From Thermococcus gorgonarius (GTDB taxonomy: Archaea > Methanobacteriota_B > Thermococci > Thermococcales > Thermococcaceae), in the NCBI RefSeq assembly GCF_002214385.1, contig NZ_CP014855.1:248001-312000 (forward strand): a stretch of 64,000 nucleotides of DNA, read 5' to 3'. How positions within the stretch are numbered: position 1 is the first letter of the stretch; each line of letters opens with the position of its first letter. The translations under genes were made by a program, and so were the position numbers. This document shows positions 1 through 64,000 of this stretch, piece by piece. The notes beneath the pieces were generated by a model. It made no database searches and was not told the DNA's origin. It saw only the letters and a program-made list of their open reading frames with translations.

Positions 1-502
1 GCATGCCAAGGATGTCCCAGCTTAATACCTCTTCAAAAACCCGATCCACTACCTTGGCGGCGTGCTTCATCATTTCTATTTCCTGGGAGTCTTTTATCAT
101 CCTCAGTTCCCTCATTACTAGGCTTAATGGATGAAACTCGAAGGAATTGTTTCCGAGCCTCATAATGCCTATGAGCCAGTCGGCCCTCATGGTGTCCTCA
201 ATTAAAATCCTTCCTGAGGACAGTTTGAGATCGGCTAGAATCCAGGAGAGCTTCTCATAAGCGTTCTCCCCGTCACGCCAGAACGTGGTGGGAAAACCCT
301 GGATGACGTTTTCGTAGAGGCTCGGGGCTAAGAGGTGGTAGTCCCCGTTGGCGTTTACGGCCAGAACCGTTAATCTCTCACCAACCTCGTGGAGATTAAG
401 CCCCGTGAGGTAGTAGAAATTTGTGCTTGGACTTATGAGTGCCCCGTCAAAACCTTTCTCCTCGATCAGGGAAACAAACTTTCCGATCCGCAAGTCGATC
501 AC
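1..502 (-). CDS. pepQ: Xaa-Pro dipeptidase/aminopeptidase (M24 family), N-terminal part
   Basis: About 167 N-terminal residues of a protein that runs off the left edge of the window. The segment has the creatinase/prolidase N-terminal fold: it opens VIDLRIGKFVSLIEEKGFDG, continues with SPSTNFYYLTGL and LTVLAVNANGDYHLLAP, and reaches the linker MRELRMIKDSQEIEMMKHA, where the pita-bread catalytic domain begins. The metal-binding domain lies outside the window. The start is GTG at 502; the next upstream in-frame codon region holds a stop, so GTG (or TTG at 493) must be used. It follows the PAP2 gene on the same strand after 9 bases. Family known: removes N-terminal dipeptides ending in proline; substrate here is inferred from family only. 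Confidence 0.88.
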   Translation of the reverse strand, partial: MIDLRIGKFVSLIEEKGFDGALISPSTNFYYLTGLNLHEVGERLTVLAVNANGDYHLLAPSLYENVIQGFPTTFWRDGENAYEKLSWILADLKLSSGRILIEDTMRADWLIGIMRLGNNSFEFHPLSLVMRELRMIKDSQEIEMMKHAAKVVDRVFEEVLSWDILGM

Positions 503-511
503 CGCTGTTCT

Positions 512-1183
512 TTATCCTCCGGAGTTAAAAAAATTCCTGGAGTACCGATCAACTAGCCATCCCAAGAAGATTCCCGAAAGGGCGTCCCAGAGCCAGTGCT
601 CTGCAAGGAGAACCGTTGAGAGGGGAATTAATACAACCAGAAAGGCCATGATCCTTGCGAGAACTTCCTTTCTCCTAGCCAGAGCTAGGAAACTTATCGT
701 GTCGATGGTGCAGTGAGGAGATGGAAGAACGAACTGGGGTCTAGCATCCCAGCCGGGCGGGGCGTACCTTCTGGGGAGATCGGGATAAACCAGATGGGGC
801 GGAAAAACGTACGCAACCAGGAAGATCGCACTCAACACCAAGAACGAGAGAAGGTAACTCTTTGCAGTTCTTTCGGCCTCCGTGGGGCTGATATAGAGAA
901 GGTAAGCGACGGTACCTACCATCACCCACGTGAAGCCAAGCTTGTAGAGAGCGTCCATCAAGAGATACAGGAAGAAATGGCTTTTTGTCCACAGGAGAAG
1001 GCCGAGAACAAAGTCATGAGAGGTTCCAGGGAGTCTAAGGAGGAAATCGGTATAATTGACACTCCAACGGCCAACGATGGGGTAAATCAGGCTGTAAAAA
1101 GTCCAGTAGGCATATGCCATCAGAAATAGAATTATCGAACGGCGGTTGGACTCTTGGGGGATTGAACAGGCCTTCCTTTTCAT
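512..1183 (-). CDS. PAP2 superfamily membrane phosphatase / phosphotransferase
   Basis: A 223-residue polytopic membrane protein with about six hydrophobic segments. The two PAP2 signature blocks are visible late in the protein: PSPHCTIDT (equivalent of the PSGH block) near residue 155 and AEHWLWDALSGIFLGWLVD near residue 195, which supplies the HxxxD pair. The usual serine-rich first motif and the SR preceding the catalytic His are weakly conserved. In archaea and eukaryotes this subfamily includes phosphatidate phosphatases and inositol phosphotransferases; which substrate is used cannot be told. It starts at ATG 1183 and is followed after 9 bases by the M24 peptidase gene. Confidence 0.8.
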   Translation of the reverse strand: MKRKACSIPQESNRRSIILFLMAYAYWTFYSLIYPIVGRWSVNYTDFLLRLPGTSHDFVLGLLLWTKSHFFLYLLMDALYKLGFTWVMVGTVAYLLYISPTEAERTAKSYLLSFLVLSAIFLVAYVFPPHLVYPDLPRRYAPPGWDARPQFVLPSPHCTIDTISFLALARRKEVLARIMAFLVVLIPLSTVLLAEHWLWDALSGIFLGWLVDRYSRNFFNSGG

Positions 1184-1205
1184 GTCAAGCCCTATGGTTA
1201 TGAGA

Positions 1206-1223
1206 CCGCAAGATTTATAAATG
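1206..1223 (+). promoter_or_regulatory. TATA promoter of the tRNA-Asn gene
   Basis: A CAAGATTTATAAATG stretch carries a good archaeal TATA box about 30-35 bases before the tRNA-Asn 5' end, the usual spacing for a short leader. The box core TTTATAA is nearly palindromic, so it could also serve the divergent PAP2 gene. Confidence 0.55.
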
Positions 1224-1250
1224 CACCCTGTGTTCCCTACATTGGGTCGA

Positions 1251-1326
1251 GCCGCCGTAGCTTAGTTGGTAGAGCGCCGGACTGTTAATCCGGCGGTCCC
1301 CGGTTCGAATCCGGGCGGCGGCGCCA
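1251..1326 (+). tRNA. tRNA-Asn (GTT)
   Basis: Full cloverleaf: acceptor GCCGCCG pairs with CGGCGGC, the D arm is GCTTAGTTGGTAGAGC, the anticodon stem-loop is CCGGA-CTGTTAA-TCCGG with anticodon GTT, and the T arm is CCCGG-TTCGAAT-CCGGG. Discriminator is G at 1323 and CCA (1324-1326) is encoded. No intron. Confidence 0.97.
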
Positions 1327-1332
1327 GTGAGT

Positions 1333-1410
1333 GGGCCCGTAGCTCAGCCTGGTCAGAGCGCGCGGCTCATAACCGCGTGGTCGGGGGTTCAAAGCCCCCC
1401 GGGCCCACCA
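1333..1410 (+). tRNA. tRNA with anticodon CAT (probably tRNA-Ile2, alternatively elongator Met)
   Basis: Cloverleaf with acceptor GGGCCCG/CGGGCCC, anticodon stem-loop CGCGG-CTCATAA-CCGCG (anticodon CAT), T arm GGGGG-TTCAAAG-CCCCC, discriminator A at 1407 and encoded CCA. It is not the initiator, which in archaea begins AGC. The GGGCCCG acceptor resembles archaeal tRNA-Ile more than elongator tRNA-Met, so I infer a tRNA-Ile whose C34 would be modified to agmatidine. It lies 6 bases after the encoded CCA of tRNA-Asn and is probably cotranscribed. Confidence 0.93.
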
Positions 1411-1462
1411 TAGCTTTTCAGTAACAGTCCTTCTCAGTAAAAAGTTCAAAAATGTAGAGAAC

Positions 1463-2287
1463 TCAAAGGTTTCTAAGCTTCTTGACCTTTCCAGCCTTCC
1501 TGTCCACGTAGCCTTTCTTTTCCAGAAACCGCAGAAGATCTTCAAGGAACTCTCTGGAGGCGTTTATCACAAGGGTTCCCCTTTCCGTTGGTATCTCCAT
1601 CGGCATGGCCTTCAAGAACATTGTTTTTAGTTCCTCCTCTTCGATCTTCCGTTCTCCTATAACACGAAGAAGCTCTGAGGACAGTATAGCCCTGCTTATT
1701 AACCCAAAATAGAGTTTTAGCACCTGCTCCTCGGGGAAGTACTTCCCGAGTATCGAGGCTAACTCGTTGATCTTGCCTATATCAAGTTCGTTTATTTCAA
1801 ATTCGTACTCTTCTACCAGATCCGTGAACACGAACTGCTTCGCTATTTTTTCCACCTTTTCTGGGTTGTGGACGAGTTCGAACGGAAACTTAAATTGGAA
1901 CCTGACGGATGACACGTCAAACCCGTCTTTGAGTTTTACAGTGCCGTTGGAATACTCCAGCGCTCCCGCCCTAAAGAGCTGGTCAAGAATGTCAGCTACC
2001 CACGGTCCTTCGGCCAGGATTTCGTCTACTTTTTCTCCTTCCTTCAAGTGGCCCAGCAGGTGATCCAGGTTCTCTTTGAAGGCGTTGAATCCTTTCAGAA
2101 TCTCTTCTTTTTCAACGCTTTCCATGGCCTCTATCTTTGCCCTTATCTCTTCCAGGGTACCTTCGATTGCATACCCCACGAAGGCCTCATAGGACTGTCT
2201 TTCCCTTGTCTCAAAGGAGATTCCCCTTCCTTTGAACTCCCTCAGGAGGGCTTCCTTTATTGCCGGACTTTTGGTTGCAATCCTCAT
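1463..2287 (-). CDS. Conserved protein of unknown function (274 aa, wHTH-like C-terminus)
   Basis: I do not recognise the family. The protein is acidic and mostly helical, begins MRIATKSPAIKEALLREF, has no membrane segment, and ends in a basic region (EDLLRFLEKKGYVDRKAGKVKK) that looks like the wing of a winged helix, so DNA or RNA contact is possible. The start at ATG 2287 is preferred over GTG 2296 because GGTGG sits 5 bases before it. It is divergent from the Sm-like gene and lies beside the two tRNA genes on the opposite strand. Confidence 0.72.
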   Translation of the reverse strand: MRIATKSPAIKEALLREFKGRGISFETRERQSYEAFVGYAIEGTLEEIRAKIEAMESVEKEEILKGFNAFKENLDHLLGHLKEGEKVDEILAEGPWVADILDQLFRAGALEYSNGTVKLKDGFDVSSVRFQFKFPFELVHNPEKVEKIAKQFVFTDLVEEYEFEINELDIGKINELASILGKYFPEEQVLKLYFGLISRAILSSELLRVIGERKIEEEELKTMFLKAMPMEIPTERGTLVINASREFLEDLLRFLEKKGYVDRKAGKVKKLRNL

Positions 2288-2351
2288 GCCTTCCACCTAT
2301 GGCGGAAAGGCTAAAAAGCCTTTTAGACTTTTGGTCGTGGGAGGTGATTTC

Positions 2352-2567
2352 ATGGGGGAAAAGCAGTATCTCCTCGACAGAACCCTTGAGAGATGGAGGG
2401 GTAAAAGGATAGCTGTTGGAATCGGAAGCGAGATAAGCTTCTCCGGTGTCTTGACTGATTTTGACGAAGAAGTCATTCTCCTTACAAACGTCACTGATTA
2501 CGCCGGCAACAGGGCTAGGGAACTTATAGTCAAAATTGACGACATCAACTGGATAACCCTCTTGTGA
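2352..2567 (+). CDS. Sm-like (LSm) family protein
   Basis: A 71-residue protein with the layout of one Sm fold: a short N-terminal helix (YLLDRTLERWRGKRIAVGI), an Sm1-like strand block (SEISFSGVLTDFDEEVILLTN) and a short second block ending RELIVKIDDINWITLL. Archaeal Lsm proteins form hexa- or heptameric rings that bind U-rich RNA; membership is by pattern and the protein is shorter and more diverged than classical SmAP1. ATG 2352 follows GGAGGTGAT. The mobB gene starts 10 bases downstream, so the two are probably one transcript. Confidence 0.72.
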   Translation: MGEKQYLLDRTLERWRGKRIAVGIGSEISFSGVLTDFDEEVILLTNVTDYAGNRARELIVKIDDINWITLL

Positions 2568-2577
2568 GGTGCCGCCG

Positions 2578-3312
2578 ATGAGGGCGGTTGCTTTCGTGGG
2601 TTATAAGAAAAGCGGGAAAACTACCACCGTCGAGGCAGTCGCAGGAATTCTGAAAGAGCGCGGCTACCGCGTGGCTATAGCCAAGAGCATGCACTCCGAG
2701 TTCGACAGAGAGGGGAGCGACACCTGGCGCTTCTCGAGGGTGGCCGATTCTGTTCTTGTGAGGGCAAACGACACCGACGCTCTGCTTTTTAAGGCTAAAG
2801 ACATCAACGCGCTCTTCTCGATGGTTTCTGCAGATTTCCTCCTGCTGGAGGGCTTTAAGTCGATAAAACACGTTCCGAAGGTAATATGTGCCAGAAATGA
2901 GAAAGATGTTAGGGAGCTCAACGATGGGCTTGCTATAGCCGTGAGCGGGGTTATAGCCTCTACTGGAGTGAAAGAGGTGGATGGTCTTCCGGTCATTGAC
3001 GCCACGAAAGAAACCGAAAAACTGGCAGATCTGGTGGAAAAACGGGCCTTCATGCTACCCAACATAGACTGCGGCCTCTGTGGTTTCAGCTGTGCCGAGA
3101 TGGCAAGGATGATAGTCAAGGGTGAGAAAACCCCGAGGGATTGTGTGGTTCTAAGTTCGAAGCCGAAAGTAACAGTCAAAATCGATGGCCAGGTTCTCCC
3201 CATGAAGGACTGGGTGCAGGAGCTCGTTGAAAAAACGATAAAGGGCATGCTCTCTGCAATGAAGGGCTACCGTGAGGGGAAGAGGATAGAAATAGTTATA
3301 CGGGAAGATTAA
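2578..3312 (+). CDS. mobB: Molybdopterin-guanine dinucleotide biosynthesis protein B with C-terminal Fe-S domain
   Basis: 244 residues. Residues 1-150 are a MobB GTPase: Walker A GYKKSGKTT at residues 8-16, AKSMHSEFDREGSDTWRFS after it, and the FLLLEGFKS strand. Unlike bacterial MobB (about 170 residues) it continues into a segment at residues 160-190 with IDCGLCGFSC and a further Cys in TPRDCVV, spaced like the four-cysteine 4Fe-4S domain found in corrinoid and anaerobic enzymes. MobB helps deliver nucleotide or cofactor for bis-MGD/tungstopterin enzymes. Start ATG 2578 is set by GAGGTG at 2566-2571; it overlaps the Sm-like stop region. Confidence 0.88.
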   Translation: MRAVAFVGYKKSGKTTTVEAVAGILKERGYRVAIAKSMHSEFDREGSDTWRFSRVADSVLVRANDTDALLFKAKDINALFSMVSADFLLLEGFKSIKHVPKVICARNEKDVRELNDGLAIAVSGVIASTGVKEVDGLPVIDATKETEKLADLVEKRAFMLPNIDCGLCGFSCAEMARMIVKGEKTPRDCVVLSSKPKVTVKIDGQVLPMKDWVQELVEKTIKGMLSAMKGYREGKRIEIVIRED

Positions 3313-3603
3313 TGGCCCGACTTGCTTCTGTGGGCATTGGATTGAATTAGCATTCAATTTTTGTTTATAAATGTAAAAACAAAATGGGCTTTTGCTACTA
3401 TTTTAACAATACCTTTTTGGGGAGTTTCCCGATACTTTTGAATAAACTTCGGCAAATGTTGGATTGTAGGTGTACTTTTTTGGATCCTCGGCCCAGTAAA
3501 AGTTTGCAACCGTAAAGTATATAACTGAACACTTAGAAACAAATGTTCTGAAATGAACTTTAGATTAAACAAACGAACATATATGGTGAATGAGGTGAAG
3601 AAC
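3313..3603 (+). promoter_or_regulatory. Promoter and leader of the TRAP transporter operon
   Basis: This 291-base gap has no convincing gene. A promoter is visible at 3508-3526 (AACCGTAAAGTATATAAC: BRE plus TATA). Downstream of it, between 3526 and 3581, GAAC/GTTC hexamer-like boxes recur (GAACAC, ATGTTC, GAACTT, CGAACAT), including GTTC-TGAAAT-GAAC as a small palindrome at 3545-3558. They sit where a repressor would block transcription; this is inference. The GAGGTG ribosome site is at 3592-3597. Confidence 0.5.
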
Positions 3604-4581
3604 ATGAAAATGAAAGCACTAGGTCTGGTTGCCATTTTGGTGGTTGCCCTAGTGGCAAGCGGTTGCATCAGCAGTGGTGGTGGAGAAAAAGTTACAATCT
3701 ACACCGGTGGCACCAGTGGTGTCTATTTCCCACTTGGTTCAAAATACGCGGAGATACTCAATAAGAACGGCATTGAAGCTAAAGCAGTTACAAGTGGTGC
3801 GAGCGTTACCAACGCCAAGGCCATTGGGGAAGGAAAAGCTCAAGCTGCTATCCTTCAAAACGACATTGCCTATTATGCCTACCATGGGCTTTACATGTTC
3901 GAGGGGCAGGCTGTAAAGAACATACGTGGCGTTGCGGCACTCTACCCCGAGACAGTCCAGTTCGTCGTAAGGGCTGACAGCGACATAAAGAGTCTGCAGG
4001 ATCTTAAAGGTAAGAAAGTCGCTATAGGTGCTCCCGGAAGTGGAACCGCGGTGGCCGCTGAGCAAATTCTTAAGGCCGCTGGCGTATGGGACAGCATACA
4101 GAAGGTCAACCAGAAGTTCAGTGAGGCAGCTCAGAGCCTTAAGCTTGGCCAGATAGATGCTGCCGTTATTGTGTCTGGTGCTCCAACGCCTGCAGTTAAC
4201 CAGATAGCTGTACAGACCCCTGTCAGAGTTCTTCCAATTCCCGATGATATTCTCGACAAGCTTCACCAGCAGGGTTACATCTTCTACGTCAGGCAGGTAC
4301 TTCCAAAGGACACGTACAACGGCATGACTGAGGACACCCCGACGGTTGCCGTTAAAGCCATTCTCGCTGTCAGTGCTGACCTCTCCGACGATCTTGTCTA
4401 CAAAATGACCAAGCTTCTCTTTGATCCAGCTAACCTGGAGGAGCTCCACAATGTTCATGCTAAGACGAAGTTCATAAGTTTGGACACCGCTCTCGACGGT
4501 ATGAGCATACCTCTCCACCCAGGAGCCATTAAATTCTACGAGGAGAAGGGCATAAATGTTCCAGACAACATCAAGCCGTGA
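3604..4581 (+). CDS. TAXI-family TRAP transporter solute receptor, lipoprotein
   Basis: 325 residues. A signal peptide (MKMKALGLVAILVVALVASG) ends in a lipobox with Cys near residue 21, so the protein is predicted to be lipid-anchored outside the membrane. The body is a TAXI periplasmic-binding fold: VTIYTGGTSGVYFPLGSKYA, then GASVTNAKAIGEGKAQAAILQND and LKGKKVAIGAPGSGTAVAAEQIL. It binds a carboxylate solute and hands it to the permease encoded downstream. ATG 3604 is chosen over upstream ATGs (3553, 3583) because GAGGTG lies 6 bases before it and the signal peptide begins there. First gene of the operon, 12 bases before the DUF1850 gene. Confidence 0.93.
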   Translation: MKMKALGLVAILVVALVASGCISSGGGEKVTIYTGGTSGVYFPLGSKYAEILNKNGIEAKAVTSGASVTNAKAIGEGKAQAAILQNDIAYYAYHGLYMFEGQAVKNIRGVAALYPETVQFVVRADSDIKSLQDLKGKKVAIGAPGSGTAVAAEQILKAAGVWDSIQKVNQKFSEAAQSLKLGQIDAAVIVSGAPTPAVNQIAVQTPVRVLPIPDDILDKLHQQGYIFYVRQVLPKDTYNGMTEDTPTVAVKAILAVSADLSDDLVYKMTKLLFDPANLEELHNVHAKTKFISLDTALDGMSIPLHPGAIKFYEEKGINVPDNIKP

Positions 4582-4593
4582 TAGGTGAGGTAA

Positions 4594-5049
4594 TTGAGGA
4601 GACGTTTTCTTTTTTTAACGGCTCTCTTAGTTTTTTTAATATTGTCACTTACGCTCCCCAGAAAAGTCCTGATAATAAATGATGGCAAATTGGAGAAAAT
4701 TTATCCCCTCGGGAGCCACTTGCTCGTTGTTGAGTACGTCCACAGCGTTGAGAGAAGCAGAGTAATCGAGATCCTGGAGGTCAATAAAAGCGGCATTTAT
4801 GCCGTTGGGATGAAATGGCAAGACTTTGGTGCTGGCTTGCCCGAAGATTTCCAGAGGTGGAACGGGGAATGGTACGAGAAGAAAATCAGCATCCCCCTGG
4901 GGAAAAGCCTAGATTTCTGGTTTATTCCATTGAACCAGGCCAATATAAGCGTCGATGGGTCTCTAGCTCTAGCTCCTCGGTCTGATACACTGGTTAAGTT
5001 CGAAGTTAAATCTTGTCCCTTACTCTTGACGACTTTGAGGAGGTGCTGA
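4594..5049 (+). CDS. DUF1850 domain protein
   Basis: 151 residues with an N-terminal membrane anchor (FLFLTALLVFLILSLTLP) and an extracytoplasmic domain containing YPLGSHLLVVEYVHSVERSRVIEILEV, the typical DUF1850 HSVE block, and MKWQDFGAGLPED. DUF1850 proteins accompany TAXI/fused TRAP permeases; their exact role is unknown. TTG start at 4594 is supported by AGGTGAGG just upstream and the absence of a better start. It ends 2 bases before the permease start, indicating translational coupling. Confidence 0.85.
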   Translation: MRRRFLFLTALLVFLILSLTLPRKVLIINDGKLEKIYPLGSHLLVVEYVHSVERSRVIEILEVNKSGIYAVGMKWQDFGAGLPEDFQRWNGEWYEKKISIPLGKSLDFWFIPLNQANISVDGSLALAPRSDTLVKFEVKSCPLLLTTLRRC

Positions 5050-5051
5050 AA

Positions 5052-7349
5052 ATGGGTGAAGAACTCCCCAAGCTGGAAAAAGCCAAGGAAGTGGTCATAG
5101 AACGTGTAAGAACCCTCCCCCCTATGCTTGAGAACGTTGTTAAGTTAGCTGCTATACTCATAGGTATATACGAAATACTGTTCATTTTCAACTTTAATTA
5201 TACCCTGTACGACATGTTCCAGAAAATAGGCATTAAGATTGGTATTCTCCAAGTTACCTTCCAGACGAAGCAGGGTGAAGCGTTCGTTCTGGCCATGATC
5301 CTGATAATAACCTATTTGCTGTACCCCGTAAGGCGCAAGGAAAAGTACCTCCAAAAAGTTCAGTGGTACGATTACATTTTGGCTATCCTTGGTGCCATCT
5401 CAGCTCTGTATCTCTTCGTTGTTTACCAGAGGTACGCTGAGTTCGCTGAGGTCTACCCGAGGGATGTTATCTTTGGAATACTAGCAATAATCCTCGTTCT
5501 TGAAGCAACCAGACGGGTTCTGGGCTGGGTTCTACCCACTGTTGTCGTGGTGTTTCTTCTATACGGTATCTACAACATAAACTTTGATTGGATCCGCTTT
5601 ACCCAGCAGCTTTACTTTGATGAGGGAATATTCGGGATTCCCTTCTTTGTTATGACTATCTATGTTTTTGCCTTTGTGTTCTTTGGTGCCTTCTTGCTTA
5701 AGATCGGGATAAGTGATTACATAACCGAATTTATGATAACCCTCTTTGGTTCTAGACCCGGGGGTCCGGCCAAGGCTGCAGTGATATCAAGTGGTCTCAT
5801 GGGTACTGTAAGTGGATCAAGCGTTGCAAACGTTCTCACCACGGGCACCTTTACGATCCCATTGATGAAAAAAGCAGGTTATCCTCCTGAGATAGCCGGT
5901 GCCGTTGAACCCGTTGCATCGACTGGAGGTCAGCTTATGCCTCCGATTATGGGTGCGGCAGCGTTTATTATGGCCGAGTTCTTGGGGGTTCCCTACAACA
6001 AGATCATCATTGCAGCCGTTATTCCCGCTCTAGTATACTACGCCGGAGTTTATCTGTTCATTGACCTCGAGACCAAAAGACTGGGCCTGAAGGGGATGCC
6101 ACGCGAATACTTCACTGGACTCGAATATTTTCTTAGAAAACTTTACATACTGCTGCCCATAGTTGTCATCACTATCGCCTTAGTCTGGGGGATTCCACCC
6201 CATATCTCTGCAGTGTCCTCCCTAGGCGTTGCCATCTGGGTTGCTTGGATCTCAAGAGACGAGATACCAGGTCACGAGGGTCTGTACGTTTTGATAGTCC
6301 TTATAGCAACGGCACTCATGTTCACGGGCGCTTCAATCTCCACCGCCGTCTCCGGGATCATGATTCTCATGTTCTTTGGTCTCATGGCAATGGCTTTCCT
6401 TACCGACGGGGTGGAGTTCAACGAGAAGTTTTACATCACCTCGCTTTTCCTTCTCTTCATAGCTTTGACCAAATACATAGGGATGACGAAGGAGCAAATA
6501 CTCTTATTGAGCGGTGTTTTTGGAATAATCTTTTCCCTTATCGTCGGCTGGTACTCCAAGAGCGAAAGTGGAAGAGCCATGTATTCGGCCACGTACGAAT
6601 CCATGATCGACGCAGGAAAGACCAGTACTAGTGTAATGCTTGCAGCTGCCAGCGCTGGCTTAATACAGGGAGTTCTGACAATGACGGGTCTGGTAACTAG
6701 TCTTGGTTATCGCCTCGTGGATTTAACGGCCGGTAACCTCTGGCTCCTCTTGATGCTAACTATGATCTTCAGTCTTATCCTTGGAATGGGCGTGCCAACG
6801 ACTGCCAACTACATTATAACCTCACTTGTGGCCGCGCCCGCAATCTTCAACGCCGTCCAAGGACTCCATCCGTACTCCGATCCGGTGCCGGGTTTCTCAA
6901 CTCCCATAGCCCTTTTGGCAGCTCACTTTTTCGTGTTCTATTTCGGCATCCTAGCAGATGTAACCCCACCAGTAGCGCTCGCGAGTTACGCCGGTTCGGC
7001 CCTCGCCGGAGGGGACTTCTGGAAGACCGCTATGAACGCCGTTAAGTATGCCTTGGCTGGCTATATAGGGCCGTACATATACTTCACGCATCCAGAAATG
7101 TTCCTGATAACGGTAAAACACTGGACCGCAGTTACTGCCCTCCAAGTACTCTACGATCTTGGGGCAACTCTCGTGGTAATGTACCTTCTCGCCGTGGCTC
7201 TGACCGGCTGGTTCGGGAAACAACTCAGGAGAGAAGTTAGAAGTCTTGCAGGAATCCTTGGCCTTGCTTCCGCCACGCTTAACCCTGTGTTAGTTGGGGC
7301 AGGTTTTGTCTTTATTTTGGCGTTTAAATTTTTGGTCGATAAGTCTTAA
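5052..7349 (+). CDS. TRAP transporter, fused 4TM/12TM permease
   Basis: 765 residues, polytopic. The N-terminal third corresponds to the small DctQ-like subunit and the rest to the large DctM-like subunit. Conserved blocks include SRPGGPAKAAVISSGLMGT, VEPVASTGGQLMPPIMGAAA and LGMGVPTTANYIITS, all typical of the TAXI-associated fused family. It imports a carboxylate coupled to ion flow with the lipoprotein receptor. ATG 5052 follows GAGGAGGTG at the correct distance and avoids overlap with the DUF1850 gene; a TTG at 5013 is less likely. A T-rich terminator follows. Confidence 0.95.
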   Translation: MGEELPKLEKAKEVVIERVRTLPPMLENVVKLAAILIGIYEILFIFNFNYTLYDMFQKIGIKIGILQVTFQTKQGEAFVLAMILIITYLLYPVRRKEKYLQKVQWYDYILAILGAISALYLFVVYQRYAEFAEVYPRDVIFGILAIILVLEATRRVLGWVLPTVVVVFLLYGIYNINFDWIRFTQQLYFDEGIFGIPFFVMTIYVFAFVFFGAFLLKIGISDYITEFMITLFGSRPGGPAKAAVISSGLMGTVSGSSVANVLTTGTFTIPLMKKAGYPPEIAGAVEPVASTGGQLMPPIMGAAAFIMAEFLGVPYNKIIIAAVIPALVYYAGVYLFIDLETKRLGLKGMPREYFTGLEYFLRKLYILLPIVVITIALVWGIPPHISAVSSLGVAIWVAWISRDEIPGHEGLYVLIVLIATALMFTGASISTAVSGIMILMFFGLMAMAFLTDGVEFNEKFYITSLFLLFIALTKYIGMTKEQILLLSGVFGIIFSLIVGWYSKSESGRAMYSATYESMIDAGKTSTSVMLAAASAGLIQGVLTMTGLVTSLGYRLVDLTAGNLWLLLMLTMIFSLILGMGVPTTANYIITSLVAAPAIFNAVQGLHPYSDPVPGFSTPIALLAAHFFVFYFGILADVTPPVALASYAGSALAGGDFWKTAMNAVKYALAGYIGPYIYFTHPEMFLITVKHWTAVTALQVLYDLGATLVVMYLLAVALTGWFGKQLRREVRSLAGILGLASATLNPVLVGAGFVFILAFKFLVDKS

Positions 7350-7360
7350 TTTTAAATGCC

Positions 7361-7379
7361 CTCTTCTTTTTTGTCTTTT
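7361..7379 (+). terminator. T-rich terminator after the TRAP operon
   Basis: CTCTTCTTTTTTGTCTTTT directly after the permease stop; archaeal RNA polymerase terminates at such oligo-T tracts without needing a hairpin. Confidence 0.5.
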
Positions 7380-7440
7380 CGACGGATGACGTTGAGTTAA
7401 GCTTATAAGTTCTTGACATTTTGGCAACTAATGTGATACC

Positions 7441-7590
7441 ATGAGGTGGGAACTTACCCTCCATGGTGGAGATGACCACGGAAAGAGAATAATCTTTGAG
7501 GCAGAGTCCGTCGAGGAAGCTAAAATGAGAGCCGTCGAGGAAGTAAAAAGGAGAAACGCCAGGCTCTATGAGCTCTCCAGGTTGCTTTGA
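7441..7590 (+). CDS. Small protein, 49 aa, unknown function
   Basis: Reads MRWELTLHGGDDHGKRIIF, then EAESVEEAKMRAVEEVKRRN, and ends LYELSRLL. The pattern is a short beta hairpin followed by an amphipathic helix. Codon use looks coding and a TATA-like CTTATAAG lies about 37 bases upstream; the ribosome site is weak (GTGATACC). It resembles in size and layout the next gene (7787-7936), both having an EEAK/EKAK helix start. No function can be assigned. Confidence 0.55.
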   Translation: MRWELTLHGGDDHGKRIIFEAESVEEAKMRAVEEVKRRNARLYELSRLL

Positions 7591-7786
7591 TTCTATCGGT
7601 TGTAGTCTTTGGCTTCCATTCTCTGTTCTTCCCTCAATGTCCAAATTAGTACCTTCCTTAGGATAGTGTTCATCAAAGCCCGAATGTTTCCAGAAATTTA
7701 TGGACATTTAAGTACTTACCTGTTCAATAAAGCTTTTAAAGAGTATCCAGTGCATTTCACTCAGAGTGATATATGGAGGTGTCAGA

Positions 7787-7936
7787 ATGCTGGCGAGGAT
7801 AGTTTATTACCGCAGGGACTCCCTTCCAGAGGAGGTCGTAGTTGTTACCAACGATCTGGAAAAGGCTAAGAGACTGGCGAGAGATAGAGCAAAGGAGTTC
7901 AACGCCTTTGATTATGAAGTTGAATGGGTTGCCTGA
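7787..7936 (+). CDS. Small protein, 49 aa, unknown function
   Basis: Reads MLARIVYYRRDSLPEEVVVV, then TNDLEKAKRLARDRAKEFN and ends DYEVEWVA. A strong GGAGGTG lies 6 bases before the ATG, and a CTTTTAAAG TATA-like box lies further upstream, so it is very probably expressed. Predicted strand-helix-strand, cytoplasmic. Likely a paralogue or structural analogue of the 49-residue protein at 7441. Function unknown. Confidence 0.66.
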   Translation: MLARIVYYRRDSLPEEVVVVTNDLEKAKRLARDRAKEFNAFDYEVEWVA

Positions 7937-7990
7937 CGCTCCTCCCCTCCTCCAATAAGTGAGCGCTAAAATAACAGACAATGGGAGAGC

Positions 7991-8236
7991 TCAGCTCTCT
8001 CCCTCTATCTCTATAACCTTAACGTAGATCGGCATGTTCTGGAGCTCAGATACCATTCTTTCTGCGGCCCTGTTGGAGCGGGCGAGCATGACGAAGGCAA
8101 CGTCGCCCTTGTACCTTGCCTCGGTGAAGCTTATTATGTCTCCCCTTGCTATCCCGTAACCTATTGCCTTTCTAACTTCATCCTCATACTTGGGAACTAA
8201 CTTTTCGGGAATGCTCAGCAGAACCCCATAAATCAT
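7991..8236 (-). CDS. Conserved small protein (81 aa), unknown function
   Basis: Starts MIYGVLLSIPEKLVPKYEDE with GGAGGTGATAG immediately upstream, a near-ideal ribosome site. The sequence alternates strands and helices (GIARGDIISFTEARYKGDVA, then ARSNRAAERMVSELQNMP and IYVKVIEIEGES) and resembles a ferredoxin-like alpha/beta fold. No signal peptide or membrane segment. It sits 48 bases downstream of cdc48 on the same strand and may be read through from it. Confidence 0.75.
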   Translation of the reverse strand: MIYGVLLSIPEKLVPKYEDEVRKAIGYGIARGDIISFTEARYKGDVAFVMLARSNRAAERMVSELQNMPIYVKVIEIEGES

Positions 8237-8284
8237 CCTATCACCTCCCTTGGGAATAGAAAAAGGGCTAAAGCCTAGGGGGCA

Positions 8285-10675
8285 TCAGCCCCTTGACTGT
8301 TTGAACTGTTCCTGTATCTTCCTGTAGTACTCCATCGTCTCCTTGCTCACGCTCGGGCCGATCTTCTTCAGTGCCTCCTCGAAGTCCTTCATGGTGACCT
8401 TGACCTTCTGCCTTATCTCGTCGGCCTTCATGCCGGGCCTTATGATGCCCTCCTGGAGTGCCCTTCTCATGGCGAGCATCGCTGCCTCTCTGACCACTGC
8501 CGCTATGTCTGCACCCGTGTAGCCCTCAGTTCTCTTGGCCAGCTCCTCGAGGTTAACGTCCTCTGCCAGCGGAACCTTCCTGGTGTGAACCTTGAATATC
8601 TCGAGTCTCGCTTTCTCGTCCGGCGCTGGAACGAGGATGAGCCTGTCGAACCTTCCTGGTCTGAGGAGTGCCGGGTCGATGATGTCCGGCCTGTTGGTAG
8701 CACCTATGACAACCACGCCGCTGTTCTCCTGGATTCCGTCCATCTCCGTGAGGAGCTGGTTGATGAGCCTGTCGGTGACCCTGTTCACATCGGTTCCCCT
8801 TCTTGGGGCTATGGCATCAATCTCGTCAATGAATATCACCGTCGGAGCCGCCTGACGGGCCTTCCTGAAGATTTCACGGATGTTCTTCTCGCTCTCACCG
8901 ACCCACTTGCTCAGCACCTCTGGACCCTTGATGGCTATGAAGTTGGCCTCGCTCTCGTTCGCTACTGCCTTTGCAAGGAGAGTCTTACCGGTTCCAGGCG
9001 GACCGTAGAGGAGGATTCCCTTCGGCGGTGTGATGCCGAGACCTATGAACGCCTCAGGATACTTGAGCGGCCATTCGACTGCTTCTCTGAGTTCCTGTTT
9101 CACGTCCTCCAGTCCGCCGATGTCGTCCCAGCGAACGTTCGGAACCTCAAGCAGGACCTCCCTGAGTGCTGAAGGCTCGACCATCTTCAGCGCCTCGTAG
9201 AAGTCCCTCCTGGTTACCTTGAGCTCCTCCAGGACTTCCTTGGGTATGTACTCGGCCTCGAAGTCGATCTTGCCCTCGTTTATGAGCCTTCTCAGTGCGG
9301 CCATTGCAGCTTCTCTCGCCAGAGCGGCGAGGTCGGCACCGACGAAGCCGTGAGTGACCTCTGCCAGCTCGTCGAGCAGGGCATCGATGAGCTTTGCTTT
9401 GACCTCATCGTAGAGCTTCTCGTCTATCTCCCTCAGGACCCTCTTGATCTCCTCCTCGTCCTTGGCCTCTTTGACCTTTCTTATTGCCCTCTCGACGAGG
9501 TCTCTGTAAGCGTCGTTCTTCTCAAGCTCCTCGAGTATCTCGATGACCTTGCTCTTCCTGAACTCTGGCTCAATGGGCATTCCTCTGGTGTGGATCTGGA
9601 GTATCTCCTTCCTTCCCTGCTTGTCGGGAACGCCAACTTCAATCTCCCTGTCAAACCTTCCAGGCCTCCTCAGGGCCGGGTCAATGGCATCCGGCCTGTT
9701 GGTCGCGCCTATGACTATGACCTTGCCCCTGCTCTTCAGACCATCCATGAGGGTGAGCAGCTGGCTAACAACCCTCTTCTCGACCTCGCCGTGGGTCTCC
9801 TCTCTCTTTGGTGCAATGCTGTCAATCTCGTCGATGAAGATTATGCTCGGAGCGTTCTCCTCAGCCTCCTTGAAGACCTCCCTTAGGCGCTCCTCGCTCT
9901 CACCGTAGTACTTGCTCATTATCTCTGGACCGTTTATGGCTATGAAGTGGGCGTTTGCTTCGTTTGCAACGGCCTTGGCAAGGAGGGTCTTACCCGTTCC
10001 AGGCGGACCGTAGAGGAGAACACCCTTCGGCGGCTCAATGCCGAGCTTCTCGAACAGCTCCGGGTGCTTGAGCGGGAGCTCTATCATCTCCCTAACCTTC
10101 TGGATGACGTCCTTAAGGCCACCGATGTCCTCGTAGGTAACGCCGAGGGCGGTTGCCTTGCTTACCTCCTTAACGGGCTTCTCACTTATCTGGAAGTCAG
10201 TAAACTCGGTTATCTGGACTATTCCAGCCGGAGTCGTTGCCGTAACGACGAAGGTCAGCTCCTGTCCGAGGATACCGACCTTTATGTAGTCGCCCCTGAC
10301 AACGGGCCTACCAACCAGCCTGCTGTGAAGCCACTCGACGAAGTCTCCGCCAAAGCGTATTGGCTCGGTTGGGGCCACTATGACTTTCTTGGCCTCTTTA
10401 ACGTCGGCCTTCCTGACAGTTACCTCGTCACCCAGGCCAACGCCCGCGTTCTTCCTGATGGTTCCGTCCATCCTGATGATGCCAAGTCCTTCATCCTCTG
10501 GGTAAGCTGGCCAGACTACTGCCGCGGTGTTCTTGGTTCCTATGATTTCGACTATGTCACCTGACTGAACACCAAGTTCTCTCATGGCCTTTCTGTCAAT
10601 CCTAACTATTCCCCTGCCAACGTCCCTCTGATAAGCGGACGCGACTTTAAGTTTGACTTCTCTCCTCTCACTCAT
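8285..10675 (-). CDS. cdc48: Cdc48/p97/VAT AAA+ ATPase
   Basis: 796 residues. An N-terminal double-psi barrel substrate domain (residues 1-190) is followed by two AAA modules with Walker A GPPGTGKT near residues 222 and 556, Walker [13 protein letters not shown] and [12 protein letters not shown], and arginine-finger blocks [10 protein letters not shown] and [11 protein letters not shown]2 lacks the eukaryotic C-terminal tail but has a short one. The enzyme unfolds proteins and feeds the archaeal proteasome. ATG 10675 is set by GAGGTGAT just upstream. Its promoter carries the same Phr-like operator as the hsp20 gene (see 10693-10716), so it is predicted to be heat-shock induced. No intein. 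Confidence 0.97.
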
Positions 10676-10692
10676 GATCATCACCTCACGAT

Positions 10693-10716
10693 TTTTGATT
10701 ACCATTGGTTACTAAA
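10693..10716 (-). promoter_or_regulatory. Phr-type heat-shock operator of cdc48
   Basis: On the minus strand the site reads TTTAGTAACCAATGG then TAATCAAAA, lying 10 bases downstream of the TATA box (10727-10734, TTTATAAA, with BRE CGAAAAG at 10735-10741). The same site with three substitutions stands in front of hsp20. Known: in Pyrococcus the repressor Phr controls exactly an AAA+ ATPase and Hsp20 from a site of this type overlapping the transcription start. The phr gene itself is not in the window. Confidence 0.8.
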
Positions 10717-10838
10717 TCACTAATCCTTTATAAACTTTTCGATTTTTCTAAGGGATGGTTATTAAAACTCAAAACCGTTCTCTAAACAGGTCAGAAAAAA
10801 GATTAGACCGAGACTGTAAGAAGGTTAAAAATGTCAAA

Positions 10839-11324
10839 TCACTCGATCTTGACTTCAAATCCCTCTTTCTCCGGCTTGGTGGGATTCTTCTTTGGAATCT
10901 CGATCTCAAGGACGCCGTTGTTGTACCTTGCTTTGGCCTTCTCCGGGATGACCTCCTCTGGCAGTCTGATGACCCTCCTGTAACCGCTGTAGTAGCGCTC
11001 AATCCTTATTGCACCCTCGCGCTCGAGCTCCTTCTCGCGCCTCATCTGGGCTTCGATGTAGACAGTGTCCTCTGTGACTCTGAGCTTGATGTCCTCCTTG
11101 CGGACTCCTGGGAGCTCAACGGTTATGACGAACTTGTCACCGCGGTCGAAGATGTCGGCGAAGGGCTCCCTCCAGGTCTCGCTGATGGCGATGCTCTCCT
11201 CCGGCTCGCGCCAGCTCCAGATCCTCGGACCGCGCATGATGTCCCTGAATATGGCGTCAATCTCCTCCTGTATCTCCCTCATAAGGTCAAAGGGGTCCCA
11301 GTAGCGGTCCCTCCTCCAGGCCAT
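10839..11324 (-). CDS. hsp20: Small heat-shock protein Hsp20 (alpha-crystallin family)
   Basis: 161 residues. The alpha-crystallin domain spans residues 55-150 (ADIFDRGDKFVITVELPGVR, then EDIKLRVTEDTVYIEA) and the C-terminal extension carries the IxI-type anchor (VLEIEIPKK). It forms large oligomers that hold unfolding proteins. ATG 11324 is preferred over GTG 11333 because GGGAGGTG is correctly spaced from it. It has its own promoter and Phr-like operator, and cdc48 follows on the same strand under a second copy. Confidence 0.95.
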   Translation of the reverse strand: MAWRRDRYWDPFDLMREIQEEIDAIFRDIMRGPRIWSWREPEESIAISETWREPFADIFDRGDKFVITVELPGVRKEDIKLRVTEDTVYIEAQMRREKELEREGAIRIERYYSGYRRVIRLPEEVIPEKAKARYNNGVLEIEIPKKNPTKPEKEGFEVKIE

Positions 11325-11345
11325 CGGCACCACCTCCCGGTGCCT

Positions 11346-11369
11346 TTTTGATTACCGTTAGTTACTAAA
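11346..11369 (-). promoter_or_regulatory. Phr-type heat-shock operator of hsp20
   Basis: Minus-strand TTTAGTAACTAACGG then TAATCAAAA, 9 bases downstream of TATA box TTTATAAA (11379-11386) with BRE CGAAAAG. It matches the cdc48 operator at nearly every position and in the same place relative to TATA. Confidence 0.8.
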
Positions 11370-11428
11370 ACGTCACCCTTTATAAACTTTTCGATTTTAG
11401 TATGCGGTGGTGACTAAAATCTACCTTG

Positions 11429-12286
11429 TTATAGCTTCAGCCTGGAGTCGGATTTGATTGGAAGGGCATCGTAACCGAGTCCCCTGAGAATCCTCGCGAA
11501 CTCATCCGCGAAGCCGTAGACCGTGAAGATTTTCTCCGGCTTAACCCTCTCTACGATTTTCATCAGCTCCCAGAAGTCGGCGTGGTTGCTCAGCTTAAGC
11601 TTTCCAAATCCCGAAACGGTAAGCTCCCAGGGAGAAGGCGAGTTCTCAACCCTCGGCGAGCGGTATGAGCGGAGCACAACCTCGCCGTCTTTATCAACGT
11701 TCCCGAACTTGACTCCGAACTTGGAGTAAACCCTTGCCACCTTCAGCATTGTTCTGCTCGGCCTAACTGTGTAGCCGTGGACGTCGAGTATCTTCATGAC
11801 CTCCTGGGCTTTTCCCATTTGATTAACGTAGAGAACCGGCCTCTTTCCACTGTCAAGAGCCTCCTCAACAAATGCCACCAGCTTCTTTTCCGCCTCTCTA
11901 GGTGAGGGAAAGGTAAATCTCGGGACGCCGAAGGTGGCCTCGATTATCAGAAAGTCTGCCCTTGGAAAGCGGCTCTTTTCAGCGGTCCTCAGCTTGAACC
12001 ACTTGGTGTCTCCGGTGTAGAAGAGCGTCCCGCCCTCGAGCCAGAGCTTTATTCCGGCGGAGCCAAGCATATGGCCGGCAGGATAGAGCTTGGCCTTGAA
12101 GTCCCCAAGGTAAAAGGTCTTCCCGAAATCGATTTCCCTGTAAAAGCCGCCTTTCCTGAGGTGGCTGAGGTATTTTGTTGCCTTAGTTGAGAAAATAACC
12201 TCTCCACTGACGAAGTGGTCTGTGTGGGCGTGGCTCTGGAAGGTGAAGCGCGCCGAGCTGTCGAGGCCGACTTTTCCGATTATCAT
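11429..12286 (-). CDS. Metallo-beta-lactamase fold nuclease/exonuclease-like protein
   Basis: 285 residues. Metal-binding motifs are SHAHTDH (residues 19-25), PAGHMLGSAG, FYTGD and, near the C-terminus, LSNHADF, the arrangement of SNM1/CPSF-like nucleases with a minimal inserted domain. Such archaeal proteins are annotated as RNA/DNA processing exonucleases; substrate is not known. The start ATG 12286 lies about 25 bases after a TTATATTG box (around 12309-12316) with no ribosome site, suggesting a leaderless message. Divergent from the ABC transporter genes. Confidence 0.8.
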   Translation of the reverse strand: MIIGKVGLDSSARFTFQSHAHTDHFVSGEVIFSTKATKYLSHLRKGGFYREIDFGKTFYLGDFKAKLYPAGHMLGSAGIKLWLEGGTLFYTGDTKWFKLRTAEKSRFPRADFLIIEATFGVPRFTFPSPREAEKKLVAFVEEALDSGKRPVLYVNQMGKAQEVMKILDVHGYTVRPSRTMLKVARVYSKFGVKFGNVDKDGEVVLRSYRSPRVENSPSPWELTVSGFGKLKLSNHADFWELMKIVERVKPEKIFTVYGFADEFARILRGLGYDALPIKSDSRLKL

Positions 12287-12371
12287 TGTTATTGAATACG
12301 CCCCGATCAATATAACCTTCCCGCCCGAAACCCTTAATTACATCCGTTTCGATAGCACTCTGGGTGTTGAA

Positions 12372-13310
12372 ATGGAGACCTACGTCATCGAGACCAGAGA
12401 CCTCACCAAGTTCTTCGGCAAGAGGAACATCGTTTATCACCTGAATCTCAAGGTGCCTAAGGGCGTGGTCTACGGCTTCCTCGGGCCAAACGGAGCGGGA
12501 AAGACGACTACAATTAAGATGCTCACAGGTGCCCTTAAACCTACCTACGGCGAGATAAGGATTTTCGGCATGGAGATGCCGCACGAGAGGGTTGAGATAA
12601 TGAGGAAAGTAGGCTACATGCCTGAAAAGCCTATAGCCTACGATGATATGACGATCTTCGAGTTTTTGACCTATATGGGGCGCCTCCTCGGGCTCAAAAA
12701 AGAAGAGGCCGTGAGGCAGGCCAGGGAGCTCATGGCCTACACTGGAGTCGGAAAGCTGGCCTTCCACAGGATAAAGGAGCTCTCCAGCGGGCAGAGGCAG
12801 AGGGCCATATTCGCGGCTTCCCTCCTCGGGGATCCAGAACTCCTCATTCTGGACGAGCCGACGAGCAACCTCGACCCGGTTGGAAGGATGGAGTTCATCG
12901 GGAAGGTTCTTGAACTGGCCAAGTCAGGAAAGACGATATTCATAAGCTCCCATATTGTTAGCGAGATAGAGCGAACCTGCAACTACGTTGGGCTCATAAA
13001 GGACGGCCAGCTCATCGAACAGGGCCGCGTGAGGGATCTAGTGAGCATGGAGAGCAACGACTACGACATTATGGTCTCAGACAACTCAAGGCTCATTGAC
13101 TTCCTCAGGGACAAGATCTACGTCAGGGAGGTCTGGGAGGAGGAAGGCGTTGTCAGGGTCAGACTCGACGAGAGGTTCTCTGAGCGCTTTTTCCTCGAGG
13201 TTCCCCAGTTCATAGCCGGCGAAAAGCTGGCCCTCAAACTCTTCAAACCCCATACCAGCCCCCTTGAAAGGATCCTCATGAAGCGCTTCAATGTGGGGTG
13301 GAAGGAATGA
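12372..13310 (+). CDS. ABC transporter ATP-binding protein (ABC-2 exporter type)
   Basis: 312 residues. Walker A GPNGAGKTT near residues 39-47, signature LSSGQRQR, Walker B LLILDEPTSNLDP and the H-loop ISSHIV are all intact. The C-terminal 90 residues form the accessory domain common in natA/CcmA-like exporters. It powers the permease encoded by the next gene, with which it shares an ATGA stop/start overlap. ATG 12372 is chosen as the conserved N-terminus METYVIETRDLTK; upstream codons read into the divergent promoter. Substrate unknown. Confidence 0.95.
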   Translation: METYVIETRDLTKFFGKRNIVYHLNLKVPKGVVYGFLGPNGAGKTTTIKMLTGALKPTYGEIRIFGMEMPHERVEIMRKVGYMPEKPIAYDDMTIFEFLTYMGRLLGLKKEEAVRQARELMAYTGVGKLAFHRIKELSSGQRQRAIFAASLLGDPELLILDEPTSNLDPVGRMEFIGKVLELAKSGKTIFISSHIVSEIERTCNYVGLIKDGQLIEQGRVRDLVSMESNDYDIMVSDNSRLIDFLRDKIYVREVWEEEGVVRVRLDERFSERFFLEVPQFIAGEKLALKLFKPHTSPLERILMKRFNVGWKE

Positions 13311-14134
13311 ACCTGAGAGTGAGGCTGAAAGCTGATAAACTGTTCCAGTCCCCGCTGTGGGTCGTCTTTTCCACTGAAATCACAAAGCTCCTCCGTTCGA
13401 GGAAGTTCAAGGTTCTTCTCGCTATAACCCTGTTCCCGGCGGTGATTTACCTCCTCAGTCCAAATCCAACCGGAAGCGGTCTGGAAGCTATGAAAAGGGC
13501 CTTTGAAGGCCTGATGCTCGACCTGCTTCCCAACTACTGGCTCGGGATAATAGGCCAGCTCATAGTCATAATCCTTATGAGCGACCTTCTTGCCGGTGAG
13601 ATCGACAGGGGCACAATAAGGCTCCTAATAGCGAAGCCCCTCCGCCTCTCGGAGCTCGTGGCGGCCAAGTTCCTCGCGGGATTGGGCACTTTGGTACTCC
13701 TGTTTGGCATCCCCTACGTGGTGATCTGGCTCTACAATCCCGTCGTTTACGGAGTAGGAGTTAGTGGGCTCTGGGAAGGCTTCAGTGATCTCCTCTACGT
13801 CCTCGGTGTGACACTTCTTCTGATGGCCAGCATAGGGGCCCTCTCGATGCTCCTGTCAGTGGTTATAAGCCGCCCCCTCTACGCTTCCCTCGCGACCTTT
13901 GGCCTCATCTTCCTGCTCCAGTTCCTCATACCTCAGATTCCTTACATCAGCAACCCCGAGAGCTACACCCTCGGCTACAGGGCGGTTCTCCTCCTCAAGG
14001 GGGGATTCCACGAGGTTGACCTGTCAGGATTCCAGGGAAGTCCGGAATACACCGCCATCTTTTTCCTGTCTTCGACAGTCCTCCTGTTGGTACTAACGTG
14101 GGCCGCCCTCGAAAGGAGGGAGTTCCCCGACTGA
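13307..14134 (+). CDS. ABC-2 type transporter permease
   Basis: 275 residues with about six membrane helices: an N-terminal cytoplasmic stretch, then FKVLLAITLFPAVIYLL, LGIIGQLIVIILMSDLLAGE, and several more helices before a C-terminal VLLLVLTWAALERREF. The DLLAGEIDRGTIRLLIAKPL coupling block is typical of ABC-2 permeases. ATG 13307 overlaps the ATPase stop by four bases and GGTGGAAGGA supplies the ribosome site. Exported substrate unknown. Confidence 0.92.
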   Translation: MNLRVRLKADKLFQSPLWVVFSTEITKLLRSRKFKVLLAITLFPAVIYLLSPNPTGSGLEAMKRAFEGLMLDLLPNYWLGIIGQLIVIILMSDLLAGEIDRGTIRLLIAKPLRLSELVAAKFLAGLGTLVLLFGIPYVVIWLYNPVVYGVGVSGLWEGFSDLLYVLGVTLLLMASIGALSMLLSVVISRPLYASLATFGLIFLLQFLIPQIPYISNPESYTLGYRAVLLLKGGFHEVDLSGFQGSPEYTAIFFLSSTVLLLVLTWAALERREFPD

Positions 14135-14222
14135 TGGACTTTTTATCCAATGCAAAGGAAGAGCTTGAGCTATGTAAAAGGTTTTTATACTCCGATGCCC
14201 AAGTAGGGGCAGGTGATCGGAA

Positions 14223-15911
<1,689 letters not shown>

Positions 15912-16018
15912 TCCTTTCCTATTTGTTCCACTTTTTGGGTTTTGAGGTTCTACAAAAAAGCTTAAAAACGGGTGGCTGAAGGAAGGTTAGGCATTCACGA
16001 TTATTCGGAGGTGTGGTC

Positions 16019-16174
16019 ATGGCGAGGAACAAGCCACTTGCAAAGAAGCTTAGACTTGCGAAGGCAGCAAAGCAGAACAGGCGCGTTCCGGTTTGGGTTA
16101 TCGTTAAGACCAACAGAAAGGTTATGACTCACCCGAAGAGGAGGCACTGGAGAAGAACCAAGCTTAAGGAGTGA
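16019..16174 (+). CDS. rpl39e: 50S ribosomal protein L39e
   Basis: 51 residues, starting [20 protein letters not shown] and ending [14 protein letters not shown], a near-invariant small basic protein lining the peptide exit tunnel. GGAGGTGTGGTC precedes the ATG and GCTTAAAAACG at 15960-15970 is the promoter. It is 10 bases before rpl31e and heads the ribosomal/aIF6 operon. Confidence 0.97.
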
Positions 16175-16184
16175 GGTGATCTAA

Positions 16185-16457
16185 ATGCCGATAAAGCCCG
16201 GTGAAGAGGTCATATTCGTTGTCCCCCTCAAGAAGATAAAGAAGCGCGTTCCACGCTGGAAGAGGGCACCGAGGGCTGCTCGCTTCCTCCGCGAGTGGAT
16301 AGCGAGGCACGCCAAGGCCGACGAGGTTGTTATTGGTACCGACGTCAACGAGAAGATCTGGGAGCGCGGCGCTGAGAAGCCGCCCAACAAGCTTCGTGTC
16401 AAGGTCGTCGTCGAGGAGAGCGAAGGCAAGAGGATTGCCAAGGTCTCCCTCGCCTGA
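16185..16457 (+). CDS. rpl31e: 50S ribosomal protein L31e
   Basis: 90 residues, [20 protein letters not shown] and [16 protein letters not shown] are the diagnostic blocks. It sits near the tunnel exit of the large subunit. GAGGTGATC is located correctly before the ATG. Cotranscribed with rpl39e and aif6. Confidence 0.97.
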
Positions 16458-16486
16458 ATCCTTTACTTTTGCCGCGAGGGATAATT

Positions 16487-17173
16487 ATGCACATAGAGAG
16501 GCTTGATTTTGAGAACTCCCCATATCTCGGTGTTTACGGCGTTGCTACCGATAGGGTAGTCCTGGTTAGGGAAGGCCTTGGTGAGAAGAAGCTCAACGTT
16601 CTTCGGGAAGTCCTTAAAGTTCCGGTAGTTGAGACGAGCGTTATGAAGTCGCGCATAGTAGGTATATTCTCCGCCGGCAACTCGAACGCTATACTAGTCC
16701 CGTGGTACGTATGGGATGCTGAATTGGAGCACATAAAGAATTCCTTTAGGGAAAACGGAGTTGACACCGAAATAGTTCCCTTTAAGAGCACGCTGACGGC
16801 ACTTGGGAACCTAATCTTGGCAAACGACAGGGCTGCTCTGGTCAGCTCAAAGTTCACCAGGGAAGAGGCGAAAGAGATCGGAGATATCCTCGGTGTAGAG
16901 GTCGAGAGGGGAATGATAGCTGACTATCACGCCGTCGGTAGTGCCGGTGTTGTTACAAATAAAGGCGGTCTGGTTCATCCTGAAGCTACAGATGAGGAAC
17001 TTGAATGGCTTAGGGACCTCTTCGGGGTTGACATATACGTTGGCACTGCCAACATGGGCGTTCCGTTCGTCGGCTCGTGCATGCTGGCCAATTCCAATGG
17101 CGTTGTTGTCGGCCACTTGACCACTGGACCCGAGATAGTGAAAATTGAAGAAGCTTTGGGATTCCTTGACTGA
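16487..17173 (+). CDS. eif6: Translation initiation factor aIF6
   Basis: 228 residues with the five-fold repeated IF6 fold: MHIERLDFENSPYLGVYGVA, TANMGVPFVGSCMLANSNG and GHLTTGPEIVKIEEALGF. aIF6 binds the large subunit near L24e and L14 and prevents subunit joining. ATG 16487 gives the normal N-terminus; the upstream ATG-like start at 16469 would add an unrelated tag. Only a weak GCGAGGG ribosome site is seen. Conserved archaeal order with L31e and L18Ae. Confidence 0.96.
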   Translation: MHIERLDFENSPYLGVYGVATDRVVLVREGLGEKKLNVLREVLKVPVVETSVMKSRIVGIFSAGNSNAILVPWYVWDAELEHIKNSFRENGVDTEIVPFKSTLTALGNLILANDRAALVSSKFTREEAKEIGDILGVEVERGMIADYHAVGSAGVVTNKGGLVHPEATDEELEWLRDLFGVDIYVGTANMGVPFVGSCMLANSNGVVVGHLTTGPEIVKIEEALGFLD

Positions 17174-17188
17174 TGGGAGGTGTGAAGA

Positions 17189-17422
17189 ATGGAGGTTAAG
17201 GTCTTCCGCGTTAAGGGTACCTTCGAAAGACTCGGAAAGAAGCAGCCCTTCACTAAGGAGTACAGGGCTTTGAAGGAGGAGCACGTTAAGGAGCTTGTTT
17301 ACTCCGAGATAGGAAGCAAGCACAGGGTTCCCAGAACTAAGATCTGGATAGAGAGCATTGAGGAGATCAGTCCCGAAGAAGCAGAGGACATGGTAGTTAG
17401 AAGGCTCAGCCTTGAACTCTGA
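17189..17422 (+). CDS. rpl18a: 50S ribosomal protein L18Ae (LX)
   Basis: 77 residues, [20 protein letters not shown] at the start and [20 protein letters not shown] in the middle. It is the archaeal one-domain form of eukaryotic L18a/L20e. GGGAGGTGTGAAGA precedes the ATG. Last ribosomal gene of the operon begun at 16019. Confidence 0.95.
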
Positions 17423-17469
17423 CGGCAAGTTTTTTAACCTCTGATTTTTTACAATTATAAGTGGTTACC

Positions 17470-17988
17470 ATGGGCGGGGAGGCTCTCTATTTTTCCGGCG
17501 GAGTCACTTGGGTTGTAAAGACCCCCAGTGCGGTCTATGGGGAAGTTCTGGATGATTATGCTTATCGGGTAAAAATCGACCTCTCCACGGGTTCCTCTTT
17601 TTGCACGTGTCCAAAGGGTGGTTCTTGCGAACACGTAGATGCCGTGAAGATCGCCCTTGAGAGAGGATTCTACTTCGAATGTAACACTAACGTCTTTCCC
17701 GAAGCATGCGCGCTTTCAATGATGGAGGAGGTACCTGCTCTCGCGCTTGAGTATTCTATTAAAATGCTTAGATATGAGCTTCAGACGGATGAGAGTGGTA
17801 GTAAGTCCGCTTACTTTTTCATGCTTTCCATGGACCTCGAAAGAAAGCTTAGAGACCCAAGAAAATTGCCCATTCTCCAGGAGTTGCTTGATGAATACAC
17901 CCGTCTGTTTCCAGATTATCCGCTTACAGAAAGGCTTAAATCCGAGTTCAAGCGTTTAAAAAGTGAGTTAATAAAAGCCCGGGAGTAA
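17470..17988 (+). CDS. SWIM zinc-finger protein upstream of reverse gyrase
   Basis: 172 residues. SWIM motif [11 protein letters not shown] (CxC-x5-CxH) around residues 41-51, preceded by [14 protein letters not shown] as in other SWIM domains. The remaining C-terminal part is helical (TPR-like) with no other motif. SWIM domains bind DNA or protein. TTATAAG at 17455 is a likely TATA box very close to the start, so initiation may be from an upstream promoter or leaderless; GTG 17461 is an alternative start. The reverse gyrase start follows 14 bases after its stop, so the two are almost surely cotranscribed. Confidence 0.8.
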
Positions 17989-18002
17989 CGGGGAGGATGG
18001 AC

Positions 18003-21000
18003 ATGAAGGCGATCTATCGGGGAATGTGCCCGAACTGTGAAGGTAGAATATCCGACGATAGGCTTGTGATGAAAAATCCCTGTAAGGAGTGTCTTGACGA
18101 ACCCGTTCACGCTGATTCCTATTTTCAACTCGTTTCCGCCGTTCGAAACGCCCTCAAACTCAGGGGGACCCTGAAAGAGTGGGAGAGGATATACCAGCTT
18201 GAAAGCAATACAAGAGAGATCGAGGAGTTATTCAATAAGGCGACGGGCTTCACCTTCTGGAGTGCTCAGAGGACTTGGGTGAAGAGGCTTCTCAAGGGAA
18301 GGAGCTTTTCGATAATAGCCCCTACCGGTATGGGTAAGAGCACCTTTGGGGCTTTCATGAGCCTCTGGCACGCGAAAAGAGGGAAGAAGAGCTATATAAT
18401 CGTCCCGACAACGCCCCTCGTCATTCAGACGGTCAAGAAGATAGAAGCGATGCGCGAGAGGCTCGGGCTAAACGTTAAGCTCGCCTACTACCACGGCAAT
18501 CTTAGGAAAAAGGAAAAAGAGGAAATGCTTGCCCTCATAGATTCGGGAGAGTACGACATCCTCGTAACGAGTGCCCAGTGGCTGGCCAGAAACTTCGAGG
18601 ACAAGCTGAAGGGGAGGCACTTTGACTTCATCTTTGTTGATGACGTCGACGCTTTTCTGAAGGCGAGCAAGAACATAGATCGCTCCCTTTATCTGCTCGG
18701 TTTCAACGAGGAGACCATCCAGAAGGCCTGGGAGATAGTGAGGCTTAAGAAGGGCATGGCCCGCTACCTCAATGGGAACTCAGAGGACAAAAACGAGAAG
18801 CTCAAGGAGCTAAACGAGCAGATAGAGAAAATCCAGAGGGAGATCGAGTCCTACAAGAGGAAGAATAGGATAGGCGTCATGATAATAGCCTCGGCCACAG
18901 GTAGTGCCAGGGGAGACAGGATAAAGCTCTACCGCGAGCTGCTGGGCTTTGAGGTCGGGAGCGGAAGGAGCGCTCTCAGGAACGTAGTTGACAGCTATCT
19001 TAAGCCGACCAAGGACGTCAAGGAACACGTGGCAGATCTGTTGGAAAGGATCGGCAGAGGCGGGCTGATTTTTGTTCCCATCGACCAGGGCCTTAGCTAC
19101 GCCGAAGAACTCGTGAATTACCTCCGCGAGCGCGGTTTTAAGGTGGAACTCGCGAGCTCAAAGAACAAGAAAGCCGTTGAGAGGTTTGAAAACGGCGAGG
19201 CTGAATACCTCGTCGGCGTCGCTACCTACTACGGCTCAATCGTTAGGGGCCTCGATTTACCCCATCTAATACGCTACGCCGTCTTCACCGGCGTACCCAA
19301 GTTCCGCTTTTCAATAGACCTTGAGAGGCCGACAATCTACAGAGCTCTGGGCCTGCTCAGCGAGGTCATGGACTTTCTGAGTGACGAGGACAGGAGAACC
19401 GCCGAGAAGCTATACTCAAGGCTGAGGCGGCTCATAAGGAACATACCTCAGTTTGAACTTCTGAAGATAGAGGAGGCCCTTGCCGAGGGCCTGCCAATAG
19501 AGAATGAGTTCCACAACCATGTATTGGGCGTTTTCCGCGAGCTGGTCGAGTTTCTGAGAAGGGTTCTTCACGACAAGGAAGTTCTGAAAAAGCTTGCCGA
19601 AGACCCCTTCGTCAGTCTGACGGAGGAAGAGGGCAAGTGGTTCATCGAGATACCCGACGTTAGGACATACATTCAGGCAACTGGAAGGACGAGCAGGCTC
19701 TTCGCGGGCGGAATAACCAAGGGTTTGAGCGTTCTCCTTGTTGATAACGAGAAGGTCTTCAACGGCTTAGTGAGGCAGATGCGCTGGCGCTTCACGGAGT
19801 TCAAGATGGTGCCCTTCGAGGAGCTGGATCTCGATGAGGTTCTCAGACAAATCGATGAGGACAGGGAGAAAGTTAAACTCGTAATGGAGGGCAAGATAAG
19901 CGCCAGGGTCAAGGACCTCGTTAAGTCCTCGCTCATGATAGTCGAGAGCCCCAACAAGGCAAGAACCATAGCAAACTTCTTCGGCCAGCCGAGCAAGACG
20001 AGGATAGGCGATCTGGTTGCGTATGAGGTGAGCATAGGGAACAGAATGCTGACGATTTTGGCTAGTGGAGGACATATGTTCGACCTTGTGACGAACGAAG
20101 GCTATCACGGCGTTCTGATTGAGAAAAAAGATGATATTATGAAGTTTATTCCGGTCTACGACACCATAAAGCGCTGCCGCGACTGCGGACATCAGTTCGT
20201 TGACTGGGAGAAAAAAGGCGTCTGTCCGCGCTGTGGTTCCACAAACGTGCGTGATGCCCTGGAGAACGTAGTTGCGATGCGCGAGCTGGCGCAGGAAGTT
20301 GATGAGATTCTCATCGCGACCGACCCGGATACCGAGGGTGAGAAAATAGCATGGGACATAAGGAACGTGCTGAGCCCATACACACCGAACATCAAGAGGA
20401 CGGAGTTCCATGAGGTTACGAGGCCGGCCATACTGAAGGCAATCGAAGAAGCAAGGGACGTAAACGAGAACCGCGTTGAGGCCCAGATAGTAAGAAGAAT
20501 AGAGGACAGATGGATAGGCTTTGAGCTGAGTCAGGAACTCCAGCGCGTCTTTGAAAACAGGAACCTCTCCGCTGGAAGGGTTCAGACGCCCGTTTTAGGC
20601 TGGATAATTGAGAGGTATAAAGAGTTCAGTGAGAGCGAGACTTACTTCCTCGGCTTAACCCTTGAGAACGGCCTCCAGGTGACGGTTGAGATAGGCAAGG
20701 ATGGACAGGATGTCGAGCCTCCCGAGTACGTCACGGTTGAGGAGGTTCAGCTTGAGGAGAGAGAGCTCAACCCCTCTCCACCGTACACTACCGATGCAAT
20801 GTTGAAAGACGCCTCGACGTTCCTGAAGCTTTCAGCGCCGGAGACGATGAGACTAGCTCAGGATCTCTTTGAAATGGGTCTGATAACCTACCACAGAACG
20901 GACTCAACCCACGTCAGCAACACCGGAATAGAGATAGCGAAGGAGTACATAACCCAGGAGATAGGCGAGGAGTACTTCAAGCCAAGGCCGTGGGGCGAAG

Positions 21001-21674
21001 AGGGAACCCACGAGGCGATAAGGCCGACGAGGCCAATAGATACAGGAAGGCTGATGCAGCTCATTCGCGATGGAATAATCCAGCTCCCGAGGAATCTGAC
21101 GAGGAACCACTACCGCTTGTATGACATGATATTCAGGAAGTTCATGACGAGCCAGATGAAGTCAGCAAAAATACTCTACGAGAGGGCCGTCATAAACGCT
21201 GGGGTTGAAAAGGCCGAGGTTGAAGGCTACGTTGAAATCATCGAGGACGGCTGGACGAAGCTCAGGAGCCCACCGCTCAGGCAGATACCGAGGCTTGAAA
21301 AAGGTGCGAGACTGAAGGTCGTCGAGGCCAAGAAGTGGAAGGCTCCCAAGGTTTCACTCTACAGCCAAGGTGACATAATAGCCCTGATGAAGGAGAGGAA
21401 GATAGGAAGGCCTTCAACGTACGCCAAGATAGTTGAGACCCTTCTCAGGAGAGGCTACGTCGTAGAGACCAAGGGCAGGAAGAAGCTTGTACCTACTGAG
21501 AAGGGCATAAAGGTCTACCACTACCTCGTCAGCAAATACCGCGACCTCGTCAGCGAGGAAAGGACGAGGGAGCTTGAGGAGATAATGGACAGGATAGAAG
21601 AGGGCAAAGAGGATTACCAGGAAGTCCTCAACGGGCTCTACTCGGAGATAACGGAATTTATAGGCAAAGCTTGA
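18003..21674 (+). CDS. rgy: Reverse gyrase
   Basis: 1223 residues, complete and without an intein. Order: N-terminal four-Cys zinc finger (C9, C12, C27, C30), SF2 helicase-like half with Walker [10 protein letters not shown] near residue 107 and FVDDVDAFL near 210, second zinc finger CRDCGHQ...CPRCG near 724-745, toprim-containing topoisomerase IA half ([32 protein letters not shown]) and catalytic Tyr near 963 in [12 protein letters not shown]. It introduces positive supercoils in DNA with ATP and is the hallmark of hyperthermophiles. ATG 18003 is favoured over ATG 17997 because GGGGAGG is spaced correctly only for the former. trmBL2 follows on the same strand. Confidence 0.99.
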
Positions 21675-21679
21675 GCTTG

Positions 21680-21709
21680 ACTATTAGGACATCAACTATT
21701 AGGACATCA
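21680..21709. repeat. Tandem 15-bp direct repeat (two copies)
   Basis: ACTATTAGGACATCA occurs twice head to tail, 21680-21694 and 21695-21709, starting 5 bases after the reverse gyrase stop. A T-rich stretch (TTTTGTTTTTCTCCTT) follows, so it may be part of the termination region or a simple duplication. Confidence 0.9.
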
Positions 21710-21950
21710 TTTTGTTTTTCTCCTTACTCTTTGTTTCCGATATCCGGATACTCAGCTTTTGGGACTGCGCCAAGATTTTAAATATCAGGCCGGTAGTAAC
21801 TAGCTTGCATGGTCGTGCATTCCTTGTAGGATTTTCGAAAGTTATTCACATTATGTCTTGTCCATGAACTGATTCAACATAATATGGGAGGAAAAAATTT
21901 ATATGGTCTAAAATCGATATCCCATTGACAGATACATGGTGGTGGTAAAG
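21710..21950 (+). promoter_or_regulatory. Promoter region of trmBL2
   Basis: The promoter next to the gene is AAAAAATTTATATGG at about 21892-21906. Further upstream a second TATA-like box (AGATTTTAAATAT, 21773-21785) has no gene of its own. A 7-bp inverted repeat ATTATGT (21850-21856) / ACATAAT (21877-21883) lies just before the proximal promoter and could be an activator or repressor site. Nothing protein-coding is seen in this stretch. Confidence 0.5.
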
Positions 21951-22745
21951 ATGGTGCAGGAGAGAATGGTAGAGCTTCTTCAGGAGCACTTTGAGTTGAA
22001 CCTCTACGAGGCAAGGGCGTACGTGGCCCTCGTTGGGTTTGGCGTACTCACCCCCGCCGAGCTGGCAAGTGTATCAGAGGTTCCTGCCCCGAGAACCTAT
22101 GATGTCCTCAGGAGCCTTGAGAAGAAGGGCTTTGCCATAAGCCAGCCCGGCAAGGTCAACAAGTACAGGCCCGTTCACCCCCAGAACATCCTCGAAAAGT
22201 TCATTGAGGAGTGGCAGGAGCGCGTTAAGGAGGAGCTTGAAGCCAAGAAGAAAGCGAAGGAAGAACTCCTCGAGCTAATGACTCCCCTTATCGAGACAGA
22301 AATTCCAAAGTACGGTGTTGAAAGGGTCTGGGTAGTCCGTGGGATAAGGAATGCCACTCTCAAGACGAGGGAGATGTTTGAGGAGGTTAAGGAGAAGATA
22401 CTCCTAGCTGACAACGGCTACATCGCAGTTAACCTGGAGAATGAGATAATTTCTGCGGTCGACAAGGGCGTTAAGGCAAAGATCATAGTGGCGGAGAACC
22501 TCCTTCCGAGGCTCAGAGGATCAAAACTCCTTGAGTACGCCAAGAACGGAAAGCTTGAGCTGAGAACTCTGGACAAGTTCGATCTGCCAATGCTCATCTG
22601 TGACGATGAGGTCTTCTTCGCCCTCGAGGACATGGCGGCAAGGTACTTCAACTACGAGACCCAGGTCTGGATCAGGGACTTCAGGGTCAGGGCTCTCTTT
22701 GAGACTAAGTTCAACGAGTACTGGGAAAAGGCTAAGAAAGTCTGA
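21951..22745 (+). CDS. trmBL2: TrmBL2, TrmB-family chromosomal architectural protein
   Basis: 264 residues, the length of TrmBL2. N-terminal winged helix (LNLYEARAYVALVGFGVLTP, then SEVPAPRTYDVLRSLEKKGF), a coiled segment (EERVKEELEAKKKAKEELLE-like) and a C-terminal domain similar to the TrmB sugar domain but lacking obvious sugar-binding features. In Pyrococcus and Thermococcus this paralogue coats DNA in thick filaments and represses genes broadly. In P. furiosus it also lies next to reverse gyrase, supporting the identification. ATG 21951 is preferred (GGTGGT 8 bases upstream) over ATG 21936. Confidence 0.9.
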   Translation: MVQERMVELLQEHFELNLYEARAYVALVGFGVLTPAELASVSEVPAPRTYDVLRSLEKKGFAISQPGKVNKYRPVHPQNILEKFIEEWQERVKEELEAKKKAKEELLELMTPLIETEIPKYGVERVWVVRGIRNATLKTREMFEEVKEKILLADNGYIAVNLENEIISAVDKGVKAKIIVAENLLPRLRGSKLLEYAKNGKLELRTLDKFDLPMLICDDEVFFALEDMAARYFNYETQVWIRDFRVRALFETKFNEYWEKAKKV

Positions 22746-22810
22746 TTGCCCCTTCTTAACTTTTTTAAAATTTTGCTTCAAACGCAAAACGGATTTGAAA
22801 GTAAAAGGTT

Positions 22811-23023
22811 TCAAACATATTTAAACTCCTCTTCCAGTTCGTCCTTCTCCTTAATCTTCCAGTAGATTTTCCCATCTTTCTCAAAGCTTTTGACTTTTCC
22901 CTGTTCAGCAAAGCGAAGTAAGTACCTCCTCACTTCCATGGCGGGGAGGCCTGTCTTCTCAGATATTTCTTCAACGGGTAGGGGCCCATCTTTTAGAGCC
23001 TCAAGAACCCTTCTGTTCTTCAT
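22811..23023 (-). CDS. Small winged-helix DNA-binding protein
   Basis: 70 residues forming a single winged helix: MKNRRVLEALKDGPLPVEEI, recognition region KTGLPAMEVRRYLLRFAEQG, and wing KVKSFEKDGKIYWKIKEKDE. ATG 23023 follows GGAGGG by 6 bases. Its start lies 3 bases beyond the stop of the zinc-ribbon gene upstream, so the two are one transcript. Probably a transcription regulator; target unknown. Confidence 0.8.
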   Translation of the reverse strand: MKNRRVLEALKDGPLPVEEISEKTGLPAMEVRRYLLRFAEQGKVKSFEKDGKIYWKIKEKDELEEEFKYV

Positions 23024-23025
23024 CC

Positions 23026-23343
23026 TCAACCCTCCAGTTCTTTGTACTTTTTCAGGACATCTATTATTTTCTCCATAACCCTTAAGTATTTCTCCATCTC
23101 CTCCGGATCACTCGGAAGGGAATTTGTTACCTCCACGAGTTTCTTCATGAGGATTCCTTTTACGTCATCTATCTTCTCCTTCTGTTTCTTTGCCCTGTAC
23201 TCACATACGGGGCAGAAAACTCTCCCATCCTTCTCAAAGAGGGGTGAACCACATTTTGGACAGTGTCTGTCGAGCATCTTTGCCCCCGAGAGCATTAAGG
23301 GCATTATCACGTTTTTGATCTCCTCTTCCGTTGGTCCCCTCAA
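23026..23343 (-). CDS. Zinc-ribbon protein of the Sjogren/scleroderma autoantigen 1 (UPF0148) family
   Basis: 105 residues. N-terminal helix with IMPLMLSGAKMLDRHCPKCG, then SPLFEKDGRVFCPVCEYR giving a CPxC...CPxC zinc ribbon, then a C-terminal helical region. The family is archaeal and eukaryotic (p27) with unknown function. TTG start at 23343 follows GGGGTGATT. It lies 4 bases after the ureohydrolase stop and before the wHTH gene, forming a three-gene operon. Confidence 0.85.
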   Translation of the reverse strand: MRGPTEEEIKNVIMPLMLSGAKMLDRHCPKCGSPLFEKDGRVFCPVCEYRAKKQKEKIDDVKGILMKKLVEVTNSLPSDPEEMEKYLRVMEKIIDVLKKYKELEG

Positions 23344-23347
23344 GTAA

Positions 23348-24079
23348 TCACCCCCTCAGCGCTGAGAAGACTTCGATTAATGCTTTCTTGCCAGCTCTAG
23401 ATCGCTTTATCCTGTCTGAAATCTCGGTAATGTCGAAACTCAGAACTTTGAATTTTTCTTTGATCCCTTCGAGTATATCCAAAAGCTGGTCAAGCGTTAG
23501 TTCCCCGTGCTGAAACCTTGCAATCCGGTATTCCGGTCTCAGTACGTCCAAGTCTACGGTTATATAGACCTCTTTTCCCAAGTATCTTTTTACATCCTCG
23601 AGTACTTCCTCAACGTCGTGGTTCGTAAGGTTTAGATAGCTTTTCCAGCCCCGGTTAGACCTCCGGGTTCTGGGGAGCGCGGGATATATTCTTACCCTCC
23701 TCGTCCACAGCTTTGTCCTTTTGCTGGTTGGTATCATAAGCACGGGTCCGGTTACAGCCGCCCGGTGGACCTTTCTCTCCTCTAGGGCATATGCCAGCCA
23801 AGAACCATGATCCAAGTAGTCGTGGAGAAGATCCGTATGGGCATCGAGGCTTATTAATGAAGCCGGCCTAAGCTTTTCGAGGATGGCGTAGGTAACGAGA
23901 TGTTCGCCCGTGATGTAGCAACAGTCGGGGTTTATTTTTCCGGCTATGGTCTCCAACTTGTTTCCTTCTACAGTTTTAACTTCGGACTCTTCCACCAGCC
24001 CCTCTCGAATTAAAAGCTTGGCAGCATATTCTACGCCTTCCCTATTTGGCCTTTCGCCAAAAGGTATAAACGTGACCAT
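23348..24079 (-). CDS. Ureohydrolase (arginase/agmatinase) family protein, divergent
   Basis: 243 residues, shorter than agmatinase (about 290). Metal-ligand motifs are visible: ITGEHLVTYA (GGxH equivalent), SLDAHTDLLHDYLDHGSW (DAHxD) and ITVDLDVLRP (DxD). The last block lacks the usual DPxxxPG that follows, and the guanidino-binding loop is not recognisable, so substrate is uncertain. Family chemistry: Mn-dependent hydrolysis of a guanidine or amidine to urea or ammonia. TATA box ATATTTAAAA (minus strand, about 24111-24121) and GGTGGATGAT before ATG 24079. Divergent from the fluoride-riboswitch gene; heads the operon with the zinc-ribbon and wHTH genes. Confidence 0.78.
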   Translation of the reverse strand: MVTFIPFGERPNREGVEYAAKLLIREGLVEESEVKTVEGNKLETIAGKINPDCCYITGEHLVTYAILEKLRPASLISLDAHTDLLHDYLDHGSWLAYALEERKVHRAAVTGPVLMIPTSKRTKLWTRRVRIYPALPRTRRSNRGWKSYLNLTNHDVEEVLEDVKRYLGKEVYITVDLDVLRPEYRIARFQHGELTLDQLLDILEGIKEKFKVLSFDITEISDRIKRSRAGKKALIEVFSALRG

Positions 24080-24176
24080 ATATCATCCACCGTTTCTTCT
24101 TCCCCGGAGGATTTTTAAATATGCCAGTGGCTTTATGGTTGAGGTAAACTTTTAAATCCCGACTGGATATCCCAAC

Positions 24177-24242
24177 GGGCGATGGCGTCCGCCCGGGGCT
24201 TCGAGCCCGAACCGCCCGCAAGGGCTGATGACGCCTGTTCTC
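24177..24242 (+). ncRNA. Fluoride riboswitch (crcB motif)
   Basis: Conserved elements appear in order: GGGCGATG (24177-24184), P1 strand GCGTC, pseudoknot strand CGCCC (24190-24194) pairing with GGGCG, an inserted hairpin GGGCT-TCG-AGCCC, the AAC joint, P2 hairpin GCCC-GCAA-GGGC, the invariant CTGAT, and the closing P1 strand GACGCC (24230-24235). This matches the crystallised fluoride aptamers element for element, differing by the inserted hairpin. The promoter ACTTTTAAATC (24148-24158) puts the transcript start at about the first aptamer base. The 3' P1 strand CGCCT (24232-24236) can alternatively pair with AGGCG (24258-24262), which contains the ribosome site of the next gene, suggesting translation is switched on by fluoride. 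Confidence 0.93.
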
Positions 24243-24267
24243 CGCTAAAAAATTTGGAGGCGGTAGA

Positions 24268-25134
24268 ATGGGCTCGAAGCTAGACCTGCTCGGACGATAC
24301 GTTGATGTTAACTCTGCACTCAAGTATATTGAGGAAAGGAGGCACGAGGACGGTGGCTACTGCTTCGTGAGCGTCCTTAATGACACCAATGTGAACGACA
24401 CCTACTACGCCGTCAAGACCTACGAACTGCTCGGACTGGAAGTCCCGGAGAAGGAAAAGACAATCGAGTTTCTTGAGAAGGCCATCCAGCCCCAGACAGC
24501 CGTTGTTGCGATAGCCATGGCCCTCGAAAGCCTTGCAATACTTGGAGCTAAGGACATCGCCAAGGGGCACCTTGACATTGTTTACACCAAGTACAATCCC
24601 GTGGAAGGCAAGTTCGCCGTCGGTCTCGGCGGGAGCGAAGAGTTTGGAACGGCGACACCGCTTGAAGCTACGTACTGGGTCGTCAAAGCGTTCAGGGCCA
24701 TCGGGCATGACTTTTCAAAGGAGGAAAGGGATGTGATAAGGGCTTTCGTCATGAAGTTTAGGAAGGGGAACGGCTACGGCGTGAAGCAGGCGACAACAAC
24801 GATGACCTATCAGGCTCTTTACACCCTCTACGCCCTCGGCTACAGGCCCCCTAAAAGCCCACACTTCAGGAACTGCGAGCTATGCGGTGACTGGGGAGGC
24901 TTTACGGAGGTTCCCTACAGCCTGCCACCTTACCTTGAGCCGACCTTCTACGCCACTAGAGGTCTTGAGCTCCAGGGAGAAAGGCCAACCTGCCCGAGGA
25001 GACATATCTGGTTCATACGCCAGCTCCAGAATTCTAATGGAGGTTTCAGGCGTTCTTTGGAGCTCGGCATCTCAAACTTCCAGAACACCTACAGGGCTCT
25101 GGCTGTCGTGGACTCGATGAGCAGGTTCGTGTGA
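24268..25134 (+). CDS. Prenyltransferase/squalene-oxidase repeat protein under fluoride riboswitch
   Basis: 288 residues of alpha/alpha-toroid repeats: LKYIEERRHEDGGYCFVSVL, DTYYAVKTYELLGLEVPEKE, LEATYWVVKAFRAIGHDF and, near the end, LQNSNGGFRRSLELGISNFQ. The repeats resemble the beta subunit of protein prenyltransferases, whose repeats build an inner helical barrel. A CELCGDWGGF block at about residue 207 supplies two cysteines and resembles no canonical zinc site. No signal peptide or membrane helix. GGAGG at 24256-24260 is the ribosome site targeted by the riboswitch. The substrate is unknown; it is not a fluoride exporter (neither CrcB/Fluc nor CLC-F). Confidence 0.82.
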   Translation: MGSKLDLLGRYVDVNSALKYIEERRHEDGGYCFVSVLNDTNVNDTYYAVKTYELLGLEVPEKEKTIEFLEKAIQPQTAVVAIAMALESLAILGAKDIAKGHLDIVYTKYNPVEGKFAVGLGGSEEFGTATPLEATYWVVKAFRAIGHDFSKEERDVIRAFVMKFRKGNGYGVKQATTTMTYQALYTLYALGYRPPKSPHFRNCELCGDWGGFTEVPYSLPPYLEPTFYATRGLELQGERPTCPRRHIWFIRQLQNSNGGFRRSLELGISNFQNTYRALAVVDSMSRFV

Positions 25135-25137
25135 GCC

Positions 25138-25307
25138 ATGGACTTCGTCGGAGTAAGGCTCTCTGAGGCACTCCTAGCCGGGGATTGCCCAGTCCGCAGG
25201 GTGATGGAGAAGTTCGAGGAGAGGGCCAGAAGGGCAAGGAGTTCATGCTGAACCTCAGGAGGGAGCTGAGCCTTGAAGAACAGGGGGCTCTGAGAGAGGC
25301 TCGGTAG
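25138..25307 (+). pseudogene. Frameshifted small gene (about 56 codons before disruption)
   Basis: Starts ATG 25138, three bases after the prenyltransferase-like stop. Frame 0 reads MDFVGVRLSEALLAGDCPVR, then VMEKFEERARRARSSC and a stop at 25249-25251. Adding one base near 25234-25236 gives a continuous frame RARRAKEFMLNL, then RRELSLEEQGALREAR and a stop at 25305-25307, which reads far better as protein. This points to a one-base deletion, either real or a sequencing error. Function unknown; helical and charged. Confidence 0.45.
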
Positions 25308-25313
25308 TGGGAG

Positions 25314-25460
25314 ATGAAGATAACAGTCTGGGCAATACAGCCTTCCGGGATGCTTGCCGAGAACCGCAGGCTCAGAAGGGAGCTGGGTTTACCCTCTAAA
25401 GAGCACCCCGACGTTGAGGAAAGGATACGATACTACCTCAATTTTGGAAAGAAGGGATGA
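25314..25460 (+). CDS. Small protein, 48 aa, unknown function
   Basis: Reads MKITVWAIQPSGMLAENRRL, then RRELGLPSKEHPDVEERIRY and ends YLNFGKKG. It lies 6 bases after the disrupted gene and may belong to the riboswitch transcript. Ribosome site is weak (GTGGGAG close to the ATG). Cytoplasmic, strand followed by helices. No family recognised. Confidence 0.5.
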   Translation: MKITVWAIQPSGMLAENRRLRRELGLPSKEHPDVEERIRYYLNFGKKG

Positions 25461-25463
25461 GGG

Positions 25464-25754
25464 TCATGCAGTTTTTCTCCGTATTCCCCTCAGTTTGGAC
25501 TTTACTGCCAGCTTCTTGGAGTCTATGATTATTACTTCCCCGACGCTTCTAACAGCGCTCACGGGAATCAGAAGAAGCCCCTCGTGATCTACCACGAAAT
25601 CGCTCTTGTCGAGGTCTTCATCCGGCTCTGCCACAATAACCAGTAATTCACCACTTTTTTCGTCGAAGCTAAGGTCGTAAACCCATCCGAGCCTTACCCC
25701 GGTGTCGGTTATCAGCTCAACGTCCCTGAGCTTTGAGGCAAGTATTCTCACCAT
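25464..25754 (-). CDS. PRC-barrel domain protein
   Basis: 96 residues with the PRC-barrel pattern: MVRILASKLRDVELITDTGV, RLGWVYDLSFDEKSGELLVI and FVVDHEGLLLIPVSAVRSVG. Archaeal members are small stand-alone barrels of unknown role, sometimes linked to RNA metabolism. ATG 25754 follows GGGGTGAAT; longer upstream starts would overlap the divergent gene promoter. Its stop is 3 bases from the stop of the convergent 48-residue gene. Confidence 0.88.
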   Translation of the reverse strand: MVRILASKLRDVELITDTGVRLGWVYDLSFDEKSGELLVIVAEPDEDLDKSDFVVDHEGLLLIPVSAVRSVGEVIIIDSKKLAVKSKLRGIRRKTA

Positions 25755-25863
25755 TTTATTCACCCCTGCTTTTTGTAGCCTGATGTAGTTGTTGGCACCA
25801 TTGTATAAAACTTTTCCGGCAACGTTATTAAGGAGAGTTATGTTAAGGGAGTAGGTGGTTGGT

Positions 25864-27030
25864 ATGGAGAGGGAAGTTATCCTGTTAACTGGCCCTCCGC
25901 TCAACGGGAGGGATGAGTACATAACTCAAGCTTTGACAGGCGTGGATGATAAGGAGTACAATTACTACCATGTTTTTGACTACATCAAAGAGGTCGGAAA
26001 GGAGAGGGGCGTCAAAATAACAAGAAAGAACGTTTTAGACTTTGCCATAAGCCATCAGGATATAATGAACGAGATTCGGGATGAGGCCTTCGAGAGAATC
26101 AGGCGAGAAATAGACAAAAGCAACAAGAGGTTTCACCTTGTTTCGACTCCGAGTCTCTTCAGGTGGGGAAGTGGCAGCGTCATTGGTTTTACCCTCAGCA
26201 ACCTCAAGCTTTTGAAACCCGACAGGGTTATCATAGTTCTTGATGATGTCCTCTCCGTTAGGAGGAGGATAATCAACGATCCCGAATGGTTTGAACGCTT
26301 TGGAATGGATCCCGACAACATAAAGCTTACAACTTTGGTAATGTGGCGTGAAGATGCCATAAACCACGTCAAAACTCTCGTCCACGAGCTTAAGAAAGAG
26401 GGAATCAACGTCCGCTACATCCTTCAGTTCGGCATAAGGCATCCCCCCGAGGTTTTTCTGGATCTGATATTCCGTGAAAAGGAAAAGCCGCTCGTTTACC
26501 TCAGCTATCCCATGACCGGTCACGAGGAGGAGTACTACTACCGCGTTAGAGACTTCTACAACAAGCTGAGCCAGCACTTTACGGTTCTTGATCCCGGAGC
26601 CTTGGACGACTGGTGGGTTGTTGCTGAATACGATAACCAGGTCAATCGGAACCCAGAGATCAAAAAGATTCGGATAAAGCACCTGCTCGATGGTGATGTC
26701 GTTGAGGAGCTTGACAGAGAAGACATAGAACAGGCCACGGACATCCTCAGAAGACAGCTGGTTGAGAGGGATTTTAACCTGGTGAACGTCAGCAAGGCAA
26801 TAGCTGTTTATCACTACGCAGAAGGCGTTTCCGCAGGAGTAATCAGTGAAATGGCTGAAGCTTACAGAACGTTTGCGGCGATATACCTCTACTATCCCTT
26901 CAAGAGGCGGCCGAGTCCTTTCATGGAGTTTTACGGTATGCAGAACCCGTCGAGGAGGACGATGTTCAAGGATGAGGACGAGATGATAAGGGCGATGGTA
27001 GAAGAGAAAGAATACTGGACAAAGGCCTGA
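25864..27030 (+). CDS. Adenylate-kinase-like P-loop domain fused to nucleoside-deoxyribosyltransferase-like domain
   Basis: 388 residues. The N-terminal half (1-195) looks like a kinase-type P-loop domain: VILLTGPPLNGRDEYITQAL at the start, where the usual GK(S/T) is GRD, and DRVIIVLDDVLSVRRRI later. The C-terminal half (from about 200) resembles nucleoside 2-deoxyribosyltransferase/MazG-linked folds: LVYLSYPMTGHEEEYY, SKAIAVYHYAEGVSAGVISE and MAEAYRTFAAIYLYYP. Either domain could bind a nucleotide; activity is unknown. ATG 25864 is preferred (GGTGGTTGGT) over GTG 25855. Confidence 0.75.
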   Translation: MEREVILLTGPPLNGRDEYITQALTGVDDKEYNYYHVFDYIKEVGKERGVKITRKNVLDFAISHQDIMNEIRDEAFERIRREIDKSNKRFHLVSTPSLFRWGSGSVIGFTLSNLKLLKPDRVIIVLDDVLSVRRRIINDPEWFERFGMDPDNIKLTTLVMWREDAINHVKTLVHELKKEGINVRYILQFGIRHPPEVFLDLIFREKEKPLVYLSYPMTGHEEEYYYRVRDFYNKLSQHFTVLDPGALDDWWVVAEYDNQVNRNPEIKKIRIKHLLDGDVVEELDREDIEQATDILRRQLVERDFNLVNVSKAIAVYHYAEGVSAGVISEMAEAYRTFAAIYLYYPFKRRPSPFMEFYGMQNPSRRTMFKDEDEMIRAMVEEKEYWTKA

Positions 27031-27040
27031 CCGTTCTGGC

Positions 27041-27082
27041 TATCCGCTACGGTTACTTTAAAAGCTTCAAAAGTAGCGGATA
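27041..27082. repeat. Perfect 10-bp inverted repeat in the gap before gdhA
   Basis: TATCCGCTAC (27041-27050) and GTAGCGGATA (27073-27082) are exact inverted copies separated by 22 bases containing ACTTTAAAAGC. It lies 10 bases after the stop of the fusion gene and 117 bases beyond the gdhA stop. It could be a transcript-end hairpin or an operator around the TATA-like CTTTAAAAG. Confidence 0.8.
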
Positions 27083-27198
27083 ACATTCCTCAATCTAACT
27101 TCCATCGGGGAGCTTTCGGACAGTAACTTCTCACGTCTTCAGGGCTTCCGCAACTAAAATAAAACTCAGTCAAAATTTTAAACAGAAAAGAGAGAAAA

Positions 27199-28464
27199 TC
27201 ACTTCTTGACCCATCCGCGGTGCTTCATGGCCTCGTAGACCCTGCCAACGGCGACGACGTAGGCAGCGTCACGCATGTGGATGTTCTTCTCCTTGTGGGT
27301 GTTAAAGACGTCCCAGAAGGCCTTGGTCATCTTGTCGTCGAGCCTCTTCCTGGTCTCTTCAACCGTCCAGTAGTAGCCGTTGATGTTCTGGACCCACTCG
27401 AAGTAGCTGACGGTAACACCACCGGCGTTACAGAGGAAGTCCGGAATCTGGAGGATACCCTTCTCGTAGAGTATCTCGTCGGCCTCGGGTGTAACAGGTC
27501 CGTTGGCAACCTCGGCAACGATCTTGGCCTTGACGTTGTCGGCGTTCTTTTCGGTGATGACCTCCTCTATTGCCGCGGGAGCAAGGATGTCCACCTCAAG
27601 CTCGAGGAGCTCCTCGTTGGTTATCGGCTGGGTTCCGGGCATGTCTTTGACTGAGCCGTGCTCCTTCTTCCACTTGAGAACCTCGTCAGCCGGCGGGAGC
27701 CCGTCGGGGTTGTAGATACCACCCTTGCTGTCGCTGACCGCGACGACCTTCATGCCGTACTCCTCACTCATTATCTTGTGGAGGTAATAACCTGCGTTAC
27801 CGTAGCCCTGTATGGCTATGGTCTTGCCCTTGAGGTCGTCCCAGCCGAGGGCCTTGGCGGCCTCTCTGATGGTGAACGCCGCACCACGGGCGGTTGCGTC
27901 CATTCTGGCGACGATACCACCGACTCCGGGCGGCTTGCCTGTGATAACACCAAAGGCTGGGCCTTTGCGCCTCATTATGGTCTCGTACTCGTCCATCATC
28001 CAAGCCATGATCTTCGGGTTGGTGTAAACGTCAGGGGCTGGAATGTCGGTCCATGGACCGATGACGTCGTAAACGGCCCTTATGTATGAGCGGGCAAGCC
28101 TCTCCTGCTCCCTCTCGGAGAGCTTCTTCGGGTCAACGATGATACCACCCTTACCTCCACCGTAGGGGAGGTCAACGACTGCAACCTTCCAGGTCATCCA
28201 TGTTGCCAAAGCCTTAACGGTGCTGAGGGTCTCGGCCGGGTGCCAGCGAATGCCACCCTTGGTCGGACCGCGGGCCCAATTGTGCTGAACGCGGAAACCA
28301 GTGAAAACCTTGACAGAACCGTCGTCCATCTCGACGGGAACGCTAACCTCAACAATCCTCATGGGCCTCTTGAGCCATTCAAGGGCCTCTTCACTTATGT
28401 CCATGAACTGGGCAGCCCTCTCAAGCTGCTGAACTGCCATCTCAAAGGGGTCAATCTCGACCAT
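27199..28464 (-). CDS. gdhA: Glutamate dehydrogenase
   Basis: 421 residues, nearly the length of the 420-residue Pyrococcus enzyme. Conserved glutamate site [20 protein letters not shown] and catalytic Lys/Asp region [20 protein letters not shown]; Rossmann block [20 protein letters not shown]. Hexameric enzyme that interconverts glutamate and 2-oxoglutarate. ATG 28464 follows GAGGTGGTAAG. Strong promoter, see 28515-28530. Confidence 0.98.
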
Positions 28465-28797
28465 TCTTACCACCTCAAATTTCGGTAATCTGCGAGGTTA
28501 CCTTAGGCGTTTGCATATATAAACCTTTCGATAAACGGGCAGGAAAACGGTCTGTTTAAAACAAAAAGTGAATTACTGAAATTTTCTGGAAAAAGAACCT
28601 TTCTCGTTAAATATTCGGCCAAAAGAAGTGATGTGCATCGAGAATTTTTTATACATTAAAGCTCATAGTGGGGCATTGAAGTAGTTAAATGGAAAAGTGC
28701 CGTCCTCAGCGAGAAGTCGGTCATCACCCTTCAGCTCACTCTCGTTTCAATCATCGGACAAGAATGGTAGAGTCTATCGGGTTAAAATAGTTTTGGC
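28465..28797 (-). promoter_or_regulatory. gdhA promoter and the gap to tRNA-Thr
   Basis: On the minus strand BRE CGAAAGG and TATA TTTATATAT (28515-28530) form a strong gdhA promoter, with a small inverted repeat GGTAA (28484-28488)/TTACC (28498-28502) downstream of it. The remainder is unexplained except for a coding-like 33-codon stretch without a start codon at 28669-28770 on the plus strand (tgg...tag; reads WGIEVVKWKSAVLSEKSVIT at the start), possibly a gene remnant. A TTTTTTATAC box lies just before it (28645-28654). Confidence 0.6.
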
Positions 28798-28874
28798 TGG
28801 AGCCCCGGGCGGGATTTGAACCCGCGACCTGCGGATTACAAGTCCGCCGCCCCGCCAGGCTAGGCTACCGGGGC
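28798..28874 (-). tRNA. tRNA-Thr (TGT)
   Basis: Minus-strand cloverleaf: acceptor GCCCCGG/CCGGGGC, anticodon stem-loop GCGGA-CTTGTAA-TCCGC with anticodon TGT, T arm CGCGGG-TTCAAAT-CCCGC, discriminator U and encoded CCA (28798-28800). U73 is normal for archaeal tRNA-Thr. Confidence 0.97.
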
Positions 28875-28974
28875 ACCGGCTCTAGAAGGAGATAATAGCA
28901 TATAAATTTTTCGACGTCATCTACGTCAAAAAAGTTTTTAATAATCTTTGAATTGTTAAACTATGGTGTTCAAG

Positions 28975-29412
28975 ATGAAAACTTTCTTAACGGAACAGCA
29001 GATTCGGATCCTTCGTCTCCGCGCGAAGGGCCTGAAGCAGAGTGAGATTGCCGAGATGCTGGGTACGAGCAGGGCAAACGTGAGCATCCTCGAGAGACGG
29101 GCACTTGAGAAGATAGAAAAGGCCCGAAATACGCTATTGCTCTGGGAGCAGATTAACTCGAAGATAAGCCTCGAAGTCAAAGCCGGTGAGGACATCTTCA
29201 CCGTACCGGAAAAGCTGTTTAAGAAGGCCGACGAGCTCGGGGTTAAGGTCCCCTACAGCACTGCCGAGATAATAGCTTTCCTCGTGGAGCACGCTCCCGT
29301 CGAGGACAGGCTCGCCAAAAGGGACTTCACGCTCTTCCTCGACGCCAGAGACCGGCTTAGGATAAGCGAGTGCTTACTTGAGGACTTCGATGAGGTAGGG
29401 AAGAAGGAGTGA
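28975..29412 (+). CDS. Tfx-family DNA-binding protein
   Basis: 145 residues starting MKTFLTEQQIRILRLRAKGL, with the helix-turn-helix SEIAEMLGTSRANVSILERR at residues 25-45 and a C-terminal Tfx domain (SLEVKAGEDIFTVPEKLFKK). In methanogens Tfx binds downstream of a molybdenum formylmethanofuran dehydrogenase promoter; role in Thermococcales unknown. ATG 28975 has GGTG at the right spacing; ATG 28963 is an alternative. The 3' end overlaps the convergent lrgB by 39 bases. Confidence 0.9.
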   Translation: MKTFLTEQQIRILRLRAKGLKQSEIAEMLGTSRANVSILERRALEKIEKARNTLLLWEQINSKISLEVKAGEDIFTVPEKLFKKADELGVKVPYSTAEIIAFLVEHAPVEDRLAKRDFTLFLDARDRLRISECLLEDFDEVGKKE

Positions 29413-30048
29413 GGTGAAGACCCCGTTTAGGGCCATGGCTAAACCACTCACCGCTCCCGCCAGTTCATCATCGAGGATTATTCTGGCTGTGCCAAGGCCG
29501 TGCGAGGTAACGCCCATCGCAAGCCCCTTTGCTATTCTGTCCCTAACCCCTGCCGCGTTCAGGAGTTCAACTCCGACCGCGTTGCCTAGTATCCCCGTCA
29601 GAATGACCAAAACCGCTGTTAGCGCCGGGATTCCGCCTATCTTCTCACTTATCCCTATCGCTATCGCCGTGGTCACGCTCTTCGGGGCCATGCTGAGGAG
29701 GACTTCCTCCGTTCCGCCGAAGAGCTCCGCGGTGTAGAAGGCGCTCAGAATCGCAACCATTCCGCCGATGACTATCCCAGCGGTTATCTCGCGCGCGTAG
29801 GCTTTTATCGTCTCCCTACCCTTGTAGACGGGAACCGCGAGACTCACCACTGCTGGCCCAAGGAGGAACTTGAGTATAGCCGCGCTCTCCATGTAGGACT
29901 CGTATGAGTATCCACCCGCCCACAGAAGAACCGCTATCGTGGTTATCGAGAGCAGAACGGGGTTTGTGTAGAAGGCCCTTTTCCTTTGGTGAACCTCTGA
30001 GAAAGCATAGAAGACCACTAATGTGAGCGCTATTCCGTAGGGGTTCAT
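29374..30048 (-). CDS. lrgB: LrgB/CidB family membrane protein
   Basis: 224 residues, about seven membrane segments, with the family blocks MAPKSVTTAIAIGISEKIGG and AMGVTSHGLGTARIILDDEL. In bacteria LrgAB modulates murein hydrolase export and also transports pyruvate or glycolate; archaea have no murein, so small-acid transport is the more likely role. ATG 30048 overlaps the lrgA stop by four bases (ATGA). Confidence 0.93.
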   Translation of the reverse strand: MNPYGIALTLVVFYAFSEVHQRKRAFYTNPVLLSITTIAVLLWAGGYSYESYMESAAILKFLLGPAVVSLAVPVYKGRETIKAYAREITAGIVIGGMVAILSAFYTAELFGGTEEVLLSMAPKSVTTAIAIGISEKIGGIPALTAVLVILTGILGNAVGVELLNAAGVRDRIAKGLAMGVTSHGLGTARIILDDELAGAVSGLAMALNGVFTSLLLPYLIEVLK

Positions 30049-30392
30049 TCCTTCCCACCCCTCAGCAACTCGACGATCTTCGCGGTGACGAGGAGTGTTA
30101 TCAGGAAGCTGATTATCAGCGCACCGAAGACCGGAACCGCCTGGCTCTTCAGCAGGCCGATATATGTGATTATCCCAACCCCTGGCGGCACGAACATGAT
30201 GCTCATATTCCTCACGAATAGCTCGGCATCGTTCTCCACCCAGTCGAGCTTCACCGCGCCGCCGAGCAGGGCGGCGAGTAGGTAGAGCATCCCCAGCACG
30301 CTTCCAGGAATGGGAAGGTCCAAGGCCGAGCTCGTGAACTCGCCCAGTGCGTAGAAGCCGAAGATTATCGCCAGTCCGCGGTAGGGCTTCAT
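30045..30392 (-). CDS. lrgA: LrgA/CidA family membrane protein
   Basis: 115 residues with four membrane helices and the family blocks LDLPIPGSVLGMLYLLAALL and RNMSIMFVPPGVGIITYIGL. Small holin-like partner of LrgB. Start ATG 30392 lies about 25 bases after a CTTTTATACTT box (minus strand) and has no clear ribosome site, so the message is probably leaderless. Confidence 0.9.
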   Translation of the reverse strand: MKPYRGLAIIFGFYALGEFTSSALDLPIPGSVLGMLYLLAALLGGAVKLDWVENDAELFVRNMSIMFVPPGVGIITYIGLLKSQAVPVFGALIISFLITLLVTAKIVELLRGGKE

Positions 30393-30472
30393 GATTCCAA
30401 TTATGACCTTGAAGTATAAAAGCTTCCCGAAAGGGCAATAAACCCCAAGCACGTAACACCAGCGGTGATATC

Positions 30473-31939
30473 ATGTTCCTTAGAAACTACCTCTTTCCCG
30501 GCAGATACGGCCCCGAATGGGGCAGTGGGGGAATATTCGGGCTGAGGTACCACAACGGGACGCTTTACTTTACCCTCGCCTTCGAGGCGGAGGCTCACTT
30601 CATCGACGTTAGTAGCGGTGAAGAGAAGACCTACGACTTCACGCTCCTCGGTGAGGCCCCAACGAGCGGCGGCGACACCTACAACGCGGTCGAGACGGTT
30701 GACGAGTTCATTTACTTCGGCGGCTGGGTTCACGCCCCGGCCGTTTACAGGGAAGACCGGAGGATACTCTTCAACAACAAGTATTCCCACGTTCACGCCT
30801 ACGACACCGAAGAAGGCTCGGTAAAGCTCCTATGGAAGGACTCCATCCACCACGAGACCGACTGGGCCGGTGAGGTGAGCGATATAATCTACGACCCCTA
30901 CGGCGATAGACTTTTGCTCGCGAGGGAGGACGGCCACGCGAACCTCGGCGTTTACTCCCTCGACAGAAAAACCGGGAGGGCCGAGGCCCTAATCCACGAG
31001 CCGTCTCCAAAGGGAACCAGGGTGCACGATACCGCCTTCTTCGGAATCGGGAACAACTTCACGGAAGGGCTGAGGGAGTTCATGGCGCTGGATTTAATAA
31101 GCGGAAAGTGGGAAACCTTCAAACCCGGTGAAAGCGCCGATGGAAGGCCCTACATACGGCCGGAGCTCGGGGCTATGAGTTCAGCCTACAACCGCGCTTT
31201 CGCCTTTGTCCGCGGTGGAATCCTCGCCGGAAACCCGTTCATGGGTGAGGAGTTCAGCTTTTACCGCCTCTTCGACTTCTACACCTTCTACGCGCCCTTC
31301 AGGGTGAACGCTATCAACGTCGGCGGGGGAATTTTAACGGCATTCAACGCCCACCACGACGCAGTTTACAGGCCGGATTCAAACGATTCTGGAATCGGCT
31401 GGACAAGCACGAACACGATAGCTGGCCCGAGCGTTCTGGTTTACATCGCTCCCCCTATGGTCAAGATAGTCGGAGCCTTTGGGGCGAGGGTTACCAGCAT
31501 CGAGAAGATGGGCGGGAAGCTTCTTGTTGCCACTAACAGCGCACCAAACACCGGCGCTAGGGAGGCGACGCCCTTCGACACCGGCAACAGGGACATCGTG
31601 ATTCTCGACGAGAAGATACTTCAGGAAAGGCCCCCCGCGGTGAGCTTCTCCCTACCGCTGGCACTGCCGAGCATGGCGAAAGAGCTTGGCGCCGGAACCT
31701 TCGGTGGCTTTCCCCTCGACGGCTACCGCGATCCGAGAGCCCTCTTCTACCTCAGCGGGGACAACAGACTGACCGTTTACGAGTACGACCTCTCGCTTCC
31801 AGCGGGAGAAGCGACGGTTGAAACCTTCGAACTCAAGGCGGGCAAAAACATCCTCGACCTTAGTTCCTTCAGCGGGATAGTGAGCTTCGAGCTTGAAAAA
31901 CTAGAGAAGAAGGGAAAGGTAAGGGTGGAGCTCCGCTGA
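30473..31939 (+). CDS. DUF2139 family protein, predicted beta-propeller
   Basis: 488 residues with repeated strand-rich blocks such as GIFGLRYHNGTLYFTLAFEA, NAVETVDEFIYFGGWVHAPA and VTSIEKMGGKLLVATNSAPN, consistent with a beta-propeller. The family is archaeal and uncharacterised. No signal peptide, so it is probably cytoplasmic. GCGGTGATATC precedes ATG 30473; the gene is divergent from lrgAB, with the two promoters sharing 80 bases. Confidence 0.85.
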   Translation: MFLRNYLFPGRYGPEWGSGGIFGLRYHNGTLYFTLAFEAEAHFIDVSSGEEKTYDFTLLGEAPTSGGDTYNAVETVDEFIYFGGWVHAPAVYREDRRILFNNKYSHVHAYDTEEGSVKLLWKDSIHHETDWAGEVSDIIYDPYGDRLLLAREDGHANLGVYSLDRKTGRAEALIHEPSPKGTRVHDTAFFGIGNNFTEGLREFMALDLISGKWETFKPGESADGRPYIRPELGAMSSAYNRAFAFVRGGILAGNPFMGEEFSFYRLFDFYTFYAPFRVNAINVGGGILTAFNAHHDAVYRPDSNDSGIGWTSTNTIAGPSVLVYIAPPMVKIVGAFGARVTSIEKMGGKLLVATNSAPNTGAREATPFDTGNRDIVILDEKILQERPPAVSFSLPLALPSMAKELGAGTFGGFPLDGYRDPRALFYLSGDNRLTVYEYDLSLPAGEATVETFELKAGKNILDLSSFSGIVSFELEKLEKKGKVRVELR

Positions 31940-31946
31940 GCTCTCT

Positions 31947-32258
31947 TTATGATTCCATTTTTCCAAAGATGTTGTTCCATGAATAGCTGGACTCTATGAG
32001 CTCGCTCACTGTGAGTTCCTTTTCCTCCACTATTACTGGCTCAAGCTCATGGAGGACCTCCATGATTTTCTCTCGGGAGATGGTTTCCTCGTCAAAGACA
32101 ACGAAACCGTTCTTGGCGTAGCCGTTGAGGAATATCCTCCAGACGCCGAGTTCTTTCTCAAGCTCGTACTGCTTTATCGTGGCCTTCTCCCAGTTGATGT
32201 TCCCGAACTTGAAGTTGAGTCTCGTGAGCTTTTTGTTGAAGACCCTCTCCGTCGTCAT
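31947..32258 (-). CDS. Conserved protein of unknown function, downstream of tes
   Basis: 103 residues: MTTERVFNKKLTRLNFKFGN, KQYELEKELGVWRIFLNGYA and EKIMEVLHELEPVIVEEKEL. Soluble, alpha/beta. ATG 32258 is 6 bases after GGGGTG, which itself lies at the end of the tes gene, so this is the second gene of the tes operon. No family recognised; co-expression with Tes suggests a link to it but proves nothing. Confidence 0.78.
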   Translation of the reverse strand: MTTERVFNKKLTRLNFKFGNINWEKATIKQYELEKELGVWRIFLNGYAKNGFVVFDEETISREKIMEVLHELEPVIVEEKELTVSELIESSYSWNNIFGKMES

Positions 32259-32263
32259 CTTCA

Positions 32264-34036
32264 TCACCCCTTGTTCAGGCCGAAGTAGTCCTCGATGTCG
32301 ATGTAGGTCTTCCTGTAGAGCTCGCTGTTCCTCATCTTTTCAACGAACTCCTTGCTCCTGAAGTACTTGTCCTTCTTGTAGTCCCAGTCCGGGTGAAGGG
32401 CCTTCCACTCGTCCCAGGTGTAGCTGAACTGAGCTTGGACCTTGTCGCGGTAAAGCTCCGGAATCACGTTGAAGGTACAGAACGGGACGATTCTTCCGTC
32501 GGGCATCGCGTAGTGGATGACACAGCGCTCAACCCTCTCAACGTCGTAGTTGTACTCGTCCATGAAGTGCATCATGCCCACGAAGAGCGCGTTCTCGTGG
32601 AACTTTCCAAGGGCATCGTAGTTGCCGTGCATGAACGCGTTCTTTATGAGGTCTAGGACGCTGATGCCCTTCGGGGCGTACTTGTCGTCGTAGAAGCTCT
32701 TGAACTTCATGAATATCTCTGCACCAAGTTTGAGCTTCCTGAGCTTGCCCATGGTCTTCCACTGCTCTATCTCCTCTGCCTTGCTCTCAAGGTACTCAAC
32801 GAAGCCCTCAACGTCTATGAACCTCGGGATTGGAACGACGCGCTTGTTCTCCCGGTCGAGGAAGACGTAGGTTGCCGCACCGCATCCAAAGTGGCTGGTC
32901 ATGTAGTATCTGCTTCCTGTGAAGGCCTCAAAGAACCTGGCTATATGGCCTGCTATCGGAATCGGGTACCAGTCTTCCTTCGCGATGGCACCGTTGGTCT
33001 GCTCCTCAATCCTCTTGATGGCGCCGGGTATTGTTATCCTAAAGCGCTGGCGCTCCTTCTTCGGAACCCTTCCGACCTGGGAAATCGGCTGGAAGTTCAC
33101 ACCGCGGACGATGTCGAGGTGGTTGAGGCCGAAGTTGATTATGGCCCCAAGTTCGTGGTCGTTGACGTTCCTTATGGTCGTCGGCACGAGAACTATTCCA
33201 GGTCCGCCGGCCTTCCTCACGTTCTCAAAGATGAGCGGGATTTCCCAGTGGTTCTTCCAGTTTGTCTGCGGGGTCATTCCGTCGTAGCTCAGGTAGAGGG
33301 TGTTGGTTCCGGCCTCGCGTATCTTCTTGACGAGTTCCGGATCAAAGGCAAGCTTTATACCGTCGGTGTTGAGCTGAACGTGGTCGTAGCCTTCCTCCTT
33401 GGCGATTTTGATTATCTCGATGAGATCCTCCCTAAGGGTGGGTTCACCGCCCGTGAACTGGACAGCGTTAGCACCTATCGGGTGCTCCTTCTTGGCATTT
33501 CTGAGCATCATGCGTATCTGCTCAAGCGTTGGCTCGTATATCGGCTGGCCCTCTCTGGCGTAGAAGAAGCAGTACCAGCAGCTCAGGTTGCAGCGGTTGG
33601 TGAGGACGATGTTAAGTAAACTTGTATGTGAGCGGTGCCTCGGGCAGAGACCGCAGTCCAGGGGACAGTTAACACCCGTGTTTTCAACGTTTGCACTGAA
33701 GAGTTCTTTCTCCGGCCAGAGCCACTTCTTAAAGCGGTAGTACATCTCAACGTCTTCATAATAGAGATCAGTTATCATTCCCTCCGGGCACTTCTTGGTT
33801 ATCCATACCTTGCCATCCTTTTCCCACACAAGGGCAGGGACGACTCTCCTCGTCTCAGGGCAGAGCGAGTACGTCCTGTGGGGAAGATCACCGCCATAGG
33901 CCCTGCTGGCTTTCTTGAGAAGTGCGTGGAATTCCTCCTCGCTTATCTCAGGGAACTCCACTATATCCCTGACTCTCTTAGTTGATTCCGCAAACTCTTT
34001 TTCGCCACTGGGGATTTCACCAAGATTTTCAGCCAT
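32264..34036 (-). CDS. tes: Tetraether lipid synthase (Tes), radical SAM
   Basis: 590 residues. Radical SAM motif CNLSCWYC (about residues 147-154) followed by FFYAREGQPIYEPTLEQIRM and FTGGEPTLRED. Just before it a second cysteine block CPLDCGLCPRH (about 123-133), and earlier YSLCPETRRVVPAL...KKCPEG, a rubredoxin-like pair; further Cys appear in FGCGAA and near the C-terminus (RCVIHY, FCTFN). This set of motifs matches the family of the methanogen enzyme that couples two archaeol tails to make GDGT membrane-spanning lipids. GGGTGATAG precedes ATG 34036. Promoter and inverted repeat lie at 34059-34097. Confidence 0.88.
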   Translation of the reverse strand: MAENLGEIPSGEKEFAESTKRVRDIVEFPEISEEEFHALLKKASRAYGGDLPHRTYSLCPETRRVVPALVWEKDGKVWITKKCPEGMITDLYYEDVEMYYRFKKWLWPEKELFSANVENTGVNCPLDCGLCPRHRSHTSLLNIVLTNRCNLSCWYCFFYAREGQPIYEPTLEQIRMMLRNAKKEHPIGANAVQFTGGEPTLREDLIEIIKIAKEEGYDHVQLNTDGIKLAFDPELVKKIREAGTNTLYLSYDGMTPQTNWKNHWEIPLIFENVRKAGGPGIVLVPTTIRNVNDHELGAIINFGLNHLDIVRGVNFQPISQVGRVPKKERQRFRITIPGAIKRIEEQTNGAIAKEDWYPIPIAGHIARFFEAFTGSRYYMTSHFGCGAATYVFLDRENKRVVPIPRFIDVEGFVEYLESKAEEIEQWKTMGKLRKLKLGAEIFMKFKSFYDDKYAPKGISVLDLIKNAFMHGNYDALGKFHENALFVGMMHFMDEYNYDVERVERCVIHYAMPDGRIVPFCTFNVIPELYRDKVQAQFSYTWDEWKALHPDWDYKKDKYFRSKEFVEKMRNSELYRKTYIDIEDYFGLNKG

Positions 34037-34058
34037 GTCTATCACCCGTTTCAACAAC

Positions 34059-34097
34059 TTATACTTCTGGTTGTGGTTCCATCCAGAAGTATAAAAG
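34059..34097 (-). promoter_or_regulatory. tes promoter with a 12-bp inverted repeat
   Basis: TTATACTTCTGG (34059-34070) and CCAGAAGTATAA (34083-34094) are exact inverted copies 12 bases apart. On the minus strand the upstream copy includes the TATA element GCTTTTATACT and the downstream copy lies around the expected transcript start, so a dimeric regulator bound here would occlude the core promoter. Confidence 0.8.
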
Positions 34098-34200
34098 CTT
34101 TTGCGTAAATATGAAGATTTTCCTTCATAGGTATGGGGCAAAGTGAGAAATCTGCAGGTTAAGGTTAAAAGGGAACCAGAAAAGTATTGCCGGTGGTTGA

Positions 34201-34551
34201 ATGCCGGCCAGGGACATGAGAATGGAGATGTTCGTGAGGGCCATAATGAGGAGGGACCTAACTAAGGCAAAGAACCACATGGAGAAACTTATCAAGATGG
34301 TTGGAAGCGACGACTGGGGAAAAGGCTACTCTAGGGCCGTTGAGGGAATAATGAACGCAATAAAGGACAACGACACCGACTCGTTAATAGTCCAACTCCT
34401 CAACAGCCATGATAGGGTAAAGGCAAAAGAGCTCTTGGAACTTTACTCTGAGATGGCAACCCAAGACTTTAGGGATGAATACGAGAAGGGCTACTACACC
34501 GCCTGGAGTGAATTTCTTAAAGCGTATCTCGGCCAGAGGACGTTAACGTGA
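34201..34551 (+). CDS. Conserved helical protein, unknown function
   Basis: 116 residues, nearly all helical and charged: MPARDMRMEMFVRAIMRRDL, GKGYSRAVEGIMNAIKDND and DEYEKGYYTAWSEFLKAYL. GGTGGTTGA lies right before the ATG. Its stop overlaps the start region of the uracil-DNA glycosylase gene, so the two are translationally linked; a role in DNA repair would be inference from context only. Confidence 0.8.
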   Translation: MPARDMRMEMFVRAIMRRDLTKAKNHMEKLIKMVGSDDWGKGYSRAVEGIMNAIKDNDTDSLIVQLLNSHDRVKAKELLELYSEMATQDFRDEYEKGYYTAWSEFLKAYLGQRTLT

Positions 34552-34556
34552 TGCAT

Positions 34557-35144
34557 ATGGGTAAAGAAGAACTAATGAAAAAACTTGAGGAAAAGATCAG
34601 AAACTGTCAGAAATGCCCACTGGGTCAGCTCAGAACCAATGCAGTCCCCGGTTCTGGAAGCTACGACGCCAAAGTGATGTTTGTCGGGGAAGCACCGGGC
34701 TACTGGGAGGACCAAAAGGGGCTTCCTTTCGTCGGCAGGGCAGGAAAGGTGCTCGACGAGCTTTTGGCTGAGATTGGGCTTACCAGAGAGGAAGTTTACA
34801 TAACCAATATCGTCAAGTGCCGCCCACCAAACAACCGAGACCCGACGGAGGAAGAAATTAAAGCCTGCTCGCCCTACCTCGACATGCAGATAGACATAAT
34901 CCGGCCGAAGGTCATCGTTCCGCTTGGCAGGCATTCGATGAACTACATCCTGAGAAAGTTCGGATTTGAGCCAGAGCCGATAAGCAAGATCCACGGAAAG
35001 ACCTTTGAAGCCTACACGCTCTTCGGGAAAGTCATCATTATGCCGACCTACCACCCGGCTGCAGCCCTTTACAAGCCGCCGATAAGGGAGGAGCTCAGAA
35101 AGGACTTCATGAAGCTTAAGGAACTTATAGACTCTTCTCCATGA
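34557..35144 (+). CDS. udg: Uracil-DNA glycosylase, family 4
   Basis: 195 residues. The 4Fe-4S ligands are CQKC near residues 16-19 and Cys in IVKCRPP and EIKACSPY; motif A is VGEAPGYWEDQKGLPF and motif B is MPTYHPAA. Removes uracil from DNA, important for cytosine deamination at high temperature. Start ATG 34557 is preferred because GTGAT sits 4 bases before it; ATG 34551 overlapping the previous stop is an alternative. Confidence 0.95.
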   Translation: MGKEELMKKLEEKIRNCQKCPLGQLRTNAVPGSGSYDAKVMFVGEAPGYWEDQKGLPFVGRAGKVLDELLAEIGLTREEVYITNIVKCRPPNNRDPTEEEIKACSPYLDMQIDIIRPKVIVPLGRHSMNYILRKFGFEPEPISKIHGKTFEAYTLFGKVIIMPTYHPAAALYKPPIREELRKDFMKLKELIDSSP

Positions 35145-35453
35145 ATCTCCCTTCACGTTTCAATTACTTTTTCGGATGTGTGGAAAAACATCTGGCGTTT
35201 TTAAAAGCCCATATCGAATTTATCTAAAGCTTTTCTGGGAAAGGTTTTTATGGTAGTAGTGAGCATTATTGTACTTGAGAGTATCTATAATGCCAGTGAG
35301 GCATAATCATCACCGAAAGGCAGAACTGGGGTCAGTAAAATACAGGGAAGAGCAACGGTATTTTCGAAGAACTGCAAAAACGCCAAAATTATTTCCGAAA
35401 AATTTATATTTCCTCGATTATTGTTGGGATAAAACCCCTCTGGAGGTGAAAGC
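35145..35453 (+). promoter_or_regulatory. Gap between udg and nhaC with two tandem promoters
   Basis: 309 bases without a convincing gene. After udg a small hairpin GATGT-GTGGAAAA-ACATC followed by GTTTTT (35174-35202) looks like a terminator. A promoter GAAAGGTTTTTATGG is at 35238-35252 and a second, CCGAAAAATTTATATT, at 35395-35411, the latter correctly placed for nhaC. The segment between them (about 35277-35395) would be transcribed from the distal promoter and is unexplained. Confidence 0.5.
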
Positions 35454-37112
35454 ATGTCGGACTTTGGTATACTGTCCTTGTTGCCGCCGTTGGTGGCAAT
35501 TATTCTAGCGATATGGACGAAGAGAGTTATACTGGCTCTGTTCGCTGGAGTCTGGATTGGTGGCTTAATGGTGGAGGGATGGAACCCTATAACTGGAACC
35601 ACCCAGAGCCTAGAGTGGGTAGTTGGCAGCGTGACGAATGACTGGAACGCCAGGATACTGGTATTCGACTTCCTCATAGGTGCGGGAGTTGGATTGGTCT
35701 ACAAGTCCGGTGGAGTCCATGCCCTGGCCAGGGCGCTCTCCAAGCGGGTGAAGACCAGCAGAGGTGCCTCCGTTCTCGGATGGCTCATGGGAATTCTGGT
35801 TTTCTTCGACGATTACACCAACACAATCATAGTCGGAAACACGATGAGGCCGATAACAGACAGGACCAGGGTTTCTAGGGAGATGCTGGCCTACATAGAT
35901 GATTCAACCGCCGCTCCAGTTGCGGGACTGGCATTTATCTCGACCTGGATCGGCTACGAGCTGGCTATGATAGGAAGGGGTTTTGACGGCGCTAAAGTGA
36001 CCTACAACTCCTACGACGCGTGGCTCTCAAGCGTTCCCTTCAGGTTCTACTCGATACTGGCCATAATCCTCGTTTTCATCGTCGCCTACACCCACAGGCA
36101 CTACGGTCCGATGCTCAAGGCCGAGTACCGGGCCAGGACTACCGGAAAAGTCCTCCGCGACGGGGCAAAACCGCTGATGACGACCGAGGTCGACCTCGGC
36201 ATGCCAAAAGAGGGCGGAAGCCTCTGGGACTTCGTCATACCGATTCTATCTTTAGTCGTTGTGTCCCTGCTGGGGCTCTGGTATACCGGTGCGGCGAACC
36301 TCTACGCCTACAGCCAGGACTTGGATTGGTGGACCGATTTGGAGAACCCGTTTGGCGTGAACTTCCTCAACTACAGCTTTGTGGACTCATTCCGCGAGGC
36401 CGACGCGGCAACTGCTTTGCTGTGGGGAAGCTTTACCATGGTTCTAGTCGCCAGCATAATGCTCCTCGGAAAGAAAAAGATGACCGTGGATGAGTGGGAG
36501 GACACGGTTATTAGGGGAATGAAGCAGATGCTCTTTGCCAACACCATCTTAGTTCTCGCCTGGAGCCTTGGAACAGCAGCCGAAACCGTTGGAACCGGCA
36601 CCTACATAATCAACCTTGCCACGAGCTCCGGTGCCAACCTCGGCCCGTGGATGCCGCTGATAATGTTCCTCGCAGCAATGTTCGTGGCCTTCACCACTGG
36701 AACCAGCTGGGGTACCTTCGCAATAATGGTTCCCCTCGGCGTCCAGCTCAGCCTTGCTTTCACCAACGGCCAGGTCAACGAGATAGTCTTTGCCACCATC
36801 GGCGCTACTTTCACCGGTTCGATCTTTGGCGACCACTGCTCGCCTATAAGCGATACAACCATCATGAGCTCCATGTTCAGCGGTTCCGACCACATAGACC
36901 ACGTTACAACGCAGATTCCATACGCCTTCACGGTTGCAGCAATAGGCGCGGTGCTCTACGTGCTCTTTGGCCTCGGGGTCAGGAGCTGGGTCATTCTTCT
37001 GCCTCTGGGAATAGTGCTCCTAGTGGCCGCTTGGTATGTCCTCAGCGAGTGGTACGGCAAGAAGTACGGCATCCCGCACGGCAAGGTGCCGGTATACGTT
37101 GTCGAGGAGTGA
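35454..37112 (+). CDS. nhaC: Na+/H+ antiporter, NhaC family
   Basis: 552 residues, about 12 membrane helices. Conserved blocks include GILVFFDDYTNTIIVGNTMR, FTTGTSWGTFAIMVPLGVQL and TGSIFGDHCSPISDTTIMSS, all typical of NhaC. Exchanges cytoplasmic sodium (or an amino-acid related solute in some homologues) for protons. CTGGAGGTGAAAGC precedes ATG 35454. T-rich terminator follows at 37117-37131. Confidence 0.95.
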   Translation: MSDFGILSLLPPLVAIILAIWTKRVILALFAGVWIGGLMVEGWNPITGTTQSLEWVVGSVTNDWNARILVFDFLIGAGVGLVYKSGGVHALARALSKRVKTSRGASVLGWLMGILVFFDDYTNTIIVGNTMRPITDRTRVSREMLAYIDDSTAAPVAGLAFISTWIGYELAMIGRGFDGAKVTYNSYDAWLSSVPFRFYSILAIILVFIVAYTHRHYGPMLKAEYRARTTGKVLRDGAKPLMTTEVDLGMPKEGGSLWDFVIPILSLVVVSLLGLWYTGAANLYAYSQDLDWWTDLENPFGVNFLNYSFVDSFREADAATALLWGSFTMVLVASIMLLGKKKMTVDEWEDTVIRGMKQMLFANTILVLAWSLGTAAETVGTGTYIINLATSSGANLGPWMPLIMFLAAMFVAFTTGTSWGTFAIMVPLGVQLSLAFTNGQVNEIVFATIGATFTGSIFGDHCSPISDTTIMSSMFSGSDHIDHVTTQIPYAFTVAAIGAVLYVLFGLGVRSWVILLPLGIVLLVAAWYVLSEWYGKKYGIPHGKVPVYVVEE

Positions 37113-37116
37113 TCCG

Positions 37117-37131
37117 CTCTTTTTCTTTTTT
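37117..37131 (+). terminator. T-rich terminator after nhaC
   Basis: CTCTTTTTCTTTTTT directly after the nhaC stop; it also separates the gene from the convergent membrane-protein gene. Confidence 0.5.
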
Positions 37132-37155
37132 GATCCAGAAAAGCGGGGTTTGGGA

Positions 37156-37620
37156 CTATTTTGAGACCACAGCCGATACCAGTCCCACCGAGAAGCCAAC
37201 CCACGCAAGCAGATAGCCGAATCCTATTCTAAGGCTTACCTCCTCGCCGCTCCCGTACACTAGGGAGAGCGTGAAGATCACCATCCCGATCAAGCCTATC
37301 GCATGGCCGAATTTACCTTTAAACAGACCTATAAATGCTCCCAGGATGATGAGGGGAAACGCAACAAGTGAGAGGAATATATTCGATACTCCCTTATTCC
37401 CACCGATCATAAGATCCTGCTTGAGGACGTCCTTTTTGAGATAGACATCCCTGACGATATCGACAAAGCTCAACCCCTGGTTACTCTCTTCCGCGGAACT
37501 CCTTTCGAGCGAGGTTATCCCGAACATCTGCACCTCTGGGTTCTTTGACTCAGGGGTGAACCACGGCATAGTCATTGCAACGATGACCAGGAGTGCTGCC
37601 ATGAATGGTACTGGTTTCAT
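37156..37620 (-). CDS. Membrane protein of unknown function
   Basis: 154 residues with an N-terminal signal-anchor (MKPVPFMAALLVIVAMTMPW), an extracytoplasmic loop of about 60 residues, and three further helices (FLSLVAFPLIILGAFIGLFK and following). No family recognised. GGGAGGTGATAG lies 3 bases upstream of ATG 37620, a strong ribosome site. Convergent to nhaC. Confidence 0.75.
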   Translation of the reverse strand: MKPVPFMAALLVIVAMTMPWFTPESKNPEVQMFGITSLERSSAEESNQGLSFVDIVRDVYLKKDVLKQDLMIGGNKGVSNIFLSLVAFPLIILGAFIGLFKGKFGHAIGLIGMVIFTLSLVYGSGEEVSLRIGFGYLLAWVGFSVGLVSAVVSK

Positions 37621-37804
37621 CCTCTATCACCTCCCTGCTGAACCCTAATTTAGCGGGCTGTTTATGAGTTTTTCGGCCTGGTCGTTACTCGTTTGATCTT
37701 TGAGAGAAATACTAAGCCTTAGAGTTTTAATCGGTACACAGGAAACGTAGTTTACATCCAAAACACTTTTATTGGCCAGCATTTTCATTCCTACTGGTGG
37801 GCAT

Positions 37805-38227
37805 ATGAAAAAAGTCCGGGAGGCGCTCATGGGTCTGCTCTCGGCTGTGGATCCAGAAGAGACCGGTCTCCGACTGGTCGGTGTACTTGTGACCCATGAA
37901 AAGAGGCCAGCTTACAACTTCTCCCTTTTCGACGTGACCGAGAATGAGATGGTCTTAATGCTCCAAATCGGGGACACCGTTGTCTACCTAGCTTTCGAAA
38001 GTGAGGAGGAGATCGATGAAGATGAGTATCCGGAGCTGGTAGAGGAACTCATAAAACTCACTTTACCTGGAGTCAAGGATCTCATCAAGGCTGTTAAGGA
38101 AGAGAACCTTCCAAAACCGGGGATAGTGTACGATGAGATGAGCCCCGAGCTAAAGGAATTCCTCTATGACATCCTTATGAAACATATGCACGGCAGGTCG
38201 GTCTACGACCAGACCGAGGCTGCCTAA
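37805..38227 (+). CDS. Conserved acidic protein of unknown function
   Basis: 140 residues: MKKVREALMGLLSAVDPEET, NFSLFDVTENEMVLMLQIGD and a strongly acidic stretch ESEEEIDEDEYPELVEEL. Soluble alpha/beta. GGTGGGCAT precedes ATG 37805, and CACTTTTATTG at 37765-37775 is the probable promoter. The last four bases overlap the convergent DUF389 gene. Confidence 0.75.
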   Translation: MKKVREALMGLLSAVDPEETGLRLVGVLVTHEKRPAYNFSLFDVTENEMVLMLQIGDTVVYLAFESEEEIDEDEYPELVEELIKLTLPGVKDLIKAVKEENLPKPGIVYDEMSPELKEFLYDILMKHMHGRSVYDQTEAA

Positions 38228-39225
38228 ACGACCAGCTCCAGCAGGACGAGTGCAAAGATCATCAGCGCGAGCACCGCCATCGTCCTCTTTGTGTATATTT
38301 TCGCCGCCCTCTTCTCGTAGTAGCTCCTGGGGGAGACGTTGAGGACGTAGAGGCCCAGCAGGGAGCCTGTCAACAGGCCAAGGATGTTCTCCAGGGTGAG
38401 GACGAGAGAGCCCTTAAAGATTCCCCACCAGCCCATCGCAAGTGAGATTCCTATCACGGTCGTTGGCGGAACCAGCGCCGCCGCTATCGAGACGCCGGCC
38501 AGTATCTCCGGAATCCTGCTCACTATCGCCACTATCCCGGCGTAGCCAAGAATGATGGCCAAGAGTATGTAGACAATGCCGGACTGGCCGCGGATGAGTA
38601 TCTCGTGGGTCGGCTCTCCCGGCATAACCCCGAAGACCTTCAGGAGGAGAGAAACTATGAGGGCTGATGCAAAGATGACCCCGAGGAGCTTGAGGATGGA
38701 GTAGACGGCACCCACCGCGTCCCTGCCTTTGCCCATGACGATGTTGATGGAGAAACCGTAGAGTGGGCCAAGTATTGGCGAGAGCAGCATCGCGGAGATT
38801 ATCATGACTATGCTGTCTTGTATAAGGCCGAAGAGCGCTATGATCGACGCGACTGCGCCGAGTGTGAGCTGAATAGGGTCAACGCGGGCCTGGTTGTTGG
38901 CGTTCTCGATTAGGCCCTCTATATCTGCGAGCGTCCAGCGGCGCTTGTACTTGGCCAGCGACTTGACGGAGCTGGAGTATTTGACGGATTTTCCGCTCAC
39001 TGACGCCCAGGTTATTGAAGAGTAGCCCTTTCGAAGGTCTATAGCCTTCATGAGGTCGTCTGCTATGTCGTTTATGACGAACTCCGGAACGAGGGCGGTG
39101 AAGCGCAGAACTTTTTTCCCGTTGCTCCGAACCTCCTCGGTGTAGTACTGCACGTTCCACTTCCTCAGGACTTCCTCTACCCTCTCCCCCTCATCCTCGT
39201 CGCAGTTGACCTCAAGCCGGAGCAT
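38224..39225 (-). CDS. DUF389 (TIGR00341) family membrane protein
   Basis: 333 residues. An N-terminal cytoplasmic ferredoxin-like domain (RLEVNCDEDEGERVEEVLRK) is followed by the DUF389 membrane domain: GLIQDSIVMIISAMLLSPIL, GPLYGFSINIVMGKGRDAVG and ILAGVSIAAALVPPTTVIGI, with about seven helices. Function unknown. GATGAGGC precedes ATG 39225. Confidence 0.9.
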   Translation of the reverse strand: MLRLEVNCDEDEGERVEEVLRKWNVQYYTEEVRSNGKKVLRFTALVPEFVINDIADDLMKAIDLRKGYSSITWASVSGKSVKYSSSVKSLAKYKRRWTLADIEGLIENANNQARVDPIQLTLGAVASIIALFGLIQDSIVMIISAMLLSPILGPLYGFSINIVMGKGRDAVGAVYSILKLLGVIFASALIVSLLLKVFGVMPGEPTHEILIRGQSGIVYILLAIILGYAGIVAIVSRIPEILAGVSIAAALVPPTTVIGISLAMGWWGIFKGSLVLTLENILGLLTGSLLGLYVLNVSPRSYYEKRAAKIYTKRTMAVLALMIFALVLLELVV

Positions 39226-39344
39226 GCCTCATCAGGATTCCTACGCCTCCCCCACTAATAACCTTTCCGGAAATGCTTCAACCGGGTTTGAAGCCGTGGA
39301 GAGGCTTTTAAGTGGAATGCCGTACTTCAGAGGGGGATGAAACC

Positions 39345-40028
39345 ATGGGCTGGAAGCTGCCCCTATCGGTGCTAATGTCAGCAGTCATCTCATTCTTTGC
39401 GTGGATAGCCGTCCAGCTCAACCGCCCGCTGGGGCTTGCGACGTTCGTCCTGGCGTTTCTCCTTCCGGTTGTCACGTTCAGGCGGTACTACTCACGGAAA
39501 CCCAGGATGCTCGTCCCCTTCGGGATTCTTGCCATCTTAATCGCAATCTTGCTGGCTCCACCTCGGGCAACAAGCCTGAACCTCGTCTCGGGGCTCCATC
39601 TCGAAACCGGATGCTGGGGCGTCGAGGGCAGCCTCTGGCCACTCAACGGGAGCGCCGACGTTTCACAGTCCTGCTCCTACCTCGTGGAACCTGCCGGAAA
39701 AGTCGTCCACGTCTCCGGAATGGCCTGGAAAAATCTGGAGGTTAGAATGCCAGTAACCAGCTACCCTATCATCCTGAGGAGACCTGCAGAGAATGCTGAT
39801 GGAGCATACCTCAACGGGGTTCAAAATGCCCTGGAAAATGGTTATATGGAGGCCCCCAGTGACTTCGGATCACGGGAAAGCGTGGTTCGAGAGGCCCTGA
39901 TGAGAAAGGGAAACCACTGCGTTTACATCGCAGAGGTGAGAATAGCTGGTGGCCTCGCGGTTGTATCTGCCAGGGGAGATTGCAGGGCTGTTGATGAGTT
40001 CGTTCAATCGCGGGTGAGAAGGTTTTAG
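39345..40028 (+). CDS. Membrane protein of unknown function
   Basis: 227 residues with three N-terminal helices (LPLSVLMSAVISFFAWIAVQ, LATFVLAFLLPVVTF, FGILAILIAILLA) and a 150-residue extracytoplasmic domain containing four Cys (GCWG, SCSY, HCVY, DCRA) that could form two disulfides. ATG 39345 follows AGGGGGATGAAACC. Promoter GGCTTTTAAGT about 39302-39313. Family not recognised. Confidence 0.75.
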   Translation: MGWKLPLSVLMSAVISFFAWIAVQLNRPLGLATFVLAFLLPVVTFRRYYSRKPRMLVPFGILAILIAILLAPPRATSLNLVSGLHLETGCWGVEGSLWPLNGSADVSQSCSYLVEPAGKVVHVSGMAWKNLEVRMPVTSYPIILRRPAENADGAYLNGVQNALENGYMEAPSDFGSRESVVREALMRKGNHCVYIAEVRIAGGLAVVSARGDCRAVDEFVQSRVRRF

Positions 40029-40456
40029 CTCGCGGCTTTTCTGATGTGCCCACGAGTCTCGGCGTGGCCCCCTAGTCACGAAGCACGGCTGGTGGCAGTG
40101 GGGCCGTAAGCCCAATCTTTGGACTAGTGACGATTTCAAAGCGAATACCGAAGAAAGTTCGTCAGATCTTCAAGGCACTGGCCGAAAACCCTATAAGGTA
40201 TGCACTTCCCCTATGTCCGATGCCCCATGATATGCAGAAGTGAGTGTTTTTGGCCCCTGTAAGGGTTTCGTGAATAACGTGGTTAGTCCACTAATTTTAG
40301 GACGGGATTGCTTTTGGCATGATTGAAAGGGGGGACCGTTTTTGGTCGGGCCGTTCTCCCACTTGAACTTGGCTTAGCCCTCACGCTAATTATTCCCTCG
40401 CTTTTGGGATTTGTTGAGACGGTTAGTGTGGAGGTTCTTGAAAAGGAGGTGTTAGA
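40029..40456 (+). other. 428-base gap before trpB with two coding-like fragments
   Basis: No full gene. Fragment A (40127-40243) reads from GTG as VTISKRIPKKVRQIFKALAE then NPIRYALPLCPMPHDMQK and stop; an open frame extends back to 40076 without a start. Fragment B (40323-40460), from TTG, encodes 45 residues rich in hydrophobic residues (RAVLPLELGLALTLIIPSLL) and ends in an ATGA overlap with trpB. Their codon pattern looks coding; they may be remnants of a decayed gene or small unrecognised genes. The trpB ribosome site AAAGGAGGTG lies inside fragment B. Confidence 0.4.
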
Positions 40457-41782
40457 ATGAAAGCTGTTCTTCCCGATTCGAAGATTCCAAAGAAGTGGTA
40501 CAACATCCTGCCAGACCTGCCAGAGCCTCTGGCGCCTCCCCTCGACCCGGAGACGGACGAGCCAATGGAGCCTGAGAAGCTTCTGAGGATTTTCGCGGCA
40601 GAGTTGGTTAAGCAAGAGATGAGCAACGAGCGCTACATTGAGATTCCAAAGAAGGTCAGGGAACTTTACGCCAAGATTGGAAGGCCAACGCCGCTTTTCC
40701 GGGCCACCAACCTTGAGAAGGTCCTCGGAACTCCAGCCAGGATTTACTTCAAGTATGAAGGAGCAACCGTGACGGGGAGCCACAAGATAAACACGGCATT
40801 GGCACAGGCCTATTATGCCAAAGAGCAGGGAATCGAGAGGCTCGTCACAGAGACGGGAGCCGGCCAGTGGGGAACTGCCTTGAGCTTAGCAGGAGCGCTC
40901 CTTGGCCTGAAGGTCAGGGTCTACATGGCGAGGGCGAGCTACCAGCAGAAGCCATACAGGAAGACGATAATGCGCCTCTACGGTGCCGAAATCTATCCAA
41001 GTCCGAGTGACAGGACAGAGATAGGAAGGAAGTTTTTAGCCGAGGATCCGAACCACCCCGGTGGCTTGGGTATAGCGATAAGTGAGGCCATCGAAGACGT
41101 TTTGGGGGATGAGAAGGCCCGCTACGCCCTCGGAAGCGTGCTGAACCACGTTCTCATGCACCAGACGGTCATAGGGCTGGAAGCCAAAGAGCAGATGAAG
41201 GAGTTCGAGGGGCCGGACGTTATAATCGGCTGCGTCGGCGGCGGGAGCAACTTTGCCGGCTTAGCTTATCCGTTCGTGAAGGACGTCCTCGGGGGCAAAG
41301 CCGACTACGAGTTCATAGCGGTCGAGCCAAGGGCCACGCCAAGCATGACGCGCGGTGTCTACAAGTACGACTACGGCGATTCTGGCGGCTACACTCCAAA
41401 GATGAAGATGCACACCCTCGGTCACACCTACTGCGTCCCGCCGATTCATGCCGGTGGTTTACGCTACCACGGCTTAGCGCCGACACTGAGCGTTCTGATA
41501 AACCACGGAATCGTCAAACCAGTCGCCTACCACCAGAACGAGGTCTTTCAGGCGGCCGAGCTGTTCGCGAAGACCGAGGGTATAATACCCGCTCCGGAGA
41601 GCGCCCACGCGATAAAAGGAGCAATAGACAGGGCCCTGAAAGCCAAGGAGGAAGGGAAGGAAGAGGTAATACTCTTCAACCTCAGCGGGCACGGCTTCCT
41701 CGACCTCCAGGGCTACGAGGACTACTTAAATGGAAAGCTCAAGGACTACGAGCCGGACTACTTCCCGGCCTTAGAGGAGTGA
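40457..41782 (+). CDS. trpB2: Tryptophan synthase beta chain, TrpB2 type
   Basis: 441 residues, longer than TrpB1 (about 390) with the TrpB2-specific N-terminal extension [23 protein letters not shown] lysine in [20 protein letters not shown], phosphate loop [16 protein letters not shown] and LSGHGFLDL. TrpB2 enzymes make tryptophan from indole and serine (or phosphoserine) without needing TrpA. AAAGGAGGTG precedes the ATG. No other trp genes are nearby, as is common for TrpB2. Confidence 0.95.
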
Positions 41783-41796
41783 GCTTTGCTTTTTCC

Positions 41797-42480
41797 TTAC
41801 TCCAGCTTTCTTAGAATCCTCCTCGGATGGAAGTTCAAACTCGCCCTCGCTTCGGGGATGTCCATTCCCAGGTTTATCCCTAAACTCATCAAATCCCTCG
41901 GCCCGCGAACTTCCCACTTACTCTCGGCGGAACTCGTTATAAAGCGCGGAACGTCGTACTTCCTCACGAGCTGCCACGTCTTGGTCATGAAACGGAGGAG
42001 TTGAACCCTCTCGTAGGAGTTGATCCTCAGGAGCGGTGAAAGGGAAAACCCCACCGCAACCCCTCTCCTCGCGGCTATTCCCGCTAAGATGTGATCAAAG
42101 CCCGGATCCTTCCTCCCGAGCCAGGGGCTTATCAGAGCATCGACGCCTGTTTCAAGAGCGGCACGGTTCACTCGCATGTCGCCGCCCTGAACGTAGATTA
42201 AAGCACGGAGATTTCTGTTTTTGACTTCCCGAATGAGGCTCGGCTTTTTGGTAACGATCAGGAGGGCAACTTTGCCGTAGGTCTCACGGAGGGCCTTCAG
42301 CTCTTCCTTGAGCGCGCCCCAATCGGGAGAGCTTTCAAGGACGAGCTTTTTAGTGAAGACCACTTCGTCGAACCACTCGCTCGCGAGTTCGTAGGCTTCC
42401 CCACTCCTCACGTCCATCTCGACGAAGTAGTCCCGCGAGAATGAAAGCTCCTCTGCTTCACTTATTTGCTCTGCGCTCAT
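41797..42480 (-). CDS. rnp3: Ribonuclease P protein component 3 (Rpp30)
   Basis: 227 residues with the Rpp30 TIM-like fold: DYFVEMDVRSGEAYELASEW, ALIYVQGGDMRVNRAALETG, VDALISPWLGRKDPGFDHIL and RFITSSAESKWEVRGPRDLM. Pairs with Pop5 in RNase P to mature tRNA 5' ends. ATG 42480 overlaps the upstream stop by four bases (ATGA); GTG 42492 is an alternative. Cotranscribed with the RNA-binding protein gene and probably L15e. Confidence 0.93.
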   Translation of the reverse strand: MSAEQISEAEELSFSRDYFVEMDVRSGEAYELASEWFDEVVFTKKLVLESSPDWGALKEELKALRETYGKVALLIVTKKPSLIREVKNRNLRALIYVQGGDMRVNRAALETGVDALISPWLGRKDPGFDHILAGIAARRGVAVGFSLSPLLRINSYERVQLLRFMTKTWQLVRKYDVPRFITSSAESKWEVRGPRDLMSLGINLGMDIPEARASLNFHPRRILRKLE

Positions 42481-42932
42481 TCCTCCAGCCACTCCCTAAC
42501 GGCTTTAACGACGGCCTCTTTTCTCATAGGAAAGGCTTTGACCTTTATCCTGACCTGTATCACGTCGGGGCCTTCGTCAACTTCCGCCTCGCCAAGATAT
42601 GCCTTCTGCTTGTTGAAACGGACGTAGAGGGTTCCCTCTTCATCAACCTTCTCATCGAGGTGGTCGAGGAGGTACCTCTTGTCTTCATCGCTCAGCAGTT
42701 CCTTGAAGTGTTTGAGAAAAGCTCTTACTGCCTTGCTCCTTTTTATCTCGACGTTGACGACCTTGATTGGGTTGCCGAAGTACCCTTCCGTCTCAACGAC
42801 GTCGAAAATAATGTCTTCCTCGTCTATCTCCTCAGGAATAAAGGCCGCTATCGCCTCGAGAACCTTGTCCTCGTCCTCGGTCGCCTGGATGAAAGTGGTG
42901 AGCCTAACGTGGTGTGCCCTTATCTCTGCCAT
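42477..42932 (-). CDS. RNA-binding protein, COG1325 (exosome/RNase P associated) family
   Basis: 151 residues: MAEIRAHHVRLTTFIQATED, IPEEIDEEDIIFDVVETEGY and GNPIKVVNVEIKRSKAVRAF. The family is an L5/L11-like RNA-binding fold conserved next to Rpp30 and L15e in euryarchaea. GGTGAGAGTA precedes ATG 42932; GTG 42941 is a less likely start. Confidence 0.85.
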   Translation of the reverse strand: MAEIRAHHVRLTTFIQATEDEDKVLEAIAAFIPEEIDEEDIIFDVVETEGYFGNPIKVVNVEIKRSKAVRAFLKHFKELLSDEDKRYLLDHLDEKVDEEGTLYVRFNKQKAYLGEAEVDEGPDVIQVRIKVKAFPMRKEAVVKAVREWLEE

Positions 42933-43024
42933 TACTCTCACCGAAGAATTGAACCGCTAAAGGGTTTAAAAAGTTGGCCAAAACGAGGATTCCAGTTGAG
43001 AGAAATGGAATGGAAGCAGAGCCT

Positions 43025-43609
43025 TCACTTGCCCTTGCCCTTGTTGGCCCTTATGCTGGGCCTTATCTTTTCGGCGCCCTTGCCCTTGTTCAGCAGGCCG
43101 CGGCTCCTCTTTCCAGCGCTGGTAAGTCCTCTAAAGACCCTACCCTTGTGGGCCTTGCCGGCTATCCAGGCTATCTTCGGGTCGCTCTTTATGACCGGGT
43201 GGTGCGGGTCAACGAGAATGACCTCAAACCACTTGTACATACCGTCCTCTCCGACCCAGTAGGAGTTGAGAACCTCAAGGTTCGGGAACTTTCTCGCTGC
43301 CTTCTCCTCGGCAATCCACTGGAGGCTCTTCTTTGGTGAGTACTTGACCATACCCATCTTGCTCGGCTTCCTTCCGCCCTTCCACCTGGGCCTCTTCCTT
43401 CCTCCGCGCCTGACCCTCACGCGAACGACGACGTACCCCTGCTTGGCCTGGTAGCCTAGACTCCTAGCACGGTCAAGCCTTGTCGGCCTCTCGATTCTCT
43501 TAACTACCGGGTCCCTTCTCCACTGGATCATCCTCTTCTTGAGGAGCTCACCGACGTAGCTCTTCTTGGGGCTCTTCCAGGCTTCCCTAATGTACTTGTA
43601 CATTCCCAT
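43025..43609 (-). CDS. rpl15e: 50S ribosomal protein L15e
   Basis: 194 residues, the normal length, from [20 protein letters not shown] to [20 protein letters not shown] and a basic tail. Binds 23S rRNA. GAGGTGTGAAAG precedes ATG 43609. The leader between 43610 and about 43675 is GC-rich and could fold (CCCGCGGG palindrome), downstream of promoter CCTTAAAAACC. Heads the L15e-RNA-binding-Rpp30 cluster. Confidence 0.97.
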
Positions 43610-43708
43610 CTTTCACACCTCTTCCTCGTTTGTGGTTCCCCCTCCCGGGGACATCCCGCGGGTTCGCCCCGCCAAGTCGAGCCGAGTTCGAGAATTGGTT
43701 TTTAAGGA

Positions 43709-44278
43709 TTATGGTTTCACGACAAAGAGGCCGTTCTCTTCTACGAATTTTTTTAGATCTGAGAGGCTCATGACTTTTGAATCTTCGCTGGGATTCGGGT
43801 GTATGAAGATCACAGTCTGGTTTTTTGTTATCTGCCATGTTCCAATGAGCTGAAACCACACGTTTTCTCCGTTGTATGCTGTTTTCCCCACCCATATGGA
43901 AACCGAAAGCGATTCCAGTGGCTGATCGAACTCCAGTTTTACTGTTCCATCCATCATGGAGTGTGAGCAGTTGATAGTGATGTTCTTTCCGGTAAGCAAT
44001 TTATACGCCTCAGCGTCTAGCTCATATACGTTTACTACACCAACATCGGGGACATCATATGTGTAGGCAGCGGCGCAGTCCGAGAGTACGGGCCCCTCAA
44101 TGAAGTACGTGCCATCTGTTTCGGCCTCTTTGGACAGGCCCTTCTGTACTGAAAGGTTCAGAAGCTTTGGATAGGATGGATTGGCCGTTTCAAGTATGTC
44201 ATTCCAGAATATGCCAAGTAGAAGAATAGTAGTGAAGAATCCAAGGGTGAGAGCTACAACTTTCTTTTCCGTGCCCAT
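43709..44278 (-). CDS. Membrane-anchored extracytoplasmic protein, unknown function
   Basis: 189 residues with one N-terminal membrane anchor (VVALTLGFFTTILLLGIFWN) and an outer domain with two Cys (LSDCAAAY, INCSHS) likely to form a disulfide, ending FVEENGLFVVKP. TATA box TATATTTAT near 44316-44325 (minus strand) gives a transcript start around 44295; GGTGGGG (44290-44296) then serves ATG 44278. ATG 44299 is possible but too close to the start site. No family recognised. Confidence 0.72.
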   Translation of the reverse strand: MGTEKKVVALTLGFFTTILLLGIFWNDILETANPSYPKLLNLSVQKGLSKEAETDGTYFIEGPVLSDCAAAYTYDVPDVGVVNVYELDAEAYKLLTGKNITINCSHSMMDGTVKLEFDQPLESLSVSIWVGKTAYNGENVWFQLIGTWQITKNQTVIFIHPNPSEDSKVMSLSDLKKFVEENGLFVVKP

Positions 44279-44378
44279 GCTCGCGTCCCCACCAAACATA
44301 TTTTAAGGCGGCGAAATAAATATACTTTACGGCGCACTGCTTAAAAAGGGATGATGTTGAACACCTCGAGGTGATAGC

Positions 44379-45086
44379 ATGAATCTGCTGACACAGCTGG
44401 TGTTTTTCGCTTACACCCCGGCATTGATTCTCCTGTGGTACTTCTACCATGAGGACAGGCTTGAACCCGAGCCCAAGAAGTACGTTATAGGGACGTTCTT
44501 TCTTGGGGCAACGCTCTCGGTGGGCGTGGCTTTTATAGTGGAAGTATTGCTAACGCCTAGATGGGGTATCGGGGGTTATATACTGCCTGCTGGAGCATTC
44601 TACATGGCTCTGGTTGCCGGTGTAGTCGAAGAACCTTCCAAGGCCCTTGCTATTCTGTTCCCCTTCAGGGCTGGCCAGATGGACGGCATAATGGACGGCG
44701 TTGTCTACGGTGTAGCGGCTGGCCTTGGCTTTGCGGCAACCGAGAATCTCCTCTACGGGCTCGGTTATGGGCTTCAAGTCACGGTATTCAGGGCGTTCTT
44801 AACGCCCTTTGCCCATGGGACCTGGAGTGCTATAGTTGGCGTCGGCTATGGGCTAGTGGCAGAGGGAAAGGTAGATTCGGCTGGGGGATTTCTTCTGACA
44901 GCTATGTTCCTTCACTTCCTATGGGACTACTTTGCCTTCCTGAGTACGGCTGTCCCGGCGTACGACATCATGCTGATCCTCCTGCTCTTCGTTAACGTCG
45001 CCATCTTGAGGTACCTGCTGATCATGGGCCGTGCCGAGGACGAGCAGAAGATGTGGTACTACGTTTTGAGGGGGCTGTGGAGGTGA
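44379..45086 (+). CDS. PrsW-family intramembrane metalloprotease
   Basis: 235 residues, about seven helices. Family motifs are intact: VVEEPSKALAILFPFRAGQM (EExxK), GLGFAATENLLYGL and FLTPFAHGTWSAIVGVGYGL with the catalytic His, and FLHFLWDYFAF. PrsW in Bacillus cleaves an anti-sigma factor; archaeal substrates are unknown. CGAGGTGATAGC precedes ATG 44379. Followed 7 bases later by a 71-residue gene. Confidence 0.92.
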   Translation: MNLLTQLVFFAYTPALILLWYFYHEDRLEPEPKKYVIGTFFLGATLSVGVAFIVEVLLTPRWGIGGYILPAGAFYMALVAGVVEEPSKALAILFPFRAGQMDGIMDGVVYGVAAGLGFAATENLLYGLGYGLQVTVFRAFLTPFAHGTWSAIVGVGYGLVAEGKVDSAGGFLLTAMFLHFLWDYFAFLSTAVPAYDIMLILLLFVNVAILRYLLIMGRAEDEQKMWYYVLRGLWR

Positions 45087-45093
45087 TGGCATT

Positions 45094-45309
45094 ATGGATA
45101 ACGCTGAAAAGCTTATAGATGAGGCACTCTTTGAAGCCAGGCCTTACGTTGAGTACTACGACAGGCTGAAAAGCCTTGTGAGAAACCTTTGGGAGAAGTC
45201 AAGGGACATGCAGGATTTCCTTCGTCTCCTGCAAGAAGAGCTCAGAAGGGCGGAGGAGCCCTTCAGGACAGATATTAGGATATTCCTCCAAAAACTCGAG
45301 GTCATCTAG
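45094..45309 (+). CDS. Small helical protein, PrsW operon partner
   Basis: 71 residues: MDNAEKLIDEALFEARPYVE, LVRNLWEKSRDMQDFLRLLQ and RTDIRIFLQKLEVI. Entirely helical and charged, no membrane segment. GGAGGTGATGG lies upstream. Tight spacing to prsW suggests a functional link, which is only inference. Confidence 0.75.
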   Translation: MDNAEKLIDEALFEARPYVEYYDRLKSLVRNLWEKSRDMQDFLRLLQEELRRAEEPFRTDIRIFLQKLEVI

Positions 45310-45360
45310 TTTTTTCTTATCCTGGATGTCTAGATTATTGTTGAGTATTTCCAGTGAAAA

Positions 45361-45474
45361 TTAGGATGTACAAAATTGTCCATAACCTGTCGCTCTCTCA
45401 AACATCAACGAGCCCATTGAAATCGCTGCATCCCAGGGCTCGAGAACGCCGGGGACTTTGAGGAAATATTCTGG
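45361..45474 (-). pseudogene. Coding-like 37-codon remnant between two convergent operons
   Basis: Minus-strand frame reads PEYFLKVPGVLEPWDAAISM, then GSLMFERATGYGQFCTS and a TAA stop (45361-45363). Composition and codon use look protein-like, but there is no start with a ribosome site and the frame differs from the DUF1667 gene that ends 7 bases upstream of it. It is best read as the C-terminal tail of a lost gene. Confidence 0.4.
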
Positions 45475-45481
45475 TGAGGGG

Positions 45482-45829
45482 CTAGGCGCCCCTCGTTGCC
45501 ACTATTTTTATCCCCTCCCACTCGGCAACAACGTCCCCTATCTTCACCGGCGCCTTTACCTTTATCCCAGCGAGGAACTTCATCAGCTCTGGTATCTTCT
45601 CCTTTGGAACCGGCTCTGCCGTTTTGACGCTCACCGTCGGAAGGGCGCCCCCTTCAACGGGAACAACGCTCATAACAACCCTCCTGGGATTCGTGACCTC
45701 CTGAACCGCCCACTCCTTACCGCGCGGGCAGGTGTGCCCCTTGACCTCCAGGACTTTTCCGTCCTTGACCTCGACCTCAATGGCACAGCTCAGGGGGCAG
45801 ACGATGCAGATAAAGCGGTAGGTGGTCAT
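45482..45829 (-). CDS. DUF1667 protein of the glycerol-3-phosphate oxidoreductase operon
   Basis: 115 residues with an N-terminal CIVCPLSCAIEVEV and CPRGKEWAVQEVTNP cysteine set (four Cys), likely a metal or Fe-S centre. DUF1667 genes commonly follow the two FAD enzymes present here. Overlaps the upstream gene stop by four bases (ATGA). Confidence 0.9.
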   Translation of the reverse strand: MTTYRFICIVCPLSCAIEVEVKDGKVLEVKGHTCPRGKEWAVQEVTNPRRVVMSVVPVEGGALPTVSVKTAEPVPKEKIPELMKFLAGIKVKAPVKIGDVVAEWEGIKIVATRGA

Positions 45830-47094
45830 GCCTTAACCACCTCCACGGTTAGCTTTTTGTTGGCCTTCTGAATCTCCTCTGCCTTCAGCTTGAGCCTTAT
45901 CATCTCCGCAGGCTTGACCACAGGGAGCTTGAGCCTCTTGCCTATCTCTGGAATCCTCAACTCAACGTCCTCCATTGGCCTTGCAACGCGGAGGTATAGA
46001 TAGACATCTCTCTCCCCGCTCAGGTAGTGAGGCACGACAAGACGGACGTTGGAGCCTTTCTCAACTTTTATCCACTTCCTGCTCTCGATTCCACCGTTGT
46101 CTATGAACTCCTTGGTCCCTTCGGCGGCAAGCTCGCCCTGCTCTGCAACGTAGTCCACGAGGTCGTTGATTACCAGCGAATTCCCGGCCACGAATATTCC
46201 GGGAACGGTTGTCTCAAGCCTGTCGTTGACCACCGGGCCACCTGTTGCGGGGTCTATCTCGACGCCGATCTTCTTCAGCTTCTTCACTGCCGGAACCAAA
46301 CCCGCTGAAATCACAAGCGTGTCGGCCTCTATCCAGAGCTCACTTCCCGGCACTTCGTTGATATTCTCATCAACCTTGACCACCTTAACGCGCTGAACGC
46401 GGCCCTTTCCGCGCACCTCAACGACCTTGTGGCTCAGGTAGAGCGGAATGTTGAAGTCCTTGAGTATCATAACGTTCCTCGCAAGTCCGCCGGGATAGGG
46501 CATAAGCTCTATCACAGCCTTCACCTTCGCCCCCTCGAGGGCAAAGCGGCGCGCCATGATGAGGCCAACGTCGCCAGAACCGACTATGACTACCTCCTTG
46601 CCCGGAAGAACTCCGTAGATGTCCATCAGCGTCTGCGCCTCTCCGGCCGTGTAAATGCCCGAAACTCTATCGCCCACTATGCCTATCTCGAAGGCGTGCC
46701 TTTCTCTCGCTCCGGCCGCGTAGATTACCGCCTTCGCCCAGACCTGATATACACCGCTTGGAGAGGTGAATATCACGACCTTTTCGAGGTCAGAGTAATT
46801 CCTGATTTCGAGCACACGGGCGGCCGTCCTGTACTCCACTCCAAGCTCAACGAGCCTCTTCGCGAGCCTTGCTGCGAACTCCGGCCCGGTAAGTTCCTCC
46901 TTGAAGTAGTGTATTCCAAAGCCGGAGTGGATGCACTGCGGGAGGATTCCTCCGAGGTAATCGTTCTCGTCGAGCAGGAGAACGCTCAAACCAAGTTCCT
47001 TGGCCCTGGCAGCGGCGGCCATTCCCGCGGGCCCGCCCCCGATGACGACGACGTCATAGCCCAGCATCGGGATTTCTGGGAAAGGCTCCATCAT
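45826..47094 (-). CDS. FAD/NAD(P)-dependent oxidoreductase (GlpB-like partner)
   Basis: 422 residues. FAD-binding VVVIGGGPAGMAAAARAKEL near residue 15, NAD(P)-binding VVIVGSGDVGLIMARRFALE near residue 170, and VPGIFVAGNSLVINDLVDYV. Similar to the FAD subunits of multi-component dehydrogenases and to NADH oxidases. Together with the GlpA-like and DUF1667 proteins it would pass electrons from glycerol-3-phosphate to a carrier. Start ATG 47094 overlaps the upstream stop (ATGA); ATG 47091 is equally possible. Confidence 0.9.
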   Translation of the reverse strand: MMEPFPEIPMLGYDVVVIGGGPAGMAAAARAKELGLSVLLLDENDYLGGILPQCIHSGFGIHYFKEELTGPEFAARLAKRLVELGVEYRTAARVLEIRNYSDLEKVVIFTSPSGVYQVWAKAVIYAAGARERHAFEIGIVGDRVSGIYTAGEAQTLMDIYGVLPGKEVVIVGSGDVGLIMARRFALEGAKVKAVIELMPYPGGLARNVMILKDFNIPLYLSHKVVEVRGKGRVQRVKVVKVDENINEVPGSELWIEADTLVISAGLVPAVKKLKKIGVEIDPATGGPVVNDRLETTVPGIFVAGNSLVINDLVDYVAEQGELAAEGTKEFIDNGGIESRKWIKVEKGSNVRLVVPHYLSGERDVYLYLRVARPMEDVELRIPEIGKRLKLPVVKPAEMIRLKLKAEEIQKANKKLTVEVVKA

Positions 47095-48581
47095 GCCTCA
47101 TCCCTCCTGAGAAGGGCCTTGACGTCCCCTATTCCGATCTCGCTTCCCTTACCCTTCAAAGTGATCTTCCACGGCTCGACGCCGTATTCTCTTGCCAAAA
47201 GCTGGACTATCCTCGGCCTGCAGAAGCTTCCCTGGCACGTTCCGGTGGTTGCCTTCGTCCTGAACTTGACGGAATCGACGCTCGGCGTCTTAACTCCTAT
47301 GAACTTCATCCTTTCTATTGCCTCAAGGATGTCGCCCTCGCTCACGTTGTTGCACCTGCAGACTATCTTTCCGTAGGATGGGTTCTTCTTCACCATCTCG
47401 TTGGCCTTCTCCGGCGGGAGCATGAAGAAGTGCGTGATTTCCCTTCTGTAGGGGTTCCACTTCTCTTTCTCCACGAGCTTTATTCCAAGGTCGCGCTGGA
47501 TTATCTCCGCGACCTCGTAGGCTATCGCCGGAGCGCTCGTGAGTCCCGGAGAGCGTATTCCTGCGACGTTTATGAAGCCCCAGACTTCTTCCTCTGCCTT
47601 TATTATGAAGTCCCCACCGGTTGGCTCGGGTCTCAGGCCGGCGAAGGTTCTTATCACCTTGCTCCTTGGGGGTAACTGTGGCCAGAGCTTCTTTGCTCCT
47701 TCCCAGACCTCCTCAAGCCCTTCCTTCGTTGTGGCGAAGTCCTCCTTCTTCTCCGGTGGCAGATCCTGGGCGTTCGGCCCTATCATGAGGTGCCCGCTTA
47801 TCTCGGTTGTAACGACGATTCCCTTGCTTATTGGGGTAGGCGTCGGGAAGAGAACCCTCCTCGGACCGGGAACGTCGTCGTCAAAGAGGAAGTACTCGCC
47901 CTTTCTCGGGTGAATCTCAAAGTAGTCTATCCCTGCCATCCTCGCTATCTCATCAGCGTGGAGACCAGCCGCGTTGATGACTATGTCGGCCTCTATGAAG
48001 CCATTGTTGGTCTCAACCCCCTTGACCTCGCCGCCCTCGACTTTTATTCCCCTGACCTCGGTCTCGAGGTGGGTCTTTACTCCGTTCGCCACGGCGTTCT
48101 CAACGAGCGCTATAACCGCTGGAATTGGCCCTATCTGGCCGACTATCGGTACCCAGAGGGCGCCTATTGCCTCCCTTGTGAGTCCCGGCTCAAGGTGGAA
48201 GAGCTCTTCCCTGTCAACAATCCTCATCTCCGGCACGCCGTTCCTTCTCCCGCGCTCCAGAAGCCTCTCCAGCTCGTCGAAGTCTTCCTCTTGCAGAGCA
48301 ACTATAAGCGCCCCATTCCAGACGTGGGCTATCTGGAGCTCTTTAACCCACTGGTGCCACAGCCTGTTTCCCCTGATGCAGAGCTTTGCCCTCATAGGGT
48401 ATTTATCCGGGTCGTCGTCGTAACCCCCGTGGATCAGGGCAGTATTGGCCTTGCTCACGCCCCAGCCCACATCTGGAGCCTTTTCAATGAGGTGAACCTC
48501 CAAGTTCTCGTATTTGCTCAGGACGCGCGCTATGCTCGCACCGCTTATTCCAGCCCCTATTATGGCGACTTTTATTTTCAT
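47091..48581 (-). CDS. glpA: FAD-dependent glycerol-3-phosphate dehydrogenase-like protein with BFD-like 2Fe-2S domain
   Basis: 496 residues. DAO-fold FAD domain: VAIIGAGISGASIARVLSKY, GVSKANTALIHGGYDDDPDK and VAGIRSPGLTSAPAIAYEVA. The C-terminus has a BFD-like domain: IVCRCNNVSEGDILEAI and GTCQGSFCRPRIVQLLA giving four Cys for a 2Fe-2S cluster. Oxidises glycerol-3-phosphate to DHAP in the family; here no glycerol kinase or facilitator gene is in the window. TATA-like CTTTAAAATG (minus strand, about 48622-48632) upstream. First gene of the three-gene operon. Confidence 0.9.
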   Translation of the reverse strand: MKIKVAIIGAGISGASIARVLSKYENLEVHLIEKAPDVGWGVSKANTALIHGGYDDDPDKYPMRAKLCIRGNRLWHQWVKELQIAHVWNGALIVALQEEDFDELERLLERGRRNGVPEMRIVDREELFHLEPGLTREAIGALWVPIVGQIGPIPAVIALVENAVANGVKTHLETEVRGIKVEGGEVKGVETNNGFIEADIVINAAGLHADEIARMAGIDYFEIHPRKGEYFLFDDDVPGPRRVLFPTPTPISKGIVVTTEISGHLMIGPNAQDLPPEKKEDFATTKEGLEEVWEGAKKLWPQLPPRSKVIRTFAGLRPEPTGGDFIIKAEEEVWGFINVAGIRSPGLTSAPAIAYEVAEIIQRDLGIKLVEKEKWNPYRREITHFFMLPPEKANEMVKKNPSYGKIVCRCNNVSEGDILEAIERMKFIGVKTPSVDSVKFRTKATTGTCQGSFCRPRIVQLLAREYGVEPWKITLKGKGSEIGIGDVKALLRRDEA

Positions 48582-48740
48582 GTCTACACCCCCGAACTAA
48601 AAGGAGAAATCGCTTATGTCATTTTAAAGCTTTCTGTAACCTTTAGTTTCCTGTAGAAGGGATTAGGGAACAGTTAAGGACATAAAAAGGAAGGACAGTG
48701 GCGGACATAAGCTCAGTGAACAAATCTGTCCATTAATCTT

Positions 48741-49838
48741 TCATTTCTTGTCTGAGATAGCCTCAAGCTCCCTCTCGACGCGTTCAATTCCCTCTGCGTA
48801 CACTTCGTTTAGCACCTTGAGGAACTCGCTGGCAGTAACAACATCTCTGACGTCTATCCGCTCATGTTTTGTGTGTGAAATATCAAGGTTGCCCGGTCCG
48901 AAGACTATCGTTTTAGTGCCGTTGTACATGAAGTTTATGGCATCTGTCCAGCTTCTCATCCCGCCGAACTCGTCGAGGCCCACCCTGTCCATGGCTACTT
49001 TTGCCAGCTTAACAATCTCCTCGTCCTCGCTAAGCTCGTAACCGTCCCATATCTCGGTGTATTCGTACTTCAGTGTGTATTCATCGAGTATAGGATCCAT
49101 GAGGTCAAGAACGTCCTCAACTTCTTGATTGGGTAGAAGCCTCGCCTCAAGCCTGCCTCTGCAGAGGGCGGGGATTAGATAAACTGGGTTCTCGCAGACG
49201 AGCTCCTGTATTCCAATGTGGGGGTCGAAGTATTTCCCCTTCTGCTTGAAGGGTTCGAGGTTCTTTAGGTCGTTGAGCATCTTGTAGGTTTCCTCTATGG
49301 CGTTGACTCCGCTTTCGGGACACGCTCCGTGGGCCTCTTTTCCGTCAACCTCGAAGTAAGCCTCGATGTTACCAGCGTGGGCTATGTGGACTTCCAGATC
49401 GGTCGGCTCCAGAACGACGGCCATCTTTGGCCTGTAACGCTCCATGAAGAGTGCACTTCCTCTTCCCCCAAGCTCCTCGTCGCTGACGAAAACAACGCCA
49501 ACGTTGAGGTCTTTTCCTTCCTTCTTCAGGCTCTCCATCATGAGGAGTATTGCCGCTGCTCCCCCTTTTATGTCGCTCGACCCGGTTCCGTAGATTATGT
49601 TGCCCCTGACGAAGGGTTCTGCTCTAACAGGAATCGTATCAACGTGAACCTCGTAGAAGAGGTCGGCATCGGGGTTTACAACAAGGTCGATTATCTCGCC
49701 GTCGCTCTCGATGTGGACGTCGTAATCGAGCCTGTGGAGGAACTCCATGATGTGGAGCATTATCCTGTCCTCTCCGCCAGAGGGGGAGGGTATTCTCAAA
49801 AGCTGAAGGAGTATCTCCTTCGCGCGTTCGGTCTTCAT
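48741..49838 (-). CDS. M20-family metallopeptidase (ArgE/DapE/LysK type)
   Basis: 365 residues. Zinc ligands visible in YEVHVDTIPV, GTGSSDIKGGAAAILLM, VVFVSDEELGGRGSALFMER, LEPTDLEVH and ISHTKHERID. The dimerisation domain lies in the middle (HAGNIEAYFEVDGKEAHGAC). Deacylates or hydrolyses amino-acid derivatives; close relatives act in LysW-linked lysine/ornithine synthesis, but no lys/arg genes are adjacent. ATG 49838 follows AGGTGACC. Confidence 0.88.
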   Translation of the reverse strand: MKTERAKEILLQLLRIPSPSGGEDRIMLHIMEFLHRLDYDVHIESDGEIIDLVVNPDADLFYEVHVDTIPVRAEPFVRGNIIYGTGSSDIKGGAAAILLMMESLKKEGKDLNVGVVFVSDEELGGRGSALFMERYRPKMAVVLEPTDLEVHIAHAGNIEAYFEVDGKEAHGACPESGVNAIEETYKMLNDLKNLEPFKQKGKYFDPHIGIQELVCENPVYLIPALCRGRLEARLLPNQEVEDVLDLMDPILDEYTLKYEYTEIWDGYELSEDEEIVKLAKVAMDRVGLDEFGGMRSWTDAINFMYNGTKTIVFGPGNLDISHTKHERIDVRDVVTASEFLKVLNEVYAEGIERVERELEAISDKK

Positions 49839-49887
49839 TTGGGTCACCTAATTAACTAAAGGGAAACCGGTTTATAAACACTCCCTC

Positions 49888-50589
49888 CTAGGGGTGAAGG
49901 TATCTCAGCCTCGCCCTTCCGTTTTTCTCCAGCCAGTTGAGGAGCTCCCGGGCAAAGGCAAACTTCTTCCTCTTGCTTTCCCATACCGGTGAATGGTCCT
50001 TAAGGCCCGGCTTGCTCCACTTTCCAACCACATCGCCGAAGTCGAAGCCAACCATGATTATATCCCTTGCCCCCAGAGCTTCCGCAAGAAATACCGCCCT
50101 GTCGCCGTCGGTGAAGCCGCCGAAGTTGTAGACGATGTCCAGCGGTTCAGTCTGGCAGGTTCCGAGGATCCTTGAGAGGAAGGGCACGTAGGAGACTAGT
50201 TTATCCATGTTGTCGCCGTGGGCGTGGACGACCATGAATGAACCTTTGTCATTGGCTATCTTGATGTCGGAAATCCTCCCGTCAAGGTCAGTAACTATTA
50301 CATCGGGCAAAAGGCCGGCGTCGAGCAGAGCGGAGGTTGCACCATCTGCCGCTATGAGTGTTCCGTCTGAGAAGTCGAACCGCTTTAGAGCATCTTCCAG
50401 GCTCGGGCCGGCGCCGAAGACGTAGGCTTTTTTCCCAATAACGGCCTCAAGCTCCTCCCTGGTTATGTAGTCATCGCCCTCAAGCAGGAGAGCCCGTAAA
50501 AGCTCCGCAGATTTTCTGTCCTGTTCAATTGAGTAACCCATCTCGCGGACTATGCGGAGGTAGAAGGGCTTCCATTGCTCCCAGTTCAT
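49888..50589 (-). CDS. mptE: 6-hydroxymethyl-7,8-dihydropterin pyrophosphokinase, MptE type
   Basis: 233 residues of the DUF115 Rossmann-like fold: KKAYVFGAGPSLEDALKRFD, LIAADGATSALLDAGLLPDV, IVTDLDGRISDIKIANDKGS and NFGGFTDGDRAVFLAEALGA. Makes the diphosphate of 6-hydroxymethyl-dihydropterin in archaeal pterin synthesis. ATG 50589 overlaps the Mut7-C stop by four bases. Confidence 0.92.
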   Translation of the reverse strand: MNWEQWKPFYLRIVREMGYSIEQDRKSAELLRALLLEGDDYITREELEAVIGKKAYVFGAGPSLEDALKRFDFSDGTLIAADGATSALLDAGLLPDVIVTDLDGRISDIKIANDKGSFMVVHAHGDNMDKLVSYVPFLSRILGTCQTEPLDIVYNFGGFTDGDRAVFLAEALGARDIIMVGFDFGDVVGKWSKPGLKDHSPVWESKRKKFAFARELLNWLEKNGRARLRYLHP

Positions 50590-51056
50590 TTCTCATCCCT
50601 CAGCTTTTTGTCCATCTTAAGCATTTCTTCCCATTGCCTCCCGGGCCAGTAGATTTGACCACAGTCCTGGCAGATGTAAAACTCGTCGTAGAGCTCGTAA
50701 ACCTTTGGAGGAACTTTCCCCCTGACTTCTTCCTTCGGGACTGGTCTTATAAGACCATTGCACTTAGGACAGCGGGCGTTTGGTGGAAAAAGTTCTCTAA
50801 ACTCAATTCCAAGGTTTTTGAGCTCCCTTACCTGCTCTTCGAGGGAATTCGATGAGATGAGAATTACATCCGCACCGAGCTTTTTAGACTTTTCCGCTAA
50901 GCCAGAGTCCCTCGTCAGGATTATTCTGTCTTCTCTGAGTGCTACACTGACTATCTCATCGTCGTCTTTCACACCATAGAGGGTGTCGTAGCCGTAGAGA
51001 CGCAACCAACGGGCCAGGCGGCCCAGCATCATGTCCGCTATAAAGCGCATGGGCAT
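50586..51056 (-). CDS. Mut7-C (PIN-like) RNase domain protein
   Basis: 156 residues. PIN-like acidic residues in RFIADMMLGRLARWLRLYGY, DTLYGVKDDDEIVSVALRED and RIILTRDSG, then a zinc ribbon ARCPKCNGLIRPVPKEEV...FYICQDCGQIYW. Predicted metal-dependent ribonuclease. No ribosome site; both ATG 51056 and ATG 51050 are possible, the gene likely being leaderless. Operon with mptE; divergent from the HEPN gene. Confidence 0.87.
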   Translation of the reverse strand: MPMRFIADMMLGRLARWLRLYGYDTLYGVKDDDEIVSVALREDRIILTRDSGLAEKSKKLGADVILISSNSLEEQVRELKNLGIEFRELFPPNARCPKCNGLIRPVPKEEVRGKVPPKVYELYDEFYICQDCGQIYWPGRQWEEMLKMDKKLRDEK

Positions 51057-51101
51057 CGAAAGGTATTAATTCGATTGAGTTAAAGTGTTTCCGGTGGTGG
51101 A

Positions 51102-51527
51102 ATGCACTACGAGGAAGTTGAGACGCTCCTGAGGCGCTCAGTGGATTACCTGGAACTTGCGAATTCCGCTTTTGAAAGTGAGAAATACGACGCCGCAATA
51201 TTCCTCGCGGAACAGGCCCTTCAGCTCCACCTAAAAGCCCTCTTAATCAAATATGCCGACCTGAGGATAAGGAGCCATTCACTGAGAGAGCTTTTGTATC
51301 GCCTTGGACAGGTCTTTAAACTGGAAGACCGCGTCGAGGAGTTCATAAGGGCTAACAGGAAGCTCTTGCGGGAGCTTGAGGACGCTTACATTGGAACAAG
51401 ATACGAGGCCAAGTCATATTGCCGGGAAGATGCAGAGGAACTTATCGAGTTCGTTACCAGAGTTATGGACTTCGTGGAGGGCCTGGCGGATGAGTTCGAG
51501 AGAGGCAGTAATCTCCAGGATGATTGA
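51102..51527 (+). CDS. HEPN domain protein
   Basis: 141 residues, four-helix HEPN: LLRRSVDYLELANSAFESEK, YDAAIFLAEQALQLHLKALL and RSHSLRELLYRLGQVFKLED. It lacks the canonical RNxxxH RNase motif and belongs to the COG2250-like group with a SHSL motif. GGTGGTGGA precedes the ATG. The nucleotidyltransferase gene starts inside its last codons, so they form a HEPN/MNT pair. Confidence 0.9.
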   Translation: MHYEEVETLLRRSVDYLELANSAFESEKYDAAIFLAEQALQLHLKALLIKYADLRIRSHSLRELLYRLGQVFKLEDRVEEFIRANRKLLRELEDAYIGTRYEAKSYCREDAEELIEFVTRVMDFVEGLADEFERGSNLQDD

Positions 51528-51858
51528 GGAGGGAAGAAAGCGCTACCTGATGATAAAGCACTACAGGCGATACCTCCCCGCGATAAAGCGCGCCTGTGAG
51601 GAGGTTTTCGGCGAGTGCGAACTCTACGTCTTCGGAAGCGTCTTAACAGGTAAGTTCACAGCCGGGAGCGACGTTGACCTCCTGATAAAGGTGAGAAAGG
51701 CCCCAAAAAGCCTCCGCGAGAGGGCCGAGCTTGAGGTTAAAATCGAGGAGCTCGCAAACCTCCCCTACTATCATCCTTTTGAGTTCCACATAGTTGATGA
51801 GGAGGGCTTCAGGCGGTACGTCGAGGTTCTCAAGGTGAACCCCGTTAAAGTCGAGTGA
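51520..51858 (+). CDS. Minimal nucleotidyltransferase (MNT), HEPN partner
   Basis: 112 residues. Signature FGSVLTGKFTAGSDVDLLIK (GSx10DxD) near residues 36-49 and FEFHIVDEEGF giving the third acidic position. In HEPN/MNT systems the MNT protein adenylates and inactivates the HEPN toxin. ATG 51520 overlaps the HEPN stop by 8 bases; ATG 51550 is an alternative with GAGGAGGG further upstream. Confidence 0.88.
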   Translation: MIEEGRKRYLMIKHYRRYLPAIKRACEEVFGECELYVFGSVLTGKFTAGSDVDLLIKVRKAPKSLRERAELEVKIEELANLPYYHPFEFHIVDEEGFRRYVEVLKVNPVKVE

Positions 51859-51910
51859 GGGAATGCTTTTTAAGCGGAAATATTTCACAGCCATAAAACA
51901 GGTGGTAGCT

Positions 51911-52660
51911 ATGCTGGTTTATTTCATCGGCACCGGCGGGAGCGAGGGAATTCCGGCCCATCTGTGCACCTGTTCGACCTGCAACGAAGCAAGAAAGTTC
52001 GGCTTCGCCCAGAGGAGGCCCTCAACTCTCGCTGTAATCACCGAGAACAAAAGAGCAGTTCTCTTCGACGTTGGGACGGATATAAGGGACTTCCTCAACG
52101 TCCCTCTAGAGGCCATCTTCCTGACCCACTGGCATCACGACCACATTTACGGCCTCTATAAGCTCCGCTGGATGGCGAAGGAGACGAGGCTCTATGCTCC
52201 AGAGGGGCACGCCGATGCCCTAATCCTCAACGACCCGAAGAACCTGAGGCCCAACGTGATAAAGCCCGGTCAAACTCTGAAGGTTGACAGCCTGAAAATC
52301 ACTCCCATAAGGCTCAATCATCAGATCGAGACCCTGGGTTATCTGGTAGAGGAAGATGGAAAGAGCGTTGCAATCCTCTACGACACGAAGGGCCTTCCAG
52401 AGGAGACGAGGGAGTTTTTGAAGAGCAAAGTCCCACTGAGGCTGGTGATAATCGATGCCACATATCCACCCGATTTCAACGACCCCTATCACAACAACGT
52501 CGATGAGGCTGCTGAAATAGGCCTTTCTCTCGCTGAGAGGACTGTTTTGAGCCACATATCCCACAAGAACCTGCCCTTCCTTGAGCTCGTGGAGTACGTG
52601 AGGAAGAGATGGAAAAATAAAGTCCTCGTCGCCTACGATGGGATGGTGTTCTACGTCTGA
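51911..52660 (+). CDS. MBL-fold phosphodiesterase, PhnP-like
   Basis: 249 residues. LVYFIGTGGSEGIPAHLCTC with the extra CTCSTC cysteine set typical of PhnP-type cyclic phosphodiesterases, then FLTHWHHDHIYGLYKLRWMA (HxHxDH), IRLNHQIETLGYLV, LYDTKG and LSHISHKNLP. Hydrolyses cyclic phosphodiesters in relatives. GGTGGTAGCT precedes ATG 51911. Promoter CTTTTTAAGCGG near 51868. Confidence 0.88.
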   Translation: MLVYFIGTGGSEGIPAHLCTCSTCNEARKFGFAQRRPSTLAVITENKRAVLFDVGTDIRDFLNVPLEAIFLTHWHHDHIYGLYKLRWMAKETRLYAPEGHADALILNDPKNLRPNVIKPGQTLKVDSLKITPIRLNHQIETLGYLVEEDGKSVAILYDTKGLPEETREFLKSKVPLRLVIIDATYPPDFNDPYHNNVDEAAEIGLSLAERTVLSHISHKNLPFLELVEYVRKRWKNKVLVAYDGMVFYV

Positions 52661-52765
52661 GAACCATTCACTTCGTGCTTTTACATTTGGATGTCAAAAA
52701 TAATCCAGGAAAGCTTTAAAAGCAGCCATCCAAGTTTCAACTGAAAAATTTCCGGGGGTTTTGCT

Positions 52766-53986
52766 ATGATACTCCAGGTGGCACTTGATTTGACCGATAT
52801 TGAGCAGGCCATTTCTATAGCTGAGAAAGCCGCTCGCGGTGGCGCCCACTGGCTTGAGGTTGGAACTCCTCTCATCAAGAAGGAAGGCATGCGTGCCGTT
52901 GAGCTTCTCAAGAGGCGCTTCCCTGACAGGAAAATCGTTGCCGATCTCAAGACGATGGACACTGGAGCACTGGAGGTGGAGATGGCAGCCAGACACGGTG
53001 CCGACGTTGTCTCAATCCTTGGCGTTGCCGACGACAAGACGATAAAGGACGCGGTTGAGGTTGCAAAGAAATATGGAATACGGGTCATGGTTGACCTCAT
53101 AGGAGTTAAGGACAAGGTGAAGAGGGCCAAAGAGCTTGAGAAGATGGGGGTTCACTACATACTCGTTCACACGGGCATAGACGAGCAGGCCCAGGGTAAG
53201 AACCCTCTCGAGGACCTTGAAAAGGTCGTAAAGGCCGTTAACGTCCCGGTTGCAGTTGCAGGTGGGCTTAATCTCGAAACGATTCCGAAGGTTATTGAGC
53301 TCGGTGCAACTATAATAATCGTCGGAAGTGCAATAACGAAGGCAAAAGACCCTGAGGAAGTCACCAGGAAGATAATAGACCTCTTCTGGGGGGAGTACAT
53401 GCAGACGATCAAAAAGGCCATGAAGGATATCGTGGAGCACATAGACAACGTCGCCGACAGCCTCAAGCTCGAACAGGTTAGGGGCTTCGTTGATGCCATG
53501 ATAGGGGCAAACAAGATATTCATCTACGGCGCCGGAAGGAGTGGTCTCGTTGGCAAGGCTTTCGCGATGCGCCTCATGCACCTAGACTTCAACGTCTACG
53601 TCGTTGGAGAGACCATAACGCCCGCCTTCGAGCAGGGTGACCTCCTCATAGCGATCAGCGGTTCCGGGGAAACCACGAGCATCGTTGATGCGGCGAAAAT
53701 AGCCAAAAAGGAAGGTGGAAAGGTCGTCGCAATAACCTCCTACGCGAACTCGACCCTTGGAAAGCTTGCCGATGTCGTCGTTGAGATACCGGGCAGGACG
53801 AAGGCCAACATCCCCACCGACTACATAGCCAGACAGATGCTCACGAAGTACAAGTGGATTGCTCCAATGGGAACCCTCTTCGAGGACTCCACGATGGTCT
53901 TCCTCGACGGCATAATAGCCCTCCTAATGGCGACCTTCCAGAAGACCGAAAAGGATATGAAGAGGAAGCACGCGACCCTTGAGTGA
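52766..53986 (+). CDS. hps-phi: Bifunctional 3-hexulose-6-phosphate synthase / 6-phospho-3-hexuloisomerase
   Basis: 406 residues. The N-terminal half (1-210) is an OMPDC-type TIM barrel: VGTPLIKKEGMRAVELLKRR, FPDRKIVADLKTMDTGALEV and VAVAGGLNLETIPKVIELGA. The C-terminal half (from about 215) is a SIS isomerase: KIFIYGAGRSGLVGKAFAMR and LLIAISGSGETTSIVDAAKI. In Thermococcales the fusion runs in reverse of the RuMP cycle to make ribulose-5-phosphate for nucleotides, replacing the missing oxidative pentose pathway. Promoter AAAGCTTTAAAAGC near 52712. Confidence 0.97.
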   Translation: MILQVALDLTDIEQAISIAEKAARGGAHWLEVGTPLIKKEGMRAVELLKRRFPDRKIVADLKTMDTGALEVEMAARHGADVVSILGVADDKTIKDAVEVAKKYGIRVMVDLIGVKDKVKRAKELEKMGVHYILVHTGIDEQAQGKNPLEDLEKVVKAVNVPVAVAGGLNLETIPKVIELGATIIIVGSAITKAKDPEEVTRKIIDLFWGEYMQTIKKAMKDIVEHIDNVADSLKLEQVRGFVDAMIGANKIFIYGAGRSGLVGKAFAMRLMHLDFNVYVVGETITPAFEQGDLLIAISGSGETTSIVDAAKIAKKEGGKVVAITSYANSTLGKLADVVVEIPGRTKANIPTDYIARQMLTKYKWIAPMGTLFEDSTMVFLDGIIALLMATFQKTEKDMKRKHATLE

Positions 53987-54028
53987 AAGGTTTATTAGTT
54001 CCCTTTCATTATCCTTTCGGGGAATGGC

Positions 54029-54781
54029 ATGCTTAACTTTACCCACGTTTTCGTTGGAATAGGGAAAGCCGGCGGAAGCGTCGTGGATGGAATAGAGAGC
54101 GACGTTGTTAAGGTTCGAATAAATCCGGGCTATTATATTCTTCGTACCGAGGCCTATTCGGAAAAAATAGCTTCCTTTTTTTCCAGGCTCCCGGAGAACT
54201 CCTTAGTGTGGATTGTCTTCGAGGACAAGCCGGTGAACGTTGAGATAGTTGAGCTCATATCCGAAAACCTCCCTGAAGGCACGATGAGCTTGGCCTATGC
54301 CTTTACTCCCTCCCGGGAGCTTTTTGAGGAGAGCAAGCCTTCATGGGCCGAGAATTTTGAGACCGTTTTCTACGACTCCCTGTGGGAGTTCCTGAAGAGA
54401 GATATTCCCCTGCTCGAGGCATATGAAGAAGCCTCTACGGTTATTTCCCGCGCTCTTACTCTGCTCCACAGGAGCCTTGAGGGGGAGATGGTCATAAACG
54501 TTGATTACGCTGATTTCTTTTCAACTGTCAAAGGAGGTAACGTTGGAATTCTGCGCCTCCTGAGCAGGATTGACTTCGACTGGCACTGGGGAGTCTGGGA
54601 CAGGGGGATAGTTATAACTATAGTCGATGAAGGGGTAGCGCTCAGGGATGCCCATACCGTCCTGGAGAGGTTTCACGATCTTTTAAAGGAGAAGGACATA
54701 ATATGGGGGATGATCTCGAGAAAAACTGCCGGGACAGGGATTGAGACTCTCACACTGCTCGTTAGAAAATGGGGGGAGTAG
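54029..54781 (+). CDS. Divergent FtsZ/tubulin-superfamily-like protein
   Basis: 250 residues. The start FTHVFVGIGKAGGSVVDGIE resembles the N-terminal GTP-fold strand of FtsZ; later EGEMVINVDYADFFSTVKGG aligns with the FtsZ LINLDFADVRTVM-type helix region, and VITIVDEGVALRDAHTVLER and KDIIWGMISRK resemble the C-terminal beta/alpha domain. The tubulin signature GGGTGSG and T7-loop catalytic Asp are not seen, and the middle is shortened, so GTP hydrolysis is doubtful. It heads a tight operon of HAD, small, DUF4392 and HD genes. Identification is from pattern only. Confidence 0.6.
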   Translation: MLNFTHVFVGIGKAGGSVVDGIESDVVKVRINPGYYILRTEAYSEKIASFFSRLPENSLVWIVFEDKPVNVEIVELISENLPEGTMSLAYAFTPSRELFEESKPSWAENFETVFYDSLWEFLKRDIPLLEAYEEASTVISRALTLLHRSLEGEMVINVDYADFFSTVKGGNVGILRLLSRIDFDWHWGVWDRGIVITIVDEGVALRDAHTVLERFHDLLKEKDIIWGMISRKTAGTGIETLTLLVRKWGE

Positions 54782-54782
54782 A

Positions 54783-55433
54783 ATGGTACAGGCCCTGCTC
54801 TTTGACATAGATTACACCCTACTCACCGAAATGCCGCTTATACAACTTTTCCTCCCTCAGGTTTACGAGAAACTTGCAAAAAAGCTGGGAGTAAATAAGG
54901 AGGAGGCCAGAAACAGGTTTCTATCGGAGATATTTTTAAGAAAGGACACCTATGAGTGGCATGACTGGAACTTCTTTTTCAAGCTCTTTGATCTCGACAT
55001 GAAGTATGAAGAACTGATTGAGAGATATCCCCACAAGATAACCGTCTACCCTGACGTTCCCCCCGTTCTTGAGTGGCTTAAGGAGAGGGGTTATCTCCTG
55101 GGGGTAGTTACCAGCGGTCCAGAGTACCAGAGGGTGAAGCTAAAAATAACTGGTCTGGATCGTTATTTTGACGTCGTGGTTACTCGTGATGACGTTGGTG
55201 AGATAAAGCCGAATCCAAAAATTTTTCTCCACGCCCTCGAAATGTTGGGAGTAAACCCAGAAGATGCCGTTATGGTGGGGGATTCCCTCTGGCAGGACGT
55301 CTACGGTGGGAAAAACATCGGCATGAAGACAGTTTGGATAAATCGTTCTGGAAACGATACCGATTATTATTTTGCTGACTTCCGGATAAGGACGTTCCAC
55401 GAGCTTAGAAAGATAGTGGGGGTGTTGCCATGA
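54783..55433 (+). CDS. HAD-superfamily phosphatase
   Basis: 216 residues. HAD motif I LLFDIDYTLL, motif II VVTSGP, Lys in EIKPNPKIFLHALEMLGVNP and motif IV AVMVGDSLWQDVYGGKNIGM, in the order of group C1-cap sugar phosphatases. Note DIDYT with Tyr where many have DGT. GGGGGGAGTAG precedes the ATG. Starts one base after the FtsZ-like stop; its stop overlaps the next start (ATGA). Confidence 0.9.
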   Translation: MVQALLFDIDYTLLTEMPLIQLFLPQVYEKLAKKLGVNKEEARNRFLSEIFLRKDTYEWHDWNFFFKLFDLDMKYEELIERYPHKITVYPDVPPVLEWLKERGYLLGVVTSGPEYQRVKLKITGLDRYFDVVVTRDDVGEIKPNPKIFLHALEMLGVNPEDAVMVGDSLWQDVYGGKNIGMKTVWINRSGNDTDYYFADFRIRTFHELRKIVGVLP

Positions 55434-55621
55434 GGGAGGTGTTCAACAGGGAAGGGGTTTTTGTAAGGTACGAGGAGAAAACCGTAAAGCTGGAAAACGG
55501 GCACGAGCTCGTCCACAGGTCGGAAAACCCGACTGAGCTGTGGTGGGAACTGAAGGAGGCCATCAAGGGCAAGAGGGTTAAGGTTGTGGTCTATGAACTT
55601 GGGGAGAGCGGGGAGAAGTGA
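55430..55621 (+). CDS. Small protein, 63 aa, unknown function
   Basis: Reads MREVFNREGVFVRYEEKTVK, LENGHELVHRSENPTELWWE and LKEAIKGKRVKVVVYELGES. Beta-rich followed by one helix. It overlaps the HAD gene by four bases and the DUF4392 gene by four bases, so it is certainly translated with them. Function unknown. Confidence 0.75.
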   Translation: MREVFNREGVFVRYEEKTVKLENGHELVHRSENPTELWWELKEAIKGKRVKVVVYELGESGEK

Positions 55622-56430
55622 TAGCGCACCTCATAAATACTGACGTTGGTGGTAGGGGAATAGGAAGGGTTTACATGGAATACAGGCTGTCCAACTTTAA
55701 TTTTATGGAGAAAGCAGCCGAAACTTTCCTTGACAATCTGGATAGAACGCTCGTAATAACCGGGTTTCCAATACCTCCTTTTATGGTTCCTGAAACTGAC
55801 GGTCCGCCGGGGGCCCTTGCCGTTGTTCGGGCTGTCGAAGACCTTGGCGGTAGAGCAGAGGTTCTCAGCTATCCGGAGGTTCTGGAGGCCCTCAAGGGGT
55901 TTGGCGTCAATGTTGCCAGAGACGTGGAGGTCTCAAATTACTCCCTTATTATAGCCATCGAGACCCCTGGGAGGGCCTCCGATGGAAAATACTACTCAAT
56001 GAGTGGTACAGAGATAACCAGAGAAGTCTTTGACGGCATTTTTCTCGAGGCCAGGGAATACGGAATACCCACGATAGCCATCGGTGACGGTGGCAACGAG
56101 GCTGGAATGGGCAGTATCAGAGAGCTGGTTGAGCGCCACATTCCTTTGGGGAGAAAAATAGCCAGCGTTGTTGAGGCGGATCATCTGATAACCTCGGGAG
56201 TCTCGAATTGGGGTGCTTACGGGCTTATAGCCCAGGCATCTCTAATGGCCGGCAGAAATCTTCTCATGAACTGGGATGAAAGGAAAGTTCTCGCCGCCCT
56301 TAAGGCCGGGGGAATAATCGACGGGGTTAGAAAAAGAGCTTGCCTGAGCGTTGATGGCATCGGCCTTGGGGTTCACGAGAAAATAGTAGAGCTTTTAAAA
56401 GCTATAGTGAACGATGCCCTCGGTGGTTGA
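55618..56430 (+). CDS. DUF4392 / D-glutamate cyclase-like protein
   Basis: 270 residues with VITGFPIPPFMVPETDGPPG, IIAIETPGRASDGKYYSMSG and GIPTIAIGDGGNEAGMGSIR, blocks typical of the DUF4392 domain that forms the C-terminal part of human D-glutamate cyclase (DGLUCY). Here it stands alone. GTG start at 55618 overlaps the previous stop. In the mammalian enzyme it converts D-glutamate to 5-oxo-proline; the archaeal substrate is unknown. Confidence 0.87.
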   Translation: MIAHLINTDVGGRGIGRVYMEYRLSNFNFMEKAAETFLDNLDRTLVITGFPIPPFMVPETDGPPGALAVVRAVEDLGGRAEVLSYPEVLEALKGFGVNVARDVEVSNYSLIIAIETPGRASDGKYYSMSGTEITREVFDGIFLEAREYGIPTIAIGDGGNEAGMGSIRELVERHIPLGRKIASVVEADHLITSGVSNWGAYGLIAQASLMAGRNLLMNWDERKVLAALKAGGIIDGVRKRACLSVDGIGLGVHEKIVELLKAIVNDALGG

Positions 56431-57051
56431 ATGAAGCTGGAGGAGTTCATATCCAGCCCTCAATCCAGACAGCTTATAGAGTCCGTTAGAAACTTCGCCA
56501 AGAGCTTCTTTGAAAGGGACGGAACCCATGGGTTTAGTCACGTTGAGAGGGTGTTTAACCTCTGCATGCACATCGGGAGGGAAGAGGGTGCCGATTTGGA
56601 GGTTCTGGCCTTAGCGGCCCTCCTCCACGATATAGCCAGGCCTCTGGAGGATGCGGGGAAAGTTGAGGATCACGCCGCTGAGGGAGCCAGGATTGCCAGG
56701 AGGTATCTCAAAAGCCTTGGCTATCCCGATGAGAAGGTGGAGGCAGTTGCTCACGCCATAGAGGCCCATCGCTTCTCCCGCGGACCGGAACCTAGAACGC
56801 TCGAAGCCAAAATCCTCAGCGATGCTGACAAGCTCGACGCCATTGGAGCTGTGGGCATAGCGAGGGTCTTTATGTACTCCGGAGAGCAGGGGAGGGACAT
56901 AGAAGCTTCGATAAAACACTTTGAGGAGAAGATATTGAAGCTAAAGGACCTGATGTACACCAAAACGGCCAGAAAAATAGCCAACGAGAGACATCGCTTT
57001 ACCGTGGAGTTCCTGCGCCGGTTAAGGCTTGAAATAGAAGGAGAACTCTGA
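56431..57051 (+). CDS. HD-domain phosphohydrolase
   Basis: 206 residues. Metal ligands in GTHGFSHVERVFNLCMHIGR, ALLHDIARP, AHAIEAHRF and SDADKLDAIGAVGIARVF, the YedJ/YpgQ-like HD group. Hydrolyses phosphate esters or nucleotides in relatives. Start ATG follows the DUF4392 stop with no gap and GGTGGTTGA lies upstream. Last gene of the operon. Confidence 0.9.
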   Translation: MKLEEFISSPQSRQLIESVRNFAKSFFERDGTHGFSHVERVFNLCMHIGREEGADLEVLALAALLHDIARPLEDAGKVEDHAAEGARIARRYLKSLGYPDEKVEAVAHAIEAHRFSRGPEPRTLEAKILSDADKLDAIGAVGIARVFMYSGEQGRDIEASIKHFEEKILKLKDLMYTKTARKIANERHRFTVEFLRRLRLEIEGEL

Positions 57052-57145
57052 TATTTTTGCCGGTTTTCCTCAAATAATAAGGTTTTTAAATGCCTTCTTG
57101 AATTTAGTCTAGCCCTTTCATGGTCATTCTGGAGGAGGTGAGCGA

Positions 57146-57658
57146 ATGAAAGCGCCGATCTGCGAGGTGTGCCTGAAGACGGATGACATTCTCTGCCCGG
57201 CCGATGAGAAAAAGCTCCAGGAGGGAATAATAACGGAGCTGGATGTGAAGATCGCCAGGTTGCTTTACAGGCTTCTCGGTGATGTTGAGGTCGAGTTTAG
57301 AAAGGCCGTTGAGGCTGGCGATCTCGTTGTTATAGTCGTTGGTAAGGGCGACGTTCCCATAGTCATCGGTAAAGGTGGCAAGAACATAAAGACCCTCGTC
57401 AAAGAGCTCGGAAAGCGCGTGAGGGTCATCGAAGGTTTGGAAGCAAGCACAGTGGACGACCTCAAGAAACTGGCAACCGATCTGTTCTATCCAGCCAGTG
57501 TGTTCGGAGTCAACGTTGTCTACAGGCCCGGTGGCGAGCACGCCTACAAGGTCCTGGTTCTTGGAAGGGAAAAGAAGAGGCTCCCCGAAAAGCCTGAGAT
57601 TCTGGAAAGCGTTCTTTCCCAGATTACCGGAAAGGAAGTCAGGATAGCATTTGTCTGA
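57146..57658 (+). CDS. KH-domain RNA-binding protein (archaeal NusA-like)
   Basis: 170 residues. N-terminal CEVCLKTDDILCPADEKK cysteine motif, then a KH domain with VPIVIGKGGKNIKTLVKELG (GxxG loop GKGG) and a C-terminal segment. Resembles the archaeal NusA-like and Fe-S/KH proteins. CTGGAGGAGGTGAGCG precedes the ATG; promoter GGTTTTTAAAT near 57082-57092. Confidence 0.88.
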   Translation: MKAPICEVCLKTDDILCPADEKKLQEGIITELDVKIARLLYRLLGDVEVEFRKAVEAGDLVVIVVGKGDVPIVIGKGGKNIKTLVKELGKRVRVIEGLEASTVDDLKKLATDLFYPASVFGVNVVYRPGGEHAYKVLVLGREKKRLPEKPEILESVLSQITGKEVRIAFV

Positions 57659-57722
57659 TTTTTGTCCTTTTCCCCATCGAATACCTTTAAAAGCTTGTCC
57701 CAACTCCTTCTGGGGGATGACC

Positions 57723-59039
57723 ATGTACAGAACGCACTACTCTAACGAGATTACCGAGGAACTCAACGGCCAGCGTGTTAGAGTGGCTGGCTGGGTATGG
57801 GAGATCAAGGATTTGGGCGGAATAAAGTTCCTCTGGATAAGGGACAGGGAGGGCATAGTCCAAATAACGGCCCCAAAGAAGAAGGTCGATCCGGAAATAT
57901 TTAAGCTCATCCCAAAGCTCAACAGCGAGGACGTTGTGGCGGTTGAAGGTATCGTCAACTTCACGCCAAAGGCCAAGCTCGGCTTTGAAATCCTCCCCGA
58001 GAAGCTCGAAATACTCAACAGGGCGGAAAGCCCGCTCCCGCTCGACCCCACCGGGAAGGTCAAAGCAGAACTCGACACCCGCTTGGACAACCGCTTCATG
58101 GATCTGAGAAGGCCTGAGGTAATGGCGATATTCAAGATACGCTCGAGTGTCTTCAAAGCGGTTAGGGACTTCTTCCACAACGAAGGCTTCATAGAAATAC
58201 ACACGCCCAAGATCATAGCAACGGCTACCGAGGGCGGAACCGAGCTCTTCCCGATGAAGTACTTCGAGAAGGACGCCTTCTTGGCTCAGAGTCCTCAGCT
58301 CTACAAGCAGATTATGATGGCTTCCGGCCTGGACAGGGTCTACGAGATAGCGCCGATTTTCAGGGCTGAGGAGCACAACACGACCAGACATTTGAACGAG
58401 GCCTGGAGCATCGACGCGGAGATGGCCTTCATCGAGAACGAGAAAGAAGTAATGAACCTCCTCGAGAGGCTGGTAGCTTATACAATCAACTACGTCCGCG
58501 AGCACAACGCAAAAGAACTTGAAATCCTGAACTTCGAGCTTGAGGAGCCCAAACTGCCCTTCCCGCGCGTGAGCTACGACAAAGCCCTTGAAATCCTCTC
58601 CGACCTCGGCAAAGAAATCCCGTGGGGAGAGGACATAGACACCGAGGGAGAGAAGCTCCTCGGAAAGTACATGCTGGAGAACGAGAACGCGCCGCTCTAC
58701 TTCCTCTATCAGTATCCCAGCGAGGCGAAGCCGTTCTATATCATGAAATACGACGACAGGCCCGAAATCTGCCGCGCCTTCGACCTCGAGTACCGTGGGG
58801 TGGAGATAACCTCCGGCGGCCAGAGGGAGCACAGGCACGACGTTCTGGTGGAGCAGATTAAAGAGAAGGGGTTGAACCCAGAGAGCTTCGAGTTCTACCT
58901 CAAGGCCTTCCGCTACGGCATGCCCCCACACGGCGGTTTTGGTCTCGGTGCAGAGAGGCTAATAAAGCAAATGCTTAACCTGGCGAACATCCGTGAGGTC
59001 ATCCTGTTCCCGAGGGACAGGAGAAGGCTGACGCCATGA
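57723..59039 (+). CDS. aspS: Aspartyl-tRNA synthetase
   Basis: 438 residues, the same length as the well-studied Thermococcus enzyme. N-terminal OB-fold (VRVAGWVWEIKDLGGIKFLW) and class II catalytic domain: motif 1 FKAVRDFFHNEGFIEIHTPK, motif 2 YEIAPIFRAEEHNTTRHLNE, motif 3 GGFGLGAERLIKQMLNLANI. Charges tRNA-Asp. ATG 57723 after GGGGGATGACC; ATG 57717 is alternative. Confidence 0.97.
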   Translation: MYRTHYSNEITEELNGQRVRVAGWVWEIKDLGGIKFLWIRDREGIVQITAPKKKVDPEIFKLIPKLNSEDVVAVEGIVNFTPKAKLGFEILPEKLEILNRAESPLPLDPTGKVKAELDTRLDNRFMDLRRPEVMAIFKIRSSVFKAVRDFFHNEGFIEIHTPKIIATATEGGTELFPMKYFEKDAFLAQSPQLYKQIMMASGLDRVYEIAPIFRAEEHNTTRHLNEAWSIDAEMAFIENEKEVMNLLERLVAYTINYVREHNAKELEILNFELEEPKLPFPRVSYDKALEILSDLGKEIPWGEDIDTEGEKLLGKYMLENENAPLYFLYQYPSEAKPFYIMKYDDRPEICRAFDLEYRGVEITSGGQREHRHDVLVEQIKEKGLNPESFEFYLKAFRYGMPPHGGFGLGAERLIKQMLNLANIREVILFPRDRRRLTP

Positions 59040-59104
59040 CCAAAACCTCTTTATACCATTTTTACCCATAGGTTTCTTGAAACAGTACCTGGAGGTGGAA
59101 GAAG

Positions 59105-60607
59105 ATGAAAAAGCCTCTAATGGCTTTGACTGTATTTCTACTCGTCCTCTCTGTATACGGAACCGCTGGATATACTCAGGGGGCTGAAGAAATAGGTTCT
59201 TTAAAGCTCATATACTCCGGCTACGTCCTTAAAGGGCAGGTTCTCAAAGTCGGTACGGCAGCGGAGGTCATAACTCTCACTGTGAAGGACGTTACCTCTA
59301 CTTCATTGATTCTTAGGGTTGTCTCAATTAATGTGTCAACTGATCTGACCCTTTCCCCTGGAGAATTTAAGGACATTCCTCACATCAATCTTGCTGTCTC
59401 TCTCAAGTCGCTTAGGGCAGATGATAAAGTGGCCTACATAGACGTCTATTCCCAGAACGGCGTGCTTATTAACCCCCCAAAGAACCCGCCGAAGGTAAGG
59501 GTTTACCTGAACACAACGGTTCCGGATGCCGTTGTTGGGCAGGTTGTACCGGTAAAAGTGAACGTGGAAAACCTCGGGCCGGGTGAGATAAGAAACGTGA
59601 CCATCGAAATGCCCTCAATACCGGGATTGAAGTTGGCCGGAACTTCGGGAAGCAGGACAATTGAAACGCTGTCCGGATACAGTTCAGCTTCCCCGGTGGT
59701 GTTCCTTCTGACCCCCACAAGGCCCGGTGAGTTTAACGTTTCAGTAAGGGTTACCTACTACAATGAATCCCTGTCCAAGGTTACAACCGTTAGCGAGCCC
59801 CTTACGATAAAGGCTTACACTTCTCCAAGACTCACCGTCAGCATTGGAGGAACAAACTCGAGCCGGATAAACGTTCCTCAAAAGTACGTGGTGTCCAAAA
59901 ATGGTTCTTTAGCTTACATTTTCATAACCGTTTCCGCCGCCACCGGAGATCCAAACTTTGAATTCGCTAAGAACGTCAGCGTTGAGCTGAAGTACCCCGA
60001 GGAAATAACCGGGGTTGAGAAAGTTTACTTTGGCACCATAAAAGCCGGTCAGTCCGCGGACAAGGCCGTCGAGATAAAAATAAACGGTGAGGGAATATAC
60101 CCAATTGGGGCCGTTCTCCACTACAAGGATCCCCTGGGAAACAGCCATGATTTAGAGCTCGGCACGGCCTTGATAGTTGATTCGACCCCACCGAGGATAG
60201 TCGTCAAGAAGGTTCCAGTAATTCCAACCGAAGAACAGGTTCCCGAGGTACTTGAGAACACTCTCGAGAATTCTAAGAACCCCAAAAAGATAGCCGAAAG
60301 CGTTTATGCTGTTATATCTCCTTACCTAGAGACCGAGAAGACCATTAAATCCCTTGAGAGAACCATTAAATACCTGGAGGCTTCAGTGGTTGTGCTCCTT
60401 CTACTTCTCCTGATCCTCGCGTACCTTGCAGTGGGCTACTACCGGGAGGTCAAGACCTTCAGAAGGCTTCTCCTCAGGAAGAGAAAGTACAAGACGGGCG
60501 GATTGCCCAAAAAGTGGAGCAGGGACGAACTTGAGAGCCTGGTAAGGGAACTGAGACTCGAGAAGGTGAAAGAGAACCTCCCACCTGAGGAAGGTTTCAG
60601 GCTCTGA
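59105..60607 (+). CDS. Secreted membrane-anchored surface protein with Ig-like domains
   Basis: 500 residues. Signal peptide [20 protein letters not shown] (residues 1-20), a beta-rich ectodomain with CARDB-like repeats such as [20 protein letters not shown] and [20 protein letters not shown], many NxS/T sequons, and a C-terminal membrane helix ([20 protein letters not shown]) near residue 430 followed by a basic cytoplasmic tail. Similar to COG1361 S-layer-related proteins. GGAGGTGGAAGAAG precedes the ATG. Partner or pilus role unknown. Confidence 0.85.
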
Positions 60608-60632
60608 TCTCTTTTTTAAAATTTTTAAAGGC
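60606..60632 (+). terminator. T-rich terminator after the surface protein gene
   Basis: GATCTCTTTTTTAAAATTTTTAAAG directly after the stop codon; it also contains TTTTTAAAG, so it may double as the pth2 promoter. Confidence 0.4.
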
Positions 60633-60660
60633 CTTACTAAAATTCTTGGGGGGTTGGGCT

Positions 60661-61020
60661 GTGACGTTCAGGTTCAAGCAGGTTATAGTGTCTAGAAAGG
60701 ACCTAAAGCTCAGCAAGGGCAAGTTCGCGGTCCAAGTTGCCCACGGCGCGGTTACAGCCGCCATTAAGGCCCAGAAAGAGAAGCCGGAATGGTTCAAGGC
60801 CTGGTTCCACGAGGGGCAGAAGAAGGTCGTTGTTAAGGCGGAGAACCTTGAAGAACTCTTCAAGCTTAAGGCAGAGGCAGAAAAACTTGGTCTCCCAACG
60901 GCCCTGATACGGGACGCCGGGCTAACTGAGATTCCACCCGGGACCATTACTGTCCTTGCGATAGGACCCGGCCCAGAGGAGATTGTGGACAAGGTCACCG
61001 GACATCTGAAGCTGGTGTGA
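60661..61020 (+). CDS. pth2: Peptidyl-tRNA hydrolase, Pth2 family
   Basis: 119 residues: [27 protein letters not shown]-type region [20 protein letters not shown], and [20 protein letters not shown] (catalytic RDAG). Releases peptides from drop-off peptidyl-tRNA. GTG 60661 is chosen since TTG 60646 lies inside the ribosome site GGGGGG. TruD starts 3 bases after its stop. Confidence 0.95.
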
Positions 61021-61023
61021 ATC

Positions 61024-62274
61024 ATGGACTACCACGAGTTCTTTTCTCAGTTCCGCTATCTGAGTGAGAAGCCCGGGATTGGTGGCAGGATTAAGGTTTT
61101 CCCCGAGGACTTTGTGGTAGTTGAGGAACCGCTTCCTCAGGTGTTTGAAGGGAGAAAGTATGCCATATTCCTCCTCAAAAAGCGCAACTGGGAAACCATG
61201 GCTGCCGTGAAGGAGATAGCCAAGCGGGCAGGGATAAGGCACAGCGATATCGGCTTCGCCGGAACAAAGGATCGGCACGCCGTGACCTACCAGTACATAA
61301 GTGTGCCCGCTCAAGCCAAGGAGAAAGTTGAAGGCGTTCAAATAAGGGACATCAAGTTGAGGTTCGTTTCCTACGGGAGGTTCATCAAGCTTGGTCATCT
61401 CCTCGGCAACCACTTCAGGATAATCGTCCGCGACGTCGATGAAAAGGCTTTTGGGAGAACTAAGGAGATAGTAAAGGAACTCAGGGAAAAAGGAGGTTTT
61501 CCCAACTACTTCGGCTACCAGCGCTTCGGGGAGAGGCGCGTTACCAACCACCTCATTGGAAAGCTACTCCTTCAGGGGGACTTTGAAGGGGCGGCAAGGC
61601 TCTTCCTCGGCGCCCACGAAGGTGGAATGGAAGGGGATGAGGCAAGAAGGCGTTTCTGGGAGACTGGAGACGTTGACAAGGCACTGGAGGAGTTCCCGAA
61701 CTTCCTGAGGTACGAGAGAACTCTGCTCTACAGATACAAAGAAACGGGGAGCTGGAAGAGGGCCTTCCTTTCTCTACCGCTCCCGATAATGCGTATCTTC
61801 ATTCACTCTTACCAGAGCTATCTCTTCAACCTATACATTTCGAGGCGCATTGAGGAGGGGTTGCCACTCAACGAGGCCTTAGTCGGCGACATCGTAGTTC
61901 AGGTAAAAGGCGGCATTCCATACCGCGACAGAACCTACCGCGTAACCGAGACAAACGCTGGTTTTGTTAATGAGAAAATAAGAAAAAATAGAGCCATGGT
62001 CTCGGGCCCGGTATTCGGGTTTGCAATGAGAAGGGCGAAAGGACTTCCCGGGAGACTCGAAGGGGAGATCCTTGAGGCTGAAGGCATTTCACTCGAGGAC
62101 TTTAAGAGGCTCCCGAAGCCAATGAGGGAACCAGGGGGAAGAAGAGAGCTTTTGATAAGACCCCTCGGGCTGACCTATGGCTACGTCCCGGAGGAGGGCA
62201 TGTGCTTCCGCTTTTTCCTCCCCAAGGGTGTTTACGCCACCAGCGTACTAAGAGAGATTATGAAGGATCACTAA
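61024..62274 (+). CDS. truD: tRNA pseudouridine synthase TruD
   Basis: 416 residues. Catalytic Asp in [60 protein letters not shown] and the C-terminal [19 protein letters not shown]. Makes pseudouridine 13 in tRNA. Downstream partner of pth2, 3 bases apart. Confidence 0.96.
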
Positions 62275-62282
62275 AAAGGAAA

Positions 62283-62352
62283 GGTTTAAAAACGGAATCC
62301 GCTTTCCTAACTTGACAACCGGATGAACGATGAGGTTTCGGAGGGATGAAGG
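62283..62352 (+). promoter_or_regulatory. Promoter and leader of the L7Ae gene with an eight-codon upstream frame
   Basis: TATA box GGTTTAAAAAC at 62283-62293. The short leader contains GATGA three times (62322, 62329, 62345) and an upstream frame ATG-AAC-GAT-GAG-GTT-TCG-GAG-GGA-TGA (62323-62349) that ends over the L7Ae ribosome site GGAGGG. L7Ae binds kink-turns built on GA pairs, so self-regulation is conceivable. Confidence 0.4.
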
Positions 62353-62724
62353 ATGGCGAAGCCGAGCTACGTGAAGTTTGAGGTTCCCCAGGAGCTTGCT
62401 GAGAAGGCCCTTGAGGCCGTTGAGATAGCCAGGGACACCGGTAGGATAAGGAAGGGCACGAACGAGACCACCAAGGCCGTCGAGAGGGGCCAGGCCAAGC
62501 TCGTTGTAATCGCTGAGGACGTTGACCCCGAGGAGATAGTTGCCCACCTCCCGCCGCTGTGCGAGGAGAAGGAGATCCCTTACATCTACGTCCCGAGCAA
62601 GAAGGAACTCGGCGCTGCTGCCGGGCTTGAGGTTGCAGCTGCCAGCGTTGCCATAATCGAGCCGGGTAAGGCCCGCGAGCTCGTTGAGGACATTGCCATG
62701 AAGGTCAAGGAGCTCATGAAGTGA
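62353..62724 (+). CDS. rpl7ae: Ribosomal protein L7Ae
   Basis: 123 residues: [40 protein letters not shown] and [20 protein letters not shown]. Binds kink-turns in 23S rRNA, box C/D and H/ACA RNAs and RNase P RNA. Followed by rps28e and rpl24e, a conserved archaeal order. Confidence 0.97.
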
Positions 62725-62804
62725 GCTCCTTTTCCTTCCTTATGCTCACGGAAAGGTTTAAGTTCATCTCTGCGTGGAGAGTTTTGAATTTAGGGGTGTG
62801 AGAT

Positions 62805-63017
62805 ATGAGCGACGAAGGCTTCCCCGCTGAGGTAATAGAGATCGTTGGAAGAACTGGCGTCACCGGTGGCGTTACTCAGGTCAAGGTTAGGGTCCTTGAG
62901 GGGCGCGACAAGGGCAGGGTCATAAGGAGGAACGTTAAAGGCCCGGTCCGCGTTGGCGACATAGTCATCCTCAGAGAAACCGAGCGTGAGGCCAGAGAAA
63001 TCAAGAGGAGGAGGTAA
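62805..63017 (+). CDS. rps28e: 30S ribosomal protein S28e
   Basis: 70 residues: [40 protein letters not shown] and [18 protein letters not shown]-fold protein of the small subunit. GGGGTGTGAGAT precedes the ATG. Stop is 2 bases before the rpl24e start. Confidence 0.97.
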
Positions 63018-63019
63018 AG

Positions 63020-63223
63020 ATGGCCCGCTGGAACGTCTGCTCCTACTGCGGAAAGGAGTTCGAGCCAGGAACAGGAAAAATGTTCGTCAGGAACGACGGC
63101 AGAGTCCTGTTCTTCTGCTCCGGCAAGTGCGAGAAGCTCTACTTCATGGGCAGGAACCCGAGAAAGCTCAAGTGGACCAAGGCCTTCCAGGAAGCTAGAC
63201 TGCAGAGGGCTAGGAGAGATTGA
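63020..63223 (+). CDS. rpl24e: 50S ribosomal protein L24e
   Basis: 67 residues with a [20 protein letters not shown]...[10 protein letters not shown] zinc ribbon (four Cys). It is the docking surface of aIF6, whose gene is also in this window. AGGAGGTAAAG supplies the ribosome site. Confidence 0.97.
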
Positions 63224-63237
63224 TTTCTTTTTTCTTT
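63224..63237 (+). terminator. T-rich terminator after the L7Ae-S28e-L24e operon
   Basis: TTTCTTTTTTCTTT directly after the rpl24e stop codon. Confidence 0.5.
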
Positions 63238-63348
63238 AGTAATTTTGGTTCAATGTACACTTCTTTGAATCCTTAGTTTTGAGAGAACGAAACACTTAAA
63301 TACTAAAAACCAGTTAGTTCCAATTGACAATCCTGTTGGGGAGGTCGG

Positions 63349-64000
63349 ATGCGACAGAAAGTGGTATGGTTCATACTTGGAGTTTTGGTTGGGAGTCTTT
63401 TTGTTGTTTCAGCGTATCCAATGAACGGGAGCGTCCAGTATAGTGCCCCGACAATACAGAGAATACCTGGAGAGAACTACACCACCTACCTTCTCTATCC
63501 CAAGAATGGTCTGCCCATAAGCGCTCAGTTCCTGAAGGAAACAATTCCAAAGCTCCTTGAGAAGAGTGCTCCAAACGCCAAGTTGCATGCATATGCAATT
63601 CCAGAGCTTCCTGAAGGCGCGGTTATATCAGGATATGGAATTAAAGTAACGAAAGATGGAAGGGTGAATATTCTAGTCACTGCAACAAGAAATGGAGCTC
63701 CAATACTGCCCGACAAAATCAGGAGTGAGCTTTTAGAGTGGGGTAAAAAGGCACCTGAGTTCAAGCCCGACGTAATCCCCAAGGAGAAAGTTGGTGTTCC
63801 GAAAGGATGGGAGGTTAAAATAGTTGACAGCAACGGTAACGTAAAAGTTTACAGCGGTGAAAGTTCACCATACTGGCACAACTTCGGCAGAGTTGAGATG
63901 TCTCTTGATTATAAACCCTACGGGAGACTTTATGGAATGTTTTATGTTTGGGGGCTCTGGAATGACAATGATCCCAAAGAAGAACGGTTCATGATAACTC
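63349..64000 (+). CDS. Secreted protein of unknown function, 5' part
   Basis: About 217 residues before the window ends, open to the edge. A signal peptide (VVWFILGVLVGSLFVVSAYP) starts the protein; the mature part has strands and sequons (ENYTTYLLYPKNGLPISAQF, PEGAVISGYGIKVTKDGRVN, WEVKIVDSNGNVKVYSGESS). GGGAGGTCGG precedes ATG 63349, and CACTTAAATACTAAA at 63292-63306 is the likely promoter. Family not recognised. Confidence 0.8.
   Translation, partial: MRQKVVWFILGVLVGSLFVVSAYPMNGSVQYSAPTIQRIPGENYTTYLLYPKNGLPISAQFLKETIPKLLEKSAPNAKLHAYAIPELPEGAVISGYGIKVTKDGRVNILVTATRNGAPILPDKIRSELLEWGKKAPEFKPDVIPKEKVGVPKGWEVKIVDSNGNVKVYSGESSPYWHNFGRVEMSLDYKPYGRLYGMFYVWGLWNDNDPKEERFMIT

Follow-up and report, generated by a model that had tools for sequence, protein, structure and literature searches.

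Riboswitches of the fluoride class usually control an exporter of the CrcB/Fluc or CLC-F type, although this target is not strictly what defines the class. Translational fluoride riboswitches are known in bacteria. Outside this class, the btuB riboswitch of Escherichia coli also involves coding sequence. To our knowledge, experiments have been done on only a few native archaeal riboswitches. For the Thermococcales, two reports are of direct relevance: an 86-nt crcB RNA was described as lying 'surprisingly' upstream of TK0513 and not of TK0514 (crcB) in T. kodakarensis (Jager 2014, PMC4247193), and, according to papers that cite it, a later study turned a fluoride riboswitch from Thermococcales into a fluoride-inducible expression system (Speed 2018, AEM). 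The formate hydrogenlyase is also a known class of fluoride-riboswitch genes (PMC11139923). Since the TK0513 association dates from 2014 and the inducible archaeal system from 2018, the novelty of the locus discussed here is lower than supposed by the first-pass annotation, which had called a fluoride-response role for a prenyltransferase-like protein new or little described. The 2014 paper apparently gives the position only; the switch mechanism, the protein fold and the order-wide conservation come from the present analysis. Our search of the literature found no description of how this riboswitch controls its own gene. The association of the riboswitch with the toroid gene being already known, we think that the use of the first codons as a switching strand is the new part.

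The window, that is the whole stretch of 64,000 nucleotides of Thermococcus gorgonarius that was analysed, contains the features collected in Table 1. According to our analysis the locus is probably a translational ON fluoride riboswitch, with an expression platform that extends into the coding region of the regulated gene. Such a mechanism would be precise and testable, with protein-coding bases doubling as a regulatory strand.

Table 1. Features of the riboswitch locus, in coordinates of the window
Feature	Position	Strand	Evidence or remark
TATA box of the leader promoter, TTTTAAAT	24150-24157	+	Read from sequence
Fluoride riboswitch aptamer, Rfam RF01734	24169-24244	+	51.7 bits, gathering threshold 34, E 1.9e-11
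Pseudoknot strand 5', GGGCG	24177-24181	+	Pairs with CGCCC 24190-24194
P1 5' strand, GGCGTC	24184-24189	+	Pairs with GACGCC 24230-24235
Thermococcales-specific hairpin inside the aptamer, GGGGCTTCGAGCCCG	about 24195-24209	+	13-nt insertion relative to RF01734
Proposed anti-start strand A, GCTTCGAGCCC	24198-24208	+	Exact complement of 24270-24280
Proposed anti-start strand B, CCGCC	24212-24216	+	Overlaps P3 5' strand 24214-24217; complements 24259-24263
P3, GCCC	24214-24217	+	Pairs with GGGC 24222-24225 (from sequence)
Alternative strand, CGCCT	24232-24236	+	Pairs with AGGCG 24258-24262
Ribosome binding site, GGAGG	24256-24260	+	Read from sequence
Proposed occluded strand B, GGCGG	24259-24263	+	Overlaps ribosome site
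Putatively regulated gene, 288-aa alpha/alpha-toroid protein, TK0513 orthologue	24268-25134	+	Pfam PF00432, 41.5 bits
Proposed occluded strand A, GGGCTCGAAGC	24270-24280	+	G of ATG plus codons 2-5
Fragment left of the gene that follows in the operon, DUF6062 family by Pfam	25138-25221	+	tblastn E 6.6e-6 with intact orthologue
Fragment left of the operon gene for a ~140-aa protein, which precedes crcB in relatives	25314-25448	+	tblastn E 5e-12

The aptamer was found when the entire window was compared with all Rfam families by cmscan, from which its E value in Table 1 comes, and the alignment spans the complete model (positions 1-64) with the 13-nt insertion, an additional hairpin, placed after the pseudoknot strand. 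The Infernal and Rfam check that the first-pass annotation had proposed for its list of aptamer elements, including the hairpin inserted at this point, was answered by a score over the gathering threshold. The CTGATG element can be read from the sequence as well, and the copy is the single RF01734 match in the 1.67-Mb host genome. A set of 70 orthologous leaders retains the base pairs of the aptamer at 99%, and seven of these pairs show compensatory double changes, a number that was reached by none of 500 shuffles. Cells of P1 are paired in 100% and those of the pseudoknot in 98.8%, each with one compensatory pair, and the inserted element shows compensatory pairs in the same leaders when it is read as a hairpin. 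A chance aptamer at this position was rejected because of the E value and of the order-wide conservation. Judged by the covariance score over threshold and by a structure in which P1, P3 and the pseudoknot have compensatory support, the element belongs to the fluoride riboswitches, and we infer that this copy binds Mg2+-fluoride. It is similar to the rest of the class in P1, P3, the pseudoknot and the conserved core, and differs from it in the inserted hairpin, which is the proposed anti-start strand, and in a target that is a toroid protein and not an exporter.

In most orthologues the TATA box is found at an equivalent distance from the aptamer; here it lies ~26 nt 5' of the first pseudoknot strand, which would place the transcription start at ~24176-24177 and give a leader of ~91 nt. 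At the locus of G023, which we take to be T. kodakarensis, aptamer, toroid gene and crcB stand in the order expected of TK0513 and TK0514, and the leader counted from the base before GGGCG is exactly 86 nt, the length of the published crcB RNA. Elsewhere in the window Rfam gives one eL15-Euryarchaeota ribosomal protein leader on the minus strand (43629-43672, 35 bits), barely over its threshold.

The gene next to the aptamer is not the usual exporter: the toroid gene begins 23 nt downstream, and crcB of the host genome is 111 kb away. This partnership is kept in nearly the whole order. Among 94 Thermococcales genomes the aptamer was found in 88 and the toroid gene in 90, and in every one of the 88 aptamer-bearing genomes (88/88) the aptamer stands 12-44 nt 5' of the toroid gene. 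Restricting the count to genomes of high quality gives 72/74, and both exceptions agree with the linkage: in G080 the toroid gene is broken and the aptamer is absent, and G012 has an intact toroid gene with only a 3' remnant of the aptamer, GATGGCGCCTATTCT, on its 5' side. The G012 locus (L107, about 2128), where the TATA box and a toroid gene with the frozen codons discussed below remain, may be regarded as a natural riboswitch knock-out.

In relatives with an intact operon the order is riboswitch, toroid gene, DUF6062 protein, a ~100-aa protein, a ~140-aa protein and crcB, and in 72 genomes crcB has the same orientation as the aptamer and follows it at a distance of 0.9-3.9 kb. From this arrangement one could suppose that the riboswitch serves mainly crcB and that the toroid gene is a passenger heading the operon, which we hold to be very unlikely. 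In the host genome the aptamer remained with the toroid gene when it is compared with the distant crcB, and the same is true of six Pyrococcus-type genomes (G004-G009), in which a distance of 57 kb to 1 Mb separates crcB from the aptamer and the aptamer is still beside the toroid gene. In the window the intervening operon genes have decayed to remnants, but the toroid gene is intact, and its dN/dS of about 0.05-0.07 against most relatives indicates that it is under purifying selection. Additionally, crcB of T. kodakarensis has its own transcription start, according to the 2014 report (PMC4247193). Because crcB relocates and the intervening genes decay while the toroid gene stays intact, it is the toroid gene that appears as the constant partner of the riboswitch, in agreement with the TK0513 position given in that report. 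A conserved gene of unknown function is thus the likely primary fluoride-sensing target across an archaeal order, separable from the exporter. The relocated crcB of the host genome (L111, 1161-1577, minus strand) is followed by a DUF190 (P-II-like) gene.

Taken together, the inserted hairpin and the P3 strand beside it can form 11+5 bp with the ribosome site, the start codon and codons 2-5. The minimum free energy (MFE) fold predicted for 24175-24300 contains this helix at both 37 and 85 C, and a test of the RF01734 platform based on that predicted fold finds the 16-bp helix mutually exclusive with the aptamer. At 37 C the MFE is -56.2 kcal/mol, against -40.3 kcal/mol when the aptamer form is imposed; at 85 C the two values are -12.9 and -3.5, pseudoknot and ligand energy being counted at neither temperature. 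In the 70 leaders the strand A helix is paired in 96.4% of cells. The covariation of the switch helix as a whole is no higher than that of shuffles in these leaders, because the helix hardly varies. When codons 2-5 were synonymously recoded, the expected number of pairs between hairpin and start dropped from 16.8 in the native sequences to 3.6 in the 73 hairpin-bearing orthologues, and it was 3.7 native and 3.4 recoded in the 13 orthologues that have no hairpin.

A different platform had been put forward by the first-pass annotation, in which the 3' strand of P1, CGCCT, pairs with AGGCG and hides the ribosome site, and fluoride frees the site by closing P1. Both strands, as well as GGAGG, were located correctly (Table 1), the pairing is possible, with 98.9% of cells paired in the 70 leaders, its geometry is simple, and P1 commonly supplies the strand that switches. 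We nevertheless consider it unlikely as the main platform. It has only 5 bp and is missing from the predicted MFE fold at 37 or 85 C, where the 16-bp helix stands instead; the 70 leaders contain no double-sided change in it, and its conservation is uninformative, because the two strands are already constrained by P1 and by the ribosome site. In one leader, L053, alignment positions C41 and G119 have changed jointly to U-A, by which CGCCT:AGGCG is broken and the long helix, in its strand B part, is kept by compensation. The short pairing also leaves the frozen codons unexplained. Another helix, GCCTGTTCT:AGAATGGGC, was rejected as the main platform; it is paired in 98.1% but is broken without compensation in Pyrococcus-type genomes.

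We propose that the long helix is the OFF state. Without fluoride, anti-start strands A and B would pair with occluded strands A and B, and this pairing would dismantle the aptamer and hide the ribosome site together with the start. With Mg2+-fluoride bound, the pseudoknotted aptamer would hold the anti-start strands in their own hairpin and in P3, so that the start would be exposed and the toroid protein made. The translational ON logic of the first-pass annotation is in this respect supported by a predicted fold that sequesters the start, and the direction of the switch, with fluoride as the ON signal, is what this fold model would imply. The OFF helix is far more stable than the aptamer without its pseudoknot; the model therefore needs co-transcriptional kinetics or a strong stabilisation by ligand and pseudoknot. 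Ligand-free pairing would block initiation here as it does in other riboswitches that act on translation by masking the ribosome site or the start; the proposed switch differs in that codons 2-5 take part in the pairing and that the aptamer itself houses the anti-start strand, as a hairpin.

The start of the gene is frozen at the level of codons. Where the residue is kept, codon 2 is GGC in 81/81, codon 3 is TCG in 78/82 and codon 4 is AAG in 79/79 genes, compared with an average frequency of the commonest codon of 0.565 over conserved columns; TCG makes up only 12% of Ser codons in the rest of the toroid gene. A tree of 72 hairpin-bearing genes, 14 substitutions per site in length, places no synonymous change at codon 2 or at codon 3; at 111 other conserved codons the median is 17 and the lowest count is 3. 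The changes that are tolerated in the start region of hairpin-bearing genomes preserve pairing via G-U, as in AAG to GAG in five genomes. The start is changed only together with an altered hairpin (73/0/6/7; Fisher p 3e-7 without phylogenetic correction), and all five start-change events (5/5) are placed on branches that lack the hairpin, which account for 17% of the tree length (p about 1.6e-4). Both tests are only suggestive, because events are too few for the stricter independent-pairs test of whether hairpin and start are lost together (p 0.25-0.5).

The same codons could serve as an initiation enhancer, as a DNA- or protein-binding site or in a function of the N-terminus, with complementarity to the hairpin as a by-product. 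Six genomes retain the codons despite an altered hairpin, so another constraint on them is possible, and MGSKL is conserved at the protein level. Even so, such an explanation appears quite improbable to us, since the freezing sits at synonymous sites, the changes permitted in hairpin-bearing genomes are those that keep pairing via G-U, the start is altered only where the hairpin is altered, and a second riboswitch gene has a different frozen start that again matches a strand of its aptamer. For those who use this riboswitch as an expression tool, the reading of the first codons as a competing strand would mean that these codons are probably part of the switch.

The second gene encodes a NuoH-like (NuoH/HycD-like) subunit, assigned by Pfam NADHdh, which is part of a membrane hydrogenase-like operon. 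In fifteen Thermococcales genomes (loci L109, L110, L102, L056, L080, L090, L094-L100, L103 and L104) it is preceded by a second fluoride aptamer that lacks the inserted hairpin. All fifteen genes start with GTGACGCC (15/15), in which codon 3 may end in A, C or T, and the GACGCC of this start copies the 3' strand of P1 and is complementary to its 5' strand GGCGTC. Folding predicts the pairing of start and P1 with a probability of at least 0.75 in 7/15. If this reading is right, two unrelated genes would have independently adopted their first codons as the competing strand.

The toroid protein scores above the PF00432 cut-off of 26.5 bits, and its confident AlphaFold model (pLDDT 90.7, pTM 0.90) finds RabGGTase beta and squalene-hopene cyclases as the best Foldseek matches, the top RabGGTase match having E 4.5e-6 and TM 0.57-0.63. 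The protein thus has the alpha/alpha-toroid fold of prenyltransferase beta subunits, which it shares with RabGGTase beta, other prenyltransferases and class II terpene cyclases, and, as the first-pass annotation had recognised, it is neither CrcB/Fluc nor CLC-F. The designation of the protein as prenyltransferase-like holds for the fold; for the function it finds no support in the active site, where the signatures of the zinc site and of terpene cyclases are missing. For the prenyltransferase zinc site (Asp-x-Cys ... His), no invariant D-x-C is present in 23 diverse toroid members, whose only invariant Cys and His residues are C32, H26 and H246; unlike in prenyltransferases, there is no conserved zinc triad. 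At the position of the class II terpene cyclase motif DxDD, the aligned residues 41-45 read N-x-N-D-T versus D-x-D-D-T. The invariant arginines R24, R25, R261, R262 and R276, taken together with H26 and H246, suggest a putative ligand site, possibly for a phosphate-bearing ligand.

The family is found only in Thermococcales within the genomes and species searched, as far as such searches can tell. None of 21 other genomes of the phylum had a toroid relative, and two strict peptide patterns, which distant homologues could escape, gave 25 loci in 84,980 species, every one titled as Thermococcales or Thermococci. Nor does NCBIfam include a family for this protein. We suggest that it may aid fluoride tolerance, perhaps by binding a ligand that bears phosphate, rather than act as a protein prenyltransferase. 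A wider view, in which unrelated fluoride-regulated genes of Thermococcales each use their first codons as the switching strand and the toroid protein is an export-independent tolerance factor, is put forward here only tentatively, and we would lean against it.

Several Pyrococcus-type loci (L079, L082, L084, L087, L089 and L091-L093) have a covarying hairpin of ~58 nt fused directly 5' of the aptamer, with a stem GGAACC.../...GGTTCC and a conserved GARCCGAAACCGGYAACGGRAGTAGG inside. A search of Rfam with this hairpin gave no match, and its core recurs five times elsewhere in G012.

Follow-up and report, generated by a model that had tools for sequence, protein, structure and literature searches.

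What controls tes, the gene for tetraether lipid synthase, in Thermococcus gorgonarius? Tetraether content varies with growth conditions and is the basis of palaeotemperature proxies. The Tes discovery paper points out that knowing how GDGT formation is regulated could reveal the factors that influence it. In the open-access literature, searched largely through records that come without full texts, we found no report of a tes regulator, or of the palindrome motif and regulon described below. The counterpart of the gene in T. kodakarensis is presumably tk2145. An insertion in tk2145 impaired growth at 93 °C and hardly did so at the optimum (PMC6393311).

In the window, by which we mean the whole 64,000-nt stretch of DNA that was analysed, tes occupies 32264..34036 on the minus strand and encodes a protein of 590 aa that matches the NCBIfam equivalog model NF045702 at 705.8 bits (cut-off 450). 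The preliminary description had singled out a perfect 12-bp inverted repeat that straddles the promoter and had proposed it as the site of a dimeric regulator dedicated to GDGT synthesis. The locus raises two questions: which element in front of tes would be the operator, and which protein would bind it?

A conserved palindrome upstream of tes

Alignment of tes upstream regions revealed a conserved block, CCTATGAAGGAAAATCTTCATATTTACGCAAAAGCTTTTATAC on the tes strand, immediately 5' of the TATA box, and the core of this block is the palindrome TATGNA-N8-TNCATA. In the window, the palindrome lies at 34110..34129, starting fifteen bases beyond the right arm of the inverted repeat; it reads TATGAA-N8-TTCATA, shows 0 mismatches to TATGAAGN6CTTCATA, and is the best-scoring site of the window with a matrix made from tes cores (29.9, against 11.7 for the second-best). 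On the minus strand follow a conserved stretch CGCAAAAGC (34097..34105), which would serve as the BRE, and the putative TATA box TTTTATAC (34089..34096), assigned by sequence and position. In all 71 tes upstream entries (the window's own counted twice and duplicates between collections included), exactly 13 nt separate the palindrome from TTTTATA, in six sequence variants.

Many core columns are invariant over 50 distinct 38-mers, a set that leaves out upstream regions shorter than 100 nt or belonging to a Tes whose aligned N-terminal part is less than 68% identical, any 38-mer already included, and the loci L179-L181 and L205. Half-site positions 1-4 and 6 are symmetric in 42-49 of the 50 distinct cores, with those of tes and of a radical-SAM gene pooled. 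Two nucleotides outside the palindrome, CGTA on one side (47 of 50 distinct tes elements) and TATG on the other (39 of 50) extend the element to CGTA-AA-palindrome-GG-TATG (34104..34135); these outer parts might serve a second dimer as additional half-sites. The strong conservation of CGCAAAAG could partly come from the needs of the core promoter.

The palindrome recurs at tes in five other genera. Usual divergent neighbours stand beside tes in 91 other loci, and the site is kept with tes in four loci (L343, L345, L349 and L351) where these neighbours were not found (~1.57 kb upstream); because the element remains with tes there, we consider it unlikely, few as these cases are, that it belongs to a divergent small-gene/UDG promoter. 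Upstream of the tes genes of L013, L015, L023 and L025, on contigs labelled Methanomicrobia or Thermoproteota, inspection by eye found no such palindrome, and a loose-pattern match at L015 came without one.

Genome-wide distribution of the site

Where else does the element occur? A 24-position model was built, from sequence only, on 43 of the 49 distinct 24-mers found at tes and radical-SAM sites; one of the six left out was the shifted site of L203, and five were omitted without a stated reason. Run on 61 genomes of the genus with stricter filters, under which weak sites may be missed, the model gave at least 77 matches at 18.5 bits or more. Among the matches listed, 53 sit 52-76 nt upstream of tes matches, and another 20 precede hits for a radical-SAM gene (24 such genes were found) by 16-30 nt. 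A further match, in G010, ends 72 nt before a contig end, and the tes match begins at the first base of that same contig; provided that this contig forms a circle, the site precedes every one of the 54 tes genes found in the genus. Three of the matches listed lie elsewhere: within a plasmid-like ATPase gene (G011:C1:73397), upstream of a UbiA-like gene (G040), and at a locus that combines a UbiA-like gene with R2 (G051), one of two related TrmB-family genes that we call R1 and R2.

The model matches the tes and radical-SAM sites by construction; what is informative is the scarcity of other strong matches and the neighbours of the weaker ones. Of 20 regions around other model matches, nine adjoin R1, eight adjoin R2, one has the UbiA-like gene alone (G040) and two are in coding sequence; these strong or middling in-coding matches (G011:C1:73397 and G034:C97) count against a regulon of R1. 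Outside the genus, 50 sites were examined in 33 genomes of five genera, and 49 of them lie next to tes (25), R2 (12, ten of them with UbiA alongside), the radical-SAM gene (9), a SPASM radical-SAM gene (2) or R1 (1), with L348 as the one unassigned site; the sample consists of 30 returned loci and 20 fetched ones, with weaker sites outside it.

An independent, symmetric matrix was made from tes cores only (34 distinct) and scored on 140-nt upstream stretches. Scores of at least 10 were reached in front of R1 at all 30 loci fetched of the 58 in the genus with R1 and at 26 of 29 loci in other genera, in front of R2 at 12 of 12, and in front of the radical-SAM gene at 21 of 23 (L205 was too short). 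Such scores occurred in 0.25-1.1% of shuffled upstream stretches, at one of 24 loci of SPASM subgroup B and in one of 909 background stretches of the window. In part of genus g3, the R1 site is weak (6.5-9.4; L421, L424, L429), which speaks against a role for R1. A plain palindrome search at three mismatches was noisy, with 61 forward matches and 56 in the backwards control; with up to two mismatches, the places found were tes, the radical-SAM gene, R1 and one other.

A TrmB-family candidate regulator and its paralogue

The T. gorgonarius copy of R1 lies outside the window (G000:C1:998570-998905, minus strand) and encodes a single-domain TrmB-family protein of 112 aa. Its winged helix matches PF01978 at 39.2 bits (gathering threshold 25.6), and the effector-binding domain of the two-domain, sugar-sensing type (PF11495) is not among its Pfam matches. 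Across the family, the proteins have a size of ~110-125 aa. Close matches are present in 58 of 61 genomes of the genus and in 29 of 33 genomes of other genera, where the four without a match are 75-79% complete. R1 was not found in G036, G040 and G053 (73-91% complete), and these genomes carry the element, a point against R1 as its binder. In the expected recognition helix, SERSVR is invariant in 59 R1 loci (30 of the genus and 29 of others). The C-terminal stretch could pair as a coiled coil. The presence of the palindrome in the promoter of R1 itself, in the 30 genus loci and the 26 of 29 other loci given above, is what would be expected of an autoregulated gene.

The closest solved relative of R1 by sequence is AF2008 (PDB 1sfx; E 1.9e-19 over residues 14-107), a protein named conserved hypothetical protein and presumably from Archaeoglobus fulgidus; the term AF2008 was not found among the literature matches listed.

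The paralogue R2 occurs in 12 genomes of the genus (E <1e-37), with fragments in G049 and G057, and retains SERxVR in 20 of 20 loci. It is usually divergent from a UbiA prenyltransferase gene; at L251, this gene (PF01040) is followed by one for an LPG_synthase_TM protein (PF03706). Further TrmB-like proteins, less similar to R1, are encoded in these genomes.

Radical-SAM and SPASM genes with the site

The radical-SAM gene is patchy, being present in 24 of the 61 genomes of the genus. Four of the 24 lack a listed match at 18.5 bits (G034, G029 and G047, plus G044, whose copy is truncated by the end of its contig); the site is absent in L195, which was excluded from the aligned radical-SAM set, and distorted in L203. 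These gaps count against the regulon. The protein contains one CX3CX2C motif (residues 225-232) and only one other cysteine. It matches the Radical_SAM profile and, below cut-off, B12-radical-SAM and MiaB-type profiles, and a PDB search gave no match. We rejected its identification as Gms, given the single CX3CX2C plus one more cysteine, in contrast to the SPASM clusters in Gms. In one genome (G003:C1:975835-976345), the gene matches as two pieces, one with an internal stop, suggesting a recent loss.

A SPASM radical-SAM gene lies closely 3' of the radical-SAM gene in G008 and G050, and in G082 the two are close, with a B12-binding radical-SAM gene between them. At L338:44-1432, a B12-binding radical-SAM gene (HpnJ/BchE-like, below cut-offs) is located between the SPASM gene and the element-linked radical-SAM gene; the set is a possible lipid-modification cluster. 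The SPASM genes fall into two groups. In the close group A, identity to the G089 query is 45-48%, except for 88% in a broken G014 copy; the wider group B is ~40% identical to this query and includes a member in T. gorgonarius itself. The palindrome precedes two, perhaps three, of these genes, all in group A: it scores 20.2 at L372 and 17.7 at L377, and at L374 a palindrome with a score of 20.3 overlaps a possible start codon. L375 and L376, both behind a radical-SAM gene, have no palindrome of their own, and L373 is broken. Subgroup B was rejected as part of the regulon, as none of its 24 loci scored 15 or more.

Gms, the GMGT synthase, was described as a radical-SAM/SPASM enzyme; species that make GMGTs have its candidate gene and species that do not make them lack it (PMC11186832). 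The element-linked SPASM gene at L355 resembles it in its long N-terminal part, the CX3CX2C motif at 121-128 and the C-terminal SPASM domain. This likeness is one of layout alone, and a second SPASM subgroup exists without the element. Among all these genes, the link to lipids is certain for tes, and lipid roles are presumed for the enzymes other than Tes. At L356 (G082:C5:16200-19200), the SPASM gene, starting from ~1509, has an in-frame TGA at the first cysteine of CX3CX2C, as does L377; a recoded codon would explain this, as would a pseudogene or, in a genome that is 82% complete, an error of sequencing.

Position of the site and proposed regulation

Relative to the core promoter, the palindrome does not occupy the same place at all of its genes. 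It stands upstream of the BRE at a fixed distance at tes, follows the presumed TATA box at R1 and R2 in the genus, and overlaps the TATA box at the radical-SAM gene, the TATA boxes of these latter genes being judged from their sequence. This division is the one that a dual regulator of the Tgr kind would show. A review of the TrmB family describes Tgr and TrmBL1 as activators when bound upstream of BRE/TATA and as repressors when bound on its downstream side (PMC4158304).

Tgr/TrmBL1 (TK1769 / PF0124), the Thermococcales glycolytic regulator, shares with the R1 system a TrmB-family DNA-binding domain and a palindromic motif, and autoregulation has been proposed for Tgr. In contrast, Tgr/TrmBL1 has 341 aa with a sugar-binding domain that the ~110-125-aa R1 lacks, and its motif (TGM) is TATCAC-N5-GTGATA (PMC4158304), whereas TATGNA-N8-TNCATA is found here, which does not place these genes in the Tgr/TrmBL1 regulon. 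Its targets are sugar genes, as opposed to lipid genes here. Tar (TK0271), the aromatic amino acid regulator of T. kodakarensis, is, like R1, a small protein (315-bp gene) and is a shown activator with a 6-N8-6 palindrome upstream of BRE/TATA. However, the motif of Tar is TGGACA-N8-TGTCCA, and its gene lies within the aro operon, unlike R1 in the loci read (PMC6737238 for Tar). OxsR of Haloferax volcanii is, like R1, a single-domain TrmB winged-helix protein, but it is a thiol-based oxidative-stress regulator with a conserved cysteine and other targets (PMC9426492), whereas T. gorgonarius R1 is cysteine-free. A TrmB-type regulator raised in the stationary phase of T. kodakarensis (PMC4870337) would, by its accession number, be Tgr rather than R1. 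A position-dependent regulator of the TrmB type is of a known kind, and R1 as a member of it and the R1 regulon appear to be new.

Because the site at tes lies upstream of the BRE at a fixed distance, we infer that R1 activates this gene; activation of tes follows the geometry of Tgr/TrmBL1 and Tar, and repression of the other targets that of Tgr/TrmBL1. In the regulation that we propose, a dimer of R1 would bind the palindrome at 34110-34129, directly upstream of BRE/TATA, and activate tes by helping TBP/TFB. From a position covering the TATA box or immediately past it, R1 would repress its own gene; some of the species would have the radical-SAM gene, the UbiA/LPG_synthase_TM locus with R2, and a SPASM radical-SAM gene repressed likewise. 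The regulon would tune the amount of tetraether versus diether or otherwise modified lipid. What the genomes show directly are the sites, where they lie, how well they are conserved and which genes they accompany; binding by R1, the direction of each effect and the existence of a signal are predictions built on these. We consider it likely that the palindrome is the tes operator and that R1 is the autorepressed regulator of a membrane-lipid regulon, activating tes and repressing the others. With less assurance, we lean towards the fuller reading of a regulon dedicated to membrane lipids across the Thermococcaceae, in which a core R1 would activate tes and repress itself, a UbiA/flippase-like operon and a lipid-modifying radical-SAM set, to which certain species would add an enzyme resembling GMGT synthase. 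The conserved site seems to let one small regulator control tes, its own gene and other likely lipid genes; if the proposal is true, a single protein would move the membrane back and forth between a tetraether-rich state and one with other modifications. The candidate regulator, the precise position of the site at tes and a handful of genes apparently under the same control make the question directly testable in T. kodakarensis.

The alternative that we take most seriously, though we consider it unlikely, is that the regulator represses tes too: bound just upstream of the BRE, it would hinder TFB, and all targets would respond in the same direction. The direction of an effect is not readable from sequence, and the site abuts the region expected under TFB; yet R1, R2 and the radical-SAM gene have it over the TATA box or beyond, whereas tes has it upstream with a constant 13-nt gap, an arrangement that goes with activation by Tgr/TrmBL1 and Tar. 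Rather improbable, in our judgement, is that the palindrome is a real lipid-regulon operator bound by another protein, with R1 and R2 as mere targets. A shared site does not identify its binder, and the other TrmB-like proteins of these genomes would be available; however, R1 is core and its promoter is the most constant target beside tes, R2 combines the same site with SERxVR in its recognition helix, and autoregulation has been described or proposed for several archaeal regulators (PMC4158304).

The inverted repeat over the promoter

What, then, of the inverted repeat? TTATACTTCTGG (34059..34070) and CCAGAAGTATAA (34083..34094) are exact inverted copies with a 12-nt spacer, just as the preliminary description had said, and the extent it gave, 34059-34097, begins correctly and ends 3 nt too far. 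Its placement of the arms over the TATA box and the transcript start also holds: the TATA box is mostly within the right arm, and the start, expected ~26 nt downstream of it, would fall near 34062-34068, within the left arm. It is mainly the TATA portion of the right arm that is common to relatives. CCAGAAG-like stretches occur in some tes upstream regions of relatives, with no left arm to pair with them.

Within the window, no second perfect 12-bp inverted repeat occurs when spacers of 0-30 nt are allowed. Among 60 simulated windows with the first-order base transitions of the real one, a repeat of this kind turned up at least once in 17% (~1 in 6) if the spacer could reach 30 nt and in 13% if it was limited to 12 nt; the repeat is not clearly beyond chance. 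The two sequence checks that had been suggested, in related Thermococcales tes promoters and elsewhere in the genome, both turned out negative. Across 94 genomes of the family, a search at up to three mismatches found the repeat in the window's own genome and in none of the 93 others, and these two arms, at a spacing of 6-18 nt, occur as a single copy in the 1.67-Mb genome. In the 71 tes upstream entries described above, the arms match at 12 of 12 positions in two, both the window's own, and at 1 to 6 of 12, in the same register, in the remaining 69. With no occurrence in the 93 relatives at up to three mismatches and at best six of the 12 arm positions shared by other tes promoters, the repeat was rejected as a conserved operator; it is not kept in related tes promoters, appears species-private at best, and is probably an accident of one species. 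An RNA hairpin formed by the repeat was rejected by reasoning, because transcription is expected to start downstream of one of the arms.

It could still be the operator of a dimeric regulator, as the preliminary description read it, though of one private to this species, with the exact arms over TATA and start and the singularity of the repeat within the window in its favour; given the one genome copy, the empty search of the relatives, the poor arm matches and the chance of ~17% per window, we consider this very improbable. The wider idea fared better. Since the palindrome precedes all tes genes found and is common to the promoter of a TrmB-family regulator and to other probable lipid genes, a dimeric regulator acting at the tes promoter is supported, through 34110-34129 in place of the repeat. 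To see it as dedicated to GDGT synthesis is too narrow, the apparent regulon taking in other genes. The site was probably wrong and the idea probably right. We consider it most improbable that tes has conserved this stretch merely as an extended core promoter or DNA-structure element, with no regulator site in it: BRE-like CGCAAAAG and TATA do belong to the conserved block, but in front of R1, R2 and the radical-SAM genes the palindrome stands elsewhere with respect to TATA, and its half-sites are symmetric at positions 1-4 and 6, as counted above.

tes and its surroundings

A small DUF3213 gene (31947..32267, minus strand; PF11491, E 9.7e-36) overlaps the end of tes and is a possible operon partner that may be co-transcribed with it. 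G011 and G050 (99% and 94% complete) gave no match to the Tes N-terminal query, and both carry R1 and an element-bearing radical-SAM gene, which is a further point against the proposed regulation. In G011, the palindrome match of 22.6 bits in the ATPase-like gene (L242:1498-1519, corresponding to G011:C1:73397-73418) is part of a stretch that looks plasmid- or virus-like and may be a chance or decoy site. Finally, eight of the 54 tes matches in the genus lie in reading frames of more than 1000 aa, fitting the intein-containing model NF045703, compared with 590 aa here.
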